Origin: Maribacter sp. MJ134
Lineage (GTDB): Bacteria > Bacteroidota > Bacteroidia > Flavobacteriales > Flavobacteriaceae
Length of the DNA: 64,000 nt
Assembly: GCF_003970695.1 (NCBI RefSeq)
Contig: NZ_CP034570.1
Location: 1,240,001-1,304,000, forward strand
Direction: 5' to 3'
Shown here one piece after another: positions 1 to 64,000 of the stretch. The translations under genes and the position numbers were made by a program. The notes below the pieces were generated by a model, which was not told the origin of the DNA, did no database searches, and worked only from the letters and a program-made list of their open reading frames with translations. Positions within the stretch are counted from its first letter, which is position 1, and every line of letters begins with the position of its first letter.

Positions 1-7
1 TTAACTA

Positions 8-15
8 TATATTTG
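8..15 (+). promoter_or_regulatory. Possible -7 box of the tRNA-Met promoter
   Basis: The octamer TATATTTG fits the Bacteroidetes -7 consensus TAnnTTTG and lies about 70 bp upstream of the tRNA. The matching -33 box would lie before the window starts, so it cannot be checked. This is a weak single-motif call. Confidence 0.35.
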
Positions 16-85
16 CAGCCGTTTTAAAATACTGTATAGACCCAAATTAGAGTTAGGCATTACAGTTTTAAACGAATTGAATTAT

Positions 86-159
86 GGCGAGGTAGCTCAG
101 CTGGTTAGAGCGTCGGATTCATAACCCGGAGGCCGAGGGTTCAAGTCCCTCTCTCGCTA
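86..159 (+). tRNA. tRNA-Met (CAT), elongator type
   Basis: A full cloverleaf can be drawn. The 7-bp acceptor stem starts GGCGAGG and pairs with TCTCGCT through two G-U pairs. The D arm begins TAGCTCAG, the anticodon loop is TTCATAA with CAT, the T stem is GAGGG/CCCTC around TTCAAGT, and the discriminator is A159. CCA is not encoded. The arms do not look like initiator tRNA. A tRNA-Ile2 with modified CAT is possible but less likely from the loop. The last 42 bases of the gene plus 3 flanking bases are repeated at 41135-41179, which marks this tRNA as the integration site of the island that follows. Confidence 0.95.
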
Positions 160-162
160 CAA
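118..162 (+). repeat. attL-like direct repeat in the 3' half of tRNA-Met
   Basis: These 45 bp, from the anticodon loop to three bases past the discriminator, are identical to 41135-41179. The match stops at A117 against G41134 and at C163 against A41180. An exact repeat of a tRNA 3' end bounding tens of kilobases is the classic footprint of tyrosine-recombinase integration. The tRNA is complete on this side. Confidence 0.9.
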
Positions 163-164
163 CT

Positions 165-214
165 AATCCGTTGAAATTGAATGATTTACATTCAGTATCA
201 ACGGATTTTTTTTT
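165..214 (+). terminator. Rho-independent terminator after tRNA-Met
   Basis: Perfect 10-bp arms AATCCGTTGA (165-174) and TCAACGGATT (198-207) are followed by a run of nine T at 206-214. It lies directly downstream of the tRNA inside the island end, so the island supplies a new terminator for the tRNA. Confidence 0.85.
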
Positions 215-220
215 GAAGCT

Positions 221-248
221 CACGGTATACGGTAGCGTATGCGGTTAC
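221..248 (+). repeat. Left end dyad with GTATACGGTAGCGTAT core
   Basis: The 16-bp core GTATACGGTAGCGTAT at 225-240 is identical to 41035-41050, and both copies continue with a CGGTT-like tail in the same orientation. Here the two arms around GGTAGC are only partly complementary. I saw no other copy in the window. The placement, 63 bp inside the left tRNA repeat, suits an arm-type binding site or an element-end repeat. The function is inferred. Confidence 0.6.
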
Positions 249-475
249 TAATTAAATCATATAAAATACTGTTATTCTGTACTTTAAAAATCTAAAACCG
301 TCGGGTTTATAATATTTAAGCTAAATCTAAATTTACTATTATTTACTATTCTGTAAATGAGGAAGGGGTTAAGCGTCTTTTTAGTACCAAATAGTCACCC
401 AAACGTAAACACTTTATGTGATATTAGTGATATCAAATGGGTTCCTTAAACACAAAAAGGCAATGATTCCAAAAA

Positions 476-501
476 AATCCAACCCTTTAATGATTGGATT
501 T
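476..501 (-). terminator. Terminator behind a tRNA-Pro-like remnant
   Basis: The arms AATCCAA (476-482) and TTGGATT (494-500) are flanked on the plus strand by an A run at 471-477, so on the minus strand the hairpin ends in a T run. It directly follows, on the minus strand, the tRNA-Pro-like 3' end at 507-528. The pair looks like a tRNA tail and its terminator carried together. Confidence 0.6.
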
Positions 502-506
502 TCTCG

Positions 507-528
507 GTCGGGGTGGCAGAATTGCAAC
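507..528 (-). other. tRNA-Pro 3'-end-like remnant
   Basis: The plus strand reads GTCGGGGTGGCAG followed by a degraded T-arm. From general knowledge, flavobacterial tRNA-Pro ends in the complement of this sequence. The first 13 bases agree and about 19 of 22 overall. No other tRNA part is present. It may mark the end of an older or nested element that targeted tRNA-Pro. The comparison is from memory. Confidence 0.45.
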
Positions 529-555
529 TTTTCATTATAATTAATTATATATCAA

Positions 556-660
556 TCATTTATACAGAATCCTAATTTTATCTGCTTCTTTAGGTTGTGT
601 ATAAGCGAATGCTACAATCAACAACAATAGCAGACTTAAACACCTTTTTTTATAGTTCAT
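556..660 (-). pseudogene. Truncated secreted-protein start (34 codons)
   Basis: From the ATG at 660 the frame encodes a basic start, a run of leucines and an Ala-Tyr-Thr-Gln end that looks like a signal peptide with its cleavage site. It then has only about 13 residues before a stop. It begins 8 bp after the cupin gene ends. The likely reading is the 5' remnant of a secreted protein cut off by the rearrangement that left the tRNA-Pro-like scrap just beyond it. A genuine short secreted peptide cannot be excluded. Confidence 0.4.
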
Positions 661-667
661 TATCATA

Positions 668-1024
668 CTAGATTTGATTTTTAATAGGCTTAGTAATTTC
701 ATTAACAACCTCTCCTGTATGCAATGTTGATTTATTTTCAATAAGCATTATATGGCATTCGTTTTTAGAACTTACCTTATGACTGATTCCCTTTTTCACA
801 ATAAACAAGTCTCCCTTTTTCATGGTAAACGGTTCTTGATTTTCTATTTCAAACAGAAGCGCTCCTTTGATAATAAGAAATAATTCATCTTCATTTTTAT
901 GATGATGCCAAGGAACTTTATTACCCTGTATTTTCACCAGTTTTATAAAAACATCATTTACTTCACCAATTATTTTTGGAGCATAGTAGTCATTAATGGT
1001 GTTTAGTTGTTCGGTTATATTCAT
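668..1024 (-). CDS. Small cupin-domain protein
   Basis: This 118-residue single-domain cupin shows the metal motif with His40, His41, His42 and Glu47 followed by Gly54. A second motif has Gly79 and His82. Such small cupins bind a divalent metal in a beta-barrel, and many are sugar-binding, dioxygenase-like or sensory; the substrate cannot be read here. No signal peptide is seen, so it should be cytoplasmic. It lies last in the minus-strand run at the left end of the island, 201 bp downstream of the LRR lipoprotein gene. The family is clear, the function is not. Confidence 0.85.
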   Translation of the reverse strand: MNITEQLNTINDYYAPKIIGEVNDVFIKLVKIQGNKVPWHHHKNEDELFLIIKGALLFEIENQEPFTMKKGDLFIVKKGISHKVSSKNECHIMLIENKSTLHTGEVVNEITKPIKNQI

Positions 1025-1225
1025 CTCAAAATTTGATTATAATAATAGTACTCTATTCTTTGATTATCATGAATATCCACAAGCTCAATATCAGATAGTA
1101 AAATCCCGAAATAAATAGGGTGCCAATAATTTTACTTATGTCTACTATAATGAAATATTGTTCTATTGCATTTTATAGTAAGCCCGCAAATTAAATAGAT
1201 TGTATCTCAAAGTTTTATGGCGTTT

Positions 1226-2137
1226 TTAATTGCAATCAGCATTTAGCTCTTGATAATCTGATTTAGAAATCTGTGGTATACTTTGTCCATCAAGAACTTT
1301 AATGCATGACAGATTTGGATTTCTATCTACTTTTAAATCAATAAGGTTTTGATTAAAACTCACGTTTAACCTATCCAGTGAATTACTGGTGATATAAAGA
1401 TGCGTTAAATCATTATTTTCTAAGAGATTAATAGTTTGCAGCTCATTATCAGAAACCAGTAATGTTTCTAACTTTTTATTTGAAATCACCTCTAAACTTT
1501 GCAATTTATTTGATGTTAAAAGTAGGTTTTTTAGATTTGGATCTGAACTAATGTCGAGTGAATACAAATCATTATTACTCATATGTAAAACCTCTAACGA
1601 CTCGCTAGAAATACTAAAAGTTTCAAAATAATTCCAAGACAAATCCAAGTCTTTTAATTCACCTAATTCTGATAATCCAACTACTGAATTCATTTCATTA
1701 GCAGTCAAATCAAGTAAAACTAGTTTACTGTTGTTGCTAATATCAATACTTAACAATTTATTACCCGCAAGATTTAACGTATCCAAATTTAAATTATCAC
1801 TTAAATCAATTTGTGCTATATCATGCTGGGTGGCAATTAATTTCCTTAAACTAGTGAAGCCTTCTATTCCTGTTAAATCAGTAATAGCTCCATAATCTAG
1901 ATTGCTTAAATCAAGGGTAGCTATTCCTTCAGCATCACTGCTTAGCATTTGCTGATTTATAATACCATCAGAATCTACACCTGTTTTTATAAGTATCGCT
2001 TCAAAACTTGAATCGGGTATGCTTACATAAGCACGATTAAAACCTGCAATATTATCACCATTTGAGCATGAAACTGTACTACCCATCAATACTATTATGC
2101 AAAAATATGTTAGTGAAATTTGGTTGGCTTTTTTCAT
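1226..2137 (-). CDS. Leucine-rich-repeat lipoprotein
   Basis: The 303-residue product starts with a lipoprotein signal peptide ending in the lipobox Val-Ser-Cys around residue 24. A short region typical of flavobacterial LRR surface proteins follows (IPDSSFEAILIKTG). Then come about nine tandem repeats of 20-22 residues with the pattern LxxLxLxxNxL from about residue 72 to 290. Such proteins are anchored in the membrane by lipid and bind ligands or partners through the LRR face; no catalytic site is present. It starts 1 bp from the stop of the upstream DJ-1-type gene, so it was probably co-transcribed with it. The ligand is unknown. Confidence 0.85.
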   Translation of the reverse strand: MKKANQISLTYFCIIVLMGSTVSCSNGDNIAGFNRAYVSIPDSSFEAILIKTGVDSDGIINQQMLSSDAEGIATLDLSNLDYGAITDLTGIEGFTSLRKLIATQHDIAQIDLSDNLNLDTLNLAGNKLLSIDISNNSKLVLLDLTANEMNSVVGLSELGELKDLDLSWNYFETFSISSESLEVLHMSNNDLYSLDISSDPNLKNLLLTSNKLQSLEVISNKKLETLLVSDNELQTINLLENNDLTHLYITSNSLDRLNVSFNQNLIDLKVDRNPNLSCIKVLDGQSIPQISKSDYQELNADCN

Positions 2138-2138
2138 T

Positions 2139-3263
2139 TTATTGACTGATTTCTCGATTATTTAAATTTTCGATTATTTTTAATGCTACATCTTTAGATG
2201 ATAAATAATTTTGACCTGTAATTACATTTCCTTGTACCTCTACATGTACCGAGTTTCTAGGAGAATATTTAAATATTCCACCTCTTTCTTCTATGGTCTT
2301 TTGAATTAAAAAAGGGAATTGCTTAAAATATTCGGCACCCTCTTTTTCATAAGCTTCTGGGTATCCACTAATTATTTTATTATTTACCAAGTACTTCCCA
2401 TCTTTTGTTTTTAAATCAACAATACCAGCCGTTCCATGACATACTGAAGAGACAATACCATTATATTCTTCAAAAATGGTCATTGTTATTTTTTGAATTT
2501 CTTTATTCTTAGGCACATCATACATTGCACTTCCACCTCCGATATAATGAACCGCTTTATAATCTTTTGCAATAATTTCTTTAGGCTTTTTGGTGTGTTT
2601 TAAAGCATACATAAAGTATTCACTGTAAAGCAGTTTTTTTTGGAGTGCGTCAGATGTATTAATATAAGCTAGTGGAATACTACCTCCATATGGACTAACG
2701 AAGTCCACAGTAAACCCTTCCTTTTTAAACGTATCATAAGCATTAACAATTTCAGAGAAGCTATTACCCGTTGGAAGTTTAGATGTTCCATGGAATGAGG
2801 CATTGGATACTATAAATAATATTTTATCACCATTTTGGTTACTTTTTTCACTGCTAGCAGTTTTGCTAATAATTTTCCACTCGTTTTCAATTTTTTTTAA
2901 AAGAAACAAATCAATGTATCTTAAACCACTCTTAGGGATAATAATTTCTGCTTTTGCAGTAGCAACACCTTCAAAGTTGTCAATCGATAAAATGTTACCT
3001 ATTCTTCCCGTAAATTCTCCTTCTTTTTTATTTTTATATCAACTTGCATATTCTTTGACAGGAACGGTCCAAAGTGTTTTGTTACTTTTTTCTAAATACA
3101 GGTTTGCATTGGTATAAAATGCTTTTTCAATAAGTGCAGATTTATTGTAAGAAGTACCATTTATATAATTTAAAAGCGTGTTTTCTATTTTAGATACTTC
3201 CGTTTGTGCAAAAACTGAAGCGTTTAACATTAGGAATCCGATGAATAAAAGAAAATGTTTCAT
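2139..3263 (-). pseudogene. NTF2-like plus DJ-1/PfpI gene broken by one TGA
   Basis: Read straight through, this frame encodes a signal peptide (start at 3263), an NTF2/lumazine-binding-like domain of about 125 residues, and a DJ-1/PfpI domain with the nucleophile elbow SVCHGTAG. The only defect is an in-frame TGA at 3041-3039, where the context (Ala-Ser-stop-Tyr-Lys) suggests an original TGG tryptophan. The frame is the same on both sides, so no indel is involved. The downstream part from about 2909 is open but has no obvious start of its own. An intact DJ-1 paralogue lies at 15192-16097. It could be a recent nonsense mutation, a read error, or a readthrough case. DJ-1/PfpI proteins of this type are glyoxalase- or chaperone-like; the function here is unknown. 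Confidence 0.8.
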
Positions 3264-3375
3264 ACGTATTTTTAGTATTGTTAATTAAATGGATTCAAAA
3301 ATTAAGGCTTGTCTATAGTCTCAAACAAATTCTGCTCCTTCTCTATAAAATACCATTCTTGTTTCCATTTCTTTT

Positions 3376-4347
3376 TTAACCATTAAATTTTGCCAACCAT
3401 TTTAAAATCGATTCATTTGTTTCATGTGGTAACTCTTGTTGAATGTGATGGCCACACTCTAGACAAATCACATCCAGATTCGGAACAAAATCCTGTAGCC
3501 TTTCAAATTTTGGAATCATATCTAGATTACCATAGATCATAAGTGTAGGCTGTTTGATGATTGGGTCTATATCTGCTAATACGTGCCAGTTTCGGTCAAG
3601 GTTTCTATACCAATTAATAGCGCCATTAAACCCAGAATTTTTAAAGGCCGTTACAAATACAGACAAATCAACGTCGTTCATAATAGGCTCACCAAAAGGC
3701 TTTTCCGCTTTTGCAAGATTCATCATTAACATTCCTGGTTCTGGTGGTGCAAGAGGCACATTCTTACGAAATAAATTACGAAGAAAGTTTTCTGCATGAT
3801 TCTCTAACACAGCATCTGCTACTCCTGGTTTTTTATTAAAATGAACAAAATAGAAATCTTCACCAAAAATCTCTTCCATAAACTGAATCCATGGTTTTTC
3901 ACCTCGTTCTTGATAAGGTAATGCAAGATTTAGTATTTTATTGACACGCTCTGGATGCAAGAGTGCAAGGTTCCAAACTACATTTGCGCCCCAATCATGC
4001 CCCACAAAAACAGCATCTCTGTAGTTGTAATAATCAAGTAAGGCCACTAAATCATCTGTTAAATGGGTTATATCATATGCCGTTACTTCTTTAGGGCGCG
4101 ATGAATTGCCATATCCTCTTTGATTTGGAACAATGACATGATAACCAGCTTTAGCAAGCGCTGGTATTTGATAACGCCAAGAAAAGGCATGTTCGGGAAA
4201 GCCATGACAGAGTACAATTGGATTGCCAATATTTTCTTTACCCGCTTCAAATACTTCTAACTCAATTCCATTTATTGAAATTATATTGGATTTGGGAAAT
4301 TTTAAAGATTTAATTTCTTGTATCATTTCAGTGCCTGTTTTTATCAA
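3376..4347 (-). CDS. Alpha/beta hydrolase, epoxide hydrolase-like
   Basis: The 323-residue protein has the oxyanion motif HGFPE at residues 48-52. The nucleophile elbow GHDWGA has Asp118, and a late Gly-His-His supplies the catalytic histidine. An aspartate nucleophile with a Trp next to it is the hallmark of soluble epoxide hydrolases and haloalkane dehalogenases; HGFP and the cap-region Tyr favour epoxide hydrolase. No signal peptide is seen. The frame overlaps the stop of the upstream hydrolase. A second ATG at 4326 follows that stop after one base (TGA-A-ATG), so the real start may be 4326 with translational coupling. The substrate is unknown. Confidence 0.9.
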   Translation of the reverse strand: MIKTGTEMIQEIKSLKFPKSNIISINGIELEVFEAGKENIGNPIVLCHGFPEHAFSWRYQIPALAKAGYHVIVPNQRGYGNSSRPKEVTAYDITHLTDDLVALLDYYNYRDAVFVGHDWGANVVWNLALLHPERVNKILNLALPYQERGEKPWIQFMEEIFGEDFYFVHFNKKPGVADAVLENHAENFLRNLFRKNVPLAPPEPGMLMMNLAKAEKPFGEPIMNDVDLSVFVTAFKNSGFNGAINWYRNLDRNWHVLADIDPIIKQPTLMIYGNLDMIPKFERLQDFVPNLDVICLECGHHIQQELPHETNESILKWLAKFNG

Positions 4348-5188
4348 TAATTAAATCTTCTATTTTTTTAAAATCCTTTGAATTTGGTACGTGTTTAGCA
4401 TCTTCAATCAAAACAACTTCTTCTATAGAAGAAAATATTCGTTTTGCTCTTTTAATCATTTTTTTTCCGGGAAACATGATATCCTTTTCACAGGCAAAAA
4501 TGGTAATCGGTGTTTTTATTCTATTTGCATCATTTTTAGATAGTATTGGTAAAGGAGAAAAATCCATATTGCAGTGTTGAAACGTAGAAGACATAAACTC
4601 TAATGCAAAATCATCGTATTCAGAAAAAAGTACGTTCATTACCTTTTTAATGTGCTTTTGATTGTTAGTTTTTATAAACTTTTTTAATGGTAGGAACATT
4701 TTAAACAAACCTACAAGAGGATTACCATTAACAATATAGACTGGTGCAATTAAGAATACCTGTTTTATAGTCGTTTCATTAAACACTAGTGCTTTTAAGC
4801 TAATGAAACCTCCAAAGGAAAAGCCTACCAGGGTCACGTCTTTCAGTCTTAGTTTTATGATTACTTCAATAAGCCATTTTCCATAATCTAAAGATTTCAT
4901 GTCTAATCGATTCTCTGCACTTTTATTGGGTTGTGCTAACACATCTACTGCATAGACACAATATTTTGAAGCTAGATTGGGGAAAGAATCTAAAATTTGT
5001 GGTGCACAACCTCCTGTGCCGTGAATCAGTACTAATGGAGGGTTTTTAGTGTCGCCAGTAATGATAACATTAGTGACTCCAAACTTTGTTTCTATAAATT
5101 TTTCTGAATATTCAATATTCAGCTCATTCAACTTTTGATTGTAAAGGGATAAGATTTTTTCTTTTCCTTCTTTTGATTTGAAAAACAT
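4328..5188 (-). CDS. Alpha/beta hydrolase
   Basis: This is a 286-residue serine hydrolase of the alpha/beta fold with HGTGG as oxyanion loop near residue 56. The nucleophile elbow GFSFGG lies near 122, an acidic residue follows in ACEKD, and a terminal His is in DAKHVP. It is cytoplasmic by the lack of a signal peptide. It is the first gene behind operator array A and its promoter (about 5320). Its leader ends in the repeated motif ATCAAAAAACGAACAGT just before the ATG. A 53-bp copy of its start region is stranded at 6983-7035. It is probably co-transcribed with the epoxide hydrolase-like gene that overlaps its end. The substrate is unknown. Confidence 0.88.
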   Translation of the reverse strand: MFFKSKEGKEKILSLYNQKLNELNIEYSEKFIETKFGVTNVIITGDTKNPPLVLIHGTGGCAPQILDSFPNLASKYCVYAVDVLAQPNKSAENRLDMKSLDYGKWLIEVIIKLRLKDVTLVGFSFGGFISLKALVFNETTIKQVFLIAPVYIVNGNPLVGLFKMFLPLKKFIKTNNQKHIKKVMNVLFSEYDDFALEFMSSTFQHCNMDFSPLPILSKNDANRIKTPITIFACEKDIMFPGKKMIKRAKRIFSSIEEVVLIEDAKHVPNSKDFKKIEDLIIDKNRH

Positions 5189-5206
5189 GTACTGTTCGTT
5201 TTTTGA
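5154..5206 (-). repeat. 5' end of hydrolase gene, copied at 6983-7035
   Basis: The leader and first dozen codons of the hydrolase gene reappear at 6983-7035 with a few changes. The shared stretch includes CTGTTCGTTTTTTGAT and CTTTTCCTTCTTTTGATTTG on the plus strand. One copy is functional; the other is followed by an unrelated sequence. Confidence 0.75.
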
Positions 5207-5238
5207 TTGATGATTATGATTGATGATTATGATTGATG
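5203..5238 (+). repeat. Short tandem repeat GATTGATGATTAT
   Basis: The leader of the hydrolase gene contains about two and a half copies of GATTGATGATTAT in direct order, separated by 14-15 bp steps. Simple repeats of this kind can vary in number by slippage. No role is evident. Confidence 0.6.
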
Positions 5239-5317
5239 TATTTTGAATGTTATGACGAGCGATGATAGGTATTTGTTACACTTTAATTTTTATTATTAAT
5301 AGCTCAATTTTTGTTTC

Positions 5318-5430
5318 TACAAATATCTATCAAGAAGCAATATGCTTCTAACCACTTATGAAGCCTTATGTATAAAGTTTGATGATAGATTGAAAATTAT
5401 GACGCAGTTCTATAAATTATGATGCAAACA
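5318..5430 (-). promoter_or_regulatory. Operator array A with minus-strand promoter
   Basis: On the plus strand four units resembling ATAAATTATGACGCAA have their ATG-like cores at 5357, 5378, 5398 and 5418. A degenerate fifth register lies near 5336. The unit at 5378 has the AAGTTT variant that also occupies the third place in arrays B and C. The minus-strand -7-like TTTG lies opposite 5320-5323. The step of 20-21 bp places units on one face of the helix. It sits upstream of the hydrolase gene at 5188. The layout is seen directly; binding of an AraC-type regulator is inferred. Confidence 0.6.
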
Positions 5431-5490
5431 AGCCTTTCTATTAAATCTTATTTTAATTTTTCTGATTTCATATACATTTTTACCAGTAGT

Positions 5491-6942
5491 TTATTTTTCA
5501 ATGATTAGGTTTTCCAAATACCTCAGAGCAGTAGCTATTAAATTCTTTCGATTTTTTGCCTTTTCATTAAAAGAATCCAAAGTCGCTCTGTCCAATTTTC
5601 GCCCCTTCACAAAAACATAGGTGGGTTTTTTAAGCGAAGACAACTTAAAAAGCGGGTTTTCATCCACTAATAACAAATTAGCAATCTTGCCCTCTTCAAT
5701 AGTTCCAAGTTGATTCATCATTGAATGCGTTCGAGAAGCATTGACAGTAGCTGTTTTCAACACTTCATAATTAGAAAGGCCAGCTTCTTTGTAAAAGGCC
5801 AGTTCTGTATGAATTGAAAACCCTGGAAGCGTAACTCCAATACCACCATCAGTGCCACAAATTATAGGTACTCCAGCTTCATGCAGTTTATTAACGATGT
5901 TCATGTGAAAATCATGCTGTTTTTTTATCCGCTCAACGGTCGTAGGATCTTCTTGCTTGGCATTATACCAACGCTCAAATTGTCTTTTGCTATCATCCAT
6001 TTTAATGAGTGGATTCATATACTTCAATGATTCTGAATCTAAAATGTCATCATCCATCATCATTTGATAAATATTATGAAACACCGTAAGTGTAGGACTA
6101 TAACTTGTATGTTTAGACGCGGAAATAGAATCAATAACAGCCTGAAGCTTAAGGGTATCTAAATCAAACTGCAAAGGTTGCTGCACAATTTCTTCAGCAT
6201 GTTCAATGGATTTGATTTGTGGGTTTAAATGATATGAAAATGGTACTTTTTGAGAAGGGTGAGCAACAATGTCCATTTCAGAAATCTTGGCTTGTTCAAT
6301 CACTGCATCAAAAACTTCCTTATCCAATCCATAATACGTTTTGATGAAATCGTAACCTCTGTCTTTATATTCTACAACCTTGTCTTTAGCTTCACTCGGA
6401 TTACTTAGATTTAAATTGTCATCACCAATGAATTCAGAGCCTGTTAGTTTTGGTCCTGTTGTAAAAAACGATGGTGAAAAAATATTTTCTTCCATTACAT
6501 CTTCTTTAATTCTTAAATGCATTGGCATACCCCAAAGATTTCTAACTGCTGTTACACCGTTGGATAGGTAGAGTCCGAGTTCATATCTATCCCACACATG
6601 CACATGCATATCTATAAGTCCTGGTGTTAGGTATTTGTTCTTTGCATTAATAATTTCAATCCCTTTGACCTCAATAGTGTCTGCAATCTTTTCAATAACT
6701 CCTTTTTTTATATACACCATTTTATCAACTAAAACAGTGTCCTGATTCATTGGGATGACATTGACTTTTTTTATCAGGTAAGAATTATTAGATGCAGTTT
6801 CATTCTTATTAATCTCAAGGTAATTTGTTCCTGATGAATCAACCCAAAGTGTAATGATTCCTATTAGCACAAGCAGGCCAATGAGAGCGAATACAATTTT
6901 TAAAAGTCGTTTTACTATTTTCATTTGGTTAAATTTAAACAT
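5491..6942 (-). CDS. Membrane-anchored amidohydrolase
   Basis: The 483-residue protein has an N-terminal membrane anchor (about residues 10-34) followed by an imidazolonepropionase-like amidohydrolase domain. Visible metal-site motifs are His113-x-His115 in DMHVHV, a lysine in DFIKTYYG, His in AHPS and SIEHAEE, and Asp in CGTDGG. Members of this group hydrolyse cyclic amides, prolyl dipeptides or nucleobase-like rings at the periplasmic face; the substrate is unknown. A second ATG at 6924 gives a more usual basic start before the anchor. A related protein is encoded at 13559-15118, also within this island. Confidence 0.9.
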   Translation of the reverse strand: MFKFNQMKIVKRLLKIVFALIGLLVLIGIITLWVDSSGTNYLEINKNETASNNSYLIKKVNVIPMNQDTVLVDKMVYIKKGVIEKIADTIEVKGIEIINAKNKYLTPGLIDMHVHVWDRYELGLYLSNGVTAVRNLWGMPMHLRIKEDVMEENIFSPSFFTTGPKLTGSEFIGDDNLNLSNPSEAKDKVVEYKDRGYDFIKTYYGLDKEVFDAVIEQAKISEMDIVAHPSQKVPFSYHLNPQIKSIEHAEEIVQQPLQFDLDTLKLQAVIDSISASKHTSYSPTLTVFHNIYQMMMDDDILDSESLKYMNPLIKMDDSKRQFERWYNAKQEDPTTVERIKKQHDFHMNIVNKLHEAGVPIICGTDGGIGVTLPGFSIHTELAFYKEAGLSNYEVLKTATVNASRTHSMMNQLGTIEEGKIANLLLVDENPLFKLSSLKKPTYVFVKGRKLDRATLDSFNEKAKNRKNLIATALRYLENLIIEK

Positions 6943-6982
6943 CAGATTATATCAGTCAGAAATAAGTGGTAGTTGTGGTTAT

Positions 6983-7035
6983 ATTTTTTCTTTTCCTTCT
7001 TTTGATTTGACAAAAATACACTGTTCGTTTTTTGA
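6983..7035 (-). pseudogene. Stranded copy of the hydrolase 5' end
   Basis: This stretch matches the leader and first codons of the hydrolase gene at 5154-5206. The ATG is changed to GTA and the frame closes soon after the shared part. It probably marks a former gene copy or a recombination junction between the amidohydrolase gene and the alcohol dehydrogenase gene. Confidence 0.7.
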
Positions 7036-7094
7036 TGCTTCGACTGGGCTCAGCACGAGTTGATGATTTATAAATTGGGAAAATCCATAGCGAG

Positions 7095-8027
7095 CTAAAT
7101 AGTGATGACCACATTTCCTCTTTTATGACCCATCTCCACATATTTATGAGCTTCGGCCATTTTTTCTAAAGAATATACTCTATCAATAACAGGTCTTAGT
7201 TTCTCTTGTTCTGCTAACCTTTTTAAATTAAAAAAAGCTTCTTTTGGTGTTAATGGAGTGCCATGATCTATGGATATGTATTTGCCATTCAAAGCCAATA
7301 CTTTTTTGCTCTTTTCTTTTAGTATCGATGATTTTGAGTTGCCTACGGCATCAATCACATATTTATACCTTTCCAATTGTTTTTCAGCATTTTCTATCGT
7401 GTAGTCAATCACCTTATCACTTCCTAAAGAAGTTACTAATTCGAAGTTTCTACCACTACAAACACTAGTGACATGAGCACCCAAATGCTTCGCCAATTGA
7501 ATGACCATTGTGCCTATACTTCCTGACGCTCCATAAATTAAAACATTGTCGCCCTTGTTTATGCTCGTCTTTTTTAATAAATGAGTAGCAAGCAAGCCAC
7601 CATAAGGTATCGCTGCAGCTTCCTCAAAACTAAGATTTACAGGTTTTAGGGCTAGATTCCAATCTTCTGGTAAACAAATATATTCTGCATAAGAACCAAA
7701 ACGAAGTTTGGTAGGCGAGATTGAACCATACGCAAAAACCTCATCCCCAATTTCGAACAATGTTACATCTTTACCTTTACGCTCAACAATACCAGCTGTT
7801 ACCATCCCCAATACAGGGTTTCTTGGACGGCCAAAACCAAATATGAGTTGGAGTATAAGTTTAGGAATGAAAGGTTCATTCATTCTCCGAATTAGAACAT
7901 CGCTTGTGGTAACTGAAGTTGCATGTATCTTTATTAGTACTTCATTAGCTTTTGGTGATGGTTTTTTTACATGACTTAGCACCAGATTATCTACCTCCCC
8001 ATATTTTAGACATTCTATTGCTTTCAT
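7095..8027 (-). CDS. MDR-family NAD(P)-dependent oxidoreductase
   Basis: This is a 310-residue medium-chain dehydrogenase/reductase with an N-terminal GroES-like domain and a C-terminal Rossmann domain. The nucleotide loop GASGSIGT lies near residue 167. The usual structural-zinc cysteines and catalytic Cys/His are not evident, which points to the quinone oxidoreductase branch rather than zinc alcohol dehydrogenases. The start at 8027 (Met-Lys-Ala-Ile) matches the family better than the ATG seven codons upstream at 8048. It is cytoplasmic. A minus-strand AACTTTGC box about 40 bp upstream could be its -7 element. The substrate is unknown. Confidence 0.88.
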   Translation of the reverse strand: MKAIECLKYGEVDNLVLSHVKKPSPKANEVLIKIHATSVTTSDVLIRRMNEPFIPKLILQLIFGFGRPRNPVLGMVTAGIVERKGKDVTLFEIGDEVFAYGSISPTKLRFGSYAEYICLPEDWNLALKPVNLSFEEAAAIPYGGLLATHLLKKTSINKGDNVLIYGASGSIGTMVIQLAKHLGAHVTSVCSGRNFELVTSLGSDKVIDYTIENAEKQLERYKYVIDAVGNSKSSILKEKSKKVLALNGKYISIDHGTPLTPKEAFFNLKRLAEQEKLRPVIDRVYSLEKMAEAHKYVEMGHKRGNVVITI

Positions 8028-8112
8028 AATTGTTTTTGTTGATAGCAAAGTTGGTTAAAATGTGGGGTACAAAAGTTCGCATTTTGAAATTGGAACAAAC
8101 CTTTCCTTTTCA

Positions 8113-9030
8113 TTATTCCTTTTTAAGAGCATAGATAACTTTTGCATCTACCCAAAAAACATCTACATTTTCAAAATCGTCTGATCCAACATTTCTACTA
8201 AAGAAAAGGTACTTGCCATCTGGCGTTATACTTGCTGAAGCTTCCCAGGCGTTGGTGTTTATTTTATCTCCCAAATTAATTCCATTACCCCAAGTACCAT
8301 CTTTTTGTTTAAAACTGATGTAAATATCTGAATCTCCATAACCATCTTCTCTTTGAGCATCAAATAACAAATACGATTCATCTGGTGCTATAAAAGGATG
8401 GCTCAAAAAGGTTCCTTTATTTATTGCTTTGGGTAAGGCCTTGGGCTCTTCATGTTTACCGTTAATTAAACGCGAATAGCGAATTGGAAACGTTGAATCA
8501 TTCTCTTTATAGGTGTCAAAATAGTACGTCCCATTTGAAGATGATGAGAGGCGCATAATATACATAGAATCATTACTTACAGTTGGAGGTTCTAGTTTTT
8601 GTAATTCTGACCATCCAGATTCCGTTCTTTTTAAATATCTGTCACCTAAATGCATGGTTTGTCCATCTGGGGATATTACCGGTCTTCCTATCCATGGAGA
8701 TGCTATTTCAGATTTCTTCCATTCCCCATTAATTTCGCTGTATTTGTATTCGTAAAAAGCTGATTTTTTATTTTCTTCTCCTCTTCTAATAAAATAAAAC
8801 GCTTTCATATCTGGGGTGAATGCACTATTGACTTCATACAAATCCGTAGACACAAGACCTGGAGCAAATGGTAAAGGTCTTAATCCTGGTGGTTTTTGTC
8901 CCAGATATGGGTTTTTAATGGTTGGTATATTATTATCTTTAGTTTTTTGTTTTTTTGCATCACAAGATTGCAAAGAAAGTATTCCAGCGATAAGTAGTGT
9001 TATGAAGGTCTTTTCCATTTTGATATTCAA
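8113..9030 (-). CDS. PD40-repeat (TolB-like propeller) lipoprotein
   Basis: The 305-residue protein has a lipoprotein signal ending in Leu-Gln-Ser-Cys near residue 23. PD40-type propeller blades follow, seen as SPDGQT, APDESYLLFD and TPDGKYLFFSR. The repeated pattern of Asp-Gly/Asp-Glu turns followed by aromatic strands is typical. Such proteins sit at the envelope and bind partners or glycans; no catalytic residues are seen. A second start at 9018 (Met-Glu-Lys) is equally likely. It ends 65 bp upstream of the MDR gene frame and follows the small barrel gene by 16 bp. Confidence 0.85.
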   Translation of the reverse strand: MNIKMEKTFITLLIAGILSLQSCDAKKQKTKDNNIPTIKNPYLGQKPPGLRPLPFAPGLVSTDLYEVNSAFTPDMKAFYFIRRGEENKKSAFYEYKYSEINGEWKKSEIASPWIGRPVISPDGQTMHLGDRYLKRTESGWSELQKLEPPTVSNDSMYIMRLSSSSNGTYYFDTYKENDSTFPIRYSRLINGKHEEPKALPKAINKGTFLSHPFIAPDESYLLFDAQREDGYGDSDIYISFKQKDGTWGNGINLGDKINTNAWEASASITPDGKYLFFSRNVGSDDFENVDVFWVDAKVIYALKKE

Positions 9031-9046
9031 ATTATTATTGTTTTTG

Positions 9047-9616
9047 CTAAAACCTATATCCTATACGCAAGTGCATATTTAATTCCATTTCACTTTTGTT
9101 GTTTAAATAACCAGCACGTTTAGCAAATGTGTAACTAAATCCTGCACCAAGACCTGCTTCATAATTAAAGTGTTTACCTAAATTTCTTCTAATTCCCCAA
9201 GTGGGTATAATAGAAAAATCACTTACCACAGGAGCATCGTCAGTATTGAATAAGACAAACCAATCTGGATGATAACCCATTTTTAAAGCAATAAAGTTGC
9301 CACTATTCCCATCAATTCTTTTTGAGTTTTTTGAACGTTTTTCGAGGTTATAATAAAATCTTGGCTCCACAACTATTACAGGTGTTAGTAGAAATGGAGA
9401 ATCATAATCATCATAATACGTAGATTCCCAAATACCAAAATCAAAACCAATCTCTGTTCTCAGTGCTAGGGTATTTGATAGTTTTGCTTCATTATATGCC
9501 CAGATTCCTAGAACTCCAGTTTGTAATCCGAATGTTGATTTTTCTACACTTGTGTTTTGAGCTTTGGCGATTAATGTTAGTCCGCACAAAGTCAAGGTAA
9601 TTAAAGTTTTTTTCAT
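9047..9616 (-). CDS. Small outer-membrane beta-barrel protein
   Basis: This 189-residue protein has a signal peptide cleaved after Ala-Lys-Ala near residue 19. It consists of alternating amphipathic strands and ends in Ile-Gly-Tyr-Arg-Phe, the aromatic C-terminus expected for outer-membrane insertion. The size suits an eight-strand OmpW/OmpX-type barrel. The neighbouring PD40 lipoprotein gene begins 16 bp downstream, so the two probably form one transcript. No ligand or transport function can be read. Confidence 0.8.
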   Translation of the reverse strand: MKKTLITLTLCGLTLIAKAQNTSVEKSTFGLQTGVLGIWAYNEAKLSNTLALRTEIGFDFGIWESTYYDDYDSPFLLTPVIVVEPRFYYNLEKRSKNSKRIDGNSGNFIALKMGYHPDWFVLFNTDDAPVVSDFSIIPTWGIRRNLGKHFNYEAGLGAGFSYTFAKRAGYLNNKSEMELNMHLRIGYRF

Positions 9617-9842
9617 GATGATGTTTTTTGATTAATGATGATTATTGATTGATTGATATTTGTATGAAGTTTACCTTCTTGAAAAAGTAGAATTAAGTAA
9701 TGGTTTTAGTTATTTTGTTTTTTTGAAATGCTTCCGTTCGCTTTATTTGTTCTTCGAGATTCCATTCAAAATCAAATCTATTCTTTCAAAATAAAAAGAT
9801 TGAATCGAGTCCGATTTCAGTTCTTTGCTGGATGTAGTGCTA

Positions 9843-10904
9843 TTATATTTTCATATTCATTGCCTCAGTGACTTCACTCAACGTTCCAATAGCTGTTTCT
9901 CTCGCTTTACTTATACCTTTAAGCAAAATATCCCTGACATAATCTTTATTTTTTTCAAGCTCTATTCTTTTTTTTCTAATAGGCTCAAAATATGTGTTTA
10001 TGGCTTCTTCTGTTAGCTGTTTAAGTTTTCCTGAACCTTGGTCGCCAATTTTATCAGCAATATCTGTTGGACTTTTATCTGAACATAAGGAAGCTAACTT
10101 AAGTAAGTTGGAAACCTCTGGTCTGTTTTCGGGGTCGTAAGATATGTAACGACTTGAATCAGTTTTGGCAGATTTTATTAGTTTTGCTGTTTCGTCAGCT
10201 GTTGACTTTATCATAATTGAATTGTTGCGACTTTTACTCATTTTTTGAATACCGTCTAACCCAAGAATAGTAGGGGTATCAGTAAAAAATGCAACTGGTT
10301 CTGTAAAAATATTTTTATTGAATTTGGTATTAAAGCGCTTTGCAATTTTCCGAGTTAATTCTATATGAGGTAATTGATCTTTTCCAACAGGAACCACATT
10401 ACTTTTACAAAACAAAATGTCAGCAGCTTGATGAACTGGATAGATATACATTCCTGCATTAATATTACTCAGTCCTGAAGCAGTAATTTCTTCTTTAACA
10501 GTTGGATTTTTGTTTAATTCTGAACTGGAAACTAATGTCAGAAATGGAATAGTTAGTTGATTTAATTCAGGAATATGACTATGTGGAAAAATATGAGTTT
10601 TATAATTTTCAGGGTCTAATCCACAGGCTAAATAGTCCAAAGTTAGTTCATAGGTGAATTTTGAAATTTCATTAAAAACATTTCTATCTGTCAACACTTG
10701 ATAATCAGCAATTAAAATATAAGTCTCAATTCCCAAGCTTTGTAATTTTAATCGGTTTATAATAGAGCCAAAATAGTGTCCAAGATGCAAATTACCTGTA
10801 GGTCTATCTCCCGTTAATACGCGGTACTTTTGAGGATTCTTATACAAATCATTTTCTAATAATTTACTTTGCTCTTTTGCTTTTTCAAAACTTTTATTTA
10901 TCAT
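9843..10904 (-). CDS. trpS: Tryptophan-tRNA ligase, TrpRS-II-like
   Basis: This 353-residue class I synthetase charges tRNA-Trp. The HIGH motif is GNLHLGHY at residues 37-44 and KMSKS is at 221-225. GDRPTG before the HIGH motif and PVGKDQLPHIELTR at about 172-185 place it with the TrpRS-II-like group, as far as can be judged by eye. It lies in an accessory island, so it is probably a second copy beside a housekeeping gene elsewhere. In other bacteria second TrpRS genes can protect against TrpRS inhibitors such as indolmycin; whether that applies here is inference. No T-box or leader peptide was seen in the 62 bp upstream. Confidence 0.93.
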   Translation of the reverse strand: MINKSFEKAKEQSKLLENDLYKNPQKYRVLTGDRPTGNLHLGHYFGSIINRLKLQSLGIETYILIADYQVLTDRNVFNEISKFTYELTLDYLACGLDPENYKTHIFPHSHIPELNQLTIPFLTLVSSSELNKNPTVKEEITASGLSNINAGMYIYPVHQAADILFCKSNVVPVGKDQLPHIELTRKIAKRFNTKFNKNIFTEPVAFFTDTPTILGLDGIQKMSKSRNNSIMIKSTADETAKLIKSAKTDSSRYISYDPENRPEVSNLLKLASLCSDKSPTDIADKIGDQGSGKLKQLTEEAINTYFEPIRKKRIELEKNKDYVRDILLKGISKARETAIGTLSEVTEAMNMKI

Positions 10905-10966
10905 TTAGCTTGTTTGAATGAAACCTAACAATTAGTTAGGAATAATTAAAAATTTTTGTTCGCATA

Positions 10967-11644
10967 TTAACTTGATTCCTTGTGAGCAAACGATTTATGT
11001 GGTTTACGAATCATTGCTATTCCAATCCATACAAACCAAACAATCTGACTAATCCCAAAAATTTCTTTGAATACGACGAAAGGTAAAATGGTTAGAATGC
11101 CTGCAAGCGCAACAAGTAGGCCTAAAAAGTTCAATGGTTTTGAGAAAAACGAATATTTTAAAGCTGCTATACTTAAAAGTAATACCCAAATTGCTCCAAC
11201 AATTTCATTTCCTCCACCAAGTCCTTCTGAAACAATACCAGTACTTGTCCAGATTGATATAGCTTTTTGTGGCTCCTCAATTCCAATTTTAATGACAGAA
11301 TTAAGTCCAATATTTGCAATCATTCCACTGGCTATAACTAAGCCAACCCAGATTACTCCAAAAACAGAAGCGAGTATCGAAAAATTTGGCAAATTATCTT
11401 TTATTTTTTGGTGTATTGAAACAACTAATACAGCAAGTAAAATTCCAAATAAAACATAACTTATTAAGTTTGTTGTTGAAAGCATTACATAGTTTTCAGA
11501 CAAGAAGTTTACTCTTTCAATATCCGTTGCGTCTGCCTTTGGATACGCTAATATTCCACCATAAACTATAAACGCTATGATGTAGATTAATCCAAGTGAA
11601 ATTGAGCAAAATCCACCAAGTTTTTGTAATGTTTTTGTATTCAT
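10967..11644 (-). CDS. DUF4386-like multi-pass membrane protein
   Basis: The 225-residue protein has about six hydrophobic spans and almost no soluble part, ending in a basic tail (KPHKSFAHKESS). The start (QKLGGFCSISLGLIYIIAF) and the late Trp-Val-Trp-Ile-Gly segment resemble DUF4386 proteins. The function of that family is unknown. A second DUF4386-like protein is encoded at 32482-33168, and both follow a paralogous OM barrel gene behind related operator arrays (B and C). That parallel layout is the main clue to a shared role. Confidence 0.7.
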   Translation of the reverse strand: MNTKTLQKLGGFCSISLGLIYIIAFIVYGGILAYPKADATDIERVNFLSENYVMLSTTNLISYVLFGILLAVLVVSIHQKIKDNLPNFSILASVFGVIWVGLVIASGMIANIGLNSVIKIGIEEPQKAISIWTSTGIVSEGLGGGNEIVGAIWVLLLSIAALKYSFFSKPLNFLGLLVALAGILTILPFVVFKEIFGISQIVWFVWIGIAMIRKPHKSFAHKESS

Positions 11645-11709
11645 AATTATAAAAAGTTTCTTTTTAATAGGGTTGTGAATAGGGGATAACTCACTATTTA
11701 TGTTAAAGC

Positions 11710-12330
11710 TTATAACCAGCTAAAGCCTAACCCTATATTAAAGATTACTGCATCTCTGTGTGCATCTCCTTCTAAAGACGCACGACCCAAAACTAGTTTT
11801 GACTGCACATTAAGTGCGAAGTTTTTCTTTTTGTAAATTTCGTAACCTGTACTTGCCATAACAGCGCAACCAAAATTCCAATCGTCATTTACATTGTCTT
11901 TAATATCATATAATGCTGGCGAATCTATTGCTAAACCAATTCCACCGTGAATCCACCAACGATCTTTTACCCAATATTGTAGCGATGGAATAAAACCTCC
12001 GAAATGCCTGTCATTATCCTGAAATTCATAAATATTTCCTGGCATTGCGGCAGTAATGGCTAGTTTTTCATTTAACATATAGCCCAACTTTAAATCTGGT
12101 AAAACAAACGTTCCTTGAGATGTGTCGAACGTTTGAATACCTTCACTATCTTCTAAACTGATTAGACCTCCACCTACTGAAAATTCAATAATAAAGCCAT
12201 CTCGCTGTGTTGTTGTTGTTTCTGGATTTGCGTTTTGAGCGTATGTTATACTTGATACTAATGCAAAGGCTACGCAAGCCATTCTTGATACCATTTGTTT
12301 TTTGATTGTTTTCATTTTAATTGATTTCAT
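11710..12330 (-). CDS. Outer-membrane beta-barrel protein, paralogue 1
   Basis: The 206-residue protein has a signal peptide ending near Thr-Tyr-Ala-Gln (about residue 31). The mature part is strand-rich and ends in Gly-Leu-Gly-Phe-Ser-Trp-Leu. It is clearly homologous over its whole length to the product of 37185-37793, sharing NDRHFGG, QYWVKDRWWIHGG, PALYDI and VMASTGYE. The start may be the second ATG (12315). It lies downstream of array B and the small two-span gene. OM insertion is expected from its build; cargo and ligand are unknown. Confidence 0.85.
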   Translation of the reverse strand: MKSIKMKTIKKQMVSRMACVAFALVSSITYAQNANPETTTTQRDGFIIEFSVGGGLISLEDSEGIQTFDTSQGTFVLPDLKLGYMLNEKLAITAAMPGNIYEFQDNDRHFGGFIPSLQYWVKDRWWIHGGIGLAIDSPALYDIKDNVNDDWNFGCAVMASTGYEIYKKKNFALNVQSKLVLGRASLEGDAHRDAVIFNIGLGFSWL

Positions 12331-12426
12331 GATTGTTCGCTTTTTGATTTTTTGATTTTTGTTTCTGATGTTACAAGCATTAATAGCTAATGCTTAAAAA
12401 AAAGTGGAATGTGTAATGAGTGATTT

Positions 12427-12588
12427 TTATTTTTTATGATTTTTTTTGGCACCATATTCTAATGCTGAACCTATGGCAATCCCTAAAACAAACCACAATT
12501 GCATATTTGAGGTCAAGTAACCAACTATAGCACCTAGTATAATCCCTATTCCTAATTTTAGACCCTTTCCACTTTTTTCAATTTTCAT
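12427..12588 (-). CDS. Small two-span glycine-rich membrane protein
   Basis: From the ATG at 12588 the product has 53 residues: a basic start, two hydrophobic spans rich in glycine (GIGIILGAIVGYL and WFVLGIAIGSALEYG) and a Lys/His tail. An upstream in-frame ATG at 12636 would add 16 residues that look unrelated. Glycine-zipper spans suggest helix packing in the membrane. It is the first gene behind operator array B. No function is known to me. Confidence 0.6.
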   Translation of the reverse strand: MKIEKSGKGLKLGIGIILGAIVGYLTSNMQLWFVLGIAIGSALEYGAKKNHKK

Positions 12589-12739
12589 TTTTGTTATAAT
12601 TATTAGATTTTTGATAAAATTAAATAGACTTTGCAACCAAAAAGTTCTACTTTAAAAACCAGAACCAAATCTTTTAATCAGCAAACAGCATTCTAATTAA
12701 TTGATTTTGAATTTTTAGAATAACTGTTCCGATTTGATG

Positions 12740-12852
12740 GTACAAAGATGCGATGAACCTTGAAGCAACAGTAAACAGTTATGAAGCAAGAGTTAATAAG
12801 TTTAGCGCAGTACTATAAATTATGAGGCAAGACTATAAATTATGACGCATTT
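12740..12852 (-). promoter_or_regulatory. Operator array B with minus-strand promoter
   Basis: Five units related to ATAAATTATGACGCAA have their ATG-like cores at 12760, 12781, 12802, 12822 and 12842, giving steps of 21, 21, 20 and 20 bp. Units 4 and 5 both contain ATAAATTATGA. The third unit has the AAGTTT variant. The minus-strand -7-like CATCTTTG lies at 12744-12751, 17 bp from unit 1, and unit 1 overlaps the expected -33 region. Array C has exactly the same spacing. It precedes the small membrane protein and barrel genes. Regulator binding is inferred. Confidence 0.7.
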
Positions 12853-12971
12853 TTAAATATTACCAAAGAAAACAACAAGCGGTCTATTATTGTTAATAAT
12901 TTATGAGGTAAAATTAATTGTCAACTTTAAAGAAAAGTTCTAGTTTAAAAATCAAAACTAATTTCAAGCCC

Positions 12972-13496
12972 CTAAAAGGATTTAAAAATTTTAGGGTGAT
13001 TATTGGAAACAAACTTTTGGAAGCTTTCATTAGATATCGAGTTAGGGTACGTCATAACCAATAAATCAATTTTACGATCATCAATACTTGATGGGACCTT
13101 ATATTCGTGTAAGTTTAACTTAAACCCAAGTCGCTCATAAAATCGAATTCTTCTATTATTGATTGAGCTATCTGGTAATTCAACCTCTAATAAAGTGGGA
13201 TTAGAATTTCCCTTTATAAAATCTTCCAATATTTTGGCTCCATAACCTTTACTTCTTAGAGATTTTGTTACGGCAAAGTGATCTATGTATTGAAAATCTT
13301 CAAAATCCCACCACATAACGAAACCGATGAACACATTCTTTTCAATGAATACATCAAACTTGTAAATAGGGTTTTCCAGTAAACATGATTGTGCCTCCAA
13401 TGTTCTTCTCTCATAAACTGGAAAGGCTTCTTCATAAAGCCCCCAAGCTGAAGCGAAGTAGTCATCATCAATATTATTTAAATTGAGTTGTATCAT
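12972..13496 (-). CDS. GNAT-family N-acetyltransferase
   Basis: The 174-residue protein has the GNAT fold. The acetyl-CoA loop is SLRSKGYGAKIL near residues 80-91 (R/Q-x-x-G-x-G/A), preceded by the beta-4 strand DHFAVT and followed by the RFYERLGF motif typical of the last helix and strand. It should transfer an acetyl group to an amine, but the acceptor cannot be predicted. It is cytoplasmic. It lies between array B and the amidohydrolase gene at 13559, with 62 bp upstream to the latter's stop codon side. Confidence 0.88.
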   Translation of the reverse strand: MIQLNLNNIDDDYFASAWGLYEEAFPVYERRTLEAQSCLLENPIYKFDVFIEKNVFIGFVMWWDFEDFQYIDHFAVTKSLRSKGYGAKILEDFIKGNSNPTLLEVELPDSSINNRRIRFYERLGFKLNLHEYKVPSSIDDRKIDLLVMTYPNSISNESFQKFVSNNHPKIFKSF

Positions 13497-13558
13497 AAAC
13501 TAAAAGGACATTAATTATTTGTTTCCGATAAATGATTCATTTCCTGTTTTCACATGTA

Positions 13559-15118
13559 TTAATCGGCAAACTGCACGCGTATTAAAGGACTGTTCAGTAA
13601 GCTTACAAAAGTTTTTACATTCATATGAAAACTACCAGCAGCCGTTTCTGTAAACGCCTTTAGTTCTCTGAGTTTTTCTTCATCATAATACACACCGTTT
13701 AACAGTACTCCATTGATGCTTTTTGTATTATTTATATCCTGTAAGGGATTTTTATCCAGTAAAACCAAGTCTGCTTTTTTGCCTATTTCAATGGTTCCAT
13801 AATCCTCGATTGCATTTGAGTAGGTGGCTGGAACCATAGTTGCACTTTGTAAAGCTTCAAGGTTGGTCAACCCAGCAGAAGTCAATTCGTATAATTCATC
13901 GTGCAAACTAAATCCGGCAAACACATAAGAGTCCATAACATCTGTTCCTGCCATAATGGGCACCCCCATTCTATGTGCCATGGATAGTTGATTTTTCGAA
14001 GCTTCAAAAAATTGTTCACTTACATTTTCACCTTTTCTTTCTAGATTTTTTTCTTTGTTATGGTCTGTATCATATTTCCACCATAACCGCTTTCTAATGT
14101 TGGTTACATATTTTAGATTTTCATTGTTGGTAAACTCATTTTTATGCGCATTGGCCTCAAACTTCAAGGTCTGTAAGGTAGGTGTCCAATAAGCTTTTTT
14201 TTGCTGCATTAAACGCATCAATGCTTTTGCTTGAACACTGTCAAACTGGTGTACAATCTTTGCTTTTGATTTAGAAAAATAGGCTTTCCAATTCGTTGAA
14301 TGCTTTAAACTATCCGTTTCCGGGAAACATTCGTACATGAATATTCGTCCGTGTTCAAAACTTCTTTGTCCTAGGTTAACCGCATCTTCCAAACTTAGAA
14401 ACATGGGTTTATGACCTGCTAGATGCAACCCATATTCTGGTGCTTTTAATGCTAATGTTTTATAGGTGTCCTTTGGTAGCTGTTGGTACACCTTAATAAA
14501 ATCCACCTTTTCATTTTTATAGAATTGTAGCAATGAATCTACTTGGGATGGATTTTGCAGTTTAAAAAAGTCTGGTGCATCTTCAGGAATGGCTTTTACA
14601 CCATCCATTTGGTAACTGCTTTGTAATACGTATCTAGGTGTAACCCTGGTGTTAAGTTCTAAATCTTTATTCCATTGCAAACGTTCCTTACTACCCACCC
14701 AATAACTATCCTTTTCATTCAATTGACCAGACATATCTCTTACCCCAGTAATGCCATTTGCGATGTACAGTGGATGATGCAACCATTCTGAATGTTGATC
14801 GGAATGGGTATGCATATCCCATAAACCTGGAATTAGGAATTTATCGGTGCCATCGATTATTAAAGCATCATCGGAAACTATGATATTTGTACTATCAATT
14901 TTTGTAATACGAGAGTGCTCAATTAAAACAAACTGATGCTTAGCTATTTTACCTGTTTTAACATCGACAATACTTACATTTTTAATGATAGTTTCTTCGA
15001 AAGATTTTGGTGGTTGTAATGTATTCGTTGGCCATATATAAGCTGTTGCCATAACTATAACTACTATAGAAATTAATGCGCAACTAACTTTTAAAAAAAA
15101 TAAAACTTTTTTCTTCAT
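13559..15118 (-). CDS. Membrane-anchored amidohydrolase
   Basis: The 519-residue protein has an N-terminal membrane anchor (about residues 6-28) and an amidohydrolase domain with His103-x-His105 in DMHTHSDQH. A lysine in DFIKVYQQ, His in LAGHKP and SFEHGRI, and Asp in MAGTDVMD complete the metal and catalytic set. It resembles the protein encoded at 5491-6942. The ATG at 15118 lies 3 bp after the stop that would end the upstream DJ-1 gene if its poly-A frameshift were repaired, so the two genes look translationally coupled in the ancestor. It is likely a periplasmic-face hydrolase of cyclic amides or dipeptides. Confidence 0.9.
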   Translation of the reverse strand: MKKKVLFFLKVSCALISIVVIVMATAYIWPTNTLQPPKSFEETIIKNVSIVDVKTGKIAKHQFVLIEHSRITKIDSTNIIVSDDALIIDGTDKFLIPGLWDMHTHSDQHSEWLHHPLYIANGITGVRDMSGQLNEKDSYWVGSKERLQWNKDLELNTRVTPRYVLQSSYQMDGVKAIPEDAPDFFKLQNPSQVDSLLQFYKNEKVDFIKVYQQLPKDTYKTLALKAPEYGLHLAGHKPMFLSLEDAVNLGQRSFEHGRIFMYECFPETDSLKHSTNWKAYFSKSKAKIVHQFDSVQAKALMRLMQQKKAYWTPTLQTLKFEANAHKNEFTNNENLKYVTNIRKRLWWKYDTDHNKEKNLERKGENVSEQFFEASKNQLSMAHRMGVPIMAGTDVMDSYVFAGFSLHDELYELTSAGLTNLEALQSATMVPATYSNAIEDYGTIEIGKKADLVLLDKNPLQDINNTKSINGVLLNGVYYDEEKLRELKAFTETAAGSFHMNVKTFVSLLNSPLIRVQFAD

Positions 15119-15191
15119 TATTTAGCTTTTAGTAATCCCATTAAGTAACGTTGTAGCTTCCTCTTTTAAAAGATTTTTTTCAATTAGCTCT

Positions 15192-16097
15192 TCAAGTGTT
15201 TTTTTTTGCTTGTTCTGTGTTTTGAAGATTCAGCTGTGTTTTTGCTACTAATAACTGAAAGTTTTCATTGAAAAAATAAGGTTTACCAAAAGTGATTAAA
15301 CGCATCCCTTTTTCTAACTTCTCTTTACTATCCTTAGCTCTTTGCACAGGCTTCACTCCTAAAGCATTCACCACAGCTTCCGCCGAAACTTTTGTGGAAG
15401 CTGGATTCTGCCCTGTTATAAACTTGCCAGAAATGACCACGTTTTCTAGCATAAAACTACTTTTTTGATATTTTGCACCTCTAGACTTTACGGCATCTTC
15501 CAATAAAAATGGGAATTCATCTATCCATTTACTCTTAAAAATTTTTTCTTCCTCATTAGAAAATCCTGTAATCCTTTCATTATCTAAAATATAATTGTTT
15601 TGGTGTTTCACATTAATAAAGGCAGAAGTACCATGACAAACAGAAGCCAAAACTGTACCTTTTCGATTGTATAGATTTAGTATTATATCTTGTAATGAAG
15701 GGTCATATGGAACATCGAACATTGCACCCTTACCACCAATAATATAGATAGCATCATAGTCATCTGCGTCTACCTGTGAAGTGGCTACTGTTTGTGAAAG
15801 TATGGAAGCTGTATTCTTATTTGTAAAAAAAGCATTATTTTTTTCTTTGGTTGCGTCAAATTTATCTGCCACAACACTACCACCTTTAGGACTAGCCACG
15901 GTAACCTTACTATTATTTGAAGTAAAAATATTGTAGGCATCTACAAACTCTTCAAACTCAAATCCTGGTCGTGTTTTACCATTATCTTTACCGTAACTAC
16001 TTACAATTATGAGCACATTCTTTTGATTTTTGGAAGCAGACTGTGCAAAAGTTATCATTGTAAACAATAACAGAACTACAGTTATATATTTTCTCAT
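15192..16097 (-). CDS. Secreted DJ-1/PfpI family protein, C-terminus frameshifted
   Basis: The 301-residue protein has a signal peptide (cleavage near Thr-Phe-Ala-Gln, about residue 19) and a DJ-1/PfpI domain with the elbow ASVCHGTSA and the conserved IIGGKGAMFD strand. It belongs with Hsp31/glyoxalase-III-like proteins, though periplasmic. The frame ends in a run of nine A (minus strand, about 15199-15207). With eight A the reading continues for about 25 more residues (TLEELIEKNLLKEE and on) to a TAA at 15124-15122, just before the next ATG. The shortened form keeps the whole catalytic domain. A slippery run, a mutation or a read error are all possible. Confidence 0.85.
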   Translation of the reverse strand: MRKYITVVLLLFTMITFAQSASKNQKNVLIIVSSYGKDNGKTRPGFEFEEFVDAYNIFTSNNSKVTVASPKGGSVVADKFDATKEKNNAFFTNKNTASILSQTVATSQVDADDYDAIYIIGGKGAMFDVPYDPSLQDIILNLYNRKGTVLASVCHGTSAFINVKHQNNYILDNERITGFSNEEEKIFKSKWIDEFPFLLEDAVKSRGAKYQKSSFMLENVVISGKFITGQNPASTKVSAEAVVNALGVKPVQRAKDSKEKLEKGMRLITFGKPYFFNENFQLLVAKTQLNLQNTEQAKKNT

Positions 16098-16172
16098 GAT
16101 TTAAAATTTATTATTAGACAAAACTAAGTTTAAGCCATTCTTAAACCATTCTGTTTTATGAATCCGAACGAA

Positions 16173-17573
16173 TTAATTTACATGCTCTAATATCCAACTC
16201 GAAATTTCTTTTAATGCTATTGGGGAAAACGTTTGCTCTATCTTTTGATATTCGTCCATCTTTCCAGTTTCACACTCTTGAAAAAAGTGGTTTAAGTTTT
16301 CTAATTCTATGATTTTATAATCTTGATTACCTCCTTTAATCAAAGCTTGACGTATTCCATTTTGATTTATTTTGGCTTTTACTTGGGTATCTTTACTACC
16401 ATTTAAGGACAATACAGGAATTTTTAATTTTTCGATTTCAGTAGCAGGATTGTAATTATAAAAATAGCGAACCCAAGGTGTAGTTCTTGTTTCGATTAAA
16501 CCTTCAATAATTTCATTCACTTTGGCATCATTACCAACTAATGGTTCTAATATAGGAGCAATCGTTTTGTTGTAATGATTTGTCAATTCTTTTTTAATTA
16601 TTGATAATTCGTTGTCTGAAGACGCAATTTTAATTGCTTTTCTAATGGCTCGTTCATATTCTGCTTCATTTGGTACAGGAAAAGGCCTCATTGATATAGA
16701 CTGCATTAATGATATTTCACTCCCAGGAATTCCTGTAGAAGCCAATAAAACCATAAAAGACACGCCTTTTGTTTGATTTGCTGCTAAAGGAGCAATAATA
16801 CCACCTTCGCTATGACCTATTAATCCGATATCATTAGCATCAATATCTGCTCTTGATTTTAGATACTTTACAGCACTTACTACATCTGTTGAAAAATCTT
16901 TTGTAGTAGCATTACTAAAATTACCTGTCGATTTTCCTACACCACGATCATCAAAACGCAAAACTGCAATACCTTGGCGAGTTAAATGATCTGCAATTAT
17001 CCAAAAAGGTTTGTGATTTGCAAATGTTTCGTCTCTATCTTGTGGACCACTACCACTTATTAAAATAACAGCTGGAGATTTTCCAGATTTTTTAGGTATG
17101 GTTAATGTTCCAACAAGTGATACATTAGCTTCCTTATTCTCAAAAACTACTTCTTCTTCATTATAGGGATACGGTTTAACAGGTTCTTGAGGTCTATTAT
17201 TTTTAGCTTCCAATTTTAGCTTTCCTTTTTTCAAGTTTAAAGGAAGTTGATTCACACCTTCGGTAAATGTGCCTTCAAACTGTTTTAATGTTTGATTGAA
17301 TTTACCTTCGTACTTTACACCTAAGTTTGCACCATCTATAAGTAATACACCATTTTCAAAAGTCGTTTTTTGAGGTTTTAGAGCAGTAACACGTTGCTTG
17401 GGTATTGAAAACTCCGTAACATATTCATTTTCAATGTTTTTAATATTAAAAATAAAACTGATTTCTTTGTCTTCTCCTAATTTTGCTGTTCCGTTCCATA
17501 TGCCTGTAATGTCTTGAGAAAAACTCAAAACCGAGTACATAAGTATAGCGCATGTGATGTGTATTTTTTTCAT
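16173..17573 (-). CDS. Secreted alpha/beta hydrolase with N-terminal beta domain
   Basis: The 466-residue protein has a signal peptide (VLSFSQ near residue 20). A beta-rich domain of about 120 residues begins DITGIWNGTAKLGEDKE. The C-terminal alpha/beta hydrolase domain has ISGSGPQDRDE as oxyanion loop, GHSEGG as nucleophile elbow, LNGSKDTQV with the acid, and LNHFFQ with the histidine. This layout is common in Bacteroidetes periplasmic esterases or peptidases. It ends 75 bp upstream of the DJ-1 gene on the same strand. The substrate is unknown. Confidence 0.9.
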   Translation of the reverse strand: MKKIHITCAILMYSVLSFSQDITGIWNGTAKLGEDKEISFIFNIKNIENEYVTEFSIPKQRVTALKPQKTTFENGVLLIDGANLGVKYEGKFNQTLKQFEGTFTEGVNQLPLNLKKGKLKLEAKNNRPQEPVKPYPYNEEEVVFENKEANVSLVGTLTIPKKSGKSPAVILISGSGPQDRDETFANHKPFWIIADHLTRQGIAVLRFDDRGVGKSTGNFSNATTKDFSTDVVSAVKYLKSRADIDANDIGLIGHSEGGIIAPLAANQTKGVSFMVLLASTGIPGSEISLMQSISMRPFPVPNEAEYERAIRKAIKIASSDNELSIIKKELTNHYNKTIAPILEPLVGNDAKVNEIIEGLIETRTTPWVRYFYNYNPATEIEKLKIPVLSLNGSKDTQVKAKINQNGIRQALIKGGNQDYKIIELENLNHFFQECETGKMDEYQKIEQTFSPIALKEISSWILEHVN

Positions 17574-17682
17574 TTTATGAAGTTTAAATGTGTTAGAATT
17601 TGAACGTATTTTTCCTATCCGAATAACATTCAGAATTAAAATAAATACGTTACCTAGTTATGATTATTAGATTATGATAGGG

Positions 17683-18279
17683 CTAGTCTTCTAGTTCCTG
17701 CAATATGGTATTTGCTGACTCTGTTGCCTTCTTGTATTTTTTTAGTACCCATTGTGAGAATATAAACAAGACCCCAATACCAGAAGGGACTAACCAATTT
17801 AGCTTTTCTGTCATTGTAAATACATCGATATCTTTTATGATTTTACCAAATACAATAACCAAAGCTACCAGTACTAAAAAGCTGGTGTAAAAACTTATTT
17901 TTTGAATTTGCATAAACTTTGATTTACCTTTTGCATATGCTTCTACAGTTTCTTTAAAAGTGCTTTTAGATATATGCACAGACTTCATTTTTTGAATTGA
18001 TTTTAAAGACAGCACAGGTAGTACCAAACAAGCAATAATTGCAAATACACCTGAAAGCTTTAAGTACCATACATCTAATGAATTAAAATTGCTAATAATA
18101 AACAGTACAGCAGCAAAACACATGAGTGCTGATATTGATTCTGGGACAGATATAGCCCGCATTTTAGTATTAAAACGTTCCTTGGTTAAATCTATAATCA
18201 ATTGATCTGTCAATATTTTTTGTTGGTCAACTTTGTGACTCATATCTACCCATTGGGATTTCATTTCTTCTAGTTCCAT
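17683..18279 (-). CDS. Membrane partner of the ECF sigma factor
   Basis: The 198-residue protein has a charged N-terminal segment of about 45 residues (MELEEMKSQWVDM...), then four hydrophobic spans in two pairs, and a charged C-terminal tail. It starts 7 bp after the sigma factor gene ends. From position and build it is probably a membrane-bound anti-sigma or sensor protein, but it lacks a recognisable zinc anti-sigma motif. Proteins starting with this Glu-rich, Trp-containing segment commonly follow ECF sigma genes in Flavobacteria, as far as I recall. Confidence 0.7.
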   Translation of the reverse strand: MELEEMKSQWVDMSHKVDQQKILTDQLIIDLTKERFNTKMRAISVPESISALMCFAAVLFIISNFNSLDVWYLKLSGVFAIIACLVLPVLSLKSIQKMKSVHISKSTFKETVEAYAKGKSKFMQIQKISFYTSFLVLVALVIVFGKIIKDIDVFTMTEKLNWLVPSGIGVLFIFSQWVLKKYKKATESANTILQELED

Positions 18280-18286
18280 TATTCTA

Positions 18287-18772
18287 TTATTTCTTAATTT
18301 GAGATTTTAATTTGCTTTTAATCCTACCTAAACGTGTACCAATATTGGTATTTGTAAAACCAGTTATTGTAGCAATTTCATCATAGTTTTTACCTTCCAA
18401 ATAAAGTAGTATAATTCCTCTTTCTACAATGCTGAGTTTTTTTATATGCGCATATAACAGTGTTACCCGTTCTTCCATAACCGTGTCAACATGGTCTATT
18501 TTATTTAAAAGAAAATCGTCAATGGATATTCGAGTTCCTTTTCTTTTTTCTTTTTTCAAATTGTTGATTGCGGTATTTAGTGCAATACGATACATCCAAG
18601 TACTTATTTTAGAATGCTCTTTAAAAGAATCGTAAGATTTCCAGAGTTGATACACAATTTCTTGGTATAGGTCCTTTTGATCTTCAGTATTATTTGAATA
18701 AATTCTAGAAGTTTTATAAATAATACCTTCGTTTTCTTTTATATCCTGAATGAATTTCTTTTTTGAATGCAT
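18287..18772 (-). CDS. ECF-type RNA polymerase sigma factor
   Basis: The 161-residue protein has region 2 (DLYQEIVYQLWKSYDSF and ISTWMYRIALNTAIN) at about residues 34-75. Region 4 (LSIVERGIILLYLEGKNYDEIATITGFTNTNIGTRLGRIKSKLK) fills residues 113-157. It directs RNA polymerase to a small regulon, probably including its own operon. It is co-transcribed with the membrane protein at 17683-18279, its likely regulator. The 174 bp upstream show no clear consensus box. Confidence 0.92.
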   Translation of the reverse strand: MHSKKKFIQDIKENEGIIYKTSRIYSNNTEDQKDLYQEIVYQLWKSYDSFKEHSKISTWMYRIALNTAINNLKKEKRKGTRISIDDFLLNKIDHVDTVMEERVTLLYAHIKKLSIVERGIILLYLEGKNYDEIATITGFTNTNIGTRLGRIKSKLKSQIKK

Positions 18773-18946
18773 TTAAAGATTATTACACTCTATTAGTTTA
18801 TGAAGTGTCTAAAAAATCACAAAAAATGTGGTTTTAATTTTATAAAATATCCGTAAGGCATTGTTTTTCAAATATATACTATTTTAAAAAACTAACTAAA
18901 ATTATATCGATAGAGAGCTTATAAAAGTAAAGTAAGAAATATAAGA

Positions 18947-20743
18947 CTACTTTTTTTGGACACTTTTTAGGTAAGTGTTTGGTGTTGTGCCTTCTATTTT
19001 TTTAAAAAACGTATTAAATACGGTTTTAGAATTAAAACCACTATCGTATGCCACAGCCATTATGGTTAATCCTTTGTTTTCTTCTAGAAGAACGCGCTCT
19101 TTAAATTCGTTAACCCTAAAGGTATTGATATACTCAGAGAAGTTTTTTTGAAACCCCAAGTTTAATAATTGCGAGACATAATTGGCAGGAAGTTCCAAGT
19201 AAGAAGCTAAATCTTTTAAGGATAGGTCTGGATTTAAATACAGTTTGTAGTCTATCATTATTTGCTCTAGTTCCTTGCAGTACTTTTTGATTTCGTTGGA
19301 ATCTAGTAAAGCCTGTTTATACTTCTTTTTCTGTTTATAATTTAAATTATCTGGAATGGCTTTTAGCATGATGTCTTTAAACCTTTTGTGATTTTTAACA
19401 GGTTTAAGAATTGGTGATGGATTAAGTAATAAAATTACGGGCAAACGATTATTGTATGCTTGAGTTATTAAATCAATTACCTTTTCGTTATTACCTAACA
19501 AGGCATTTACTAATATCAAAAACGTAAATGCCTTATCTACAAGATCAGTATTTAAATACGTCTCTAATTCTTTTAATCCATCATTACACTTTTCCGTTTC
19601 ATTGAGTTTTGCATAGCACATGGTTTCACCTCCTAATTTGGTGAGGTCTTTCACAGAAACTCCTTCAAGTGAACCGAAATATGTCAAAGCTTCATTTGGT
19701 TTGCCTGACATCAATAAACAAATCCCTATATAAATTGGTGGAAAGGGTAACTTAGGGTCTAAATCTAATGCCTTTTTTAGATAAGGTATCGCAGTTTTAT
19801 AATCTTCCTTCAAGTAGTATAAAAAACCCTTGTAATGATGATTTATAGCGGCATAAGGATCTAACTGTAAGGCTTTGTCAAGATAATTACTTGCCGCATC
19901 TAATTTTCCTTCTACGGTCAAAAAATTAGAAATGGTTAAGTAAATATCGTCTGCTTGTTGCATCTCCAAAGCCTTATTGGCATGTTCGTAAGCTTTCTTA
20001 AGATTCCAGTTTTGCCAGCATTCTATCCAAGCCAAATTCAATTGTGACCTTGATGAGTTTGGGTCTAGCTCTAATGCCTTTAACAAATAAGGTTGGGCCT
20101 TCTCGTATGCTTCAAATGCGGGCAAAAGCCCCATAGTTCCCATATTAACATAGGCTAGATTTATATCTAAATAGGGATTTGAAAAATTGGGTGATTTATG
20201 TATTACTTCTTTTAAGATATTGATACCCTTTATAGAGTTTTTATAATCTAGTTTCATGATGTAGTACCTTCCTTTCAAATATTCTCTATAAATAGCTACA
20301 GGTACATCAATAGCTTCTACTAGCTTATCTTCGATTTCGAGATGCCCTATGTGTTCGCGTAATTTTTCAGCGATAAACAGACTAATTTCATCTTGAATTT
20401 CAAAAATATTTTCAGGATTTCTATCAAAAGTTTCTGACCAGAAATGAAAGTCATCCAAAGCATCTATCATTTGCACAGTAATGCGCATTTTATTTTTGGA
20501 TGTCCTTACACTGCCTTCTATAAATGTAGCTACCTTTAGTTTTTCCCTTATTTCTTTAGAGGTTGCTTTTTTGTTTTTAAAATAGAAGGAAGAAGTACGA
20601 GAGGTCACTAATAATACCTTTATAGATGCTAAGGCGTTAATTATTTCTTCGGTTAAGCCATCGCAGAAATATTCATTGTTAATATCATTACTCAAATTAA
20701 CAAATGGCAAGACAGCTATTGATTTCTTATCGATTACAGGCAT
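18947..20743 (-). CDS. TPR protein with C-terminal AraC-type HTH
   Basis: The 598-residue protein starts with a TolB/FlgO-like module (SIAVLPFVNLSNDINNEYF, residues 8-26, then FIEGSVR). TPR repeats fill about residues 150-420, with helices such as AIPYLKKALDLDP and SNYLDKALQLDP. It ends in an AraC-type HTH domain (about 490-595: LSLKDLASYLELPANYVSQLL, then MAVAYDSGFNSKTVFNTFFKK). No transmembrane span is seen, so it is cytoplasmic. The other AraC/TPR protein of this island (38490-40541) has the reverse order and a membrane span. It is a candidate activator for arrays A-C. The ligand is unknown. Confidence 0.88.
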   Translation of the reverse strand: MPVIDKKSIAVLPFVNLSNDINNEYFCDGLTEEIINALASIKVLLVTSRTSSFYFKNKKATSKEIREKLKVATFIEGSVRTSKNKMRITVQMIDALDDFHFWSETFDRNPENIFEIQDEISLFIAEKLREHIGHLEIEDKLVEAIDVPVAIYREYLKGRYYIMKLDYKNSIKGINILKEVIHKSPNFSNPYLDINLAYVNMGTMGLLPAFEAYEKAQPYLLKALELDPNSSRSQLNLAWIECWQNWNLKKAYEHANKALEMQQADDIYLTISNFLTVEGKLDAASNYLDKALQLDPYAAINHHYKGFLYYLKEDYKTAIPYLKKALDLDPKLPFPPIYIGICLLMSGKPNEALTYFGSLEGVSVKDLTKLGGETMCYAKLNETEKCNDGLKELETYLNTDLVDKAFTFLILVNALLGNNEKVIDLITQAYNNRLPVILLLNPSPILKPVKNHKRFKDIMLKAIPDNLNYKQKKKYKQALLDSNEIKKYCKELEQIMIDYKLYLNPDLSLKDLASYLELPANYVSQLLNLGFQKNFSEYINTFRVNEFKERVLLEENKGLTIMAVAYDSGFNSKTVFNTFFKKIEGTTPNTYLKSVQKK

Positions 20744-21175
20744 TATTCAAAGCTAAATTTACAAAAACCATATAGTTTATTTAACGATATATGGGAGAAC
20801 CTTGCAAATACTTCTAAAGCTTGAAATGCCATAGAAACAAGTAACCAATTTGGATTCCATATTTACTTCTATGTATATCAATGATACCCCTTTTCAAAAT
20901 AACTTTTTCAGGGCCTTAAACCTAGATACCGAAAAACAGGAAGTAAAGGTCATGGACTTCACTCTATTCCATAACTATTTGTGAGATGATACCAAATCCA
21001 TTAAATTAGCCTATGGGGCTCGTTTTCTCAAATATCTTTACAATGGGACTCACCGCATCGTTACTTTTGCTTTGATCAATAGGTGCAACCCTGCAGCCCC
21101 TGTCCACGGAAAAAAATAGCCAAAAGGAGAATCGAATAGGCCTTTTTTGCCAATGATATACTAATAAGAATTTGG
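20744..21175. other. Gene-free stretch with possible coding debris
   Basis: No intact gene was recognised. In one plus-strand frame a stretch of about 80 codons with one stop looks coding-like (LNLDTEKQEVKVMDFTLF), but I could not assign it to a family. It may be the remains of a transposase or another lost gene. The regulator at 20743 and the CocE-like gene at 21176 are on the same strand on either side. Confidence 0.35.
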
Positions 21176-23395
21176 TTATTCCTTTAGGGAATACCAAACC
21201 GGTAAGGAAATACTACTATTACCTGAAAATATAATTTTTAACGGGACTTCTGCATCTTTAATATTTTCTTCATTCACATCCTTCCCCGTTCCATAATTAA
21301 GTTGTGCATTATTGTTTTTATTCACATTGACCACAGCTACCATCCTACTTCCTTTTTGTAGCTTTTTACTGATTAGTTTAGAATTGTCGAAAGACACTTG
21401 CGTTTTTTGATTCGGTGTCAATAAATTTCTTTGTTCTCGATCTGTAGCATAACTCGCTCTACCAATATAATAGCTTAAATGAAAGTAGTTCCCTTCTGGC
21501 GTTAAGTGATATAGGATAACGGAATAATCCACATCTTTTTTATTGATAGTAAATTCAAGATTTCCGAGGAAGGATCCATTTATAATCACATCCTCCTCTA
21601 AGGGTTCCGATTTAAAAAGCAATCCATCCTTTATATTGATGTTTTCTTTTTCTAAAGGCCAAGGATAATACCCTGTGTTATTCATGCTTTCTCTATCTTT
21701 AAAATCAACGGTTAAGTTAATTTTGGAAGCATTCGATTTCGATTTAAGCGCATAAAATTCATCCGATTTAGCATCACTTAAATGAAAAGTCAAGGTATCG
21801 TTGGTCATGGCACTTAAACTCGGTTTGTGCATCCATGTATTGGTTCCCATTACCTGAAAATTCACTTTATCCTTTAGAATACTTGGTTTTTCTTTACCTT
21901 TTAAGATGTAATCGAACCATTGATAAACCAAGTCATATCTAATGTCAATTAAGGCGGTTTTATCTAATTTGTAATTCCTTAAGAACTCCTGAGGTTGGGT
22001 TTGTGCCGTCCAATGATCGTAAGGTCCAACCAATACATAGTGATTTGGATTTTTTACATACTTAGTATGCTGGTCATAATAATATAGGGCTCCTCTTTGA
22101 GAATCGTCATAATAGCCTGTTATGGTCAAAATTGGAATGTTGATTTTTGAAAATTCTTGTTTATAAGGAATCATTTTCTTCCAATAAGCATCATAACTAG
22201 GATGCTGCATATAGGTATTCCATAATCTATTTACGTGTCCATCCAAGCTATCTAATCTATTAAAGGCAACTCCAGAGGTATACCACGTATTTTTTAAGGT
22301 ATTCCATCGAGTAAAATCTTGGGAGGCTTTAAAATCCAAAAACTTAGTATTGGTTACATAAAAATTCCAAGAATAGGAATAATTATGTAGTATATTATTT
22401 TCCATTGGGTAATCAATTCCTGGTGCAATGGCTACCATGGGAACAATGGTTTTTAAAGCTGGATGCACTTTATATTTCATGGATGCCCATTGGGTAAATC
22501 CGTTATAACTACCACCGTACATTCCTACTTTTTGATTGGACCAAGGCTGCTTGCTAATCCAATCAATCACTTCATAAACATCTGTATTTTCATGTTCTAG
22601 AGGCTTTACCGCTCCTTTGCTTAATCGTTTCCCCCTTGTATTGGCGATTACTCCAACATAGCCTTTTGAGGCGGATAACATTGCCCCAGTCTCATTGGTA
22701 CCTGCATAAATAGAAGCAATTAAGATGGCCGGTTTCTTCGCTTTAACAGATTCTTTTCTTTCAACCACTACTACGGAAACCTCTGCCCCATCTTTCATGG
22801 GCACTATTATACTGTCATTTATACGATATCTGCGTTTATGGTCTTGTTTTATTGCTTCAAAAAACAGATCTCTTGTGGATTCATAAACCATTTTCAAGAA
22901 ATATTTGTGGATTAAATTTTGTGCAGTATCATTCGAAATCGTTTCAGTAGTTAAATTTTCATAAGTACGTTCAAAATCAGCAATAAAATAGTCCGTACCA
23001 TCTCTCGCAATTAATGTGTCATCTAAATTCAGTGCCTGAAAATCATCGGCCTTTGTCACATAGGATTTATATAATTCTCTAAAGGCCACTTGAAAGTTAG
23101 GTGTGAGTTTTGCTTTGGCATACTGGTGATATAAATCTAAATAGATCTGTTCCGTTTTTGGCTTGTCCTTAGTTTCTTTCTCGATAGTTGCTATGGCATC
23201 GTCATATTTTTCACTTACGATTTGAACCTTGATTAAGTCCAATCCTGCCAATTCTTTTAGCGGATAGGATACAGCCAAAGCTTGCATTTGATTGGCAAGC
23301 GCCTTAGCATTGGACTTTGGTACCGTTTTAAATTCAAATCCTTGTCCAAAAGAAGTAAGATGAATTAGAAATAATATCAGCAATATTCTTTTCAT
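21176..23395 (-). CDS. CocE/NonD-family X-Pro dipeptidyl peptidase-like hydrolase
   Basis: The 739-residue protein has a signal peptide (cleavage near Phe-Gly-Gln, residue 18) and an N-terminal helical region of about 180 residues. A CocE-type alpha/beta hydrolase domain follows with GMYGGSYNG and nucleophile Ser296, an acid in TGYYDDSQRG and the His in GPYDHWT. A jelly-roll C-terminal domain begins near residue 530. Such enzymes cleave acyl esters or X-Pro dipeptides in the periplasm. It starts 45 bp after the small lipoprotein gene at 23441 and probably forms an operon with it and the LytS/LytTR pair. Confidence 0.9.
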   Translation of the reverse strand: MKRILLILFLIHLTSFGQGFEFKTVPKSNAKALANQMQALAVSYPLKELAGLDLIKVQIVSEKYDDAIATIEKETKDKPKTEQIYLDLYHQYAKAKLTPNFQVAFRELYKSYVTKADDFQALNLDDTLIARDGTDYFIADFERTYENLTTETISNDTAQNLIHKYFLKMVYESTRDLFFEAIKQDHKRRYRINDSIIVPMKDGAEVSVVVVERKESVKAKKPAILIASIYAGTNETGAMLSASKGYVGVIANTRGKRLSKGAVKPLEHENTDVYEVIDWISKQPWSNQKVGMYGGSYNGFTQWASMKYKVHPALKTIVPMVAIAPGIDYPMENNILHNYSYSWNFYVTNTKFLDFKASQDFTRWNTLKNTWYTSGVAFNRLDSLDGHVNRLWNTYMQHPSYDAYWKKMIPYKQEFSKINIPILTITGYYDDSQRGALYYYDQHTKYVKNPNHYVLVGPYDHWTAQTQPQEFLRNYKLDKTALIDIRYDLVYQWFDYILKGKEKPSILKDKVNFQVMGTNTWMHKPSLSAMTNDTLTFHLSDAKSDEFYALKSKSNASKINLTVDFKDRESMNNTGYYPWPLEKENINIKDGLLFKSEPLEEDVIINGSFLGNLEFTINKKDVDYSVILYHLTPEGNYFHLSYYIGRASYATDREQRNLLTPNQKTQVSFDNSKLISKKLQKGSRMVAVVNVNKNNNAQLNYGTGKDVNEENIKDAEVPLKIIFSGNSSISLPVWYSLKE

Positions 23396-23440
23396 GGTTT
23401 CCTTTTTAAAAGTGCAATTGAAAAATGCTCAATTTTCATT

Positions 23441-24049
23441 TTAGTTTGAATACAGTTTTAACTCCTCTTCGTATAAAAAATCATCTTGGGTTTGGATAAG
23501 TTTTATGAAATTTTTTATAGCCGGAGCATACAACCACACTTCATCCGTTTTGGCATTATACCCTCTCGAATTTGTAATTACACCTTTGTATTGAATCGTA
23601 TAGGCCATGAATGTTCCTGCTTCTACTGTTTCTTCCTTAAAGGATAAAACCTCTACATCTTGACTTTGCTTTCCTGTGGTACCATCTTGACTTGTCCAAT
23701 TTTTTTCATATTTCCACTTTTTACCCACTTCCAAAGGCCAGTCATATCTTGGCGTTTCGCTTTCTTCCGGTTTTACAATGTCTGTTATTGGAATCGTATC
23801 ATTACCCATTGTCATCCCCAAAACACCATCTGCAATAACTACTTCTCTTGTATCTTCTCCCTCTGAACGTACCTCGCCTTCGGTAGTAACACCTTTATAC
23901 TTCCAGATCCATTTTTCTCCAACGGAATAATCGGATAAAGTAGGTTGCGCAGCGATTTTTAAGGTGTCATTGGTGCATGAATATAGTCCCATAATGATCA
24001 AAACAATTAGAATTACAGGTAGGTGATAATTATTTTTGAAGTTACACAT
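23441..24049 (-). CDS. Lipoprotein of unknown function
   Basis: The 202-residue protein has a lipoprotein signal ending in Leu-Tyr-Ser-Cys near residue 25. It then has a beta-rich body with YSVGEKWIWKYKG and WPLEVGKKWKYEKNW, two similar Trp-rich hairpins. This pattern resembles DUF3108-like or other extracellular lipoproteins, but no firm family can be named. It lies between the LytTR regulator and the CocE-like hydrolase, so it may be part of the same stress- or envelope-linked operon. Confidence 0.75.
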   Translation of the reverse strand: MCNFKNNYHLPVILIVLIIMGLYSCTNDTLKIAAQPTLSDYSVGEKWIWKYKGVTTEGEVRSEGEDTREVVIADGVLGMTMGNDTIPITDIVKPEESETPRYDWPLEVGKKWKYEKNWTSQDGTTGKQSQDVEVLSFKEETVEAGTFMAYTIQYKGVITNSRGYNAKTDEVWLYAPAIKNFIKLIQTQDDFLYEEELKLYSN

Positions 24050-24178
24050 CGTTCTATTTTTTTAATTAAAATTTTATTTCTGAAGCAAAGAAATGATGAA
24101 TATATACATGTGTAAAGGGAAAGTACAGGAACGTGAATAAAAGAAAATAAGCGTAAAATTAATTTACAAACCAATCAA

Positions 24179-24901
24179 TTATAAGCTATTCCAGTTTTTA
24201 AACTTAACAGACTGTCGGCTTGAAACTTCAATCTTTTCACCAGAAATCAAGATGATGTGTAGCTTATTATTAAAATGCGGGTGAATTTCTTTAATAAAAT
24301 GTGTGTTGATAATTTGACTCCTATTGGCTCTAAAAAACACGGTGGTATCTAACTTTTTTTCAAGTAGATTTAATGAACGTTTGATCATAGCCTTTTTACC
24401 ACCAAAGTATAGGCGCGCATAATTATCCATCGATTCAATATAGTAGATATCAGAAATTGGAATGAAATAACATTTTTCGCCGTCTTTAATAAAAATCTTT
24501 TTATGCATGGGCAAAACATCTTGTGACACCTTTGCCTTCTCTGCCAACTCCTGTTTTACTTTTTCTATGGTTTTTGCAAAGCGTTCTTCCCGTAAAGGTT
24601 TAACCAAATAGTCCAATGCGTTTAATTCGAAAGCTTTTACAGCGTATTGGTCATACGCAGTTGTAAAAACAACTTCTGGAACGGTGGTTAATTCTTCTAA
24701 TAAATCAAATCCTGACTTTTCAGGCATGTGTATGTCCAAAAACAATAGGTCTGGATCTTCGTCCGCTACTAATTTTATAGCCGCATCCACATTGTTTGCC
24801 TCTCCAACCACGATAAATTCCGGATATTTTTTTAAAGCACGTTTTACCTCTTCTCGCGCTAAACGTTCATCATCGATAATAACCGCTTTATATGTTTTCA
24901 T
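24179..24901 (-). CDS. LytTR-type response regulator
   Basis: This 240-residue regulator has a receiver domain (Asp10-11, phosphoacceptor Asp56 in LLFLDIHMPE, Lys in DYLVKPL) and a C-terminal LytTR DNA-binding domain (about 135-238). The LytTR part shows ISDIYYIESMDNYARLYF and FFRANRSQIINTHFI. It is activated by the sensor encoded directly upstream, with which it overlaps by 14 bp. LytTR domains bind direct repeats about 20 bp apart. The targets are not known, but the adjacent ABC exporter operon is a good candidate. Confidence 0.95.
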   Translation of the reverse strand: MKTYKAVIIDDERLAREEVKRALKKYPEFIVVGEANNVDAAIKLVADEDPDLLFLDIHMPEKSGFDLLEELTTVPEVVFTTAYDQYAVKAFELNALDYLVKPLREERFAKTIEKVKQELAEKAKVSQDVLPMHKKIFIKDGEKCYFIPISDIYYIESMDNYARLYFGGKKAMIKRSLNLLEKKLDTTVFFRANRSQIINTHFIKEIHPHFNNKLHIILISGEKIEVSSRQSVKFKNWNSL

Positions 24902-25979
24902 CTGCTCTGTAGGGTACTAGTATAGTCGCTTGTACTATATTATTAGCTATTTCTTCTAAAGTAAAAGAAGCCTCTTTATTATATTGAAGCTCCAAGCGCT
25001 TCTTTAAGTTCATTAAACCTAAACCATTTGCAGATTTAGTATCATTTAATTTTCCTGGATTTTGAACTTGTATATAGACTTGATCTCCGTTCTTATCAAT
25101 TTTCAAAGTTATTAACCCACCTTCAATAACTTTGTCAATTCCGTGTTTAATGGCATTTTCTATCAATAATTGGATGCTCAAGGTTGGAATTTTAAAATGG
25201 GCTAACGTCTTATCAAGAGTGATGTCTATTTCCAATCGTTCTTCAAAACGAAGTTTTTCCAACTCTATGTAATCATTTACTAAAGCTAATTCGTTTTTTA
25301 CTGAAATTAAGTCTTTATCTTTTTCATATAAAGAGGAACGTAATAAGTCGGACAATAAGTCTATCCCACGTCTGGCTACATTAGGGTTCTCAACAATTAA
25401 GGACTTTATGGAATTCAAGGAATTAAATAAAAAATGTGGGTTTAGTTGAGCCGATAAATTATCTAATTGTGCTTGTTTCGCCACTAAGGAAAGTTGAGCA
25501 TATTCTCTTGCCGTTACAACTTCTTTTTGATAATAATGATACAGATGATACGCTAAAATCCAGATAGACATTAACCGTAAACCGGTAAGTAATATGGGAT
25601 CCCAATAAAGAAGCGATACCCATATATTCTTATCTTCTTCCGCTATCAAGGTCCAATAGCCATACCACTTCAAATTGTTTAAAAGCACATATAAAAAAGC
25701 CAATAAAAGTATACTGGGAATTACACGAACAAGCAGCTTTTTAATGGGTAATTGACTCCAATTTGCCTTTAAAGCATATGTTCTGTACATGTGGGTCAGG
25801 AAAATTCCAATGGCAACATCTAAAACATAATTACAGAAAGTGTAAAACACCCCATAGTCATCTCTTGTGTATACCGTGTATGCCCAATAAACAGAAACAG
25901 TACACCATCCTAGTAATTGGCACTTCCAATAAAGGGCGTTTGTTCTATTACTTTTGAGTGTTTTTGTACTGATATTCAT
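24888..25979 (-). CDS. LytS-type sensor histidine kinase
   Basis: The 363-residue kinase has four hydrophobic spans in the first 150 residues. A dimerisation helix with the His182 motif QLNPHFLFNSLNS (His_kinase domain) follows, and then an HATPase region with LLIENAIKHGID and NGLGLMNLKKRLE. The short sensor part has no extracellular domain, so it probably senses the membrane or works with a partner such as the ABC exporter upstream. It overlaps the LytTR gene by 14 bp and forms a two-gene signalling unit with it. Confidence 0.95.
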   Translation of the reverse strand: MNISTKTLKSNRTNALYWKCQLLGWCTVSVYWAYTVYTRDDYGVFYTFCNYVLDVAIGIFLTHMYRTYALKANWSQLPIKKLLVRVIPSILLLAFLYVLLNNLKWYGYWTLIAEEDKNIWVSLLYWDPILLTGLRLMSIWILAYHLYHYYQKEVVTAREYAQLSLVAKQAQLDNLSAQLNPHFLFNSLNSIKSLIVENPNVARRGIDLLSDLLRSSLYEKDKDLISVKNELALVNDYIELEKLRFEERLEIDITLDKTLAHFKIPTLSIQLLIENAIKHGIDKVIEGGLITLKIDKNGDQVYIQVQNPGKLNDTKSANGLGLMNLKKRLELQYNKEASFTLEEIANNIVQATILVPYRADENI

Positions 25980-26304
25980 TCATATACAAAGAAACACATT
26001 GATTTTAAATTCGGAAAGGAAAAATACATAGACGCACGATTGAAGGTTTAAACGTAATTCGAAATAAATTTTTCTCCCATACCTATTACCCTCCCCTCCC
26101 CCTATAGCTATTGGGCCAGGGCCTATAATTAGTGTTTACTCGGGTCATTACTTTTTTTAAAATAATACTTATCTGACTTTCCGCTGCAGCATATTCATTG
26201 TTAGTTATTTAGTTTGGTATTCATGGCCCTCGTAATAAACTATAATTTTTATAAGATGTTCAAACTTAATTTCGCAACCTGGTAAAGTGCCATAAGCCAA
26301 GAAA
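25980..26304. other. Intergenic stretch between permease and sensor genes
   Basis: These 325 bp hold no ORF. A pyrimidine-rich block (CCCTCCCCTCCCCC) lies at about 26091-26104 beside a short GGGCCAGGGCC stretch. The promoter of the LytS/LytTR operon is probably here, but no confident box was found. Confidence 0.5.
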
Positions 26305-29300
26305 TTACAATTCTACAGGCTTAACACTTTCAAATTGATCAACTAGTATATGCTGTAACGAATCTGGTGTAACCGCTCTAAAATAGCCTAACAAGTCTTG
26401 ACTGGTGGCATAGCGATTGGTTTTCATTTTAAGCTTACCGTTAGTGGTATTCCAATTTTCCAAAAAGCGTCTTAAAGCTTTATTGACCTGCTCCTCGCCT
26501 ATTGCCTTTTGAAATTGATACATGTTAATGGCACCTTTAGCATAATAAATATAGTCTTGATTATCTACTAATGCTAGCGTTGGTTCTGCTCCAGATTCTC
26601 TGAGTTTGCCTTCTTCGTATTTCTCTAATTGCAACTCTAAAAATTGATGAACCTTTTCTTTTGGATAGTGCGCTTTTAAAACCATCATGGCTGCATATTG
26701 AGAAAGTGTTTCCAAAATAAAGTATTGCCCTTTTACATTTGCGGCTTCTACTTGCATAGCAAACCATTGGTGGGCAATTTCGTGTGCAGTTACATAAAAT
26801 GCCATATCTACATCGGTTTCATCATCAATATCTAAAACAAAACCTATAGATTCTGAGAATGGAACAGTGCCCGGAAATGATTGTGCAAATTGCGCATAAC
26901 GCGGAAACTCCATGATACGTAACTGTTCATATTGATACGGACTGAAATTTGTGCTATAGTAATCCAATGAGGCTTTCATAGCCATCATCATTCTATCTAT
27001 GTTATACTCATGACCTTTATGATAGTAAACTTCTAAATCTACTTGTTTCGAAATAGCATCAGATTTTGAAATCCATTGGTCTTTTTTTATGTCATACCTT
27101 GCTGAAACAATTGAGTAAAAATCAATCATTGGAATTTCCATTTTATAATGAAAATAATTACGATTATTTTCTGTCCACTCCCTCAATAAATTCCCAGGAA
27201 CTAAAGCTGTTTGGTTAATTTCTGTTCCTATGACCATTTCAAAATGAATACCGTCAGAATCACTACCAGATCTTGCATTAACTAATTCTTTAGGGTCATT
27301 TCTATTTGCTCTATTTGTTCTTTCAGATAAATTATATTCTGAACGTTCATCCCTATCACTTAGCTCATATTTTCTGTTGTAGCCTAATGTTGGAAAGTCT
27401 TTATTGTTAAAGAATGTTCCATTTTCAACAATATTAGCATTTGAATTACCTGCTTCAAATCCATTCGTAGTGAATGATTGCTTAGAGTTCATTTTAATTG
27501 AATCTCCAGGATTCAAAGAGCTATGCAACTGATAGATAGTATAATCGTAGGTAGCGTATGTATTATTTTCTGTTGCGCCTCCATCAAAAGTGACAGCATC
27601 TAATGTGATATTCTCTTCAATTAGTTTCTGAATATGAATCTCATTAATGGGTTGCGCATTGGTGTTTTTTAATATATAATACCCTTCCACAGTATAATCT
27701 CTTGATGAAGGATACAATTCCACTTTTAAATTCACATCTACTATTTTGGGCTGTGGTACATATTCAAACTGTTTGAGTTCTTTTTCATAAGCTACTCTAA
27801 ATTCAGTTGCTTTAGTATTGGTCCAATAGGTGTTTAAAATATTCGTATTGTAAAAGATTAAACTTCCCATTAGTATAAATACTAAAAAGACCATAGAAGC
27901 AACTATAAAAAGCGGCTTGCTCAATCTGTTTTTGCTAGCTCTTATGCGTTGCATTAAATTGGTTTCAGTACCTCTTACGTTTACTAAAGACCCAATAATT
28001 AGTAATAGTATTCCGAAGAGAAACCAATACAATTTAATTAACAGATAGGGTTTTAAAAAATGACCATAACCATTCATATCAGAATACGTTCCTAAAGCAC
28101 TGCCTCCGAAAAAATATAAATCGTGATCAAACCCGAATAAACCTAAAGCAACATTGGCAATAAAAAATACAATCACCAACATTATGCCTACAAACTTATG
28201 GTTTACCATAGATTGAATAAAAAATGCAATGCATGTATACAGTGCTAAAAACGGTAAAATCTCTAAGAAGAAACCATAAAAATAGACTTGGAATTCATAT
28301 TTGTAATACCCTCTTAATGTTTGAAATATAATTCCCGACCCAATTAAAGCGAGCATGAGTACAACATAAATTAAGTTCAACCCAATGTACTTACCGGCTA
28401 ATTTTAAAAAGCTAGACATGGGTGTTGCATCATAAATTAGATTGAGCTTTGCACTCCTCTCCTTCCAGACCAATTCTCCGGAATAAAAGACCAAAACGAT
28501 GATAAAGAAATAAATGGATGTTTCTTGAAGTTCTTCAACAATAAAGTAGGTTGCCGGATAGCTATCAACGCCATATACCGTACCGAGATTTACGGAATTA
28601 ATGAGGATGATAATCATCCCACAAATAACAATTCCCCAAAATGATGCTTGCTTGCAAATACTGATAAAGTAAAACCACGAAAACTCTTTTAACTGTGTCC
28701 ATTTAGATGGTAAACCATATTGTTTTTTAACTTTAGGGATTTCTATATCAGTATTTACATAGGCACTTTTAGCTGCCAATTTTTGAATTCGTTTTCGCTT
28801 TGATTGCTTTTCTTTAACAACATTAAAATTGAATTTTTTATAACCATAGATTAGCGCAAGTATTCCTAGAGTTACCCAAAACAGTTTGTTATACATCAAT
28901 ACCCCTAAAAAAGTTAGTTCTTGTGTACTTTTTTCTAACGCTGACCAAGACTTTGTCGCAAAAGTGGTTGTTGTTAGCGAAAATGGATCTAGAATGGCTT
29001 GCCAAAATTCATGAGTGATAGCTTTGGTTAGCATAAAAATCACAAATAAAATAATACCTTGTGTATAGACTACCACCAGGTTTCTGCTTAAAGCACCTGT
29101 AACAAAAAATAACGAAGCTCCAAAAAACAACGTTGGTAACGTTACCATTAAAAATGTCTTTATATAAACAATGGCATTAAACCCTAATAGATCTTCTGGA
29201 TTATGCCATGGCATAAATTCGCTTAGCATCATGCCAAATAAAATACCTGTAAATGCAAATAGCAAAACTGCAAACGATCCTAAAAATCGACCTTGTAAAT

Positions 29301-29595
29301 AATCTTTTTTGTTGATTGGTGCAGAAAATAGCAATGATTCAATATTGTATTCAAAATCCCTTAGTACGGAAACGCCCATTATCATTGACGCTAAAATCAT
29401 AAATATACCGGTAATGGCTCCCATAGTTTTTGCAATCACTATGGGTGAATTATTTTTCATCAACCCCATGTCTGAACCTTGAAAAATAAAGTCAACACCA
29501 ACAATTGAAAATAGAAATAGAAAAAGGAAGAATACATAGGTGTCCGGTCGTTTAATTCGGTATTGTATTTCGAACTTAAAAATAGTATACCACAT
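26305..29595 (-). CDS. ABC permease fused to M1-family aminopeptidase
   Basis: The 1096-residue protein has about twelve membrane spans in the first 600 residues, in two permease halves with a cytoplasmic linker near 280. A periplasmic M1 metallopeptidase domain begins near residue 640. The zinc motif is His938-Glu-Ile-Ala-His942, with a downstream Glu in ILETLSQ and a Tyr in YIYYAKG. It forms an exporter with the ATPase at 29598-30485. Fusions of this kind are known in Bacteroidetes; they may trim or process what they export. It is bracketed by LytS/LytTR pairs on both sides. Confidence 0.93.
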   Translation of the reverse strand: MWYTIFKFEIQYRIKRPDTYVFFLFLFLFSIVGVDFIFQGSDMGLMKNNSPIVIAKTMGAITGIFMILASMIMGVSVLRDFEYNIESLLFSAPINKKDYLQGRFLGSFAVLLFAFTGILFGMMLSEFMPWHNPEDLLGFNAIVYIKTFLMVTLPTLFFGASLFFVTGALSRNLVVVYTQGIILFVIFMLTKAITHEFWQAILDPFSLTTTTFATKSWSALEKSTQELTFLGVLMYNKLFWVTLGILALIYGYKKFNFNVVKEKQSKRKRIQKLAAKSAYVNTDIEIPKVKKQYGLPSKWTQLKEFSWFYFISICKQASFWGIVICGMIIILINSVNLGTVYGVDSYPATYFIVEELQETSIYFFIIVLVFYSGELVWKERSAKLNLIYDATPMSSFLKLAGKYIGLNLIYVVLMLALIGSGIIFQTLRGYYKYEFQVYFYGFFLEILPFLALYTCIAFFIQSMVNHKFVGIMLVIVFFIANVALGLFGFDHDLYFFGGSALGTYSDMNGYGHFLKPYLLIKLYWFLFGILLLIIGSLVNVRGTETNLMQRIRASKNRLSKPLFIVASMVFLVFILMGSLIFYNTNILNTYWTNTKATEFRVAYEKELKQFEYVPQPKIVDVNLKVELYPSSRDYTVEGYYILKNTNAQPINEIHIQKLIEENITLDAVTFDGGATENNTYATYDYTIYQLHSSLNPGDSIKMNSKQSFTTNGFEAGNSNANIVENGTFFNNKDFPTLGYNRKYELSDRDERSEYNLSERTNRANRNDPKELVNARSGSDSDGIHFEMVIGTEINQTALVPGNLLREWTENNRNYFHYKMEIPMIDFYSIVSARYDIKKDQWISKSDAISKQVDLEVYYHKGHEYNIDRMMMAMKASLDYYSTNFSPYQYEQLRIMEFPRYAQFAQSFPGTVPFSESIGFVLDIDDETDVDMAFYVTAHEIAHQWFAMQVEAANVKGQYFILETLSQYAAMMVLKAHYPKEKVHQFLELQLEKYEEGKLRESGAEPTLALVDNQDYIYYAKGAINMYQFQKAIGEEQVNKALRRFLENWNTTNGKLKMKTNRYATSQDLLGYFRAVTPDSLQHILVDQFESVKPVEL

Positions 29596-29597
29596 AA

Positions 29598-30485
29598 CTA
29601 ATTAGATTTAAGGTTAGTATTATTGAATATTTCCGAAAAATAGACATCCTCTAATTCGGCATTAATAAGCGAAAAGCCGTCTCCTGGATTCGTATCACTT
29701 ACGATATGAATGGTTGGTTTTCCAAGAAATAATCGTTCACTGATGACCTGATAATTTTCTTTATATAGGTTCAATTCTGATTTTTCGATTGTTTTTTGAT
29801 AAACTCTACCTTTTAAACTTTCTAGAATCTTTAGAGGCTTTCCTTTTAAACAAACTTGCCCTTTATTAATAATGGCCATATTTGTGCAGAGTTCTTTGAC
29901 ATCGTCAACAATGTGTGTGGATAAAATAACCACGGTATGTTCCCCAAGCTCGCTTAGAACATTGTAAAATCGATTGCGTTCTACAGGATCCAATCCTGCT
30001 GTTGGTTCATCTACAATAAGTAACTTCGGATTGTTAAGTAAGGCTTGTGCAATACCAAAACGTTGCTTCATCCCACCAGAAAATCCTTTAAGATTTTGTT
30101 GTCGCACCTCATATAAATTGGTTTTATACAATAGCGCTTTCACCAATTCTTTGCGTTCGTTTTTATTAGTGATGCCTTTAAGCACTGCGAAATGATTGAG
30201 TAATACCTCGGCAGATATTTTTGGATACAAACCAAACTGTTGCGGTAAATAACCTAATACCTGCCGCAATTCATTTTTTTGTTTTAATACATCGATGTCT
30301 CCAAGAATAATGGAACCAGCATCGGCTTCTTGCAGTGTTGCAATAGTTCGCATTAACGTAGACTTGCCTGCACCATTTGGGCCTAATAGACCAAACATGC
30401 CTGTCGGTATATCTAGTGAAATGTTTTGTAAAGCTTTGATTCCGTTTGAATACGTTTTTGATAGATTGTCAATTCTAAGTTCCAT
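29598..30485 (-). CDS. ABC transporter ATP-binding protein
   Basis: From the ATG at 30485 the protein has 295 residues. Walker A is GPNGAGKSTL near residues 36-45, the signature is GFSGGMKQR, Walker B is LLIVDEPTAGLDP and the switch His is in LSTHIV. A longer frame to 30557 exists but adds unlikely residues. The leader directly before the ATG carries the repeated motif ATCAAAAAACGAACAGT. The permease gene starts 2 bp after its end. It drives transport by the fused permease/peptidase. Confidence 0.95.
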   Translation of the reverse strand: MELRIDNLSKTYSNGIKALQNISLDIPTGMFGLLGPNGAGKSTLMRTIATLQEADAGSIILGDIDVLKQKNELRQVLGYLPQQFGLYPKISAEVLLNHFAVLKGITNKNERKELVKALLYKTNLYEVRQQNLKGFSGGMKQRFGIAQALLNNPKLLIVDEPTAGLDPVERNRFYNVLSELGEHTVVILSTHIVDDVKELCTNMAIINKGQVCLKGKPLKILESLKGRVYQKTIEKSELNLYKENYQVISERLFLGKPTIHIVSDTNPGDGFSLINAELEDVYFSEIFNNTNLKSN

Positions 30486-30603
30486 ACTGTTCGTTTTTTG
30501 ATTGATTGAGGCAAACTTATGGTGGGCCTTAATTGTAAAAAACAAAAAGTGACACATCTCATGTTAGGCGTGATACAAGACCTTAAGAAGGGTGCAAACG
30601 TAC

Positions 30604-30633
30604 TTTATCCCTACTAAGTAGGTGTTTATCCCT
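30604..30633. promoter_or_regulatory. Direct repeat TTTATCCCT, possible LytTR operator
   Basis: Two copies of TTTATCCCT start at 30604 and 30625, 21 bp apart, flanking the small palindrome CCTACTAAGTAGG. They lie between the divergent ABC exporter operon (minus) and the second LytS/LytTR operon (plus). LytTR regulators bind direct repeats spaced by two helical turns, so this is a plausible operator for the adjacent regulator. The binding is inferred. Confidence 0.5.
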
Positions 30634-30693
30634 CTGTATCTATTGTTTGTCAACTAATTTGTAGGAGGAATTTTATTTAATTAATCTTGACCT

Positions 30694-31485
30694 ATGAAGT
30701 TGAAAATATCAGATAGAAAAAAGAAAATTATAAACAGGGTTTATAAGATATCCCTTGTAATTATAGGTTTAGTCATTGTAATCTTTAATGACACTTTTGG
30801 TAAATTAGAAGGGTTTGCTGAGTTTGTTGTATTGTACTTTATTCTCTTAATCATTACAATTGCCCACTGGGTTTTTAAACAGATCAAATCAATTATTCGA
30901 TTAAAGAATGAAAAAGAAAAAACAGAATTACTGCATTTAAAAAGTCAGGTAAACCCACATTTCTTCTTCAATACACTCAACAATTTGTATGGATTAATGG
31001 AAAAAGATTCTAAGGAAAGGGAAATGGTACTTAAACTTTCTGATATGATGCGATATAGTATTTATGAGGGCCAAAAAGATCGGGTTAGCCTCAAACAAGA
31101 ATTAGATTACTTAAAAAACTATATTGAACTTCAAGGAATACGCTATCATAAAAAGTCTGATGTTCAATTTAATTCTGAAATTGAGCATCCGCAAGTTAAA
31201 ATTATGCCTTTACTATTTATTATTCTAGTAGAGAATGCGTTTAAGCATGGCTTGGAAAATTTAGAAAAAGACGCGTATATCCATATTAATTTAACCGAAA
31301 AGGATAATAACGTAAACTTCACAATTGAAAATAATTTTGAATTACAACAAACACCCAATACAGAAGGTATTGGTTTAAAAAACTTAAAGAGAAGATTAGA
31401 GCTAGTTTACTCCAATAAGCATTCTCTTTCTTTTGACGTAACCGCCAATAGTTATAAAGTTAAACTATCTCTAAAATTAAAATAA
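30694..31485 (+). CDS. LytS-type sensor histidine kinase, short form
   Basis: The 263-residue kinase has two hydrophobic spans in the first 62 residues, a His89 motif (QVNPHFFFNTLNN) and an HATPase region with ILVENAFKHGLE and EGIGLKNLKRRLE. It has no sensor domain beyond the two spans. Its last codon overlaps the start of the LytTR gene (TAATG), so translation is coupled. It is transcribed away from the ABC exporter and shares its upstream region, which fits a role in sensing exporter state or its substrate. Confidence 0.94.
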   Translation: MKLKISDRKKKIINRVYKISLVIIGLVIVIFNDTFGKLEGFAEFVVLYFILLIITIAHWVFKQIKSIIRLKNEKEKTELLHLKSQVNPHFFFNTLNNLYGLMEKDSKEREMVLKLSDMMRYSIYEGQKDRVSLKQELDYLKNYIELQGIRYHKKSDVQFNSEIEHPQVKIMPLLFIILVENAFKHGLENLEKDAYIHINLTEKDNNVNFTIENNFELQQTPNTEGIGLKNLKRRLELVYSNKHSLSFDVTANSYKVKLSLKLK

Positions 31486-32183
31486 TGAGATATCTAATCA
31501 TAGATGATGAACATATAGCCCACAAGATTATCATGGAATATTGTGAAATGCTTCCGCATATGAAGTTGCAGAAAAACTGTTATAGCGCTTTGGAAGCGCT
31601 TGAGTATTTGAATACACATCAAGTTGACTTAATCTTTTTAGATATAAATATGCCCAAATTAAAAGGATTTGAATTTTTAAGAACCTTATCATCACCTCCT
31701 AAAGTTATTGTCACGACAGCCTATAGTGAATTCGCAATTGAAGGCTACGAATTAAACGTTGTAGATTACCTGTTAAAACCTTTTAGTTTAGAACGTTTTT
31801 TGAGTGCTATTAATAAAGTAACGTCTTCGACCATTAGTACAATAAGTATGGCAAGGCAGCAGAATATAAAGCCTGAAGGACAACATATTTTTTTAAAGCA
31901 AAATAATAGTCATGTTCAGTTAGCTATAGATTCCATACTATTTATTGAAGCTTCTGGCAACTATACCAAAGTTGTTACTACTGATGGCATCATCAGCATT
32001 CGAGAAAAAATATCGGATACGATACAATTATTTTCAGACAATGATTTTCTTCAAGTTCATAAGTCTTTTGCCGTTGCAAAAAAGCATATACGTAGTGTAG
32101 AAGGCAACAGAATTTACATTGGAGATCATATTGTGCCTATTGGTAAACTGTATAAAACAAATATCATTCAATTATTGAAATAA
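31485..32183 (+). CDS. LytTR-type response regulator
   Basis: The 232-residue regulator has a receiver domain with phosphoacceptor Asp53 (LIFLDINMPK) and Lys in DYLLKPF, and a C-terminal LytTR domain (about 135-230: IDSILFIEASGNYTKVV and FLQVHKSFAVAKKHI). It pairs with the short kinase immediately upstream. It is the second LytTR regulator around the ABC exporter. The two pairs differ clearly in sequence, so they are not a recent duplication. Confidence 0.94.
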   Translation: MRYLIIDDEHIAHKIIMEYCEMLPHMKLQKNCYSALEALEYLNTHQVDLIFLDINMPKLKGFEFLRTLSSPPKVIVTTAYSEFAIEGYELNVVDYLLKPFSLERFLSAINKVTSSTISTISMARQQNIKPEGQHIFLKQNNSHVQLAIDSILFIEASGNYTKVVTTDGIISIREKISDTIQLFSDNDFLQVHKSFAVAKKHIRSVEGNRIYIGDHIVPIGKLYKTNIIQLLK

Positions 32184-32481
32184 GTAATTGTTTGTTCTAA
32201 CAGTAAGTTGCCAACTGTTTTGTGTATGTGTAGTAGCGAATTTAGAAACACTAACTTTCAAAAAGTAATTTACAAAATAAAAAATAATAGCGATTTGAAT
32301 TAGAACTCAAATCACTAGTTCTTATAGACCTCTTAAGTTTGATTCTTTTTAAATTGATTGTATAATAAGAAAGAACAAAAGAGAGCTTTAAGGTTAGTAA
32401 TTAAGGTGAAGCTTAAAACTTCGATAATCCCAAAGCTTCGGGAGTAATACTCTCTTTGTTGTATGCCTTTTTAATTTAATT
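32184..32481. other. Convergent intergenic stretch
   Basis: About 300 bp separate the LytTR gene (plus) from the DUF4386-like gene (minus). An interrupted dyad pairs AAAGAGAG (about 32369) with CTCTCTTT (about 32451) and may fold to end both transcripts. No ORF is seen. Confidence 0.4.
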
Positions 32482-33168
32482 TTACTCGTTGCTAGGTCTT
32501 ATGCCAAACATTAATAAATAACCTATCATCCAAAATTCTCCGATGGTTGCTGGTAGAATAAGGAATCTATTGTAGCTAAAATCAATTCCTGCGTAGCGGA
32601 TAAAGGTGGTAATTAGATAGCCTATACCCCCTAAAATAATAACTCTCCCTAACCAGACGGGCATCCTTTTAGATTTAATGACGATATAACCCATGGGAAA
32701 CAGCCAAAGCCCAAAGAAAAGACCACCAATACCCCAAGCATTTGAAATTATATTTTGAAAAACCTGAATTAGTACAACCTTATCTTCCATAACACTTATG
32801 TCAGAATTAGCAACACCTATTGCAGAGGCGATTGAAATTGCACTTATCATAATCGCTAAAGCATTTACCATTCCCCATATACCTAAAGTCCAAGCTTCCA
32901 ATTCATAACTATCTTTAAACAATTTGTAAAACCAAACTGCGGTAAGTGCTTGAGATATTACGATAGCAAACTCAAAGAGCAACCTAATTCTTGCGGTGGA
33001 TTCTAATTCTACCAAATTCGTTAGCGTTTGTTCGGGGTTTCCAGAAACAAATATTTGAGAATGAAAGACCATAAACCCTAAAATCCCTGAAATAGCCATC
33101 ATTAAATACCACACTCCAGTTATTCTTGCAGTTTTAATCAATTGTTTTTGTTCTGTATTTCCGATCAT
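32482..33168 (-). CDS. DUF4386-like multi-pass membrane protein
   Basis: The 228-residue protein has six hydrophobic spans. Its start (TEQKQLIKTARITGVWYLMMAISGILGF) and the GGLFFGLWLFPMGYIV segment are typical of DUF4386. The function is unknown. It is the last gene of the operon behind array C. The array B operon also carries a DUF4386-like gene next to a barrel paralogue. Confidence 0.8.
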   Translation of the reverse strand: MIGNTEQKQLIKTARITGVWYLMMAISGILGFMVFHSQIFVSGNPEQTLTNLVELESTARIRLLFEFAIVISQALTAVWFYKLFKDSYELEAWTLGIWGMVNALAIMISAISIASAIGVANSDISVMEDKVVLIQVFQNIISNAWGIGGLFFGLWLFPMGYIVIKSKRMPVWLGRVIILGGIGYLITTFIRYAGIDFSYNRFLILPATIGEFWMIGYLLMFGIRPSNE

Positions 33169-33199
33169 AAATGATTTGATTTTAATTTTAAGGTATTGG

Positions 33200-34243
33200 T
33201 TACTTTCTGCTTTTCAGGATTTTTACAATTCTATTATTAATTTTTTCTGATACGTTCCAAGAGTATCCGCCACTAGTATTTACAAATTGAACAACCACAG
33301 CATCAATATCCTTGTGATACTTGGCAATACTGCTGTAACCTGGTAATAATCCTGTATGTTCATATACATAGATTGATGTATAAATAGCTTGTTCCTTATC
33401 ATTTAGCAAGGAGCCGTCGTTCAACGCCCTCAAGAATATACCCACATCCTGTGCTGTAGCCACCATGGAGCCGGCAGGGCTTACAAAATCATTGGGCTTT
33501 AGGTCTGGCTCATAGTCTACGGCATATCCGCTCATAACATCGTCTAAATTCACTTCACTTAGCAAACTGTAGGTATCGTTGAGCCCAAGGGGCATTAAAA
33601 CTTCCTTTTTGATAAATTGGTGATGACTGTATCCCAATGTTTTATCCAAGATTTCGCCAATCAACAGATAATTGGTATTTGAGTACCTATATTTTTTATC
33701 CGGTTTAAAATCGGCAGGAGTATCGAGGACCAAATCGAGCGATTCTTTAGTGTTTTTAGAATAATCGTTTACCCAAAAACCTGGAAAGTCCGTGTAGTTC
33801 GGAATACCAGACCGATGTTGCACCATCATTCTCAAGGTGATTTTATCGGCATTTTCAATTCGTCCCACCAGTTCCGGCATATAATCAGCGAGCGTTTTGT
33901 CTAAAGACAACTGATTGTCATTAACTAATTTTGCTACGGCAACAGCAACATACAACTTGCTAATGCTGGCAATCCGGAATAAAGCTTTTGGGTTGGCAGG
34001 AATCTTATTTTTTCGATCCTGCCAGCCAGCGGCATAAAACTCAGGTGGCTTTCCAGCTTGGTCTACATAAACAATCATGCCGTCCAAACCGTATCCAATG
34101 GCATCATTGACCTGTTCCTGAACCGTATCTGGTAATGGTGTTAACAGTAATCTTAGCAAAATCCATGGCACAAAGAATAGTGAGCTGATGCTTGCCATAA
34201 TTAATATGATTTTGAGTATTCGTTTTGATTGTTTCTTTGCCAT
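33200..34243 (-). CDS. Class C beta-lactamase-type serine hydrolase
   Basis: The 347-residue protein has an N-terminal membrane anchor (about residues 10-33) and a penicillin-binding fold. The active-site Ser-Ile-Ser-Lys is at 93-96, the Tyr-Ser-Asn motif in KYRYSNTNY and HTGLLPG late in the chain in place of KTG. Such proteins are often peptidases or esterases rather than true beta-lactamases. It faces the periplasm. It lies 31 bp upstream of the DUF4386-like gene and 39 bp after the CPBP gene, so the three are one operon. Confidence 0.9.
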   Translation of the reverse strand: MAKKQSKRILKIILIMASISSLFFVPWILLRLLLTPLPDTVQEQVNDAIGYGLDGMIVYVDQAGKPPEFYAAGWQDRKNKIPANPKALFRIASISKLYVAVAVAKLVNDNQLSLDKTLADYMPELVGRIENADKITLRMMVQHRSGIPNYTDFPGFWVNDYSKNTKESLDLVLDTPADFKPDKKYRYSNTNYLLIGEILDKTLGYSHHQFIKKEVLMPLGLNDTYSLLSEVNLDDVMSGYAVDYEPDLKPNDFVSPAGSMVATAQDVGIFLRALNDGSLLNDKEQAIYTSIYVYEHTGLLPGYSSIAKYHKDIDAVVVQFVNTSGGYSWNVSEKINNRIVKILKSRK

Positions 34244-34282
34244 AATACGATTGTTTGTTTTTTCATTTTATTGTCTTAAAAC

Positions 34283-35158
34283 CTAGAGGTTCTCAACTTT
34301 CGCCTTTCGCCAAAAATAGATGGCAAATAGCGTCGTAATAATCGGTAGCATGAGTCCGTATTCATCTATCCAAAAAGTCGTGCAGTTATTTGTTATCGTC
34401 AACGGCGTGAAAATCTTCTGTATGAATATATTGTGTACGGAATGAAATAGGGCCGCAGGCCACAAGCTGTTGGATTTAAAAGTATAGTAGGCCAAAATGA
34501 CCGAAATTGCAACTATCATTACGGTAAAAGCTGTAATGTGTAGCAACAGGTTTCCACTTCCCTTGTATATCAAAAAGATAATTGGCCAATGCCATATCGC
34601 CCAAATCAATCCGCTAATCATGGAAACACCACCAAAGGAAAATAGTTTCCGAAGTTCGTAGTTGAAGAATCCCCGCCATCCTATTTCCTCGCCCAATGTC
34701 GAACCAATGTTCTTTACAACACCAACAATAGATAAGAGAACAATCATAGTCAATAGTATAATTGTACTACTGAAACCTTCCATGCCTAATTCTTGCGACC
34801 ACTCGGTGATAGTTTCCTGATTGAGCACATTTCCAAAACCGAAAACCCAAATCAATACATAGGCAATCATAATATAGGCTACCGGAATCAAATAGGATAG
34901 GCGTAAATTTTTCAAACTTTTCAGACCCCATGGAAGACTTGAAATCGGTCTTTTCAGTAGCTTTAATGTAATAAAGGCGGATAATGCAGGGCTCATCATT
35001 AAAGCCCCGACATAGATGCTTGTAGGGTTCAGCTTGAGTATTGCGTAATAACAGATAGTACTTAGCAGGGTCAAAATACCCAAAAACAACAGTATCGTTT
35101 TCCGGACTTCTTTGGGATGGCTTAATTTTTCCGACATTTTAATATTTTTAAAGAACAC
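34283..35158 (-). CDS. CPBP-family intramembrane metalloprotease
   Basis: The 291-residue protein has eight or so hydrophobic spans and the CPBP motifs: Glu157-Glu158-x3-Arg162 (GEEIGWRGFF) and His190 in IWAIWHWP, with a later His in FHSVHN. The family comprises Rce1/Abi-type membrane proteases, some of which give self-immunity to bacteriocins; the target here is unknown. An ATG at 35137 may be the true start. Confidence 0.9.
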   Translation of the reverse strand: MFFKNIKMSEKLSHPKEVRKTILLFLGILTLLSTICYYAILKLNPTSIYVGALMMSPALSAFITLKLLKRPISSLPWGLKSLKNLRLSYLIPVAYIMIAYVLIWVFGFGNVLNQETITEWSQELGMEGFSSTIILLTMIVLLSIVGVVKNIGSTLGEEIGWRGFFNYELRKLFSFGGVSMISGLIWAIWHWPIIFLIYKGSGNLLLHITAFTVMIVAISVILAYYTFKSNSLWPAALFHSVHNIFIQKIFTPLTITNNCTTFWIDEYGLMLPIITTLFAIYFWRKAKVENL

Positions 35159-35263
35159 TTAATAAACCGAGGCTTGTTACATTTCAACTTTCAAGACTAT
35201 CAAAAAAGTAACATTAAAGTATCTTAAAAAGTGTGACCAATCGTTCGGTTTTTTAAATTGGAA

Positions 35264-36376
35264 CTAATTTGAAGAGTCCTTAATTTTTAGATGATACATT
35301 TTCATGAGCTTTTTTGCTTTATTGGATTTCCATTTAAGTCCAAACAATGGCTTTAAGAATCCAATCCTTTTAATAATAAATTCATAAATGAGATAGCAGG
35401 CTAAACCTGTAAAAGCTACAATACCTACGAATTTCAATAAGATAGGTATTTCCAATGGCAATATGAACATAGCCCCTGCGTACAAAACAAACATGTGTAT
35501 GATATAAACAGGATACGCTGCTTGGCTCAAATAACTCAGGATTTTACTTGGTTTGTTCAAGTACTTATATCCGAGGCCGAAAACGCCGAAAATCCAACAA
35601 TTGGATTCGATAGCCGTAAGATAACCGGGTGCTTCCGTCGCGTAATTAAAATATCTTATGCCGAACAGCACGGCGGCCAAACCAATATATAACCAGCGCC
35701 ATTTTAAAACGGTCTGCCAGAATGTTTTACCACTGTACACGAAAAGAAAGCCGAAAAAGAAGGCCAAAAATCCAATAAAAAAGCCATGCCAAGTCTCCGC
35801 ATATAGGGCGAATAGCTGGGGTTTTACCAGTAATGCTTCAAGCACAAAAAATATAGAAATCGACAAAGGCCCAACAGGATTACCCATGAATTTGGACAAG
35901 CCGTTTTTAAATCTTCCATTCTCGTTCTTTTTCAGATAGAAAAATAAGGGCAGTAACAGCAGGACGTATGCAAAAATATTCCCTAGAAACCATAAATGCC
36001 CTACATGCGGATAATAGCCCAACGGCATATCATAATACGTCTGAAAAATATACATGTGTAAGGTGGTTATGGCTATAAAGCCAAAGACGAAGGGTAAAAG
36101 AATACGCTTTGTCCGTTCCAGAAGCAATTGTTTCCAGTTTCTCTTGCGCATGGCAAAATAGAGCCCCATTCCCGAGACGTAGAACAAAAGTGGAATCCGC
36201 CAGACGTTTAACATGGTCATTGGTTTCCATAAACCTTCTAGAAATTCATCGCTTCTGATAAAGCCAATGAACATGGCCCAAGGTTGAAATACAATGGCGA
36301 TGTGATAAATGAGCAGCAAGCCAATGGCAATAACCCTTAACCAATCAATATCATATCTTCTTTCAGTTTTCATCAT
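35264..36376 (-). CDS. Acyltransferase family 3 membrane protein
   Basis: The 370-residue protein has about ten hydrophobic spans and the start YDIDWLRVIAIGLLLIYHIAIV, which carries the Arg and His expected in acyltransferase-3 (OatA/NodX/OpgC-type) proteins. VWRIPLLFYVSGMGLYFAMRKR fits the second conserved segment. It probably transfers an acyl group to an envelope glycan. It starts 18 bp after the ankyrin lipoprotein gene and shares its transcript. Confidence 0.88.
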   Translation of the reverse strand: MMKTERRYDIDWLRVIAIGLLLIYHIAIVFQPWAMFIGFIRSDEFLEGLWKPMTMLNVWRIPLLFYVSGMGLYFAMRKRNWKQLLLERTKRILLPFVFGFIAITTLHMYIFQTYYDMPLGYYPHVGHLWFLGNIFAYVLLLLPLFFYLKKNENGRFKNGLSKFMGNPVGPLSISIFFVLEALLVKPQLFALYAETWHGFFIGFLAFFFGFLFVYSGKTFWQTVLKWRWLYIGLAAVLFGIRYFNYATEAPGYLTAIESNCWIFGVFGLGYKYLNKPSKILSYLSQAAYPVYIIHMFVLYAGAMFILPLEIPILLKFVGIVAFTGLACYLIYEFIIKRIGFLKPLFGLKWKSNKAKKLMKMYHLKIKDSSN

Positions 36377-36394
36377 GTTTAATTTTAAAATCGA

Positions 36395-36997
36395 TTATTG
36401 CAACATCATTGCTATGACCGGGCGGGTTTTTTCGATTTCGGTCAACTCAATTTGTAAACCTATCGGCCCTAATTGCTGCTGTAGCATTTCATAAATGGGT
36501 TTTATTTCTGCAAATGGCCCCATAACACTTTCCCTTGGTGTCATACCAAAGTTGTTTTTAGCGGTCTTATCGGCTTTGGCATCAATAAGTGACTGTACGA
36601 CTTCGACTCTACAAAAGAATGCGGCCGTATGCAAAGCTGTTGCACCATCGTTATTTTTAGCCGATAAATCCGCACCGGCATCAATAAGGGCTTGCGCAAT
36701 TTTATGCTTTCCAAAGCTCGCGGCAGTGATTAGTGGTGTGGCCCCGGTCATAGGGTCTTTTTTGTTCAAATCTGTTCCTGCCGAAATATGCTGTTTAACG
36801 GCTTCAAGATTGTCCGATAGTATCGCTGTTTGAATATCCATTTCTGGTGCATCAACTACCGACTTGGTTTCGGTACTGGTGGTTACTTCGGTTTTTGATT
36901 TACTGCTTGTTTGACCACATGCGGTCGTAAGTAAAAGAAGGCCTAATGACATGTATCCCAAGGTTCTTAATGTGTTAATTCTAAATGGTTTATTCAT
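36395..36997 (-). CDS. Ankyrin-repeat lipoprotein
   Basis: From the ATG at 36997 the protein has 200 residues with a lipoprotein signal ending in Leu-Thr-Thr-Ala-Cys. A Ser/Thr-rich linker and four ankyrin repeats follow (such as GATPLITAASFGKHKIAQALIDAGADLS and the next, ending near residue 165). A longer frame from 37045 adds 16 residues encoded by the repeated leader cassette and would spoil the signal peptide, so the shorter start is preferred. Ankyrin repeats bind protein partners; here probably in the periplasm. Confidence 0.85.
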   Translation of the reverse strand: MNKPFRINTLRTLGYMSLGLLLLTTACGQTSSKSKTEVTTSTETKSVVDAPEMDIQTAILSDNLEAVKQHISAGTDLNKKDPMTGATPLITAASFGKHKIAQALIDAGADLSAKNNDGATALHTAAFFCRVEVVQSLIDAKADKTAKNNFGMTPRESVMGPFAEIKPIYEMLQQQLGPIGLQIELTEIEKTRPVIAMMLQ

Positions 36998-37058
36998 GAT
37001 TATGTTATTTAATTTTAATAGGTATTCGTGAATCTTTGATTTCATGATTATATTTTTT
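36995..37058 (-). repeat. Leader cassette copy 1
   Basis: This is one of three near-identical leader segments (others at 37791-37853 and 38051-38120). Each ends, on the minus strand, at the ATG of a gene. The shared core of about 42 bp includes GTTATTTAATTTT and AGGTATTCGTGAATCTT. In copies 1 and 2 it contains an upstream ATG in frame with the gene. Confidence 0.8.
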
Positions 37059-37081
37059 TGATTATTGCTATTATTTTTTCT

Positions 37082-37178
37082 TTAGTAAACGACCTCGGGG
37101 CAAGCCCGCAATGCATTCGTAGGAAACGGACTTTTAATTTCGAGGCAAGCCTTGGGATATTATACCCTTTGGCGGTGC
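37082..37178. repeat. 97-bp dispersed repeat, copy 1
   Basis: It aligns without gaps over 97 bp with 41430-41526 at about 80 per cent identity by hand count. Shared blocks include GGCAAGCCC, GCATTCGT, AATTTCGAGGCA and GGCGGTGC. It lies between the barrel and ankyrin genes. It looks like a small intergenic repeat element with short inverted segments. Confidence 0.8.
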
Positions 37179-37184
37179 AAATGA

Positions 37185-37793
37185 TTAAAACCAGCTAAAG
37201 CCAATTCCTAAACTAAATTGCACCACCTCTCTGTCATTATTATTATCTAGCTTTACACCACCCAGGAGTAATTTGGATTGGACGTTTAAGGCAAATTTGT
37301 TTTTTCTGTACACTTCGTAACCCGTGCTCGCCATAACAGCTAAACCCGTATTCCAATCTTCATTTATGTTATCTTCAATATCATATAATGCAGGGCCATC
37401 TATGGCTAAACCGGCACCACCATGTATCCACCACCGGTCTTTTACCCAGTACTGAACAGAAGGTATAATGCCTCCAAAGTGCCTGTCGTTATCATTAAGC
37501 GTGTAAATCATTCCAGGTGCAGAAACGGTAACGGCTAAACGGTTGTTCAGCATATAGCCAAACTTTAATTCAGGAAAAGTGCCACCGCCTTGGGTATCAT
37601 CAAAACTTTGGGTTCCAGCACTATCTTCTATACTGATTATACCGCCACCTAGACCAAATTCGAAGATAAAACCATCTCGGTTAAAGCTGTTTTGAGTGTT
37701 AGAAATGTTTTGTGCAAATGCTAGTGCAGATATTAAAGTAAAGGCAGCACACGCCACTTTTAACTTAGCTTGTTTTTTGATTGTTTTACTCAT
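37185..37793 (-). CDS. Outer-membrane beta-barrel protein, paralogue 2
   Basis: From the ATG at 37793 the protein has 202 residues with a signal peptide ending in Leu-Ala-Phe-Ala-Gln. It is strand-rich and ends in Gly-Ile-Gly-Phe-Ser-Trp-Phe. It is homologous over its full length to the product of 11710-12330 (shared NDRHFGG, YWVKDRWWIHGG, ALYDI, NFALNVQSKL-like). The longer frame from 37841 includes the leader cassette and is unlikely. It follows the two micro-ORFs behind array C. The cargo is unknown. Confidence 0.87.
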   Translation of the reverse strand: MSKTIKKQAKLKVACAAFTLISALAFAQNISNTQNSFNRDGFIFEFGLGGGIISIEDSAGTQSFDDTQGGGTFPELKFGYMLNNRLAVTVSAPGMIYTLNDNDRHFGGIIPSVQYWVKDRWWIHGGAGLAIDGPALYDIEDNINEDWNTGLAVMASTGYEVYRKNKFALNVQSKLLLGGVKLDNNNDREVVQFSLGIGFSWF

Positions 37794-37853
37794 GTCTTTG
37801 TTATTTAATTTTAATAGGTATTCGTGAATCTTTGATTTCATAATTACATTTTT
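37791..37853 (-). repeat. Leader cassette copy 2
   Basis: This second copy of the leader cassette ends at the ATG of the barrel gene (37793). It shares the 42-bp core with copies at 36995-37058 and 38051-38120 almost base for base. Confidence 0.8.
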
Positions 37854-37927
37854 AATTATTGTTATAATTTTGTTATGGTAAGGGATAGACTTTGATTAGG
37901 GCCTACCCCTTTTTTCAAACCAACAAA

Positions 37928-38053
37928 CTAGGCTTCTAAATGAAGGTAAGGTCTGGAATGTGACCAACGGATTCTCTTGCTGTCCTCAAAATGGGTAAAG
38001 AAAGTGAACCTTCTAGATTCCGTTGGCGATTGATTGATGCCCGTTTTACTCAT
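37928..38053 (-). CDS. Micro-ORF B, 41 residues, TESR/SKR family
   Basis: The frame from the ATG at 38053 to the TAG at 37930-37928 encodes 41 residues. Over 24 aligned positions without gaps, 11 match micro-ORF A: TESR at 11-14, then F19, F22, SKR at 25-27, W30 and R34. The pattern TESR-x4-F-x2-F-x2-SKR-x2-W-x3-R in two neighbouring frames argues for real coding. It is basic, has no signal peptide or membrane span and carries leader cassette 3. I recognise no family. It could be a small regulator, a signal peptide precursor or an RNA-level duplication. Confidence 0.55.
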   Translation of the reverse strand: MSKTGINQSPTESRRFTFFTHFEDSKRIRWSHSRPYLHLEA

Positions 38054-38120
38054 GGCTTTGTTATTTAATTTTTATAGGTATTCGTGAATCTTCGATTTCA
38101 TGACTGTGTTGTTTTTTGAT
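38051..38120 (-). repeat. Leader cassette copy 3
   Basis: This third leader copy ends at the ATG of micro-ORF B (38053). The upstream in-frame ATG present in copies 1 and 2 is here followed by a TAA after nine codons, so the leader cannot be translated through into the gene. This shows that the downstream ATG is the true start in all three. Confidence 0.75.
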
Positions 38121-38139
38121 TTTTTCATATTGATCGTGA

Positions 38140-38253
38140 TTAGCGGTTAAAGTTTCTGTACTGTGCCCATTGGGTTCTTTTGCTTGCGCTAAAGGATGAG
38201 AAGTACTGTCCTGTTCTTGACTCCGTTGCTGTTCTTGTGATTGATGCTTTCAT
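38140..38253 (-). CDS. Micro-ORF A, 37 residues, TESR/SKR family
   Basis: The frame from the ATG at 38253 to the TAA at 38142-38140 encodes 37 residues with TESR at 10-13, F18, F21, SKR at 24-26, W29 and R33, matching micro-ORF B one residue shifted. It is the first possible gene behind promoter C, with a leader of about 33 nt after the -7 box that contains ATAACGAACA, as in other island leaders. It is basic and soluble. The function is unknown; no family is recognised. Confidence 0.55.
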   Translation of the reverse strand: MKASITRTATESRTGQYFSSFSASKRTQWAQYRNFNR

Positions 38254-38290
38254 AATTATTGTTTTAAATTGTTCGTTATGATTTTTGATG

Positions 38291-38402
38291 TTACAAAGGT
38301 GCTATAGAACTTGCAGCAACCTGTAGGAGCTATGCGCAGAACTATGTAAAGTTTCAGGAGGGCATAAAAATTATGGCGCGGCAATGTAACTTATGACGCA
38401 AA
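38291..38402 (-). promoter_or_regulatory. Operator array C with minus-strand promoter
   Basis: Five units with cores at 38311, 38332, 38353, 38373 and 38393 (steps 21, 21, 20, 20) follow the minus-strand -7-like CACCTTTG opposite 38294-38301. Unit 5 reads ACTTATGACGCAA and unit 4 AAATTATGGCGCG. The third unit is the AAGTTT variant. The layout relative to the promoter is the same as in array B to the base. It lies between the micro-ORF operon and the divergent AraC/TPR regulator, so it could serve both. Confidence 0.7.
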
Positions 38403-38489
38403 AGATGCTTTTTCCTCTAAATCGATGGCCGTTGGCGATAACGCATAATTCTCTATATTTTCCCTAATTTAGAGCCAGCAAAAAACAAC

Positions 38490-40541
38490 ATGTCAAATCC
38501 ATCGGCCAAAAAACCAAACTTTATAGAACAAGCGGAAGCCCTAATTCTGGAAAATTTGGCCAACGAACAATTTGGGGTGTCCGAACTTGCGGAAGCTCTG
38601 CACATGAGCCGATCCAACCTGCTCCGGAAGATCAAGAAACAGACACAGCTTTCTGCAAGCCAGTTTATACGTCAAGTCCGTCTTAAGGAATCAATGAAAC
38701 TGCTAAAGGAAGATTCTTCAACGGTTTCCGAAATTTCATATCAAGTAGGTTTTGGAAGCACTTCCTATTTCATTAAATGCTTTCGAGAACAGTACGGATA
38801 TTCTCCTGGGGAGCTTGGAAAAAGTGATGTAGAAGTTGAAATCGAACAGATTAAACCAAACTATTTGAAACTATACCAATGGCCGATTATTGCTGCAACA
38901 TCCTTAGCACTGATACTTGTAGCCATAATACTGTTCAATAAAAAGGATGCTATAAATGAACCGAAAATTGAAAAATCCATTGCAGTATTGCCCTTTAAGA
39001 ATGAGAGCAGCGATTCCACCAATCTTTATTTTGTAAACGGACTGATGGAATCTGCTTTGAACAACATTCAGAAGATTGAAGACCTGCGGGTCATCAGTAG
39101 AACCTCGGTAGAGAAATATAGAAAAACGGACAAGGGTATTCCAGAGATTGCCGAGGAGCTGCATGTGAACTACTTGGTAGAAGGTAGCGGTCAGCGTGTC
39201 GGTGATCAGGTGTTGCTCAACATACAATTGATCAACGCTTCTACGGACACCCCTATTTGGGTAGAACAGTACAGTCGGGAAGTTGAGGACATTTTTGAAT
39301 TGCAAAACGACGTGGCCAAGAAAATTGCAGATGCCATTGCAGCCGTCGTAACACCGACAGAACTGGAGCAAATTGAAAAAAAACCAACTGAAAACCTATT
39401 GGCCTATGATTACTACCTACAGGCATTGGACCCTTATTATTCTCGCTCAGAAGAAGGCTTGGAAAAGGCCATTTCATTATTCGAAAAAGCTATAGAACAG
39501 GATCCAGAATTTGCCCTCGCCTATGCCAACATCGCTATCTCATACTATCTTCTAGAAATGTCGCAAATAGAGAAACAGTACACCGAAAAGATTAACAGCT
39601 TTGCGGATAAGGCCTTGCTTTACGATTCAAAATCCGCCGAAAGCTTGGTCGCAAAGGCCTTCTACTATATACAAACTAAGGAGTACAAATTAGCCTTACC
39701 ACATCTTAATAAGGCACTGGAGTATAATCCTAATTCATCGTTGGCAGTACAAATGCTTGCGGAATTTTATTCGCATATGCTGCCCAATACTGATAAATAC
39801 CTAGAGTACGCATTAAAAGGGGTTCAGCTAACCGTTGCTAGTGATTCCATTACTCAGAGCTATACGTATTTACAACTAAGTAATGCGCTTGTATCGTCAG
39901 GATTTGCAGATGAAGCTTTAAAATATATTAACAGTTCGTTGGATTATAATGCTGAAAATTTTTATGCTCCACATTTAAAGGCATTTATACTGTTCGCCAA
40001 GGACGGTAATATTGAGCGTACAAGGAATTTGTTGATAAAGGAATGGAAGAAAGATACGACTCGGCTTGATATTTTACAGGACATAGGGAAGTTGTACTAC
40101 ATCGAGGAAAATTATGACAGTGCCTACTTCTATTTTAAAAAATTTGTGGAAACCAGGGAAGCAAATAGTCTGGATATTTATTTACAGGAAAATGTCAAAA
40201 TTGCACTGGTCTATAAAGAGATGGGATTGGACAAGGAAGCTGAGAAACTATTTAATGATTTCTCTGAATATTGCGAAGGAGATCAATCCATTTATAGAAG
40301 TGTGAATCTGGTTTGGAAATACGCTTATGAAGGAAAAATCAATGAGGCTATCGAACAGCTTAGAATATTTTCCGAAACAGAGAATTATCTGTATTGGTTT
40401 TTATTAATCGAAGATGAACCATTGATAAAACCATTAAAGAGCCATCCAGATTTTGAGGAAATTATGCAGAAAATTAAGGATAGATTTTGGAAAAATCAGG
40501 CCGAGTTAAAAATATCTCTGGATGAAGAAGGCTTGCTATAA
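38490..40541 (+). CDS. AraC-HTH / membrane span / TPR regulator
   Basis: The 683-residue protein has an N-terminal AraC-type HTH domain (about residues 16-108: FGVSELAEALHMSRSNLLRKI, then EISYQVGFGSTSYFIKCFREQYGYSP). One membrane span lies at 131-149, a TolB/FlgO-like module begins SIAVLPFKN at 163, and TPR repeats run from about 290 to 660. The HTH is cytoplasmic and the TPR part should be periplasmic, so it can pass an envelope signal directly to DNA. It is divergent from operon C and borders array C. It is the best candidate regulator of arrays A-C, by position only. Confidence 0.92.
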   Translation: MSNPSAKKPNFIEQAEALILENLANEQFGVSELAEALHMSRSNLLRKIKKQTQLSASQFIRQVRLKESMKLLKEDSSTVSEISYQVGFGSTSYFIKCFREQYGYSPGELGKSDVEVEIEQIKPNYLKLYQWPIIAATSLALILVAIILFNKKDAINEPKIEKSIAVLPFKNESSDSTNLYFVNGLMESALNNIQKIEDLRVISRTSVEKYRKTDKGIPEIAEELHVNYLVEGSGQRVGDQVLLNIQLINASTDTPIWVEQYSREVEDIFELQNDVAKKIADAIAAVVTPTELEQIEKKPTENLLAYDYYLQALDPYYSRSEEGLEKAISLFEKAIEQDPEFALAYANIAISYYLLEMSQIEKQYTEKINSFADKALLYDSKSAESLVAKAFYYIQTKEYKLALPHLNKALEYNPNSSLAVQMLAEFYSHMLPNTDKYLEYALKGVQLTVASDSITQSYTYLQLSNALVSSGFADEALKYINSSLDYNAENFYAPHLKAFILFAKDGNIERTRNLLIKEWKKDTTRLDILQDIGKLYYIEENYDSAYFYFKKFVETREANSLDIYLQENVKIALVYKEMGLDKEAEKLFNDFSEYCEGDQSIYRSVNLVWKYAYEGKINEAIEQLRIFSETENYLYWFLLIEDEPLIKPLKSHPDFEEIMQKIKDRFWKNQAELKISLDEEGLL

Positions 40542-40918
40542 TCCGTTAAAAAGCTTAGCTATTAATTCAAGGTTTTCACATAACGTAATTCCAAGTACCG
40601 TTTCATTTTATTCTTATTGTTTTTTATAACTTCCTTTTTCTACAAATTCTATCTTTTATGAAGGTCACCTAGTGTAAGAACAATTTCAATTTATCATTAC
40701 AGATTCTTTTTACCTCTAATCCCTTTTACGCGATAAACCTTTTTCTGGATTCCCCCGCTTACAATGGAATTAAAATTTGAGAATGTTGTTTTGACCGATT
40801 TGTTTACCTCTTAAAAGAATTATCCGGTCAAAAAAGCATTTTTAAGAAAAGACCAAAAGATAAAACCTTTTAAAATCAATTAATTATTAGGTTTTAAATG
40901 TTAAGAAATATTAAAATA

Positions 40919-40943
40919 GAGTTAGCAGGATTCGAACCCCTAT
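40919..40943 (-). other. tRNA T-arm-like fragment
   Basis: On the minus strand the sequence contains GGGGTTCGAATCCTGC, which looks like a tRNA T-arm with part of the 3' acceptor strand. The stem does not pair fully and no other tRNA part is present. It may be the scar of another integration or deletion event at the right end of the island. Confidence 0.35.
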
Positions 40944-41027
40944 CTATTACTAATCTTCTCTTATTTAATATTGTGCACATTACAAATATTATTAGGAAAA
41001 TTTATAGAAGTTCAATATTTTTATAAA

Positions 41028-41059
41028 GTAAACCGTATACGGTAGCGTATACGGTTTAC
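41028..41059 (+). repeat. Right end dyad, perfect 14-bp arms
   Basis: GTAAACCGTATACG and CGTATACGGTTTAC form perfect 14-bp arms around the four bases GTAG. The core GTATACGGTAGCGTAT (41035-41050) is shared with 225-240 at the left end. There is no T run, so it is not a terminator. It lies 76 bp inside the right tRNA repeat. Confidence 0.75.
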
Positions 41060-41134
41060 ACTAATACAGTAAAAATATATTTAATAACTACTTGTTTTTC
41101 AATAGGTTGTAAAACTAAAAAATAGCGGTTAAAG

Positions 41135-41179
41135 TTCATAACCCGGAGGCCGAGGGTTCAAGTCCCTCTCTCGCTACAA
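41135..41179 (+). repeat. attR-like direct repeat of the tRNA-Met 3' end
   Basis: These 45 bp are identical to 118-162. The sequence to the left has no tRNA 5' half, so this is not a gene. It closes the island, and the chromosomal terminator at 41187 follows just behind it. Confidence 0.9.
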
Positions 41180-41186
41180 AAACAAG

Positions 41187-41215
41187 ACCCTAAGGACATT
41201 TCTTAGGGTTTTTTT
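41187..41215 (+). terminator. Terminator, probably original to tRNA-Met
   Basis: Perfect arms ACCCTAAG (41187-41194) and CTTAGGGT (41202-41209) with a 7-base loop are followed by a T run to 41215. It lies 8 bp after the attR-like repeat, as a tRNA terminator would, but there is no gene upstream. It is probably the terminator that followed the tRNA before the island arrived. Confidence 0.85.
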
Positions 41216-41429
41216 ATGGATGTATTTAAGCTAGAGTCATCTAACTATTCCCTCCTTTAAGAACTTTCCATCCCTTGATCATAGTAGATTTTGAAATCTG
41301 ATTTTCTAGAAGAAACTTCTTGGTTCCAAACAGTAGAGTAATAAACGCATTACCCTATGAATTTTAAAAATGAAATAAAACAATTTATAAAAGTATCGTT
41401 ATATCTGAAATTCGATAAACATTAAGTTA

Positions 41430-41526
41430 TTAGTAAACTACCACGAGGCAAGCCCACGAGGCATTCGTTGGAAACATATTTTCAATTTCGAGGCATGCCT
41501 AGGGGTATGAAACATTATGGCGGTGC
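41430..41526. repeat. 97-bp dispersed repeat, copy 2
   Basis: It aligns without gaps with 37082-37178 at about 80 per cent identity. This copy is outside the island, on the chromosomal side, so the repeat family is shared between island and host. Confidence 0.8.
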
Positions 41527-41629
41527 CATAAATTTCGTTAAAAAATATCACTAGCCACTTGATGTAATCACGGTTAGTAAAACTGCAAAATGGAAATGGC
41601 CTTCAGTTCTTATTTCGCACTCAATATTG

Positions 41630-41637
41630 TACTTTTG
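41630..41637 (+). promoter_or_regulatory. -7 box of uvrA
   Basis: TACTTTTG matches the TAnnTTTG consensus and lies 18 bp upstream of the ATG at 41656. It falls inside the longest uvrA frame (from 41590), which supports the later start. Confidence 0.6.
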
Positions 41638-41655
41638 CAACTTTGCTATGACTAC

Positions 41656-44490
41656 ATGATTAATTACGAAGAAAATATAGAGGTTAAGGGCGCTAGGGTT
41701 CATAATCTTAAGAATATAGATGTTACCATTCCAAGGGAAAAACTTGTCGTAATCACAGGCTTATCCGGTAGTGGAAAATCTTCCTTGGCCTTTGATACGA
41801 TTTATGCGGAAGGACAGCGACGATATATAGAAACATTCTCCGCTTATGCCAGGCAATTTTTAGGTGGTCTAGAACGTCCGGACGTTGACAAAATCGACGG
41901 TCTGTCCCCGGTAATAGCCATAGAGCAGAAAACAACTTCAAAATCGCCAAGATCAACGGTAGGGACAATTACAGAGGTATACGATTTTCTTCGATTGCTT
42001 TTTGCACGAGCTGGGGACGCGCATAGTTACAATACGGGAGAAAAAATGGTGAGTTATAGTGATGCGCAAATAAAAGAGCTCATCATCACCTCGTATCGCG
42101 ATAAGAAAATCAACGTTTTAGCACCCATCATAAAATCAAGAAAAGGGCATTACCGAGAACTTTTTGAACAAATCGGAAAGCAAGGTTTCGTAAAAGTGAG
42201 GGTTGACGGGGAGATTAAGGACATTGTTAAGGGTATGAAGGTTGACCGTTATAAAACTCATGACATAGAGATTGTAATAGACCGACTGAAAGTTATTGAA
42301 AACGATGATTTACATAAACGCCTAGGAGAGACCATAAATACCGCCATGTACAGTGGAGATAATGTATTAATGGTCTTAGAGGAAGGGACCGAAGTACCGC
42401 GTTATTTTAGTCGGGACCTAATGTGTCCGTCAACGGGTATCTCCTATCCTACTCCAGAACCAAATACGTTTTCGTTCAATTCCCCTAAGGGAATGTGCCA
42501 ACGCTGTAGTGGCCTAGGACATGTCTATGAAGTAAACGAGCTAAAAATCTTCCCTAATAAAAAACTATCTATTAAAGGTGGAGGCATTGCCCCATTGGGG
42601 GAATACAAAAAATCTTGGGCGTTTAAACAAATTGAAACAATAGCCCAACGTTATGAGTTTAATTTAACTGATCCTATTCAAAAGATTCCTGAAGAGGCTA
42701 TTGCGATTCTATTAAATGGTGGCCAAGAAAGTTTTGAAATAGATTCCAAGTCTTTAGGTGTAAAGCGTACCTATAAAATTGACTACGAAGGTATTTCCAA
42801 TTTCATAAAAAGTCAGTTCGATAATGCCGAGTCTACCTCCATTAAAAGATGGGCCAAGGAATACATGGATAAGATTAGTTGTCCTGCCTGCGAGGGAAGT
42901 AGGCTTAGAAAGGAATCCCTCTATTTTAGAATCAACGATAAGAATATTGCCCAGTTGGCAAATCTAGATATCGCCGAACTTGCTGCATTTTTTGAAAAAT
43001 TAGAGGCTAAACTAGAAGGAAACCAGCTAAAAATCGCTGAGGAAATCATAAAAGAAATACGCACTAGAATCAGATTCCTTTTAGATGTAGGTCTGGACTA
43101 TCTTTCCTTGAACAGGAGTTCAAAGTCCCTATCGGGTGGTGAGGCACAGCGAATACGATTAGCAACGCAGATTGGCTCACAACTAGTAGGCGTTCTCTAT
43201 ATTTTGGACGAACCAAGTATTGGTCTACACCAGAGGGACAATAACCGATTAATAAAGTCCTTGGAATCACTAAGAGACATCGGTAATTCTGTTATCGTCG
43301 TAGAGCACGATAGGGACATGATAGAACGCGCAGACCATGTAATAGATATAGGACCTAAAGCAGGTAAGCACGGTGGTGAGATTATCTCCGAAGGCAAACC
43401 AGAACACCTTAAAAAACACAATACACTCACTGCAGATTATATTACGGGAGTTAAAGAGATCGCCGTACCCAAGACGAGAAGAAAGGGCAACGGTAAGAAA
43501 ATTATCCTGTCCGGCTGCACGGGAAATAATTTAAAAAATATTAAAGTTGAATTCCCCTTAGGTAAAATGATTGGTGTTACGGGCGTTTCCGGAAGTGGTA
43601 AATCTACCTTGATAAACGAGACACTGTACCCTATTATGAACGCCCATTATTTTAACGGCGTCAAAAAGCCAATGCCTTATAAAAAGATTACCGGATTAGA
43701 GCATGTAGATAAGGTAATAGACATTAACCAATCTCCGATAGGCAGAACACCACGTTCTAATCCTGCCACCTACACAGGGGTATTTAGCGAAATTCGAGCC
43801 TTGTTCACCAAAACTCCAGAGGCCGCCATTAGAGGTTACAAACCGGGTCGTTTTAGTTTCAACGTTAAAGGGGGACGCTGCGAAACCTGCCAAGGTGGTG
43901 GACTTAGAGTGATAGAGATGAATTTTCTTCCGGACGTCTATGTGGAATGCGAAACCTGTAATGGAAAAAGATTTAATCGGGAAACTTTAGAAATTCGCTA
44001 TAAAGGCAAATCCATCTCGGACGTATTAGAAATGACAATAAATGAAGCCGCATCTTTTTTTGAACTTATACCCAAAATACATCGTAAGTTAAAAACGATA
44101 CAGGATGTTGGTTTGGGTTACATATCCTTAGGGCAACAAAGTACAACCCTTTCTGGTGGTGAAGCACAACGAATAAAACTGGCTACAGAACTATCCAAGA
44201 GGGATACCGGTAATACATTTTATATCTTGGACGAGCCCACAACAGGCCTCCATTTTGAAGATATTAGGGTTTTAATGGAAGTTTTGAACAAATTGGCGGA
44301 CAAAGGAAATACGGTATTGGTCATAGAACACAATTTGGACGTAATCAAAATGGTAGATTATGTGATTGACATAGGCTATGAAGGAGGCCGTTCTGGAGGT
44401 CAGTTAGTGGCCTCGGGAACGCCAGAGAAAATTTGTAAGGACAAAAAGAGTTATACGGCAGAGTTTTTGCGTAAAGAATTAAAGCTGTAG
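41656..44490 (+). CDS. uvrA: Excinuclease ABC subunit A
   Basis: UvrA finds DNA damage and loads UvrB in nucleotide excision repair. The protein from 41656 has 944 residues, the usual length. It shows Walker [10 protein letters not shown] (35-43) and a second one ([11 protein letters not shown]). Two ABC signatures SGGEAQRI, two Walker B DEPS/DEPT motifs and the zinc modules CPAC..., CETC...CETCNG are also present. The first zinc site is partly lost (CPSTG in place of CxxC), which is common in the phylum as I recall. The longest frame starts at 41590, upstream of the -7 box, and is not preferred. It is the first core gene after the island. Confidence 0.97.
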
Positions 44491-44534
44491 AAAATAGCTC
44501 GCCAATTGAGGAAAATATACAAACAAAACATTTT

Positions 44535-45221
44535 ATGAGAGCAGAAAAACATCATAAAGGATGGAACGAAATTAAGACCAATGACTCTTGGGCCATATTC
44601 AAAATAATGGGAGAGTTTGTGAACGGTTTTGAAAAAATGAGCAAGATAGGGCCCTGTGTATCTGTTTTTGGTTCGGCAAGAACAAAGGAAGATGACCCCT
44701 ACTACAAACTTGCGGTAAATGTTTCCAAAAAGATAGCAGAGTCTGGCTACGGTGTAATTACAGGTGGCGGTCCTGGTATTATGGAAGCTGGTAATCGTGG
44801 AGCAAACCTCGCTGGAGGTACTTCTGTAGGTTTGAATATAGACCTCCCTTTTGAGCAACATGACAATCCTTACATAGATTCCGACAAAAGTCTTGATTTT
44901 GACTACTTCTTTGTTAGAAAGGTAATGTTCGTGAAATACTCCCAAGGTTTTGTGGTGATGCCGGGTGGATTTGGCACCTTAGATGAACTTTTTGAGGCGA
45001 TTACCTTAATACAAACCCATAAAATTGGAAAATTCCCCATTATTTTGGTAGGTCGCGATTTTTGGACAGGGCTTATGGATTGGATAAAGGGTACTATGCT
45101 TAAAGCTGGAAATATTAGTCCAGAAGATTTAAACCTCATTAAAATTGTGGACACAGAGGATGAGGTGGTGGAGATAATCGATGCTTTCTACAAAGGTCAT
45201 ACCCTAAGCCCAAATTTTTAG
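44535..45221 (+). CDS. LOG-family Rossmann-fold protein (TIGR00730-like)
   Basis: The 228-residue protein has the LOG motif PGGFGTLDE at 143-151 and the earlier GGGPGIMEAGNRGA near 78-90. Related proteins release cytokinin bases from riboside monophosphates or act as nucleotide 5'-monophosphate phosphoribohydrolases. It follows uvrA by 44 bp on the same strand and the next gene begins 8 bp after it, so all three are probably one transcript. Confidence 0.93.
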   Translation: MRAEKHHKGWNEIKTNDSWAIFKIMGEFVNGFEKMSKIGPCVSVFGSARTKEDDPYYKLAVNVSKKIAESGYGVITGGGPGIMEAGNRGANLAGGTSVGLNIDLPFEQHDNPYIDSDKSLDFDYFFVRKVMFVKYSQGFVVMPGGFGTLDELFEAITLIQTHKIGKFPIILVGRDFWTGLMDWIKGTMLKAGNISPEDLNLIKIVDTEDEVVEIIDAFYKGHTLSPNF

Positions 45222-45229
45222 AATTCAAA

Positions 45230-48079
45230 TTGAAAAGACTCCCACAACATATTTTTTCCCTACTGGTTTGCCTATTCTTTATGGGGAGTTCTGTAGTATT
45301 TGCGCAGTATGAAACCAAGCTTACGGTAAATCTGAACGAGTATACCAAGGAGTTGGACATTAAGCAAGAATTTGTTTTTTATAACAACTCTAACTTTTCA
45401 TTAGGAATCCTGTATTTCAATGATTGGGCTCATGCGTACTCAAACAAAAATACAGGCCTGGCAAAACGCTTTGCCCAAGAGTTTAAAAGGAGTCTTCATT
45501 TAGCAAAAAAGAGTGAAAGAGGATACACTACCATTGTTAGCGCTGTGGATAGCGAATATGTGGGGCTAAAATGGGAGCGCACTAAAGAATTGGACATTTT
45601 AAAGGTCACCCTGAACAAACCCTTACTACCTAAAGAATCCACTAGGGTATATCTTACTTATAGCGTTAAACTACCTCCTAATAAATATACTCCATACGGG
45701 TTTGATAATAAGGGTGAATACTATCTAAAAGATTGGTATTTAACCCCAGCTGTCTATGATGGCAAATGGCACCTGTACTCCAATAAAAACTTAGAAGACC
45801 TATATACGAACATTACCAAAACATCAATAGATTTTACCTATCCGGACAGTTTATATCTAGTAAGTAATCTAACTGAAAGTGCCGTAAGTAAATTCCCGGG
45901 TGGCCAGCATGTGCAATTAAGGGCAAAACGGCAAAAAAATGCTGAAATCATTTTACAGCCTACGAAAAACTTTACAACGCATGTAACATCTCATTTTACG
46001 GTTGTCACAGATATATCATCTCCAAAATACAGCCCAATAGGCCAAGCTATATCCATAAGCAAAGTAGCGGATTTTATCCATGAGAATTTAGGGGATTATC
46101 CACATAAAAAACTATTGGTTAGTGATATTGACTATGACAAAGACCCACTCTATGGTCTAAATCAACTTCCTTCCTTTATAAGACCTTATGAAGAGCAATT
46201 TCAGTTTGAAATGATGTTCCTCAAAACTTCTTTAAACAGCATTCTAAAGGAAACTATGTTCTTGAACCCTAGAAAGGAACAATGGTTAAATAGTGCTATT
46301 GCCAATTATTTAATGTTCGCCTTTGTGGAAAAATACTATCCTGATCAGAAAATGCTCGGAAAATTAGCACGCATTTGGGGAGTAAGAAGTTTTAATTTGG
46401 CTAAAATGGAATTTAACGATCAATATTCCTTTCTTTATAATCTTACCGCTCGAAAAAATTTAGACCAGGCCTTAAGTACTTCTAACGACTCCCTCATTAA
46501 ATTCAATCAGAAAATAGCCAATAAATATAAAGCTGGTTTAGGACTGGCCTATTTGGCGGACTATATAGGAAAAGAAAAGGTAGATGAAAGTATTAAAACC
46601 TTTTTTAAATACTATCAGCTCAACAAAGTTAAAGTGTTGGATTTTGAATCCATTTTAAAAAGATCAACCAATAAAGATATCAATTGGTTTTTCAAGGATT
46701 ATGTTTCCACGGACCGCAAAATAGATTTCAAGATAAAGAAAGTCAAAAAATCTGAAGATTCTCTAAGCATTACCATTAAGAACAAAGAAGGTACCAACGT
46801 TCCTATTTCGATGTTCGGATTAAAGAAAGATTCTGTCATTTCCAAATACTGGTTTAAGGATATAGCAGAATCGAAAACGTTTCAGGTAGCCAATAATGGA
46901 GAAGATAAACTGGTGTTGAATTACGATCAAAAAATACCGGAATTCAATCAGAGGGATAATTGGAAATCTTTAGGAGGTTTTTTGTCAAGTAATAAAAAAC
47001 TACATTTCACTTTCTTTAAAGATTCTGAAAACCCCTATTACAATCAAGTATTCTATGTTCCCGTTGTAAATTTTAATATTTATGACGGATGGGCACCTGG
47101 ACTAAGATTGTATAATAAAACCCTATTGGAACGTCCTTTCGTATATGACTTTGCGCCCTCCTATTCATTTCGTGAAAAGGCTTTCGTAGGGTACGGTAAG
47201 TTCAGTTACCGTAAATATTTAAGCAAGAGTGGGCTTTACGTGGCCAATTACAGCCTAAACGGCTCTACCTCGCATTTTAATGTCAACTCAAGGGTCATTT
47301 CTTTTACCCCGTCCTTTAGTCTCGGCTTTAGACCCGCGGACCTCATATCCAATAAAAGAGAGTTTCTTTCCTTTAGGTACATCAATATTTTCAGGGATTT
47401 TGCAGAAGGCCTTCAGAATGATTCTTTTGACCCTGAAAATCCGGATTATCGTGTGTTTAACGCTAGGTATATTAACCGGGATAACGATATTTTGGATTAT
47501 AAATCGTGGTTCATAGATTTCCAATTGGCCAATAACTTTAGTAAAGTTTCCTTTGAGTACGAGTACCGTAAATTATTCGAAAATAATAGACAGTTAAACC
47601 TGCGTTTTTTCGCTGGTAAGTTTTTAAGTAATAGAACAGACTCGGACTTCTTCAGCTTTGCCTTGGACAGACCCACAGATTATCTCTTTGATTACGGCTA
47701 CTTGGGAAGATCGGAAGATTCAGGGATTTACAGTCAACAAATAATCATTGCAGAAGGAGGTTTCAAATCATTTTTAGATGAGCGTTACCGGTTTTCCAAT
47801 GATTGGTTGGCAACGACGAATGCCAGTTTTAATCTCTGGAGATGGATAGAACTGTACGGTGATGCGGGACTGGTAAAGAATAAAGGACTTCCCACTAAAT
47901 TTGTATATGATTCCGGTATCAGGCTTAATTTGGTTACCGATTATTTTGAACTATACCTCCCTCTCCACTCCAATAACGGCTGGGAAATTGCTCAGCCCAA
48001 CTACGGAGAAAGAATCCGTTTTATAGTCACCGTGGATATTAAAACAATCACCGGACTATTCACCAGACAGTGGTTTTAA
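45230..48079 (+). CDS. Inactive M1-like domain fused to an OM beta-barrel
   Basis: The 949-residue protein begins with TTG and has a signal peptide (cleavage near Val-Phe-Ala-Gln, residue 26). An M1-peptidase-like region fills about residues 30-600. The part that should carry HExxH and the Asn-Glu-Gly-Phe-Ala zinc motif reads SLNSILKETM and LNSAIANYLM, with neither zinc histidine pair nor glutamate. The rest, about 350 residues, is strand-rich with many aromatic-ended segments and ends in Arg-Gln-Trp-Phe, as an outer-membrane barrel. It is probably a non-catalytic envelope protein. It is co-directional with the LOG gene upstream. Confidence 0.8.
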   Translation: MKRLPQHIFSLLVCLFFMGSSVVFAQYETKLTVNLNEYTKELDIKQEFVFYNNSNFSLGILYFNDWAHAYSNKNTGLAKRFAQEFKRSLHLAKKSERGYTTIVSAVDSEYVGLKWERTKELDILKVTLNKPLLPKESTRVYLTYSVKLPPNKYTPYGFDNKGEYYLKDWYLTPAVYDGKWHLYSNKNLEDLYTNITKTSIDFTYPDSLYLVSNLTESAVSKFPGGQHVQLRAKRQKNAEIILQPTKNFTTHVTSHFTVVTDISSPKYSPIGQAISISKVADFIHENLGDYPHKKLLVSDIDYDKDPLYGLNQLPSFIRPYEEQFQFEMMFLKTSLNSILKETMFLNPRKEQWLNSAIANYLMFAFVEKYYPDQKMLGKLARIWGVRSFNLAKMEFNDQYSFLYNLTARKNLDQALSTSNDSLIKFNQKIANKYKAGLGLAYLADYIGKEKVDESIKTFFKYYQLNKVKVLDFESILKRSTNKDINWFFKDYVSTDRKIDFKIKKVKKSEDSLSITIKNKEGTNVPISMFGLKKDSVISKYWFKDIAESKTFQVANNGEDKLVLNYDQKIPEFNQRDNWKSLGGFLSSNKKLHFTFFKDSENPYYNQVFYVPVVNFNIYDGWAPGLRLYNKTLLERPFVYDFAPSYSFREKAFVGYGKFSYRKYLSKSGLYVANYSLNGSTSHFNVNSRVISFTPSFSLGFRPADLISNKREFLSFRYINIFRDFAEGLQNDSFDPENPDYRVFNARYINRDNDILDYKSWFIDFQLANNFSKVSFEYEYRKLFENNRQLNLRFFAGKFLSNRTDSDFFSFALDRPTDYLFDYGYLGRSEDSGIYSQQIIIAEGGFKSFLDERYRFSNDWLATTNASFNLWRWIELYGDAGLVKNKGLPTKFVYDSGIRLNLVTDYFELYLPLHSNNGWEIAQPNYGERIRFIVTVDIKTITGLFTRQWF

Positions 48080-48186
48080 TTGCGTAATTCCTAAAATTCG
48101 AACCATTCCTTACTGCTAAAGTGTGTATTTACTAATTAATACCTGTTATTTTTAACAAAAATTCAAAAAATTAAGACATAACACTA

Positions 48187-48217
48187 TTGCTAAAATGCTT
48201 TAGTTTCGGTAATTTTG
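48187..48217 (+). promoter_or_regulatory. Promoter of the fused E1 dehydrogenase gene
   Basis: TTG at 48187-48189 and TAATTTTG at 48210-48217 are 20 bp apart, which fits the Bacteroidetes -33/-7 layout. The ATG is 19 bp downstream of the -7 box. Confidence 0.65.
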
Positions 48218-48235
48218 CGGAAATAGCCGAAATAT

Positions 48236-50647
48236 ATGGACGTATCTTCCAAGACTAGCAATGATATCTCGTTTGAGGACTTCAAAGAGCAAATCATAAG
48301 CGATTATAAAATTGCTTTTCTCAGCAGGTCCTGCAGCTTACTTGGAAGGAAAGAAGTGTTAACGGGTAAAGCAAAGTTCGGAATCTTCGGCGACGGAAAG
48401 GAACTACCCCAATTGGCCATGGCCAAATCGTTCAGAAATGGTGACTTCAGAAGTGGCTATTACAGGGACCAGACTTTCATGATGGCCCTAGGTCATTTAA
48501 AGGCTAAAGATTTTTTTCACGGATTGTATGCCACTACGGATATGGCGAAGGAGCCCATGAGTGCAGGAAGGCAAATGGGAGGTCACTTTTTAACCTATAG
48601 TTTAAACGATGATGGAAGTTGGAAGGACTTGACCAAACAAAAGAACAGCAGTTCGGACATTTCATGTACTGCCGGACAAATGCCGCGCTTATTGGGACTG
48701 GCACAAGCTTCCAAAGTTTATAGGAATGTGCCCGGCATAGATTCGTCTAAATTTTCAGTGGAAGGAAATGAAGTGGCTTGGGGTACCATAGGAAACGCCA
48801 GTACTAGTGAAGGCATGTTCTGGGAAACCATAAACGCTGCAGGGGTGTTGCAAGTACCTATGGTCGTTAGTGTATGGGACGATGAATACGGCATATCCGT
48901 GCCAGCGAAACATCATACTACAAAAGAAGATATATCCAAAATACTATCAGGTTTCCAAAGAGATGAAACTCATAAAGGTTTTGAAATTCTTAAGGTAAAA
49001 GGCTGGGATTATACCGCCTTAATGCATGCCTATGAAAACGCGTCGGACATCGCAAGGCAAGAACACGTACCGGTATTGATTCACGTAACGGAGTTAACAC
49101 AACCCCAAGGGCATTCTACCTCTGGTTCCCACGAACGTTACAAAGATGACGAAAGGTTGGCCTGGGAGCGGGACAATGATTGTAATAAAAGGTTCAAGGA
49201 GTGGATTATTGAGTCTGGCATAGCTTCCACTGAAGAACTAGACAAGCTTGAAAAACAGATAAAAAGAGAAGTAAGAGAGGCCAAAAAAGAAGCTTGGTCA
49301 GAATTTTTACAAGAAAATCAAACGGACAAAAAAAGGTTAGTACAGCTTTTGGATAAGGTGGCTTCCAAAAGTCCTAACAAAAATTTTATAGTTAGACTAA
49401 AGAACGATTTAATAGCGATTGAGGAGCCTATTAAAAAGGATATGGCCAAGGCCGCAAGAAAATCGTTACGATACTTAATAGGCGAAACCTCTACTGAGAA
49501 ACAAGCACTATTGAAATGGACTTCAGATTTTTTGGAAGAAGAACAGACAAAGTTCAGCTCACATCTATACAGTGAAAAGGAGAATAATGCCACCAAGATA
49601 GCTGGTGTAGCGCCTCGTTATGCAGCGAACAATGAAAATGTAGATGGCAGAGTAATACTAAGGGATAATTTTGATAAACTATTCGAAAAATATCCAAATG
49701 CCCTTGTGTTTGGTGAGGATACAGGAGCTATTGGCGATGTTAATCAAGGACTAGAAGGTCTTCAGGAAAAGTATGGAGCTCTAAGAATTGCAGATACCGG
49801 TATTCGTGAAACCACTATAATAGGGCAAGGTATTGGTATGGCCCTAAGAGGTCTACGTCCCATTGCCGAAATACAATATTTGGATTATATCTTTTATGCG
49901 CTTGCCACCTTGACCGATGATTTGGCAACGCTGTTATACCGAACAAAAGGAAAGCAAAAAGCACCTTTAATCGTAAGGACCAGAGGACACCGCTTGGAAG
50001 GCATTTGGCACTCGGGTTCGGAAATGGGCGGTCTAATCCATTTATTAAGAGGAATGTACATTTTGGCACCTAGAAATATGACTCAGGCTGCCGGTTTTTA
50101 CAATACTTTAATGAAGAGCGATGAACCTGCGTTAGTTATAGAAAGTTTAAACGGTTATCGTCTAAAGGAACCCAAACCTGATAATCTCGGTGAATTTTGC
50201 ACGCCAATAGGAGTTATAGAGACCATGAAACAGGGTACGGACATTACATTAGTATCGTACGGGTCAACTTTGAGAATCGTAGAACAAGCGGCTTTAGAAC
50301 TCCAAGAAGTTGGGATTGACGCCGAAATCATCGATGCACAAACCTTATTGCCTTTTGATATTAACATGGATGTTGTAAAAAGCGTAGCCAAAACCAATAG
50401 ATTATTGGTAATAGACGAGGACGTTCCTGGCGGATGCTCCGCATATATCTTAAACGAAATCGTTGAAAAACAAGGTGCATACCGCTTTTTGGATAGTGCT
50501 CCGCAAACATTGAGCGCAAAAGCACATAGGCCGGCATATGGAACGGACGGAGATTATTTTTCAAAACCGAATTCAGAGGACATTTTCGAGAAGGTATATG
50601 CCATAATGCATGAAGCAAGCCCGAATGATTATCCAACACTACGATAA
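48236..50647 (+). CDS. 2-oxoacid dehydrogenase E1, alpha and beta fused
   Basis: The 803-residue protein joins the E1 alpha part (about 1-400, with GGHFLTYS, the TPP loop TIGNASTSEGMFWETIN and DDEYGISVP) and the E1 beta part (about 465-790, with VFGEDTGAIGDVNQGLEG and GIGMALRGLRPIAEIQY). It oxidatively decarboxylates a 2-oxo acid, most likely branched-chain, with TPP. The E2 and E3 genes are not next to it. The bidirectional terminator at 50658 lies 11 bp behind it. The fused layout is common in Bacteroidetes. Confidence 0.93.
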   Translation: MDVSSKTSNDISFEDFKEQIISDYKIAFLSRSCSLLGRKEVLTGKAKFGIFGDGKELPQLAMAKSFRNGDFRSGYYRDQTFMMALGHLKAKDFFHGLYATTDMAKEPMSAGRQMGGHFLTYSLNDDGSWKDLTKQKNSSSDISCTAGQMPRLLGLAQASKVYRNVPGIDSSKFSVEGNEVAWGTIGNASTSEGMFWETINAAGVLQVPMVVSVWDDEYGISVPAKHHTTKEDISKILSGFQRDETHKGFEILKVKGWDYTALMHAYENASDIARQEHVPVLIHVTELTQPQGHSTSGSHERYKDDERLAWERDNDCNKRFKEWIIESGIASTEELDKLEKQIKREVREAKKEAWSEFLQENQTDKKRLVQLLDKVASKSPNKNFIVRLKNDLIAIEEPIKKDMAKAARKSLRYLIGETSTEKQALLKWTSDFLEEEQTKFSSHLYSEKENNATKIAGVAPRYAANNENVDGRVILRDNFDKLFEKYPNALVFGEDTGAIGDVNQGLEGLQEKYGALRIADTGIRETTIIGQGIGMALRGLRPIAEIQYLDYIFYALATLTDDLATLLYRTKGKQKAPLIVRTRGHRLEGIWHSGSEMGGLIHLLRGMYILAPRNMTQAAGFYNTLMKSDEPALVIESLNGYRLKEPKPDNLGEFCTPIGVIETMKQGTDITLVSYGSTLRIVEQAALELQEVGIDAEIIDAQTLLPFDINMDVVKSVAKTNRLLVIDEDVPGGCSAYILNEIVEKQGAYRFLDSAPQTLSAKAHRPAYGTDGDYFSKPNSEDIFEKVYAIMHEASPNDYPTLR

Positions 50648-50657
50648 GGAATCAAAA

Positions 50658-50683
50658 AAAATCCCGCATTTAGCGGGATTTTT
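50658..50683. terminator. Bidirectional terminator between E1 and M16 genes
   Basis: Perfect arms AAAATCCCGC (50658-50667) and GCGGGATTTT (50673-50682) with the loop ATTTA, a T run on the right and an A run on the left. It serves both convergent genes. Confidence 0.9.
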
Positions 50684-50699
50684 AATTTTCTTGCGATAT

Positions 50700-53480
50700 C
50701 TAGTTTTTAATGTCTGAATCATTTTCCTTCATGGCGGGCATTTTAGGTTTACCGTCCGCATCAATTTCAATTATTGCATCAAAACCAAGTTCATCCAGCT
50801 TATCAGCGATTTTTGCCCTATCTCCGACCATAAACCAATTCACAGCATCTGGTTTTACCACACTTTTACTTACATCCCTTACTTCCTTCAGGGATAGGTT
50901 ACGAACGTTACTATCATAATTCTGATAGTAATCGTCCGGTAAGTTATATTTCACCAGATTGGCAACGGAACTATTTACGGCACTATTGGTTTCCCATTGT
51001 CCCGGTAAACTAAGAACTTGATTGGTCTTTACTTTGTCCAACTCTTCTTGGGTCACTGGTCTCGTTGAAATAAACTCCGAAATTTCTTTTCGCAATTCGG
51101 TCACAGATTCCGCAGACTTGTCAGTTTGTACGGGAGCATAAACTATAAATGGCCTTTCTTCTTTGGCCCCAATTACAAAACCGCCGGCGCCATAGGCCCA
51201 GTGCTTATCTTCCCTGAGGTTCATATTTATCCTGGAGGTGAAATCACCACCTAAAATACTTACCATTTGTTCCAAGGCAATTTGAGGAATAGCTCCATAT
51301 TTACTGGTTAAATGCCCTGCAAGAATAACGGACTGCTCAGATTCTGGCCTATCCATAAGATAAAGGGTGTTCTTGGAATTTACTTGAGGTTTAGAAAAAG
51401 TAATTGACGGTACAGTCGCTTTCTTCCATTTTCCAAATGCCTTCTCTAATTTATTTTTCAGCGTGACCATATCAACGTCTCCCGTTACCACCAAGGTTGC
51501 ATTATTAGGTCTGATCCAAGTTTTATAGAACTGTTGTACATCATCCCTTGTTAAATTACCAACGGTGTCCTCATAACCGGTACCGGTGTAGGGATTACTG
51601 TAGGGGTGACCTTCGCCATATAAGTATTTATTCATTACACGTAGGGCCATTGAAATTGGTTGCGATTTCTCCTGTTTAATAGCATTGATTTGCTCACTTT
51701 TTAAACGATCAAACTCACTTTGAGGAAAAGCAGGATTTAAAACCACATCCGCGAATAAATCAATACTTGCATCCAAACTGGGTTTCAGAGTATTTAGATA
51801 AACGTTAGAATTATCCTGACTCGAAAATGTAGAGAGACTTGCTCCCAACAATTGTAGCTGCTCATTAATTTCAAGTGAATTCATTTCTTTGGTTCCTTCA
51901 TCAAGAAGATTCATAGCCAAATCGGCGGTGCCAGGGCTAGAAAGAAAATCTGTTTTGTAACCTGCATCAAACATCATATTCATTACCACGGTAGGAACAC
52001 CGGCCCTTTTCGCTAAAACCACATTAAGTCCATTGGCTAATTTAGTACGTTCCAACATTGGAAACTTCGACGTCTTGGTGGTACCCAATTCTGGTAACTT
52101 AGAACGGTCTACTGTGGATTTCTCAACGGCATACTCTGGAAAGGGATTACAGACCAAGATGTGTTTTCCTTGAGAGAACCATTTCTGAGCAGTATTCTTT
52201 AAATCCGAAATAGTGGCATCCTCTACATATTTTAATTGCGTTTTATAATATGATGCGTCTCCGTGATAAGTTTCGTTAGAAGCTAAAATATCCGAAACAC
52301 CACCAAAACCTCCGATTCTTTCCAAACCTTTTATAAAACCGGAAAAATAGGCCGCTTTAACGCGCTTTAATTCCTTTTCAGTAGGGCCCTCGTTCATAAG
52401 TCTGGTCAGCTCTTCTACCATAATATCTTGAACCCTGTCCGAATCTTCACCAGGTTTTACATTTGCCCAGGTTATGAAACGACTTGCGATTTCACTTGAA
52501 GCTTGAAAGGAAACAACAGAACTCGCCAATTGGTCATCATAAACCAGTCGTTTATATAATCTAGAATTTTTGCCTGTTGTTAGAATAGACGACAGTAAAT
52601 CAAAATGTAAATCCTCCCTAGAACCGAATTCAGGAGAATTCCAAGCGAATAAAATACGTGTTTCCGGCACTCTGTCCTCGTATACCTGATATGTATCATT
52701 TACCTTGTTCGGTATATTAACTTCCTGTCTTTCAATTGTTGGACCCGAGGGTATATCACCAAAATATTTTAATACTTTTTGATACACCTCCTGTGGCTTT
52801 ATATCTCCTGCTACGGCAACAACCGCATTTGCCGCTCCGTAATAAGACTTAAACCACTCTTGTACGTCCTCTAGGGAAGCAGCGTTTAAATCCTCCATTT
52901 CTCCAATAACTGTCCAAGAATAAGGGTGTCCCTTAGGATACATGGCCTTAGTAAGATAGTTCCATTGTTTTCCGTAGGGCTGATTTTCGCCTTGTCTTTT
53001 TTCATTCTGGACAACACCTCTTTGCTCATCCAATTTGGCCTGATCAATAGCTCCCAATAAATGGCCCATTCTATCGGATTCTAGGAAAAGAACTTGATCT
53101 AGAGCGGATACCGGTACATTTTGAAAATAGTTGGTCCTATCGGAATTGGTGGTTCCATTTAAGTCCGTTCCACCAATGCGCTCTAAAGCCTGAAAATAAT
53201 CATCGTTGAAATTTTCACTACCATTAAACATCAAGTGCTCAAAAAGATGTGCAAATCCACTTTTCCCGGGTTTTTCGTTCTTAGAGCCTACATGGTACCA
53301 CACATTTACGGCTGCAATAGGCGCTTTATGATCTTCATGCACCAATAGCGTTAAACCATTTGGCAAAACAAAACGCTCATATTTTATGTCTATTTGATCT
53401 GCTTTGAATTCAAAATCTTGCGCATGTATCTGGGTAGTTCCCCAAATGGCGACTAGTAAAAAGAGAAATAGTTTTTTCAT
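50700..53480 (-). CDS. M16-family zinc peptidase (pitrilysin type)
   Basis: The 926-residue protein from 53480 has a signal peptide (cleavage near Ile-His-Ala-Gln, residue 21). Its first M16 domain has His78-x-x-Glu81-His82 and a downstream Glu in the NEKRQGE segment. A second M16 half (from about residue 480) lacks the zinc motif, as usual. The family forms two-bowl chambers that cut short peptides in the periplasm. The longest frame reaches 53567 but adds residues before the signal peptide, so 53480 is chosen. It is transcribed toward the E1 gene and shares a terminator. Confidence 0.92.
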   Translation of the reverse strand: MKKLFLFLLVAIWGTTQIHAQDFEFKADQIDIKYERFVLPNGLTLLVHEDHKAPIAAVNVWYHVGSKNEKPGKSGFAHLFEHLMFNGSENFNDDYFQALERIGGTDLNGTTNSDRTNYFQNVPVSALDQVLFLESDRMGHLLGAIDQAKLDEQRGVVQNEKRQGENQPYGKQWNYLTKAMYPKGHPYSWTVIGEMEDLNAASLEDVQEWFKSYYGAANAVVAVAGDIKPQEVYQKVLKYFGDIPSGPTIERQEVNIPNKVNDTYQVYEDRVPETRILFAWNSPEFGSREDLHFDLLSSILTTGKNSRLYKRLVYDDQLASSVVSFQASSEIASRFITWANVKPGEDSDRVQDIMVEELTRLMNEGPTEKELKRVKAAYFSGFIKGLERIGGFGGVSDILASNETYHGDASYYKTQLKYVEDATISDLKNTAQKWFSQGKHILVCNPFPEYAVEKSTVDRSKLPELGTTKTSKFPMLERTKLANGLNVVLAKRAGVPTVVMNMMFDAGYKTDFLSSPGTADLAMNLLDEGTKEMNSLEINEQLQLLGASLSTFSSQDNSNVYLNTLKPSLDASIDLFADVVLNPAFPQSEFDRLKSEQINAIKQEKSQPISMALRVMNKYLYGEGHPYSNPYTGTGYEDTVGNLTRDDVQQFYKTWIRPNNATLVVTGDVDMVTLKNKLEKAFGKWKKATVPSITFSKPQVNSKNTLYLMDRPESEQSVILAGHLTSKYGAIPQIALEQMVSILGGDFTSRINMNLREDKHWAYGAGGFVIGAKEERPFIVYAPVQTDKSAESVTELRKEISEFISTRPVTQEELDKVKTNQVLSLPGQWETNSAVNSSVANLVKYNLPDDYYQNYDSNVRNLSLKEVRDVSKSVVKPDAVNWFMVGDRAKIADKLDELGFDAIIEIDADGKPKMPAMKENDSDIKN

Positions 53481-53594
53481 GATGTGTAAATTTTTTGATT
53501 TATCGTAAATATATGATTTCGTTGGTTTTAGAACAATTATTCTTGAAATCTTATAGAAATGACACATATTTTAGGCATTTATTAATCCTTACTA

Positions 53595-53602
53595 TAGATT
53601 TG
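53595..53602 (+). promoter_or_regulatory. -7 box of the APH-aminotransferase gene
   Basis: TAGATTTG matches TAnnTTTG and lies 20 bp upstream of the ATG at 53623. This supports that ATG over the GTG at 53602. Confidence 0.55.
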
Positions 53603-53622
53603 TGTTTCTGTATAGCTTTTCT

Positions 53623-55875
53623 ATGGATGAACTAAAACCAATATTAAACGAGTCCTTTGGACTTACCGATTACTACGTAGAAACCTTAGAAGGTTATGAC
53701 AGCACCAACTATAAAGTCACCACGGCTTCAGGTATGTTTGTACTTAAGGCATATTCATATGCAGAGGAAACGTTCGCGTTATTGGAAGCGGAGCACCGAG
53801 TGTTTCAAAAATTAAAGCATATTAAAACTATTCAAGTCCCTCTGGACATTCAAAATAAAGATAATGAAACGCTTACCCTCTCCGATGGGAAAATTTTTAG
53901 GCTCCTTCCTTTTATCGAAGGTGATTTTCTTGCAGAAATTAAACATTCAAGGGAATTAGCTAGGTCTTTTGGAACAGCATTGGCAGCAATGGATAAAAGC
54001 CTCTTTGGACATTACGATTCCGCTATACAGGGGAAGGAAACGAACTGGGATTTACAGTTTTTTATAAACAACCGGGTGTTTATAGATGATATTGAAAATC
54101 CGATGGACAAAAGTCTGGTCCGTTATTTCTTTTTGCAGTTCAATGAGCATGTATACCCCATTCAACATCAATTTAGAAAAAGTGTCATCCATAACGACGC
54201 GAACGATTGGAACATACTTACCAAAGATGGCACTCTTTCGGGAATTATTGATTTTGGGGATATGTGTCATTCATGGTTGATCAATGAATTGGCAGTAGGA
54301 CTTACCTATCTACTCATGGAAAAGGACAATCCTCTAGAAATCGCCAAAACTGTGTTAAAAGCGTATCATGAAATTGTTCCGCTAGAAGAGATAGAATTAG
54401 ATGTACTCTACTACCTGATAGCGGCGCGTTTGTGTACTAGTGTCTGTAACTCGGCCAACACTAAAAAACGTAAACCGGACTCAGCCTATATCACCATTAG
54501 TGAAAAACCGGCATGGACACTGTTAAGAAAGTGGTTGACCATTAACCCGATTGCGGCTAAAGATGCCTTTAGAGTATCGTGTGGGTTTCAACAAATAAAG
54601 AAAAAAACCCTAAAGAAAGATTTAAGAATTAGAGACAAAAACATCAGCAAGGCCTTGTCGCTCAGCTACAACCGACCCATTCAAATGAGCAAGGCCGCCT
54701 TTCAGTTTATGTACGACAGTCATGGGAACACTATACTGGACGCTTATAACAATATTATGCAAGTGGGGCACTGTCACCCAAAAGTGGTGCTTGCCGGGCA
54801 GAGAGCCATGGCTAACCTTAATACCAATACACGCTATTTATATGACGAACTTCTAAACTATTCGAAAACCCTACTGGCTAAATTTCCAGAATCACTTAGC
54901 AAAGTGTTCTTTGTAAACTCTGGAAGTGCCGCCACTGATCTGGCGATACGCATTGCTAAGAACCACACCAATAGAGAGCACATTATGGTTTTGGAACATG
55001 GTTACCACGGAAATACACAAAATGCCATAGATATAAGCCATTACAAATACAATCACAAGGGCGGAAAAGGCAAGAAGAGTCATATTATAGAGACAAAACT
55101 GCCTAAAGTTTACGGTTCTGGTTTTGAAACGGAACAGCAAGCCTCCACTTATTATGTAAAAGAGGCACACACAAGGATAAGTGAGCAAAGGGAAAAAATT
55201 GCCGCTTTCATTGCAGAACCTATAGTAGGCTGCGCCGGACAAGTGCCGTTACCAAAAAAATATTTAGGCGAGATTTATCCGGAAATAAGAAGACAAGGTG
55301 GACTCTGTATCAGCGATGAAGTACAAGTTGGTTTTGGAAGGTTGGGCAGTACCTTTTGGGGCTATGAGCAGTATGATGTTATTCCAGACATCGTAATTCT
55401 AGGAAAACCAATTGGGAATGGGCATCCGCTTGGTGCCGTTGTTACCACTACCGAGATTGCAGATAGTTTTGATAATGGTATGGAATTCTTTAGTTCCTTT
55501 GGCGGAAACCCAGTTTCCTGCGCTATTGGCAACGCCGTCTTGGAAGTTATTGAAGAGGACAACCTTCAAGAGAATGCAAGAATGGTTGGTGCCCATTTAA
55601 AAAACAAGCTAAAACAACTTCAAGAACGCTTTGAGCAAATAGCAGATGTGCGTGGAGAAGGCCTCTTCTTAGGGGTTGAAATTATTACTTTAGACGGATT
55701 ACCTAATACCGATTTAGCAGCAGATATCAAAAATAAGCTACGTGAGAAAAATATACTCATCAGTACAGACGGACCTTACGATAGTGTACTTAAAATAAAG
55801 CCGCCCTTATATTTTAATATAGAAAATGCCAATAAACTTGTAGATGAACTCCTGATTATTTTGAAGAAATCCTAA
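53623..55875 (+). CDS. APH-type kinase domain fused to class III aminotransferase
   Basis: The 750-residue protein has an N-terminal aminoglycoside/homoserine-kinase-like phosphotransferase domain (about 1-290). It has the Lys strand FVLKAYSY, the catalytic [12 protein letters not shown] and the metal DFGDM. A class III PLP aminotransferase follows (from about 340), with [31 protein letters not shown] and the PLP lysine in [15 protein letters not shown]. Relatives include ethanolamine-phosphate and hydroxylysine-phosphate lyases that work with such kinases, so it may phosphorylate and then lyse or transaminate an amino alcohol. The substrate is inferred. Confidence 0.9.
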
Positions 55876-55914
55876 AAAGAGATACTTTTATAAAGATTAA
55901 TTAATTTTGATATC

Positions 55915-56292
55915 ATGAAAAATTCCCTCTTAAAAGATATTGGTTTAGCTTTCTTTAGAATAGCGGTTTCCGCTATGATGCTTTTTCACGGTCTTCCAAA
56001 ATTTCAAAAACTTATCGCAGGTAATTTCGAGTTCGGAAATCCGCTTGGAATTGGTGCGGCTCCTTCCTTATTCTTAGCCGTTATAGGAGAGTTCGTTTGT
56101 CCAATATTACTAATTATTGGCTTCAAGACAAGATGGGCGGCTATCCCGGCAGCAATTACAATGTTGGTAGCGGCAGTTATTGTGCACGGAGAAGATCCGT
56201 TCGGAACTAAAGAAAAGGCATTGTTCTATTTAGTGGCTTTCGTTACCATTGCACTGTTAGGTCCTGGTAAGTTTAGCATTGATAAAAAATAA
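55915..56292 (+). CDS. DoxX-family membrane protein
   Basis: The 125-residue protein has four hydrophobic spans with RIAVSAMMLFHGLPKF in the first and GEFVCPILLIIGFKTRWAAI later, typical of DoxX. Family members are linked to redox or thiosulfate handling, but most are uncharacterised. It follows the fused aminotransferase by 39 bp and ends 1 bp from the stop of holA on the other strand. Confidence 0.88.
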   Translation: MKNSLLKDIGLAFFRIAVSAMMLFHGLPKFQKLIAGNFEFGNPLGIGAAPSLFLAVIGEFVCPILLIIGFKTRWAAIPAAITMLVAAVIVHGEDPFGTKEKALFYLVAFVTIALLGPGKFSIDKK

Positions 56293-56293
56293 G

Positions 56294-57295
56294 CTATAAG
56301 ATTTTTACCAACAGTTCCTTTAATAAATCTGCCTGATTTGTATTGGCAGCACCTACTCCTTTCCCTTTTAAGTCCAGCTCGCGTAAATAGGAAATAATTT
56401 GGCTCACTTTTTTCATTGGGTAATTTCTTGCGGCCGTCTGAAATTCTCCCACAAAATAAGGGTTGATTCGTAAAGCGCTAGCCACATTTTTAGGGGTGTG
56501 GTCGGTGAGACCATGATATTGAAGGAGTTGTGTAAAAAAAGAGTTGAGCAAGGTTACCGTAAGAACAAAAGGATTGTCCTTGGGGTTCTGCGCAAAATAA
56601 GTAATGATTCTGGTGGCTTTTACCACATTACGTTCCCCAATGGCCTTTTTCAATTCAAAATTGTTGTAATCCTTGCTTATGCCTATATGTTCTTCAATAT
56701 CCTGTGGCGTAATTTCGCTTTTTTCTGGAAGTACCAATTTCAACTTAGACAGTTCGTTATTGATCCGGCTAAGGTCAGTACCCAAATATTCCACCAATAA
56801 AATGGCTGCTTTGTGAGATATGGTGTAACCGCTAGAAAGTAATGTTTTTCTTAACCATTCCGTTACTTGGTTTTCATACAGTTTCTTGCTTTCAAAAACC
56901 ACTCCTCCCTTCTTAAGGGACTTGTACAAAGCTTTACGTTTATCTAATTTCTTATACTTGTAACAGATAACTAACACTGTAGTTTCCTGAGGGTTTTCTA
57001 CGTAGCTCGCTAATTTCTCGATATTTCTTGATAAATGCTGAGCCTCCTTTACAATAACAACCTGCCGCTCTGCCATCATTGGATAGCGTTTAGCATTACC
57101 AACAATATCCTCTATAGTGACATCTTTGCCGTACAGCACCATTTGATTAAAACCTTTCTCCTCTTCTGTGAGCACTTTATTACCAATGTAGTCCGAAATC
57201 TTATCAATAAAATAGGCCTCTTCCCCAAAAAGAAAGTATATAGGTCTTATACTTCCCTTACGAATATCATTAACAATCTGTAGTGCTTCATCCAT
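56294..57295 (-). CDS. holA: DNA polymerase III subunit delta
   Basis: HolA opens the beta clamp in the clamp-loader complex. The 333-residue protein has the N-terminal delta domain start RPIYFLFGEEAYFIDKI. It continues with VVIVKEAQHL, LLVEYLGTDLSRINNELSKLKL and the C-terminal helical part. The length and motif order fit. Its start lies 26 bp from that of the divergent nuclease-like gene, so the two promoters must overlap or be very short. Confidence 0.92.
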   Translation of the reverse strand: MDEALQIVNDIRKGSIRPIYFLFGEEAYFIDKISDYIGNKVLTEEEKGFNQMVLYGKDVTIEDIVGNAKRYPMMAERQVVIVKEAQHLSRNIEKLASYVENPQETTVLVICYKYKKLDKRKALYKSLKKGGVVFESKKLYENQVTEWLRKTLLSSGYTISHKAAILLVEYLGTDLSRINNELSKLKLVLPEKSEITPQDIEEHIGISKDYNNFELKKAIGERNVVKATRIITYFAQNPKDNPFVLTVTLLNSFFTQLLQYHGLTDHTPKNVASALRINPYFVGEFQTAARNYPMKKVSQIISYLRELDLKGKGVGAANTNQADLLKELLVKIL

Positions 57296-57321
57296 TCGGA
57301 AAAAATCATCAATTTTGTAAA

Positions 57322-57768
57322 ATGCAACTGCTCAACTTTCCCAGTTACGACTTTAGAGTCAAAAATAGTCAAAATAAAGCCCTGATTTTTGACCTAATCC
57401 GGAAAAAGTTCATCGTTTTGACTCCAGAGGAATGGGTTCGCCAACATGTAGTCATTTATCTCATAAATGACAAAAAATACCCACAAAGTCATATCAATGT
57501 CGAAAAACAGATTGTAATCAATGGTTTAAAAAAAAGATATGATGTTGTAGTTTTCAATCCTGATGGAACCATTCACTTACTAGTAGAATGCAAAGCTCCG
57601 GAAATTAAGATATCGCAGGAGACTTTTGACCAAATTGCGCGGTACAACCTAGATTTAGATGCTACCTATTTAATGGTGACCAATGGTATGTCTCATTTTT
57701 ATTGTCAGATGAGTAAAAGTGATGAAAAATATCAATTTTTGAAGCAGATTCCTGAATTTAGCCGTTAA
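57322..57768 (+). CDS. HSDR_N-type PD-(D/E)XK nuclease-domain protein
   Basis: From the ATG at 57322 the protein has 148 residues. The motif RYDVVVFN...LLVECKAP gives the Asp, Glu and Lys of a PD-(D/E)XK nuclease core, as in the N-terminal domain of type I restriction R subunits. No helicase or methylase gene is near, so it is not part of a complete restriction system. Similar solitary proteins are widespread in Flavobacteria next to holA, as far as I recall. The role is unknown. A longer frame from 57283 overlaps holA and is not preferred. Confidence 0.85.
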   Translation: MQLLNFPSYDFRVKNSQNKALIFDLIRKKFIVLTPEEWVRQHVVIYLINDKKYPQSHINVEKQIVINGLKKRYDVVVFNPDGTIHLLVECKAPEIKISQETFDQIARYNLDLDATYLMVTNGMSHFYCQMSKSDEKYQFLKQIPEFSR

Positions 57769-57780
57769 TTTGTCAACATT

Positions 57781-58782
57781 TTGAAAATAGCCGTAGTCAT
57801 ATTGAACTGGAATGGAGAAGTGCTTTTGGAGCGTTTTCTCCCCGCTGTGGTCAAATATTCGAAAGATGCAACCATTTATGTGGCCGACAATGCTTCTACT
57901 GATGGCAGTATTGCATTCCTTGAGAAAAACTATCCATCAATCGCTATTATTAAAAACAAGGTCAACGGCGGCTTTGCACAGGGCTATAATGAAGCTCTGC
58001 AAGATATTGAGGCCGATATTTTCTGTTTATTAAACTCGGACGTAGAGGTCACCGAAGGGTGGTTGTCTCCCATACCAGATGCTTTTAAGACACTACCGAA
58101 AGCAGCGATTATTCAACCAAAAATACTGGACCTCCTAAACAAAGAATACTTTGAATACGCGGGTGCTGCAGGTGGTTTCATTGATCAGTTGGGTTATCCC
58201 TTTTGTCGCGGTAGAATCTTTCAAACTTTAGAGAAAGATAACGGACAATACGACGATAATAAGGAAATTTTCTGGGCAACCGGAGCTTGCATGTTCGTAA
58301 GAAAAGAAGTGTTTACGGAACTCAAGGGCTTTGATGCCGATTATTTTGCCCATCAAGAAGAGGTAGATTTTTGTTGGCGCGCCAAGAACCACGGTCATAA
58401 GGTATATTATATAGGCACCTCTAAAGTATACCATCTTGGAGGTTCTACCTTAAGCAATATGAACCCGAAAAAGACTTATCTGAATTTTAGGAACTCCCTC
58501 TTCTCCATTACCAAGAACTTACCCCTTCACAAGGCATTTATTATTATTTACATTCGACTACTGCTAGATGGTATTGCAGCCGTTCGGTTTATTTTTCAGT
58601 TTAGGTTTAAACATTTCTTAGCCATCTTTAGAGCACATTTTAGTTTTTACAGGCAGTTTAGAAGGATGTACAGAAAAAGGGAAAAGACTAAATTTTTATT
58701 AAAATACTATACTACAAAGTCCATAGTGTGGTCTTATTTCGTAAATCAGATAACTAATTTTAACATTTTAGTAAAAGATTAA
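57781..58782 (+). CDS. Family 2 glycosyltransferase
   Basis: The 333-residue protein starts with TTG and has the GT2 core: VVILNWNGEVLLERF, DNASTDGSIAFL, NNVNGGFAQGYN-like and DIFCLLNSDVEV (the DxD-like metal site). FWATGACMFVRKEVF and the HQEEVDFCWRAKNHG segment mark the acceptor site. It resembles rhamnosyl- and other transferases of cell-surface polysaccharides. The C-terminus is basic and amphipathic, possibly membrane-associated. It begins 12 bp after the nuclease-domain gene. Confidence 0.92.
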   Translation: MKIAVVILNWNGEVLLERFLPAVVKYSKDATIYVADNASTDGSIAFLEKNYPSIAIIKNKVNGGFAQGYNEALQDIEADIFCLLNSDVEVTEGWLSPIPDAFKTLPKAAIIQPKILDLLNKEYFEYAGAAGGFIDQLGYPFCRGRIFQTLEKDNGQYDDNKEIFWATGACMFVRKEVFTELKGFDADYFAHQEEVDFCWRAKNHGHKVYYIGTSKVYHLGGSTLSNMNPKKTYLNFRNSLFSITKNLPLHKAFIIIYIRLLLDGIAAVRFIFQFRFKHFLAIFRAHFSFYRQFRRMYRKREKTKFLLKYYTTKSIVWSYFVNQITNFNILVKD

Positions 58783-58878
58783 CTAATAAGTCGGTTTAGC
58801 GAAATACAAAATATATAATTTTGGTCTCGCTTAAGGCAAAATCAAGTAAACAACAAACATTAATATAGTTAAACAATT

Positions 58879-59736
58879 ATGAAAAAAATCATTTTAGGAT
58901 TTCTTGGAGTAACGCTTTTATTGTCTTCTTGTGTATCACAGAAGAAATATGCGGACCTCGAAGCAAAACAAAAAGAAACTCAAGATTTATTAAATTCTGC
59001 AACGGTTAAGTTAAATGACTGCCTCGAAGAAAAAGCGACTGCGGCTTCTAGACTACAAACCTTAGAAGATCAAAACGCATTTTTAAAGTCTAACAACCAA
59101 GAGCTTATTAACAACATGGGCAACTTGACAACGTTAACTACAAAAGGTGCTGAAAACCTTGAGAAGTCATTAGAGAGTTTACAAGAGAAAGATTTGACCA
59201 TTCGTAAATTAAACGATGCGATTACAAGAAGAGATTCTGTAAACCTATCCCTAGTTCAGAGTTTAAAAGGTGTTCTAGGAAACTTGGATGATGAAGATAT
59301 TGAAATCAGCGTTGAAAAAGGTGTCGTTTTTGTTTCCATCTCTGATAAATTGTTATTCAGCAGTGGAAGTTACAACGTAACGAACAGAGCAAAAGAAGTA
59401 CTTGGAAAAGTAGCTAAAGTTGTAAACAACAAGCCAGATTTTGAATTTATGGTAGAAGGTCATACAGATGACGTTCCTTACAGAAAGAATGGCGTGTTAT
59501 TGGATAACTGGGATTTAAGTGTAAAACGTGCAACGGCCGTTGTTAGAATTTTACAGAACGATTTTAATGTTGACCCTAAGCGTATGACGGCTGCAGGTAG
59601 AGCCGAGTTTGTACCGGTATCTGCAACAGAGAAATCTAAGAACAGAAGAACTAGAATAGTTGTTCTTCCAAAAATTGACCAATTCTATAGTATGATAGAA
59701 GAAGGGATGAAGGATCCAGCAATTGGAGGAAAGTAA
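58879..59736 (+). CDS. OmpA-family lipoprotein
   Basis: The 285-residue protein has a lipoprotein signal ending at Cys18 (LLLSSC). A coiled-coil region follows (about 22-130, repeated Leu/Gln/Glu heptads) and then a C-terminal OmpA domain (about 150-275) with VEGHTDDVPY and AAGRAEFVPV, RRTRIVVLPK. The OmpA part binds peptidoglycan, so the protein tethers the outer membrane to the wall. A terminator follows at 59755. Confidence 0.93.
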   Translation: MKKIILGFLGVTLLLSSCVSQKKYADLEAKQKETQDLLNSATVKLNDCLEEKATAASRLQTLEDQNAFLKSNNQELINNMGNLTTLTTKGAENLEKSLESLQEKDLTIRKLNDAITRRDSVNLSLVQSLKGVLGNLDDEDIEISVEKGVVFVSISDKLLFSSGSYNVTNRAKEVLGKVAKVVNNKPDFEFMVEGHTDDVPYRKNGVLLDNWDLSVKRATAVVRILQNDFNVDPKRMTAAGRAEFVPVSATEKSKNRRTRIVVLPKIDQFYSMIEEGMKDPAIGGK

Positions 59737-59754
59737 TTCCAAAATAGTATAATG

Positions 59755-59784
59755 AAAAGCGGTCTTAAAAGAACCGCTTTTTTT
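59755..59784 (+). terminator. Terminator after the OmpA lipoprotein gene
   Basis: Arms AAAAGCGGT (59755-59763) and ACCGCTTTT (59773-59781) enclose TCTT/AAGA, and a T run follows to 59784. Confidence 0.88.
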
Positions 59785-59803
59785 ATACGCATATTTTAAA
59801 GGA

Positions 59804-60424
59804 TTAAAGAATATCGAGACTTCCCTTACCCTCTCGTACTACCGTTGGGTAACCTTCGGAAAGGTCAATAATAGTTGAGCCAACATTGCCGCCGTAGCCC
59901 CCATCGACAATAACGTCTACGATTTTTTCCCATTTCTCATAAATTAGCTCTGAATCCGTGGTGTATTCGAGCACATCATCGTCATCCCTGATAGATGTAG
60001 ATACTATAGGATGGCCCAAAGCATTCACTAAGGCAATGGCTATACTGTTATCTGGAACTCTAATACCAACGGTCTTTTTCTTTTTGAAATCTTTAGGTAA
60101 ATTGTTGTTCCCGGGCAATATAAAGGTGTAAGGACCCGGCAAGGCTCTTTTTAATATTTTAAAGGTAGCAGTATCAATTTGACGCACGTAATCAGACAGA
60201 TTGCTTAAATCCGCACAGAGAAATGACCAATTTGCTTTGGCAAGCTTTATGCCCTTTATACGGGCCAATTTTTCCAAAGCTCTTGAATTAGTGATATCAC
60301 AACCCAGACCGTAAACGGTATCCGTTGGATAAATGACCAAACCCCCCTTGCGCAGTACATTTACTACCCTATTAATTTCCTTTGGATTTGGATTGTCTTC
60401 ATAAATTTTTATAAACTCTGCCAT
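59804..60424 (-). CDS. Sua5/YciO/YrdC-family threonylcarbamoyl-AMP synthase
   Basis: The 206-residue protein has the YrdC core KGGLVIYPTDTVYGLGCDITN, the KANWSFLCADLSNLSDYVR segment, GPYTFILPG and GIRVPD. It makes L-threonylcarbamoyladenylate from Thr, bicarbonate and ATP for t6A in tRNA, though YciO-type paralogues may differ. The closeness to YciO (LAKANWSFLC) makes the exact role uncertain. Confidence 0.9.
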   Translation of the reverse strand: MAEFIKIYEDNPNPKEINRVVNVLRKGGLVIYPTDTVYGLGCDITNSRALEKLARIKGIKLAKANWSFLCADLSNLSDYVRQIDTATFKILKRALPGPYTFILPGNNNLPKDFKKKKTVGIRVPDNSIAIALVNALGHPIVSTSIRDDDDVLEYTTDSELIYEKWEKIVDVIVDGGYGGNVGSTIIDLSEGYPTVVREGKGSLDIL

Positions 60425-60597
60425 AGTTCACGTATTCTTAAAAGATAAATCCCTTTTCCTTAACTTAATAAACAAGACTTATTATGCTCCGTAACTCGTG
60501 TCAAATTCAATGACGGCTTTCCCTCTAATGTCTCTTGGGCTTGCCCCAAGTTCATTTACTTTCAAATGACCAAAAAGGAAATTCCTGAACCTAGCCT

Positions 60598-62922
60598 TTA
60601 AAGCAGCTCTAACTTAGCAAACCGCAATAGCAGTTTTTTAATATCCCCTTTATCAAACTGTATTTCAGCTTTTCTATCATTTCCCGCACCCTTAATCTTC
60701 AATACCTTACCACGACCAAAACGTGTATGGTTCACCAAGGAACCCACAGTCAAATTTGGGTCTATCGCATTGGTATTACCTACGGGTCTAGAAAGTTCTG
60801 GTTTTATCTTACGTAATTTCTTTAACTGGTTTAAATTAGGCTGACCTACAAGGGGTGGTGTGCCGGCTTTTGGCTTTACCTGTCTTAATTTTGACTTGTC
60901 TACTTCACCGAAGATATCGGCATCTATCAGTGACTTATAACGATATCCTCCATCTACTGGAGTTAAGTTCTCTACGTATTGCTCATCAATCTCCTCTAAA
61001 AACCGACTTGGTTCCGCATCGATTAACTTTCCCCAACGGTACCTGTTTTGTGTATAAGTTAAATAGGCTTGTTTTTCCGCTCTGGTTAGGGCCACATAAA
61101 AGAGCCTACGCTCTTCTTCCAATTCACTACGTGTGTTCATGCTCATGGCAGAAGGAAACAAATCTTCTTCCATACCTACGATATACACGTAGGGAAACTC
61201 AAGACCTTTAGCCAAATGAATGGTCATTAAAGCCACACGGTCATCATCTCCTGTATCGTTATCTAAATCGGTCGCCAAGGCTACATCCTCTAGAAACTCG
61301 CTTAAGTCTCCAGTAGCATCTGCCAGTTCCTTTTGTCCCTCGACAAAATCTTTTATACCGTTCAGTAATTCTTCAATATTCTCCATCTTGGCGATACCTT
61401 CCGGAGTCCCATCCTTTTTAAATTCTAGAAGTATACCCGTTTTTTTAGAGATATGTTCCGCCAAGGTAAACGCATCCGCTCCTTCGTTCATAATCTGAAA
61501 ACTTTTGATCATGGTAACGAAATCCTCTAATTTTCTTTTGGTACCCGCATTTATCTTAAGGTCTATTTTAGCAATATTCTCCATGACCTCAAAAATAGAA
61601 CGGTCATAATGATTCGCTGCTACTACGAGCTTATCGATGGTGGTTTGCCCAATACCCCTTGTTGGGAAATTAATGATACGTTTTAGCGCTTCTTCATCCT
61701 TAGGGTTTATAACCAATCGTAAATAAGATAGTACGTCCTTTATTTCTTTCCGTTGATAAAAAGAGAGTCCGCCATATATTCTGTAGGGAATGTCCCTTTT
61801 TCGTAAGCCATCCTCAATAGCCCTAGACTGGGAATTGGTCCGGTACAGAACGGCAAATTCACCATTAGTCAGCTGATTTTGCATCTTGTTATCCCAAATG
61901 GAGCCTGCAACGAACCTACCTTCTTCGGCATCAGTTATACTGCGGTGTATTTTAATGGCGGCACCCTCGTCATTCGCGGTCCATACCACTTTCTCTAATT
62001 GATTCTTATTCTTGGCAATTATGGAGTTTGCCGCGTTAACGATGTTTTTGGTAGAGCGATAATTCTGCTCCAAACGGTACATGCCTACGTTTTCATAATC
62101 GCGCTGAAAATTTAAAATATTACTAATGTTCGCCCCTCTGAACGAATAGATACTTTGCGCATCGTCCCCTACCACACAGATATTTTGAAAACGATCGGCC
62201 AAAGCCTTTACGATTAGATACTGGGAGTGATTCGTATCCTGGTACTCATCTACCAGAATATACCGGAACCGGTCTTGATACTTCATGAGAACATCGGGGA
62301 AGCGGGTCAATAATTCATTAGTCCTGAGTAGTAAATCATCAAAATCCATGGCACCGGCCTTAAAGCACCGGTCTACATAATTCTGGTAAATATCCCCTAC
62401 CCTTGGTCTTTTGGACATCGCATCTGCCTCCATGAGTTCAGGATTGTTAAAATAAGCCTTCACCGTGATAAGGCTGTTCTTAAAGGACGATATCCTGTTT
62501 TGAATCTGCTTGTATTTATAAATGTCCTTATCAAGACCCATTTCTTTAATAATAGAAGCAATGAGTCTTTGCGAATCTTGTGTATCGTAAATCGTAAAAT
62601 TACTTGGGTAGCCCAGTTTGTTACCATCAAAGCGTAGTAACTTGGCAAAAACCGAGTGAAAGGTACCCATCCAAAGGTTCTTAGCTTCAGACGTACCCAC
62701 AATGTCCGCGATACGTTTTTTCATTTCGCGCGCGGCCTTGTTCGTAAAGGTCAAGGCCAAAATATTAAAGGAATCTACCCCCTGCGCCATCAAATGGGCT
62801 ATTCTATAGGTAAGCACCCTTGTTTTGCCAGAACCTGCCCCGGCAATAACCATTAAGGGACCATCTTTATGTAAAACGGGTGCCTTCTGGGCTTCATTTA
62901 ATTCATCTATAAACGTACTCAA
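60598..62922 (-). CDS. UvrD/PcrA-type DNA helicase
   Basis: The 774-residue superfamily 1A helicase has Walker A GAGSGKT at 28-34. It also shows LALTFTNKAAREMKKR, the Walker B LVDEYQDTNHSQY, QNYRST, and late motifs LMTIHLAKGLEFPYV and YVALTRAEK. It unwinds DNA in excision and mismatch repair and clears RecA. The length is normal and the C-terminal Tudor-like part is present (VGSLVNHTRFGRGKVL). It is transcribed toward the Sua5/YrdC gene, 173 bp apart. Confidence 0.96.
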   Translation of the reverse strand: MSTFIDELNEAQKAPVLHKDGPLMVIAGAGSGKTRVLTYRIAHLMAQGVDSFNILALTFTNKAAREMKKRIADIVGTSEAKNLWMGTFHSVFAKLLRFDGNKLGYPSNFTIYDTQDSQRLIASIIKEMGLDKDIYKYKQIQNRISSFKNSLITVKAYFNNPELMEADAMSKRPRVGDIYQNYVDRCFKAGAMDFDDLLLRTNELLTRFPDVLMKYQDRFRYILVDEYQDTNHSQYLIVKALADRFQNICVVGDDAQSIYSFRGANISNILNFQRDYENVGMYRLEQNYRSTKNIVNAANSIIAKNKNQLEKVVWTANDEGAAIKIHRSITDAEEGRFVAGSIWDNKMQNQLTNGEFAVLYRTNSQSRAIEDGLRKRDIPYRIYGGLSFYQRKEIKDVLSYLRLVINPKDEEALKRIINFPTRGIGQTTIDKLVVAANHYDRSIFEVMENIAKIDLKINAGTKRKLEDFVTMIKSFQIMNEGADAFTLAEHISKKTGILLEFKKDGTPEGIAKMENIEELLNGIKDFVEGQKELADATGDLSEFLEDVALATDLDNDTGDDDRVALMTIHLAKGLEFPYVYIVGMEEDLFPSAMSMNTRSELEEERRLFYVALTRAEKQAYLTYTQNRYRWGKLIDAEPSRFLEEIDEQYVENLTPVDGGYRYKSLIDADIFGEVDKSKLRQVKPKAGTPPLVGQPNLNQLKKLRKIKPELSRPVGNTNAIDPNLTVGSLVNHTRFGRGKVLKIKGAGNDRKAEIQFDKGDIKKLLLRFAKLELL

Positions 62923-63053
62923 TTCACTCTTAGTTTAGGAACGTGAATTTAGCCATTATAACGGGATGGCGGAAGCGCTATTTTTCAGAATTATGAACAA
63001 TAACTGGTATTTCCTTTCAATTTGAATATATTTAGCATCTTATTATCTAGAAA

Positions 63054-63605
63054 ATGCGTCGAAGACTATTAATGCCCTCTTTTTTTTACCTTTTCACCAT
63101 CGGAATTGTTACGAATTGCTTGGCTCAAGCAAAACAAAGTGGTCCGGTAATAGAAGAATTTGGAAAAGTATGGCGTATAGAAAACACGGATTTTAAAGTA
63201 GATACCACAAAGACCTACAAAGCCGTGTTTGACATCATGAACTCGCCTGAGGATGTTTCACAAAGAAATGCAAGCTTGGAAACAGCAGCTCGTTTTTTAA
63301 ATATGCACGCACAGAGCGGTATTCCTCTAAATCAGCTTAAAGTAGCGTTGGTTGTCCATAATAAGGCATCGAAAGATGTCATTACTTCTGAAGCCTACAA
63401 ACGTAAATACAATGTTGAAAACCCAAATGAGAAGATGCTACAAGAATTAATGGGCGCTGGCGCAGAAGTTATTTTTTGTGGACAATCTTCCGTTTCTAGG
63501 GATTTTCCAAAGGAAGAATTAATTGCCGGTGTACAGCTCTCCTTATCTGCCATGACGGCATTAATACAATTACAGAACGAGAATTATAGATTGATTAAAT
63601 TTTAA
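63054..63605 (+). CDS. Secreted DsrE-like protein
   Basis: The 183-residue protein has a signal peptide (cleavage near Cys-Leu-Ala-Gln, residue 25) and a DsrE/DsrF-like domain. It has TYKAVFDIMNSPED, VALVVHNKASKDV, AGAEVIFCGQSS and a C-terminal helix LSAMTALIQLQNENY. A conserved cysteine lies in IFCGQS. Periplasmic DsrE-like proteins are common in Bacteroidetes and have no known role. The M20 gene starts 9 bp after it. Confidence 0.85.
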   Translation: MRRRLLMPSFFYLFTIGIVTNCLAQAKQSGPVIEEFGKVWRIENTDFKVDTTKTYKAVFDIMNSPEDVSQRNASLETAARFLNMHAQSGIPLNQLKVALVVHNKASKDVITSEAYKRKYNVENPNEKMLQELMGAGAEVIFCGQSSVSRDFPKEELIAGVQLSLSAMTALIQLQNENYRLIKF

Positions 63606-63614
63606 ACATACACT

Positions 63615-64000
63615 ATGAGAAAATTAGGAGTATTGGCTTTATTGCTATTTGCCTTTTCCTTGCAAGCACAAGGACCCAATTTAAGTAAGGATTATGAGGC
63701 TATAGAAAGTAAGGTTATTGATTGGAGAAGAGATATCCACCAAAATCCAGAGTTAGGAAATCGCGAATTTAAAACTGCGGAGAAAATTGCCAAGCATCTG
63801 AAATCATTGGGTATTGAAGTACAAACAGGTGTTGCCCATACCGGTGTTGTAGGGCTACTAAAAGGTGACATGCCCGGTAAAGTTGTAGCCTTACGTGCCG
63901 ATATTGATGCGCTGCCCGTGACCGAGCGTAACGATTTGCCTTACAAATCTACCGTTACCTCTACCTTTATGGGCGAGGATGTTGGTGTAATGCATGCTTG
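63615..64000 (+). CDS. M20-family amidohydrolase, cut by the window edge
   Basis: The frame starts at 63615 and stays open to the end of the window (128 codons). It has a signal peptide (LQAQ near residue 20), then DWRRDIHQNPELGNREFKTAEKI and LRADIDALPVTE, the start of a zinc amidohydrolase of the hippurate hydrolase/IAA-amino acid hydrolase type. The metal His in HAC is the last thing visible. It is probably co-transcribed with the DsrE-like gene. Confidence 0.85.
   Translation, partial: MRKLGVLALLLFAFSLQAQGPNLSKDYEAIESKVIDWRRDIHQNPELGNREFKTAEKIAKHLKSLGIEVQTGVAHTGVVGLLKGDMPGKVVALRADIDALPVTERNDLPYKSTVTSTFMGEDVGVMHA

Follow-up and report, generated by a model that had tools for sequence, protein, structure and literature searches.

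A previously undescribed family of tandem basic micro-proteins in Flavobacteriaceae with candidate stress-responsive promoters

The window, by which we mean the whole 64,000-nt stretch of Maribacter sp. MJ134 DNA analyzed here (contig NZ_CP034570.1, positions 1,240,001 to 1,304,000), carries two micro-ORFs on its minus strand, both lying where an earlier note, made from the letters of the sequence, had placed them. Micro-ORF 1 (38140..38253, 37 aa, MKASITRTATESRTGQYFSSFSASKRTQWAQYRNFNR) is of the A type and starts in a context of A-3, A-11 and A-12, and micro-ORF 2 (37928..38053, 41 aa, MSKTGINQSPTESRRFTFFTHFEDSKRIRWSHSRPYLHLEA) is of the terminal B type. The two share TESR-x4-F-x2-F-x2-SKR-x2-W-x3-R, and the 11 identities over 24 ungapped positions, from T to R, that had been counted between them were found again. 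When one partner was shuffled 20,000 times, this identity was never reached; since a few unrelated pairs among 504 small ORFs of the window also reach 11-13 of 24, the pair by itself is no proof of a family, and the proof comes from relatives.

The -7-like promoter element CACCTTTG (38294..38301, minus strand) precedes both micro-ORFs, in agreement with the claim that they come first behind the promoter. It follows the consensus TAHHTTTG, which we took from PMC6847099, with C replacing T, and has the same form in the AraC-TPR loci compared. A direct repeat on the same strand, TGCGTCATA / CGCGCCATA (38372..38400, 20 nt start to start), is kept in 10 aligned AraC-TPR loci and is likely an AraC-type binding site. 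Divergent from the operon, on the plus strand, lies a 683-aa AraC-HTH/TPR regulator (38490..40541, Pfam HTH_18 at 1.9e-20 and TPR) that presumably controls it. The other operon genes, all on the minus strand, encode a 218-aa protein that is outer-membrane-protein-like by sequence (37185..37841, without a Pfam match, its cluster found in 6 related loci), an ankyrin-repeat protein (36395..37045, Ank_2, 4.4e-17), an acyltransferase_3 membrane protein (35264..36376, PF01757, 3.6e-22), a CAAX protease of the Rce1-like kind (34283..35158, PF02517, 2e-13) and a beta-lactamase-fold serine hydrolase (33200..34243, PF00144, 1.6e-47). The operon is 99.4% identical to a Croceitalea dokdonensis locus across 8 kb (33179-41177), so the AraC-TPR version passes between genera.

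Micro-ORF 2 has a leader cassette of its own, as had been proposed, one of three copies of a ~103-nt repeat on the minus strand: before micro-ORF 2 (38030..38132), before the outer-membrane-like gene (37770..37872) and before the ankyrin gene (36974..37076). The cassette frame is closed in the first of these (MKSKIHEYL*) and open in the other two, and the DNA is retained in relatives, where the copy before the second micro-ORF reads MKSKIHEYL* or MKSKIHEYF* in four loci (L096, L099, L100 and L104) and the frame is open before the next genes. We considered the cassette as a protein (MKSKIHEYLLKLNN) and ruled this out, as the frame is closed before micro-ORF 2 in those four loci. It is likely a transcribed leader element, and the pattern of a broken frame with its DNA kept fits the cassette and not the micro-ORFs.

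The micro-ORFs are members of a previously undescribed Flavobacteriaceae family of basic proteins of 24-44 aa. The guess of a small-protein family was right, as relatives were recovered with intact frames under purifying selection: a profile of the two sequences detected them in 34 of 35 genomes of the same genus, as well as in several further genera, with E down to 1e-28 and nearly always in tandem, and the own genome holds a second array of three copies (contig 1,055,874-1,056,298). The 37-aa type is present in 37 of 299 Flavobacteriaceae genomes, and the named loci come from Maribacter, Croceitalea, Pricia, Muriicola, Arenibacter, Ulvibacterium, Zeaxanthinibacter, Croceivirga, Kriegella and others; outside Flavobacteriaceae, neither the 37-aa nor the 28-aa type was found in genomes drawn from the phylum. 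For the collection scan, the profile was narrowed from an over-diverse alignment to the A type, so the 71 named loci are biased to that type.

Arrays are ordered AB, AAB, AAAB or AAAAB: a run of A copies, sometimes just one, closes with a single divergent B copy, which comes last in 67 of the 68 arrays holding both (some loci were fetched twice in these array and copy counts). The near-identical body copies have the consensus MKASxxRTATESRTGQYFSSFxxSKRxQWAQYRNFNR and the divergent last copies MKTFINQSPTESRRF...SKRIRW...YLH. The core array of the genus, which is syntenic, is a third type, MRTFIRNTPTETRRNSFFSSFKNSKRVQWASSRNHTH, joined by a divergent last copy in several genomes. The micro-ORFs themselves form the array, contrary to the expectation that copies would lie close to array-like repeats. 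In L098 (6258) and L117 (5355), hybrid copies begin as A type and end as B type, which points to recombination between neighbours. The same operons often open with another micro-ORF type of ~40 aa (M-x-TL-x-PH-x2-RPKIYF-x-IGFGWNTDR-x-YD), unrelated to the first and with no match in Pfam or NCBIfam, which is found upstream of the first A copy in L113, L116, L146, L157 and L162-L166 and in spacers of L098 and L123. Another gene lies divergent to or beside the arrays in L101, L105, L106, L108, L109, L115, L126, L137 and L148, and also in L124; it occupies at least four different neighbourhoods, and it has relatives in L064 and L072 with a match to the class III nucleotide cyclase domain.

Promoters fall into a few types across the 71 loci. 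The palindrome AGTACY-N12-AGTACT followed by TGTAACA-N15-CGTCT stands before 55 of them, with a constant GTAC-to-GTAAC offset of 22 nt, and 11 have the AraC-type direct repeat seen in the window, with an AraC-TPR gene adjoining in 11 of 11. Two of the other five are cut by contig ends, one has an altered AGTAC-type version and two have LytTR-like sites. The window locus is therefore a minority promoter setting of the family, and the earlier proposal that the micro-ORFs sit at the heart of the regulon holds for the local operon, which they lead in all 11 related AraC-TPR loci, but not for the family, most members of which stand elsewhere behind the ECF-type promoter. In many arrays an early copy is followed by a ~135-nt spacer that holds a second promoter, with ACAATTG-type repeats 21 nt apart and a CATNTTTG element 63 nt downstream of them; the repeats are like AgrA/LytTR direct-repeat sites. 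Such AgrA-like direct repeats, spaced by two helical turns, were counted in 18 of 21 long spacers, where shuffling gave a mean of 0.01. The spacer promoter and the window promoter both have CAHHTTTG in place of TAHHTTTG, a variant that would be expected of activator-dependent promoters. We also looked for a wider AGTAC regulon in the own genome and rejected it, as the array alone matches well and matches with 3 mismatches are near chance level.

In the own genome, TGTAACA-N15-CGTCT is also found upstream of an ECF sigma gene (contig 821,356), whose operon encodes sigma-70 regions 2/4, then a 144-aa protein that is presumably the anti-sigma factor, then a DUF4252 protein. Within the genus, the ECF gene is present in 35 of 36 genomes, and 28 of 30 of its operon loci keep TGTTAAAT...TGTAACAAAA...TCGTCT. 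This self-promoter has the array promoter layout minus the palindrome, with motif and fixed spacing common to both, so control of the arrays by the ECF sigma factor is likely, as inferred from the promoter sequences. ECF sigma / anti-sigma / DUF4252 operons of other Bacteroidota (PG_0214-0216 and PG_0985-0987; PMC10101095) have the same operon architecture as that of Maribacter, and passages of that paper place sigma/HP/DUF4252 operons of Porphyromonas gingivalis among the genes raised under H2O2 conditions. Those passages describe no micro-protein targets, and the link to the arrays is one of promoter similarity only; the arrays would, by this route, be induced by stress.

The AGTAC element reaches further than the 37-aa type. 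A first sample had it in 33 of 75 genomes, all 33 of the own genus, and the larger survey in 82 of 249 Flavobacteriaceae genomes and 79 of 235 genera, usually once or twice per genome and preceding micro-ORFs in the loci examined. Among the genera without the 37-aa type, some have tandem 28-aa ORFs (MRTLNNNQLTGTLQGTKSNQWNTKRRYR) behind the element, often followed by a divergent 44-aa ORF, and others have three to five copies of a 24-aa ORF (MRTTIFKNSKRIRWSEHRNYAIKS); a 30-aa intermediate stands behind it in L307. An hhalign comparison matched the C-terminal ends of the 37- and 28-aa profiles (E 2e-5, probability 77%), and the minimal core common to the types is [ST]K-x3-W-x3-R-[NR]-[YFH].

Comparative data of several kinds bear on coding. 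The ratio of synonymous to other changes, which the earlier note had suggested comparing between copies, indicates purifying selection, with dN/dS of 0.14 for the A type (134 distinct DNA sequences) and 0.17 for the core type (53 sequences), and of 0.37 for the 28-aa type (40 sequences). Third codon positions are the most variable in the A and core types, codons differ at invariant residues, and the spacers between copies are A-rich and not conserved. Frames broken while the DNA is kept, which would have pointed to an RNA or DNA role, were found at about 3 of 345 copy-encoding places in 111 stretches. In Flavobacterium johnsoniae, ribosome profiling has singled out A at -3, -6, -12 and -13 as favouring translation (PMC6847099). 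Of 259 distinct leaders of the family, 81% have A at -3 and 87-93% have it at -11 to -13, as against 26-32% at the same positions before internal Met codons; the first ATG of nearby long ORFs has a weaker A context (50-55%), in a comparison that is noisy because the long-ORF starts are not curated. On this comparative evidence, we show that the family members are protein-coding genes and that every copy starts at a site of its own, in a context that favours translation.

The proteins themselves are basic, with a net charge of about +3 to +7 and a pI of 10-12. Searches of Pfam, NCBIfam, PHROGs, PADLOC and PDB gave no meaningful score for 34 members (best E 0.029, chance level), and the 28-, 44- and 24-aa types and the C type were likewise without a family match; a PDB lead, 3ldu (FENTKRINWSRYIPY, E 0.42), was treated as chance. 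Literature queries on Maribacter small proteins, Flavobacteriaceae smORF families and LytTR-linked small proteins, partly over-long and thus weak evidence, found no paper. AF2 models of A and B have two short helices at low confidence (pLDDT 67 and 61), and Foldseek found no match with them, so the proposal of polyanion binding draws on charge and on the conserved Arg, Lys and Trp. As the neighbours of the arrays are diverse, no partner protein hints at function.

The invariant Lys/Arg/Trp core and the minimal versions of 24-28 residues would fit binding to a polyanion, with RNA or the ribosome as first candidate and the membrane as second. Under envelope or oxidative stress, the ECF factor would transcribe an array as one mRNA, from a promoter gated by a factor that reads the AGTAC palindrome, and in the window array the AraC-TPR regulator would take the ECF factor's role. 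Tandem copies would amplify the dosage of a short basic peptide, whose core, helical in the low-confidence model, would bind a polyanion within the stress response, RNA or the ribosome being the likeliest, and the divergent last copy would be a variant partner. We put the probability that these are dosage-amplified, stress-induced basic micro-proteins acting on RNA, ribosomes or another polyanion at roughly 0.5. The FbpA, FbpB and FbpC proteins of Bacillus subtilis (PMC7430163) are, like the micro-proteins, very small and basic with several paralogs, and are under a stress regulator, Fur; they are suggested to be RNA chaperones, their molecular action being unproven. The Fbp proteins differ in not forming tandem micro-arrays, in answering to Fur instead of ECF-, AraC- or LytTR-type promoters and in belonging to another phylum, and they would be the closest functional analogy we found, by size and charge and by a stress regulation that is presumed for the micro-proteins.

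A more far-reaching version, which we advance tentatively and believe less readily, is a stress effector system across Flavobacteriaceae, in which tandem micro-genes with a common core would stand behind a dedicated palindrome-plus-ECF promoter found almost only before them, with interchangeable ECF, LytTR-like and AraC-TPR wiring and with copy number setting how much is made of a peptide that directly modulates translation or RNA stability under stress. The family is present in many genera of abundant marine bacteria and seems absent from family libraries because its members are only 24-44 residues long. The AGTAC/ECF-type promoter offers a precise means of locating and testing the family and links a conserved, uncharacterised ECF/DUF4252 system to candidate outputs, and the role of tandem micro-proteins could be tested at one small locus per genome.

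As hydrophilic basic peptides, the micro-proteins could equally have a membrane or a protein as target. Action at the envelope, where basic aromatic peptides would attach to anionic lipids or to a protein of the inner membrane and modulate the envelope under stress, agrees with the ECF-type promoter, the two predicted short helices and the envelope functions encoded in the window operon (outer-membrane-like protein, acyltransferase, CAAX protease), but no signal peptide and no hydrophobic or membrane segment is visible in the micro-proteins and GRAVY is -1.0 to -1.7 for most types, so we hold this reading to be the less probable one, though it is the strongest competitor. Type I toxin-antitoxin arrays of the Ldr/Ibs kind also consist of tandem tiny ORFs, with hydrophobic toxins and antisense RNAs. 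Growth-inhibiting peptides of this or a bacteriocin-like sort, amplified in tandem, would be small, basic and variable in copy number as these are; we consider them improbable, since the micro-proteins are hydrophilic and strongly conserved, under purifying selection across many genera, with a core locus that is syntenic genus-wide, spacers that show neither conservation nor an antisense element, no signal peptide and no PADLOC match. Carriage as phage or plasmid cargo was likewise rejected, with no match in IMG/VR, INPHARED or PLSDB.

It is more doubtful still that the products are peptide signals, ligands of the neighbouring TPR regulator as in the RRNPP systems of Gram-positive bacteria: the regulator adjoins the micro-ORFs in every locus of the window type, but most arrays have no TPR regulator alongside, and the peptides have no export signal and a C-terminus that is conserved instead of hypervariable. 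Repression of their own promoter by micro-protein dimers on the AGTAC palindrome would explain why the element occurs once or twice per genome together with micro-ORFs and has no regulator gene regularly adjoining it; AraC-type arrays without the palindrome and the lack of a known DNA-binding fold make this very improbable. A non-coding RNA or DNA role with the frames as by-products has in its favour the regular ~150-250 nt spacing of the tandem repeats, and is hardly credible and was ruled out by dN/dS, codon-position entropy, frame integrity, the unconserved spacers and the start context. Polyanion binding by stress-induced micro-proteins is the reading that we prefer.

Elsewhere in the window, 45 bp of the 3' part of a tRNA-Met gene (86-160) at 118-162 are exactly repeated at 41134-41178, where homology with loci L096 and L100 also stops, and a GTATACGGTAGCGTATACGGTT palindrome lies close to both repeat ends. 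The repeats resemble attachment sites of an integrated element; housekeeping genes, such as one for a tRNA synthetase, lie between them, and none of the ORFs tested was seen to encode an integrase. Another TPR-AraC regulator and two histidine kinase / LytTR response regulator pairs are encoded at 18947-20743, 24179-25979 and 30694-32183. Similar short repeats of the form gaggcaagcc...gcattcgt.ggaaac...tttcaatttcgaggcaagcc are found at 37095-37160 and 41440-41500 and may belong to a dispersed repeat.
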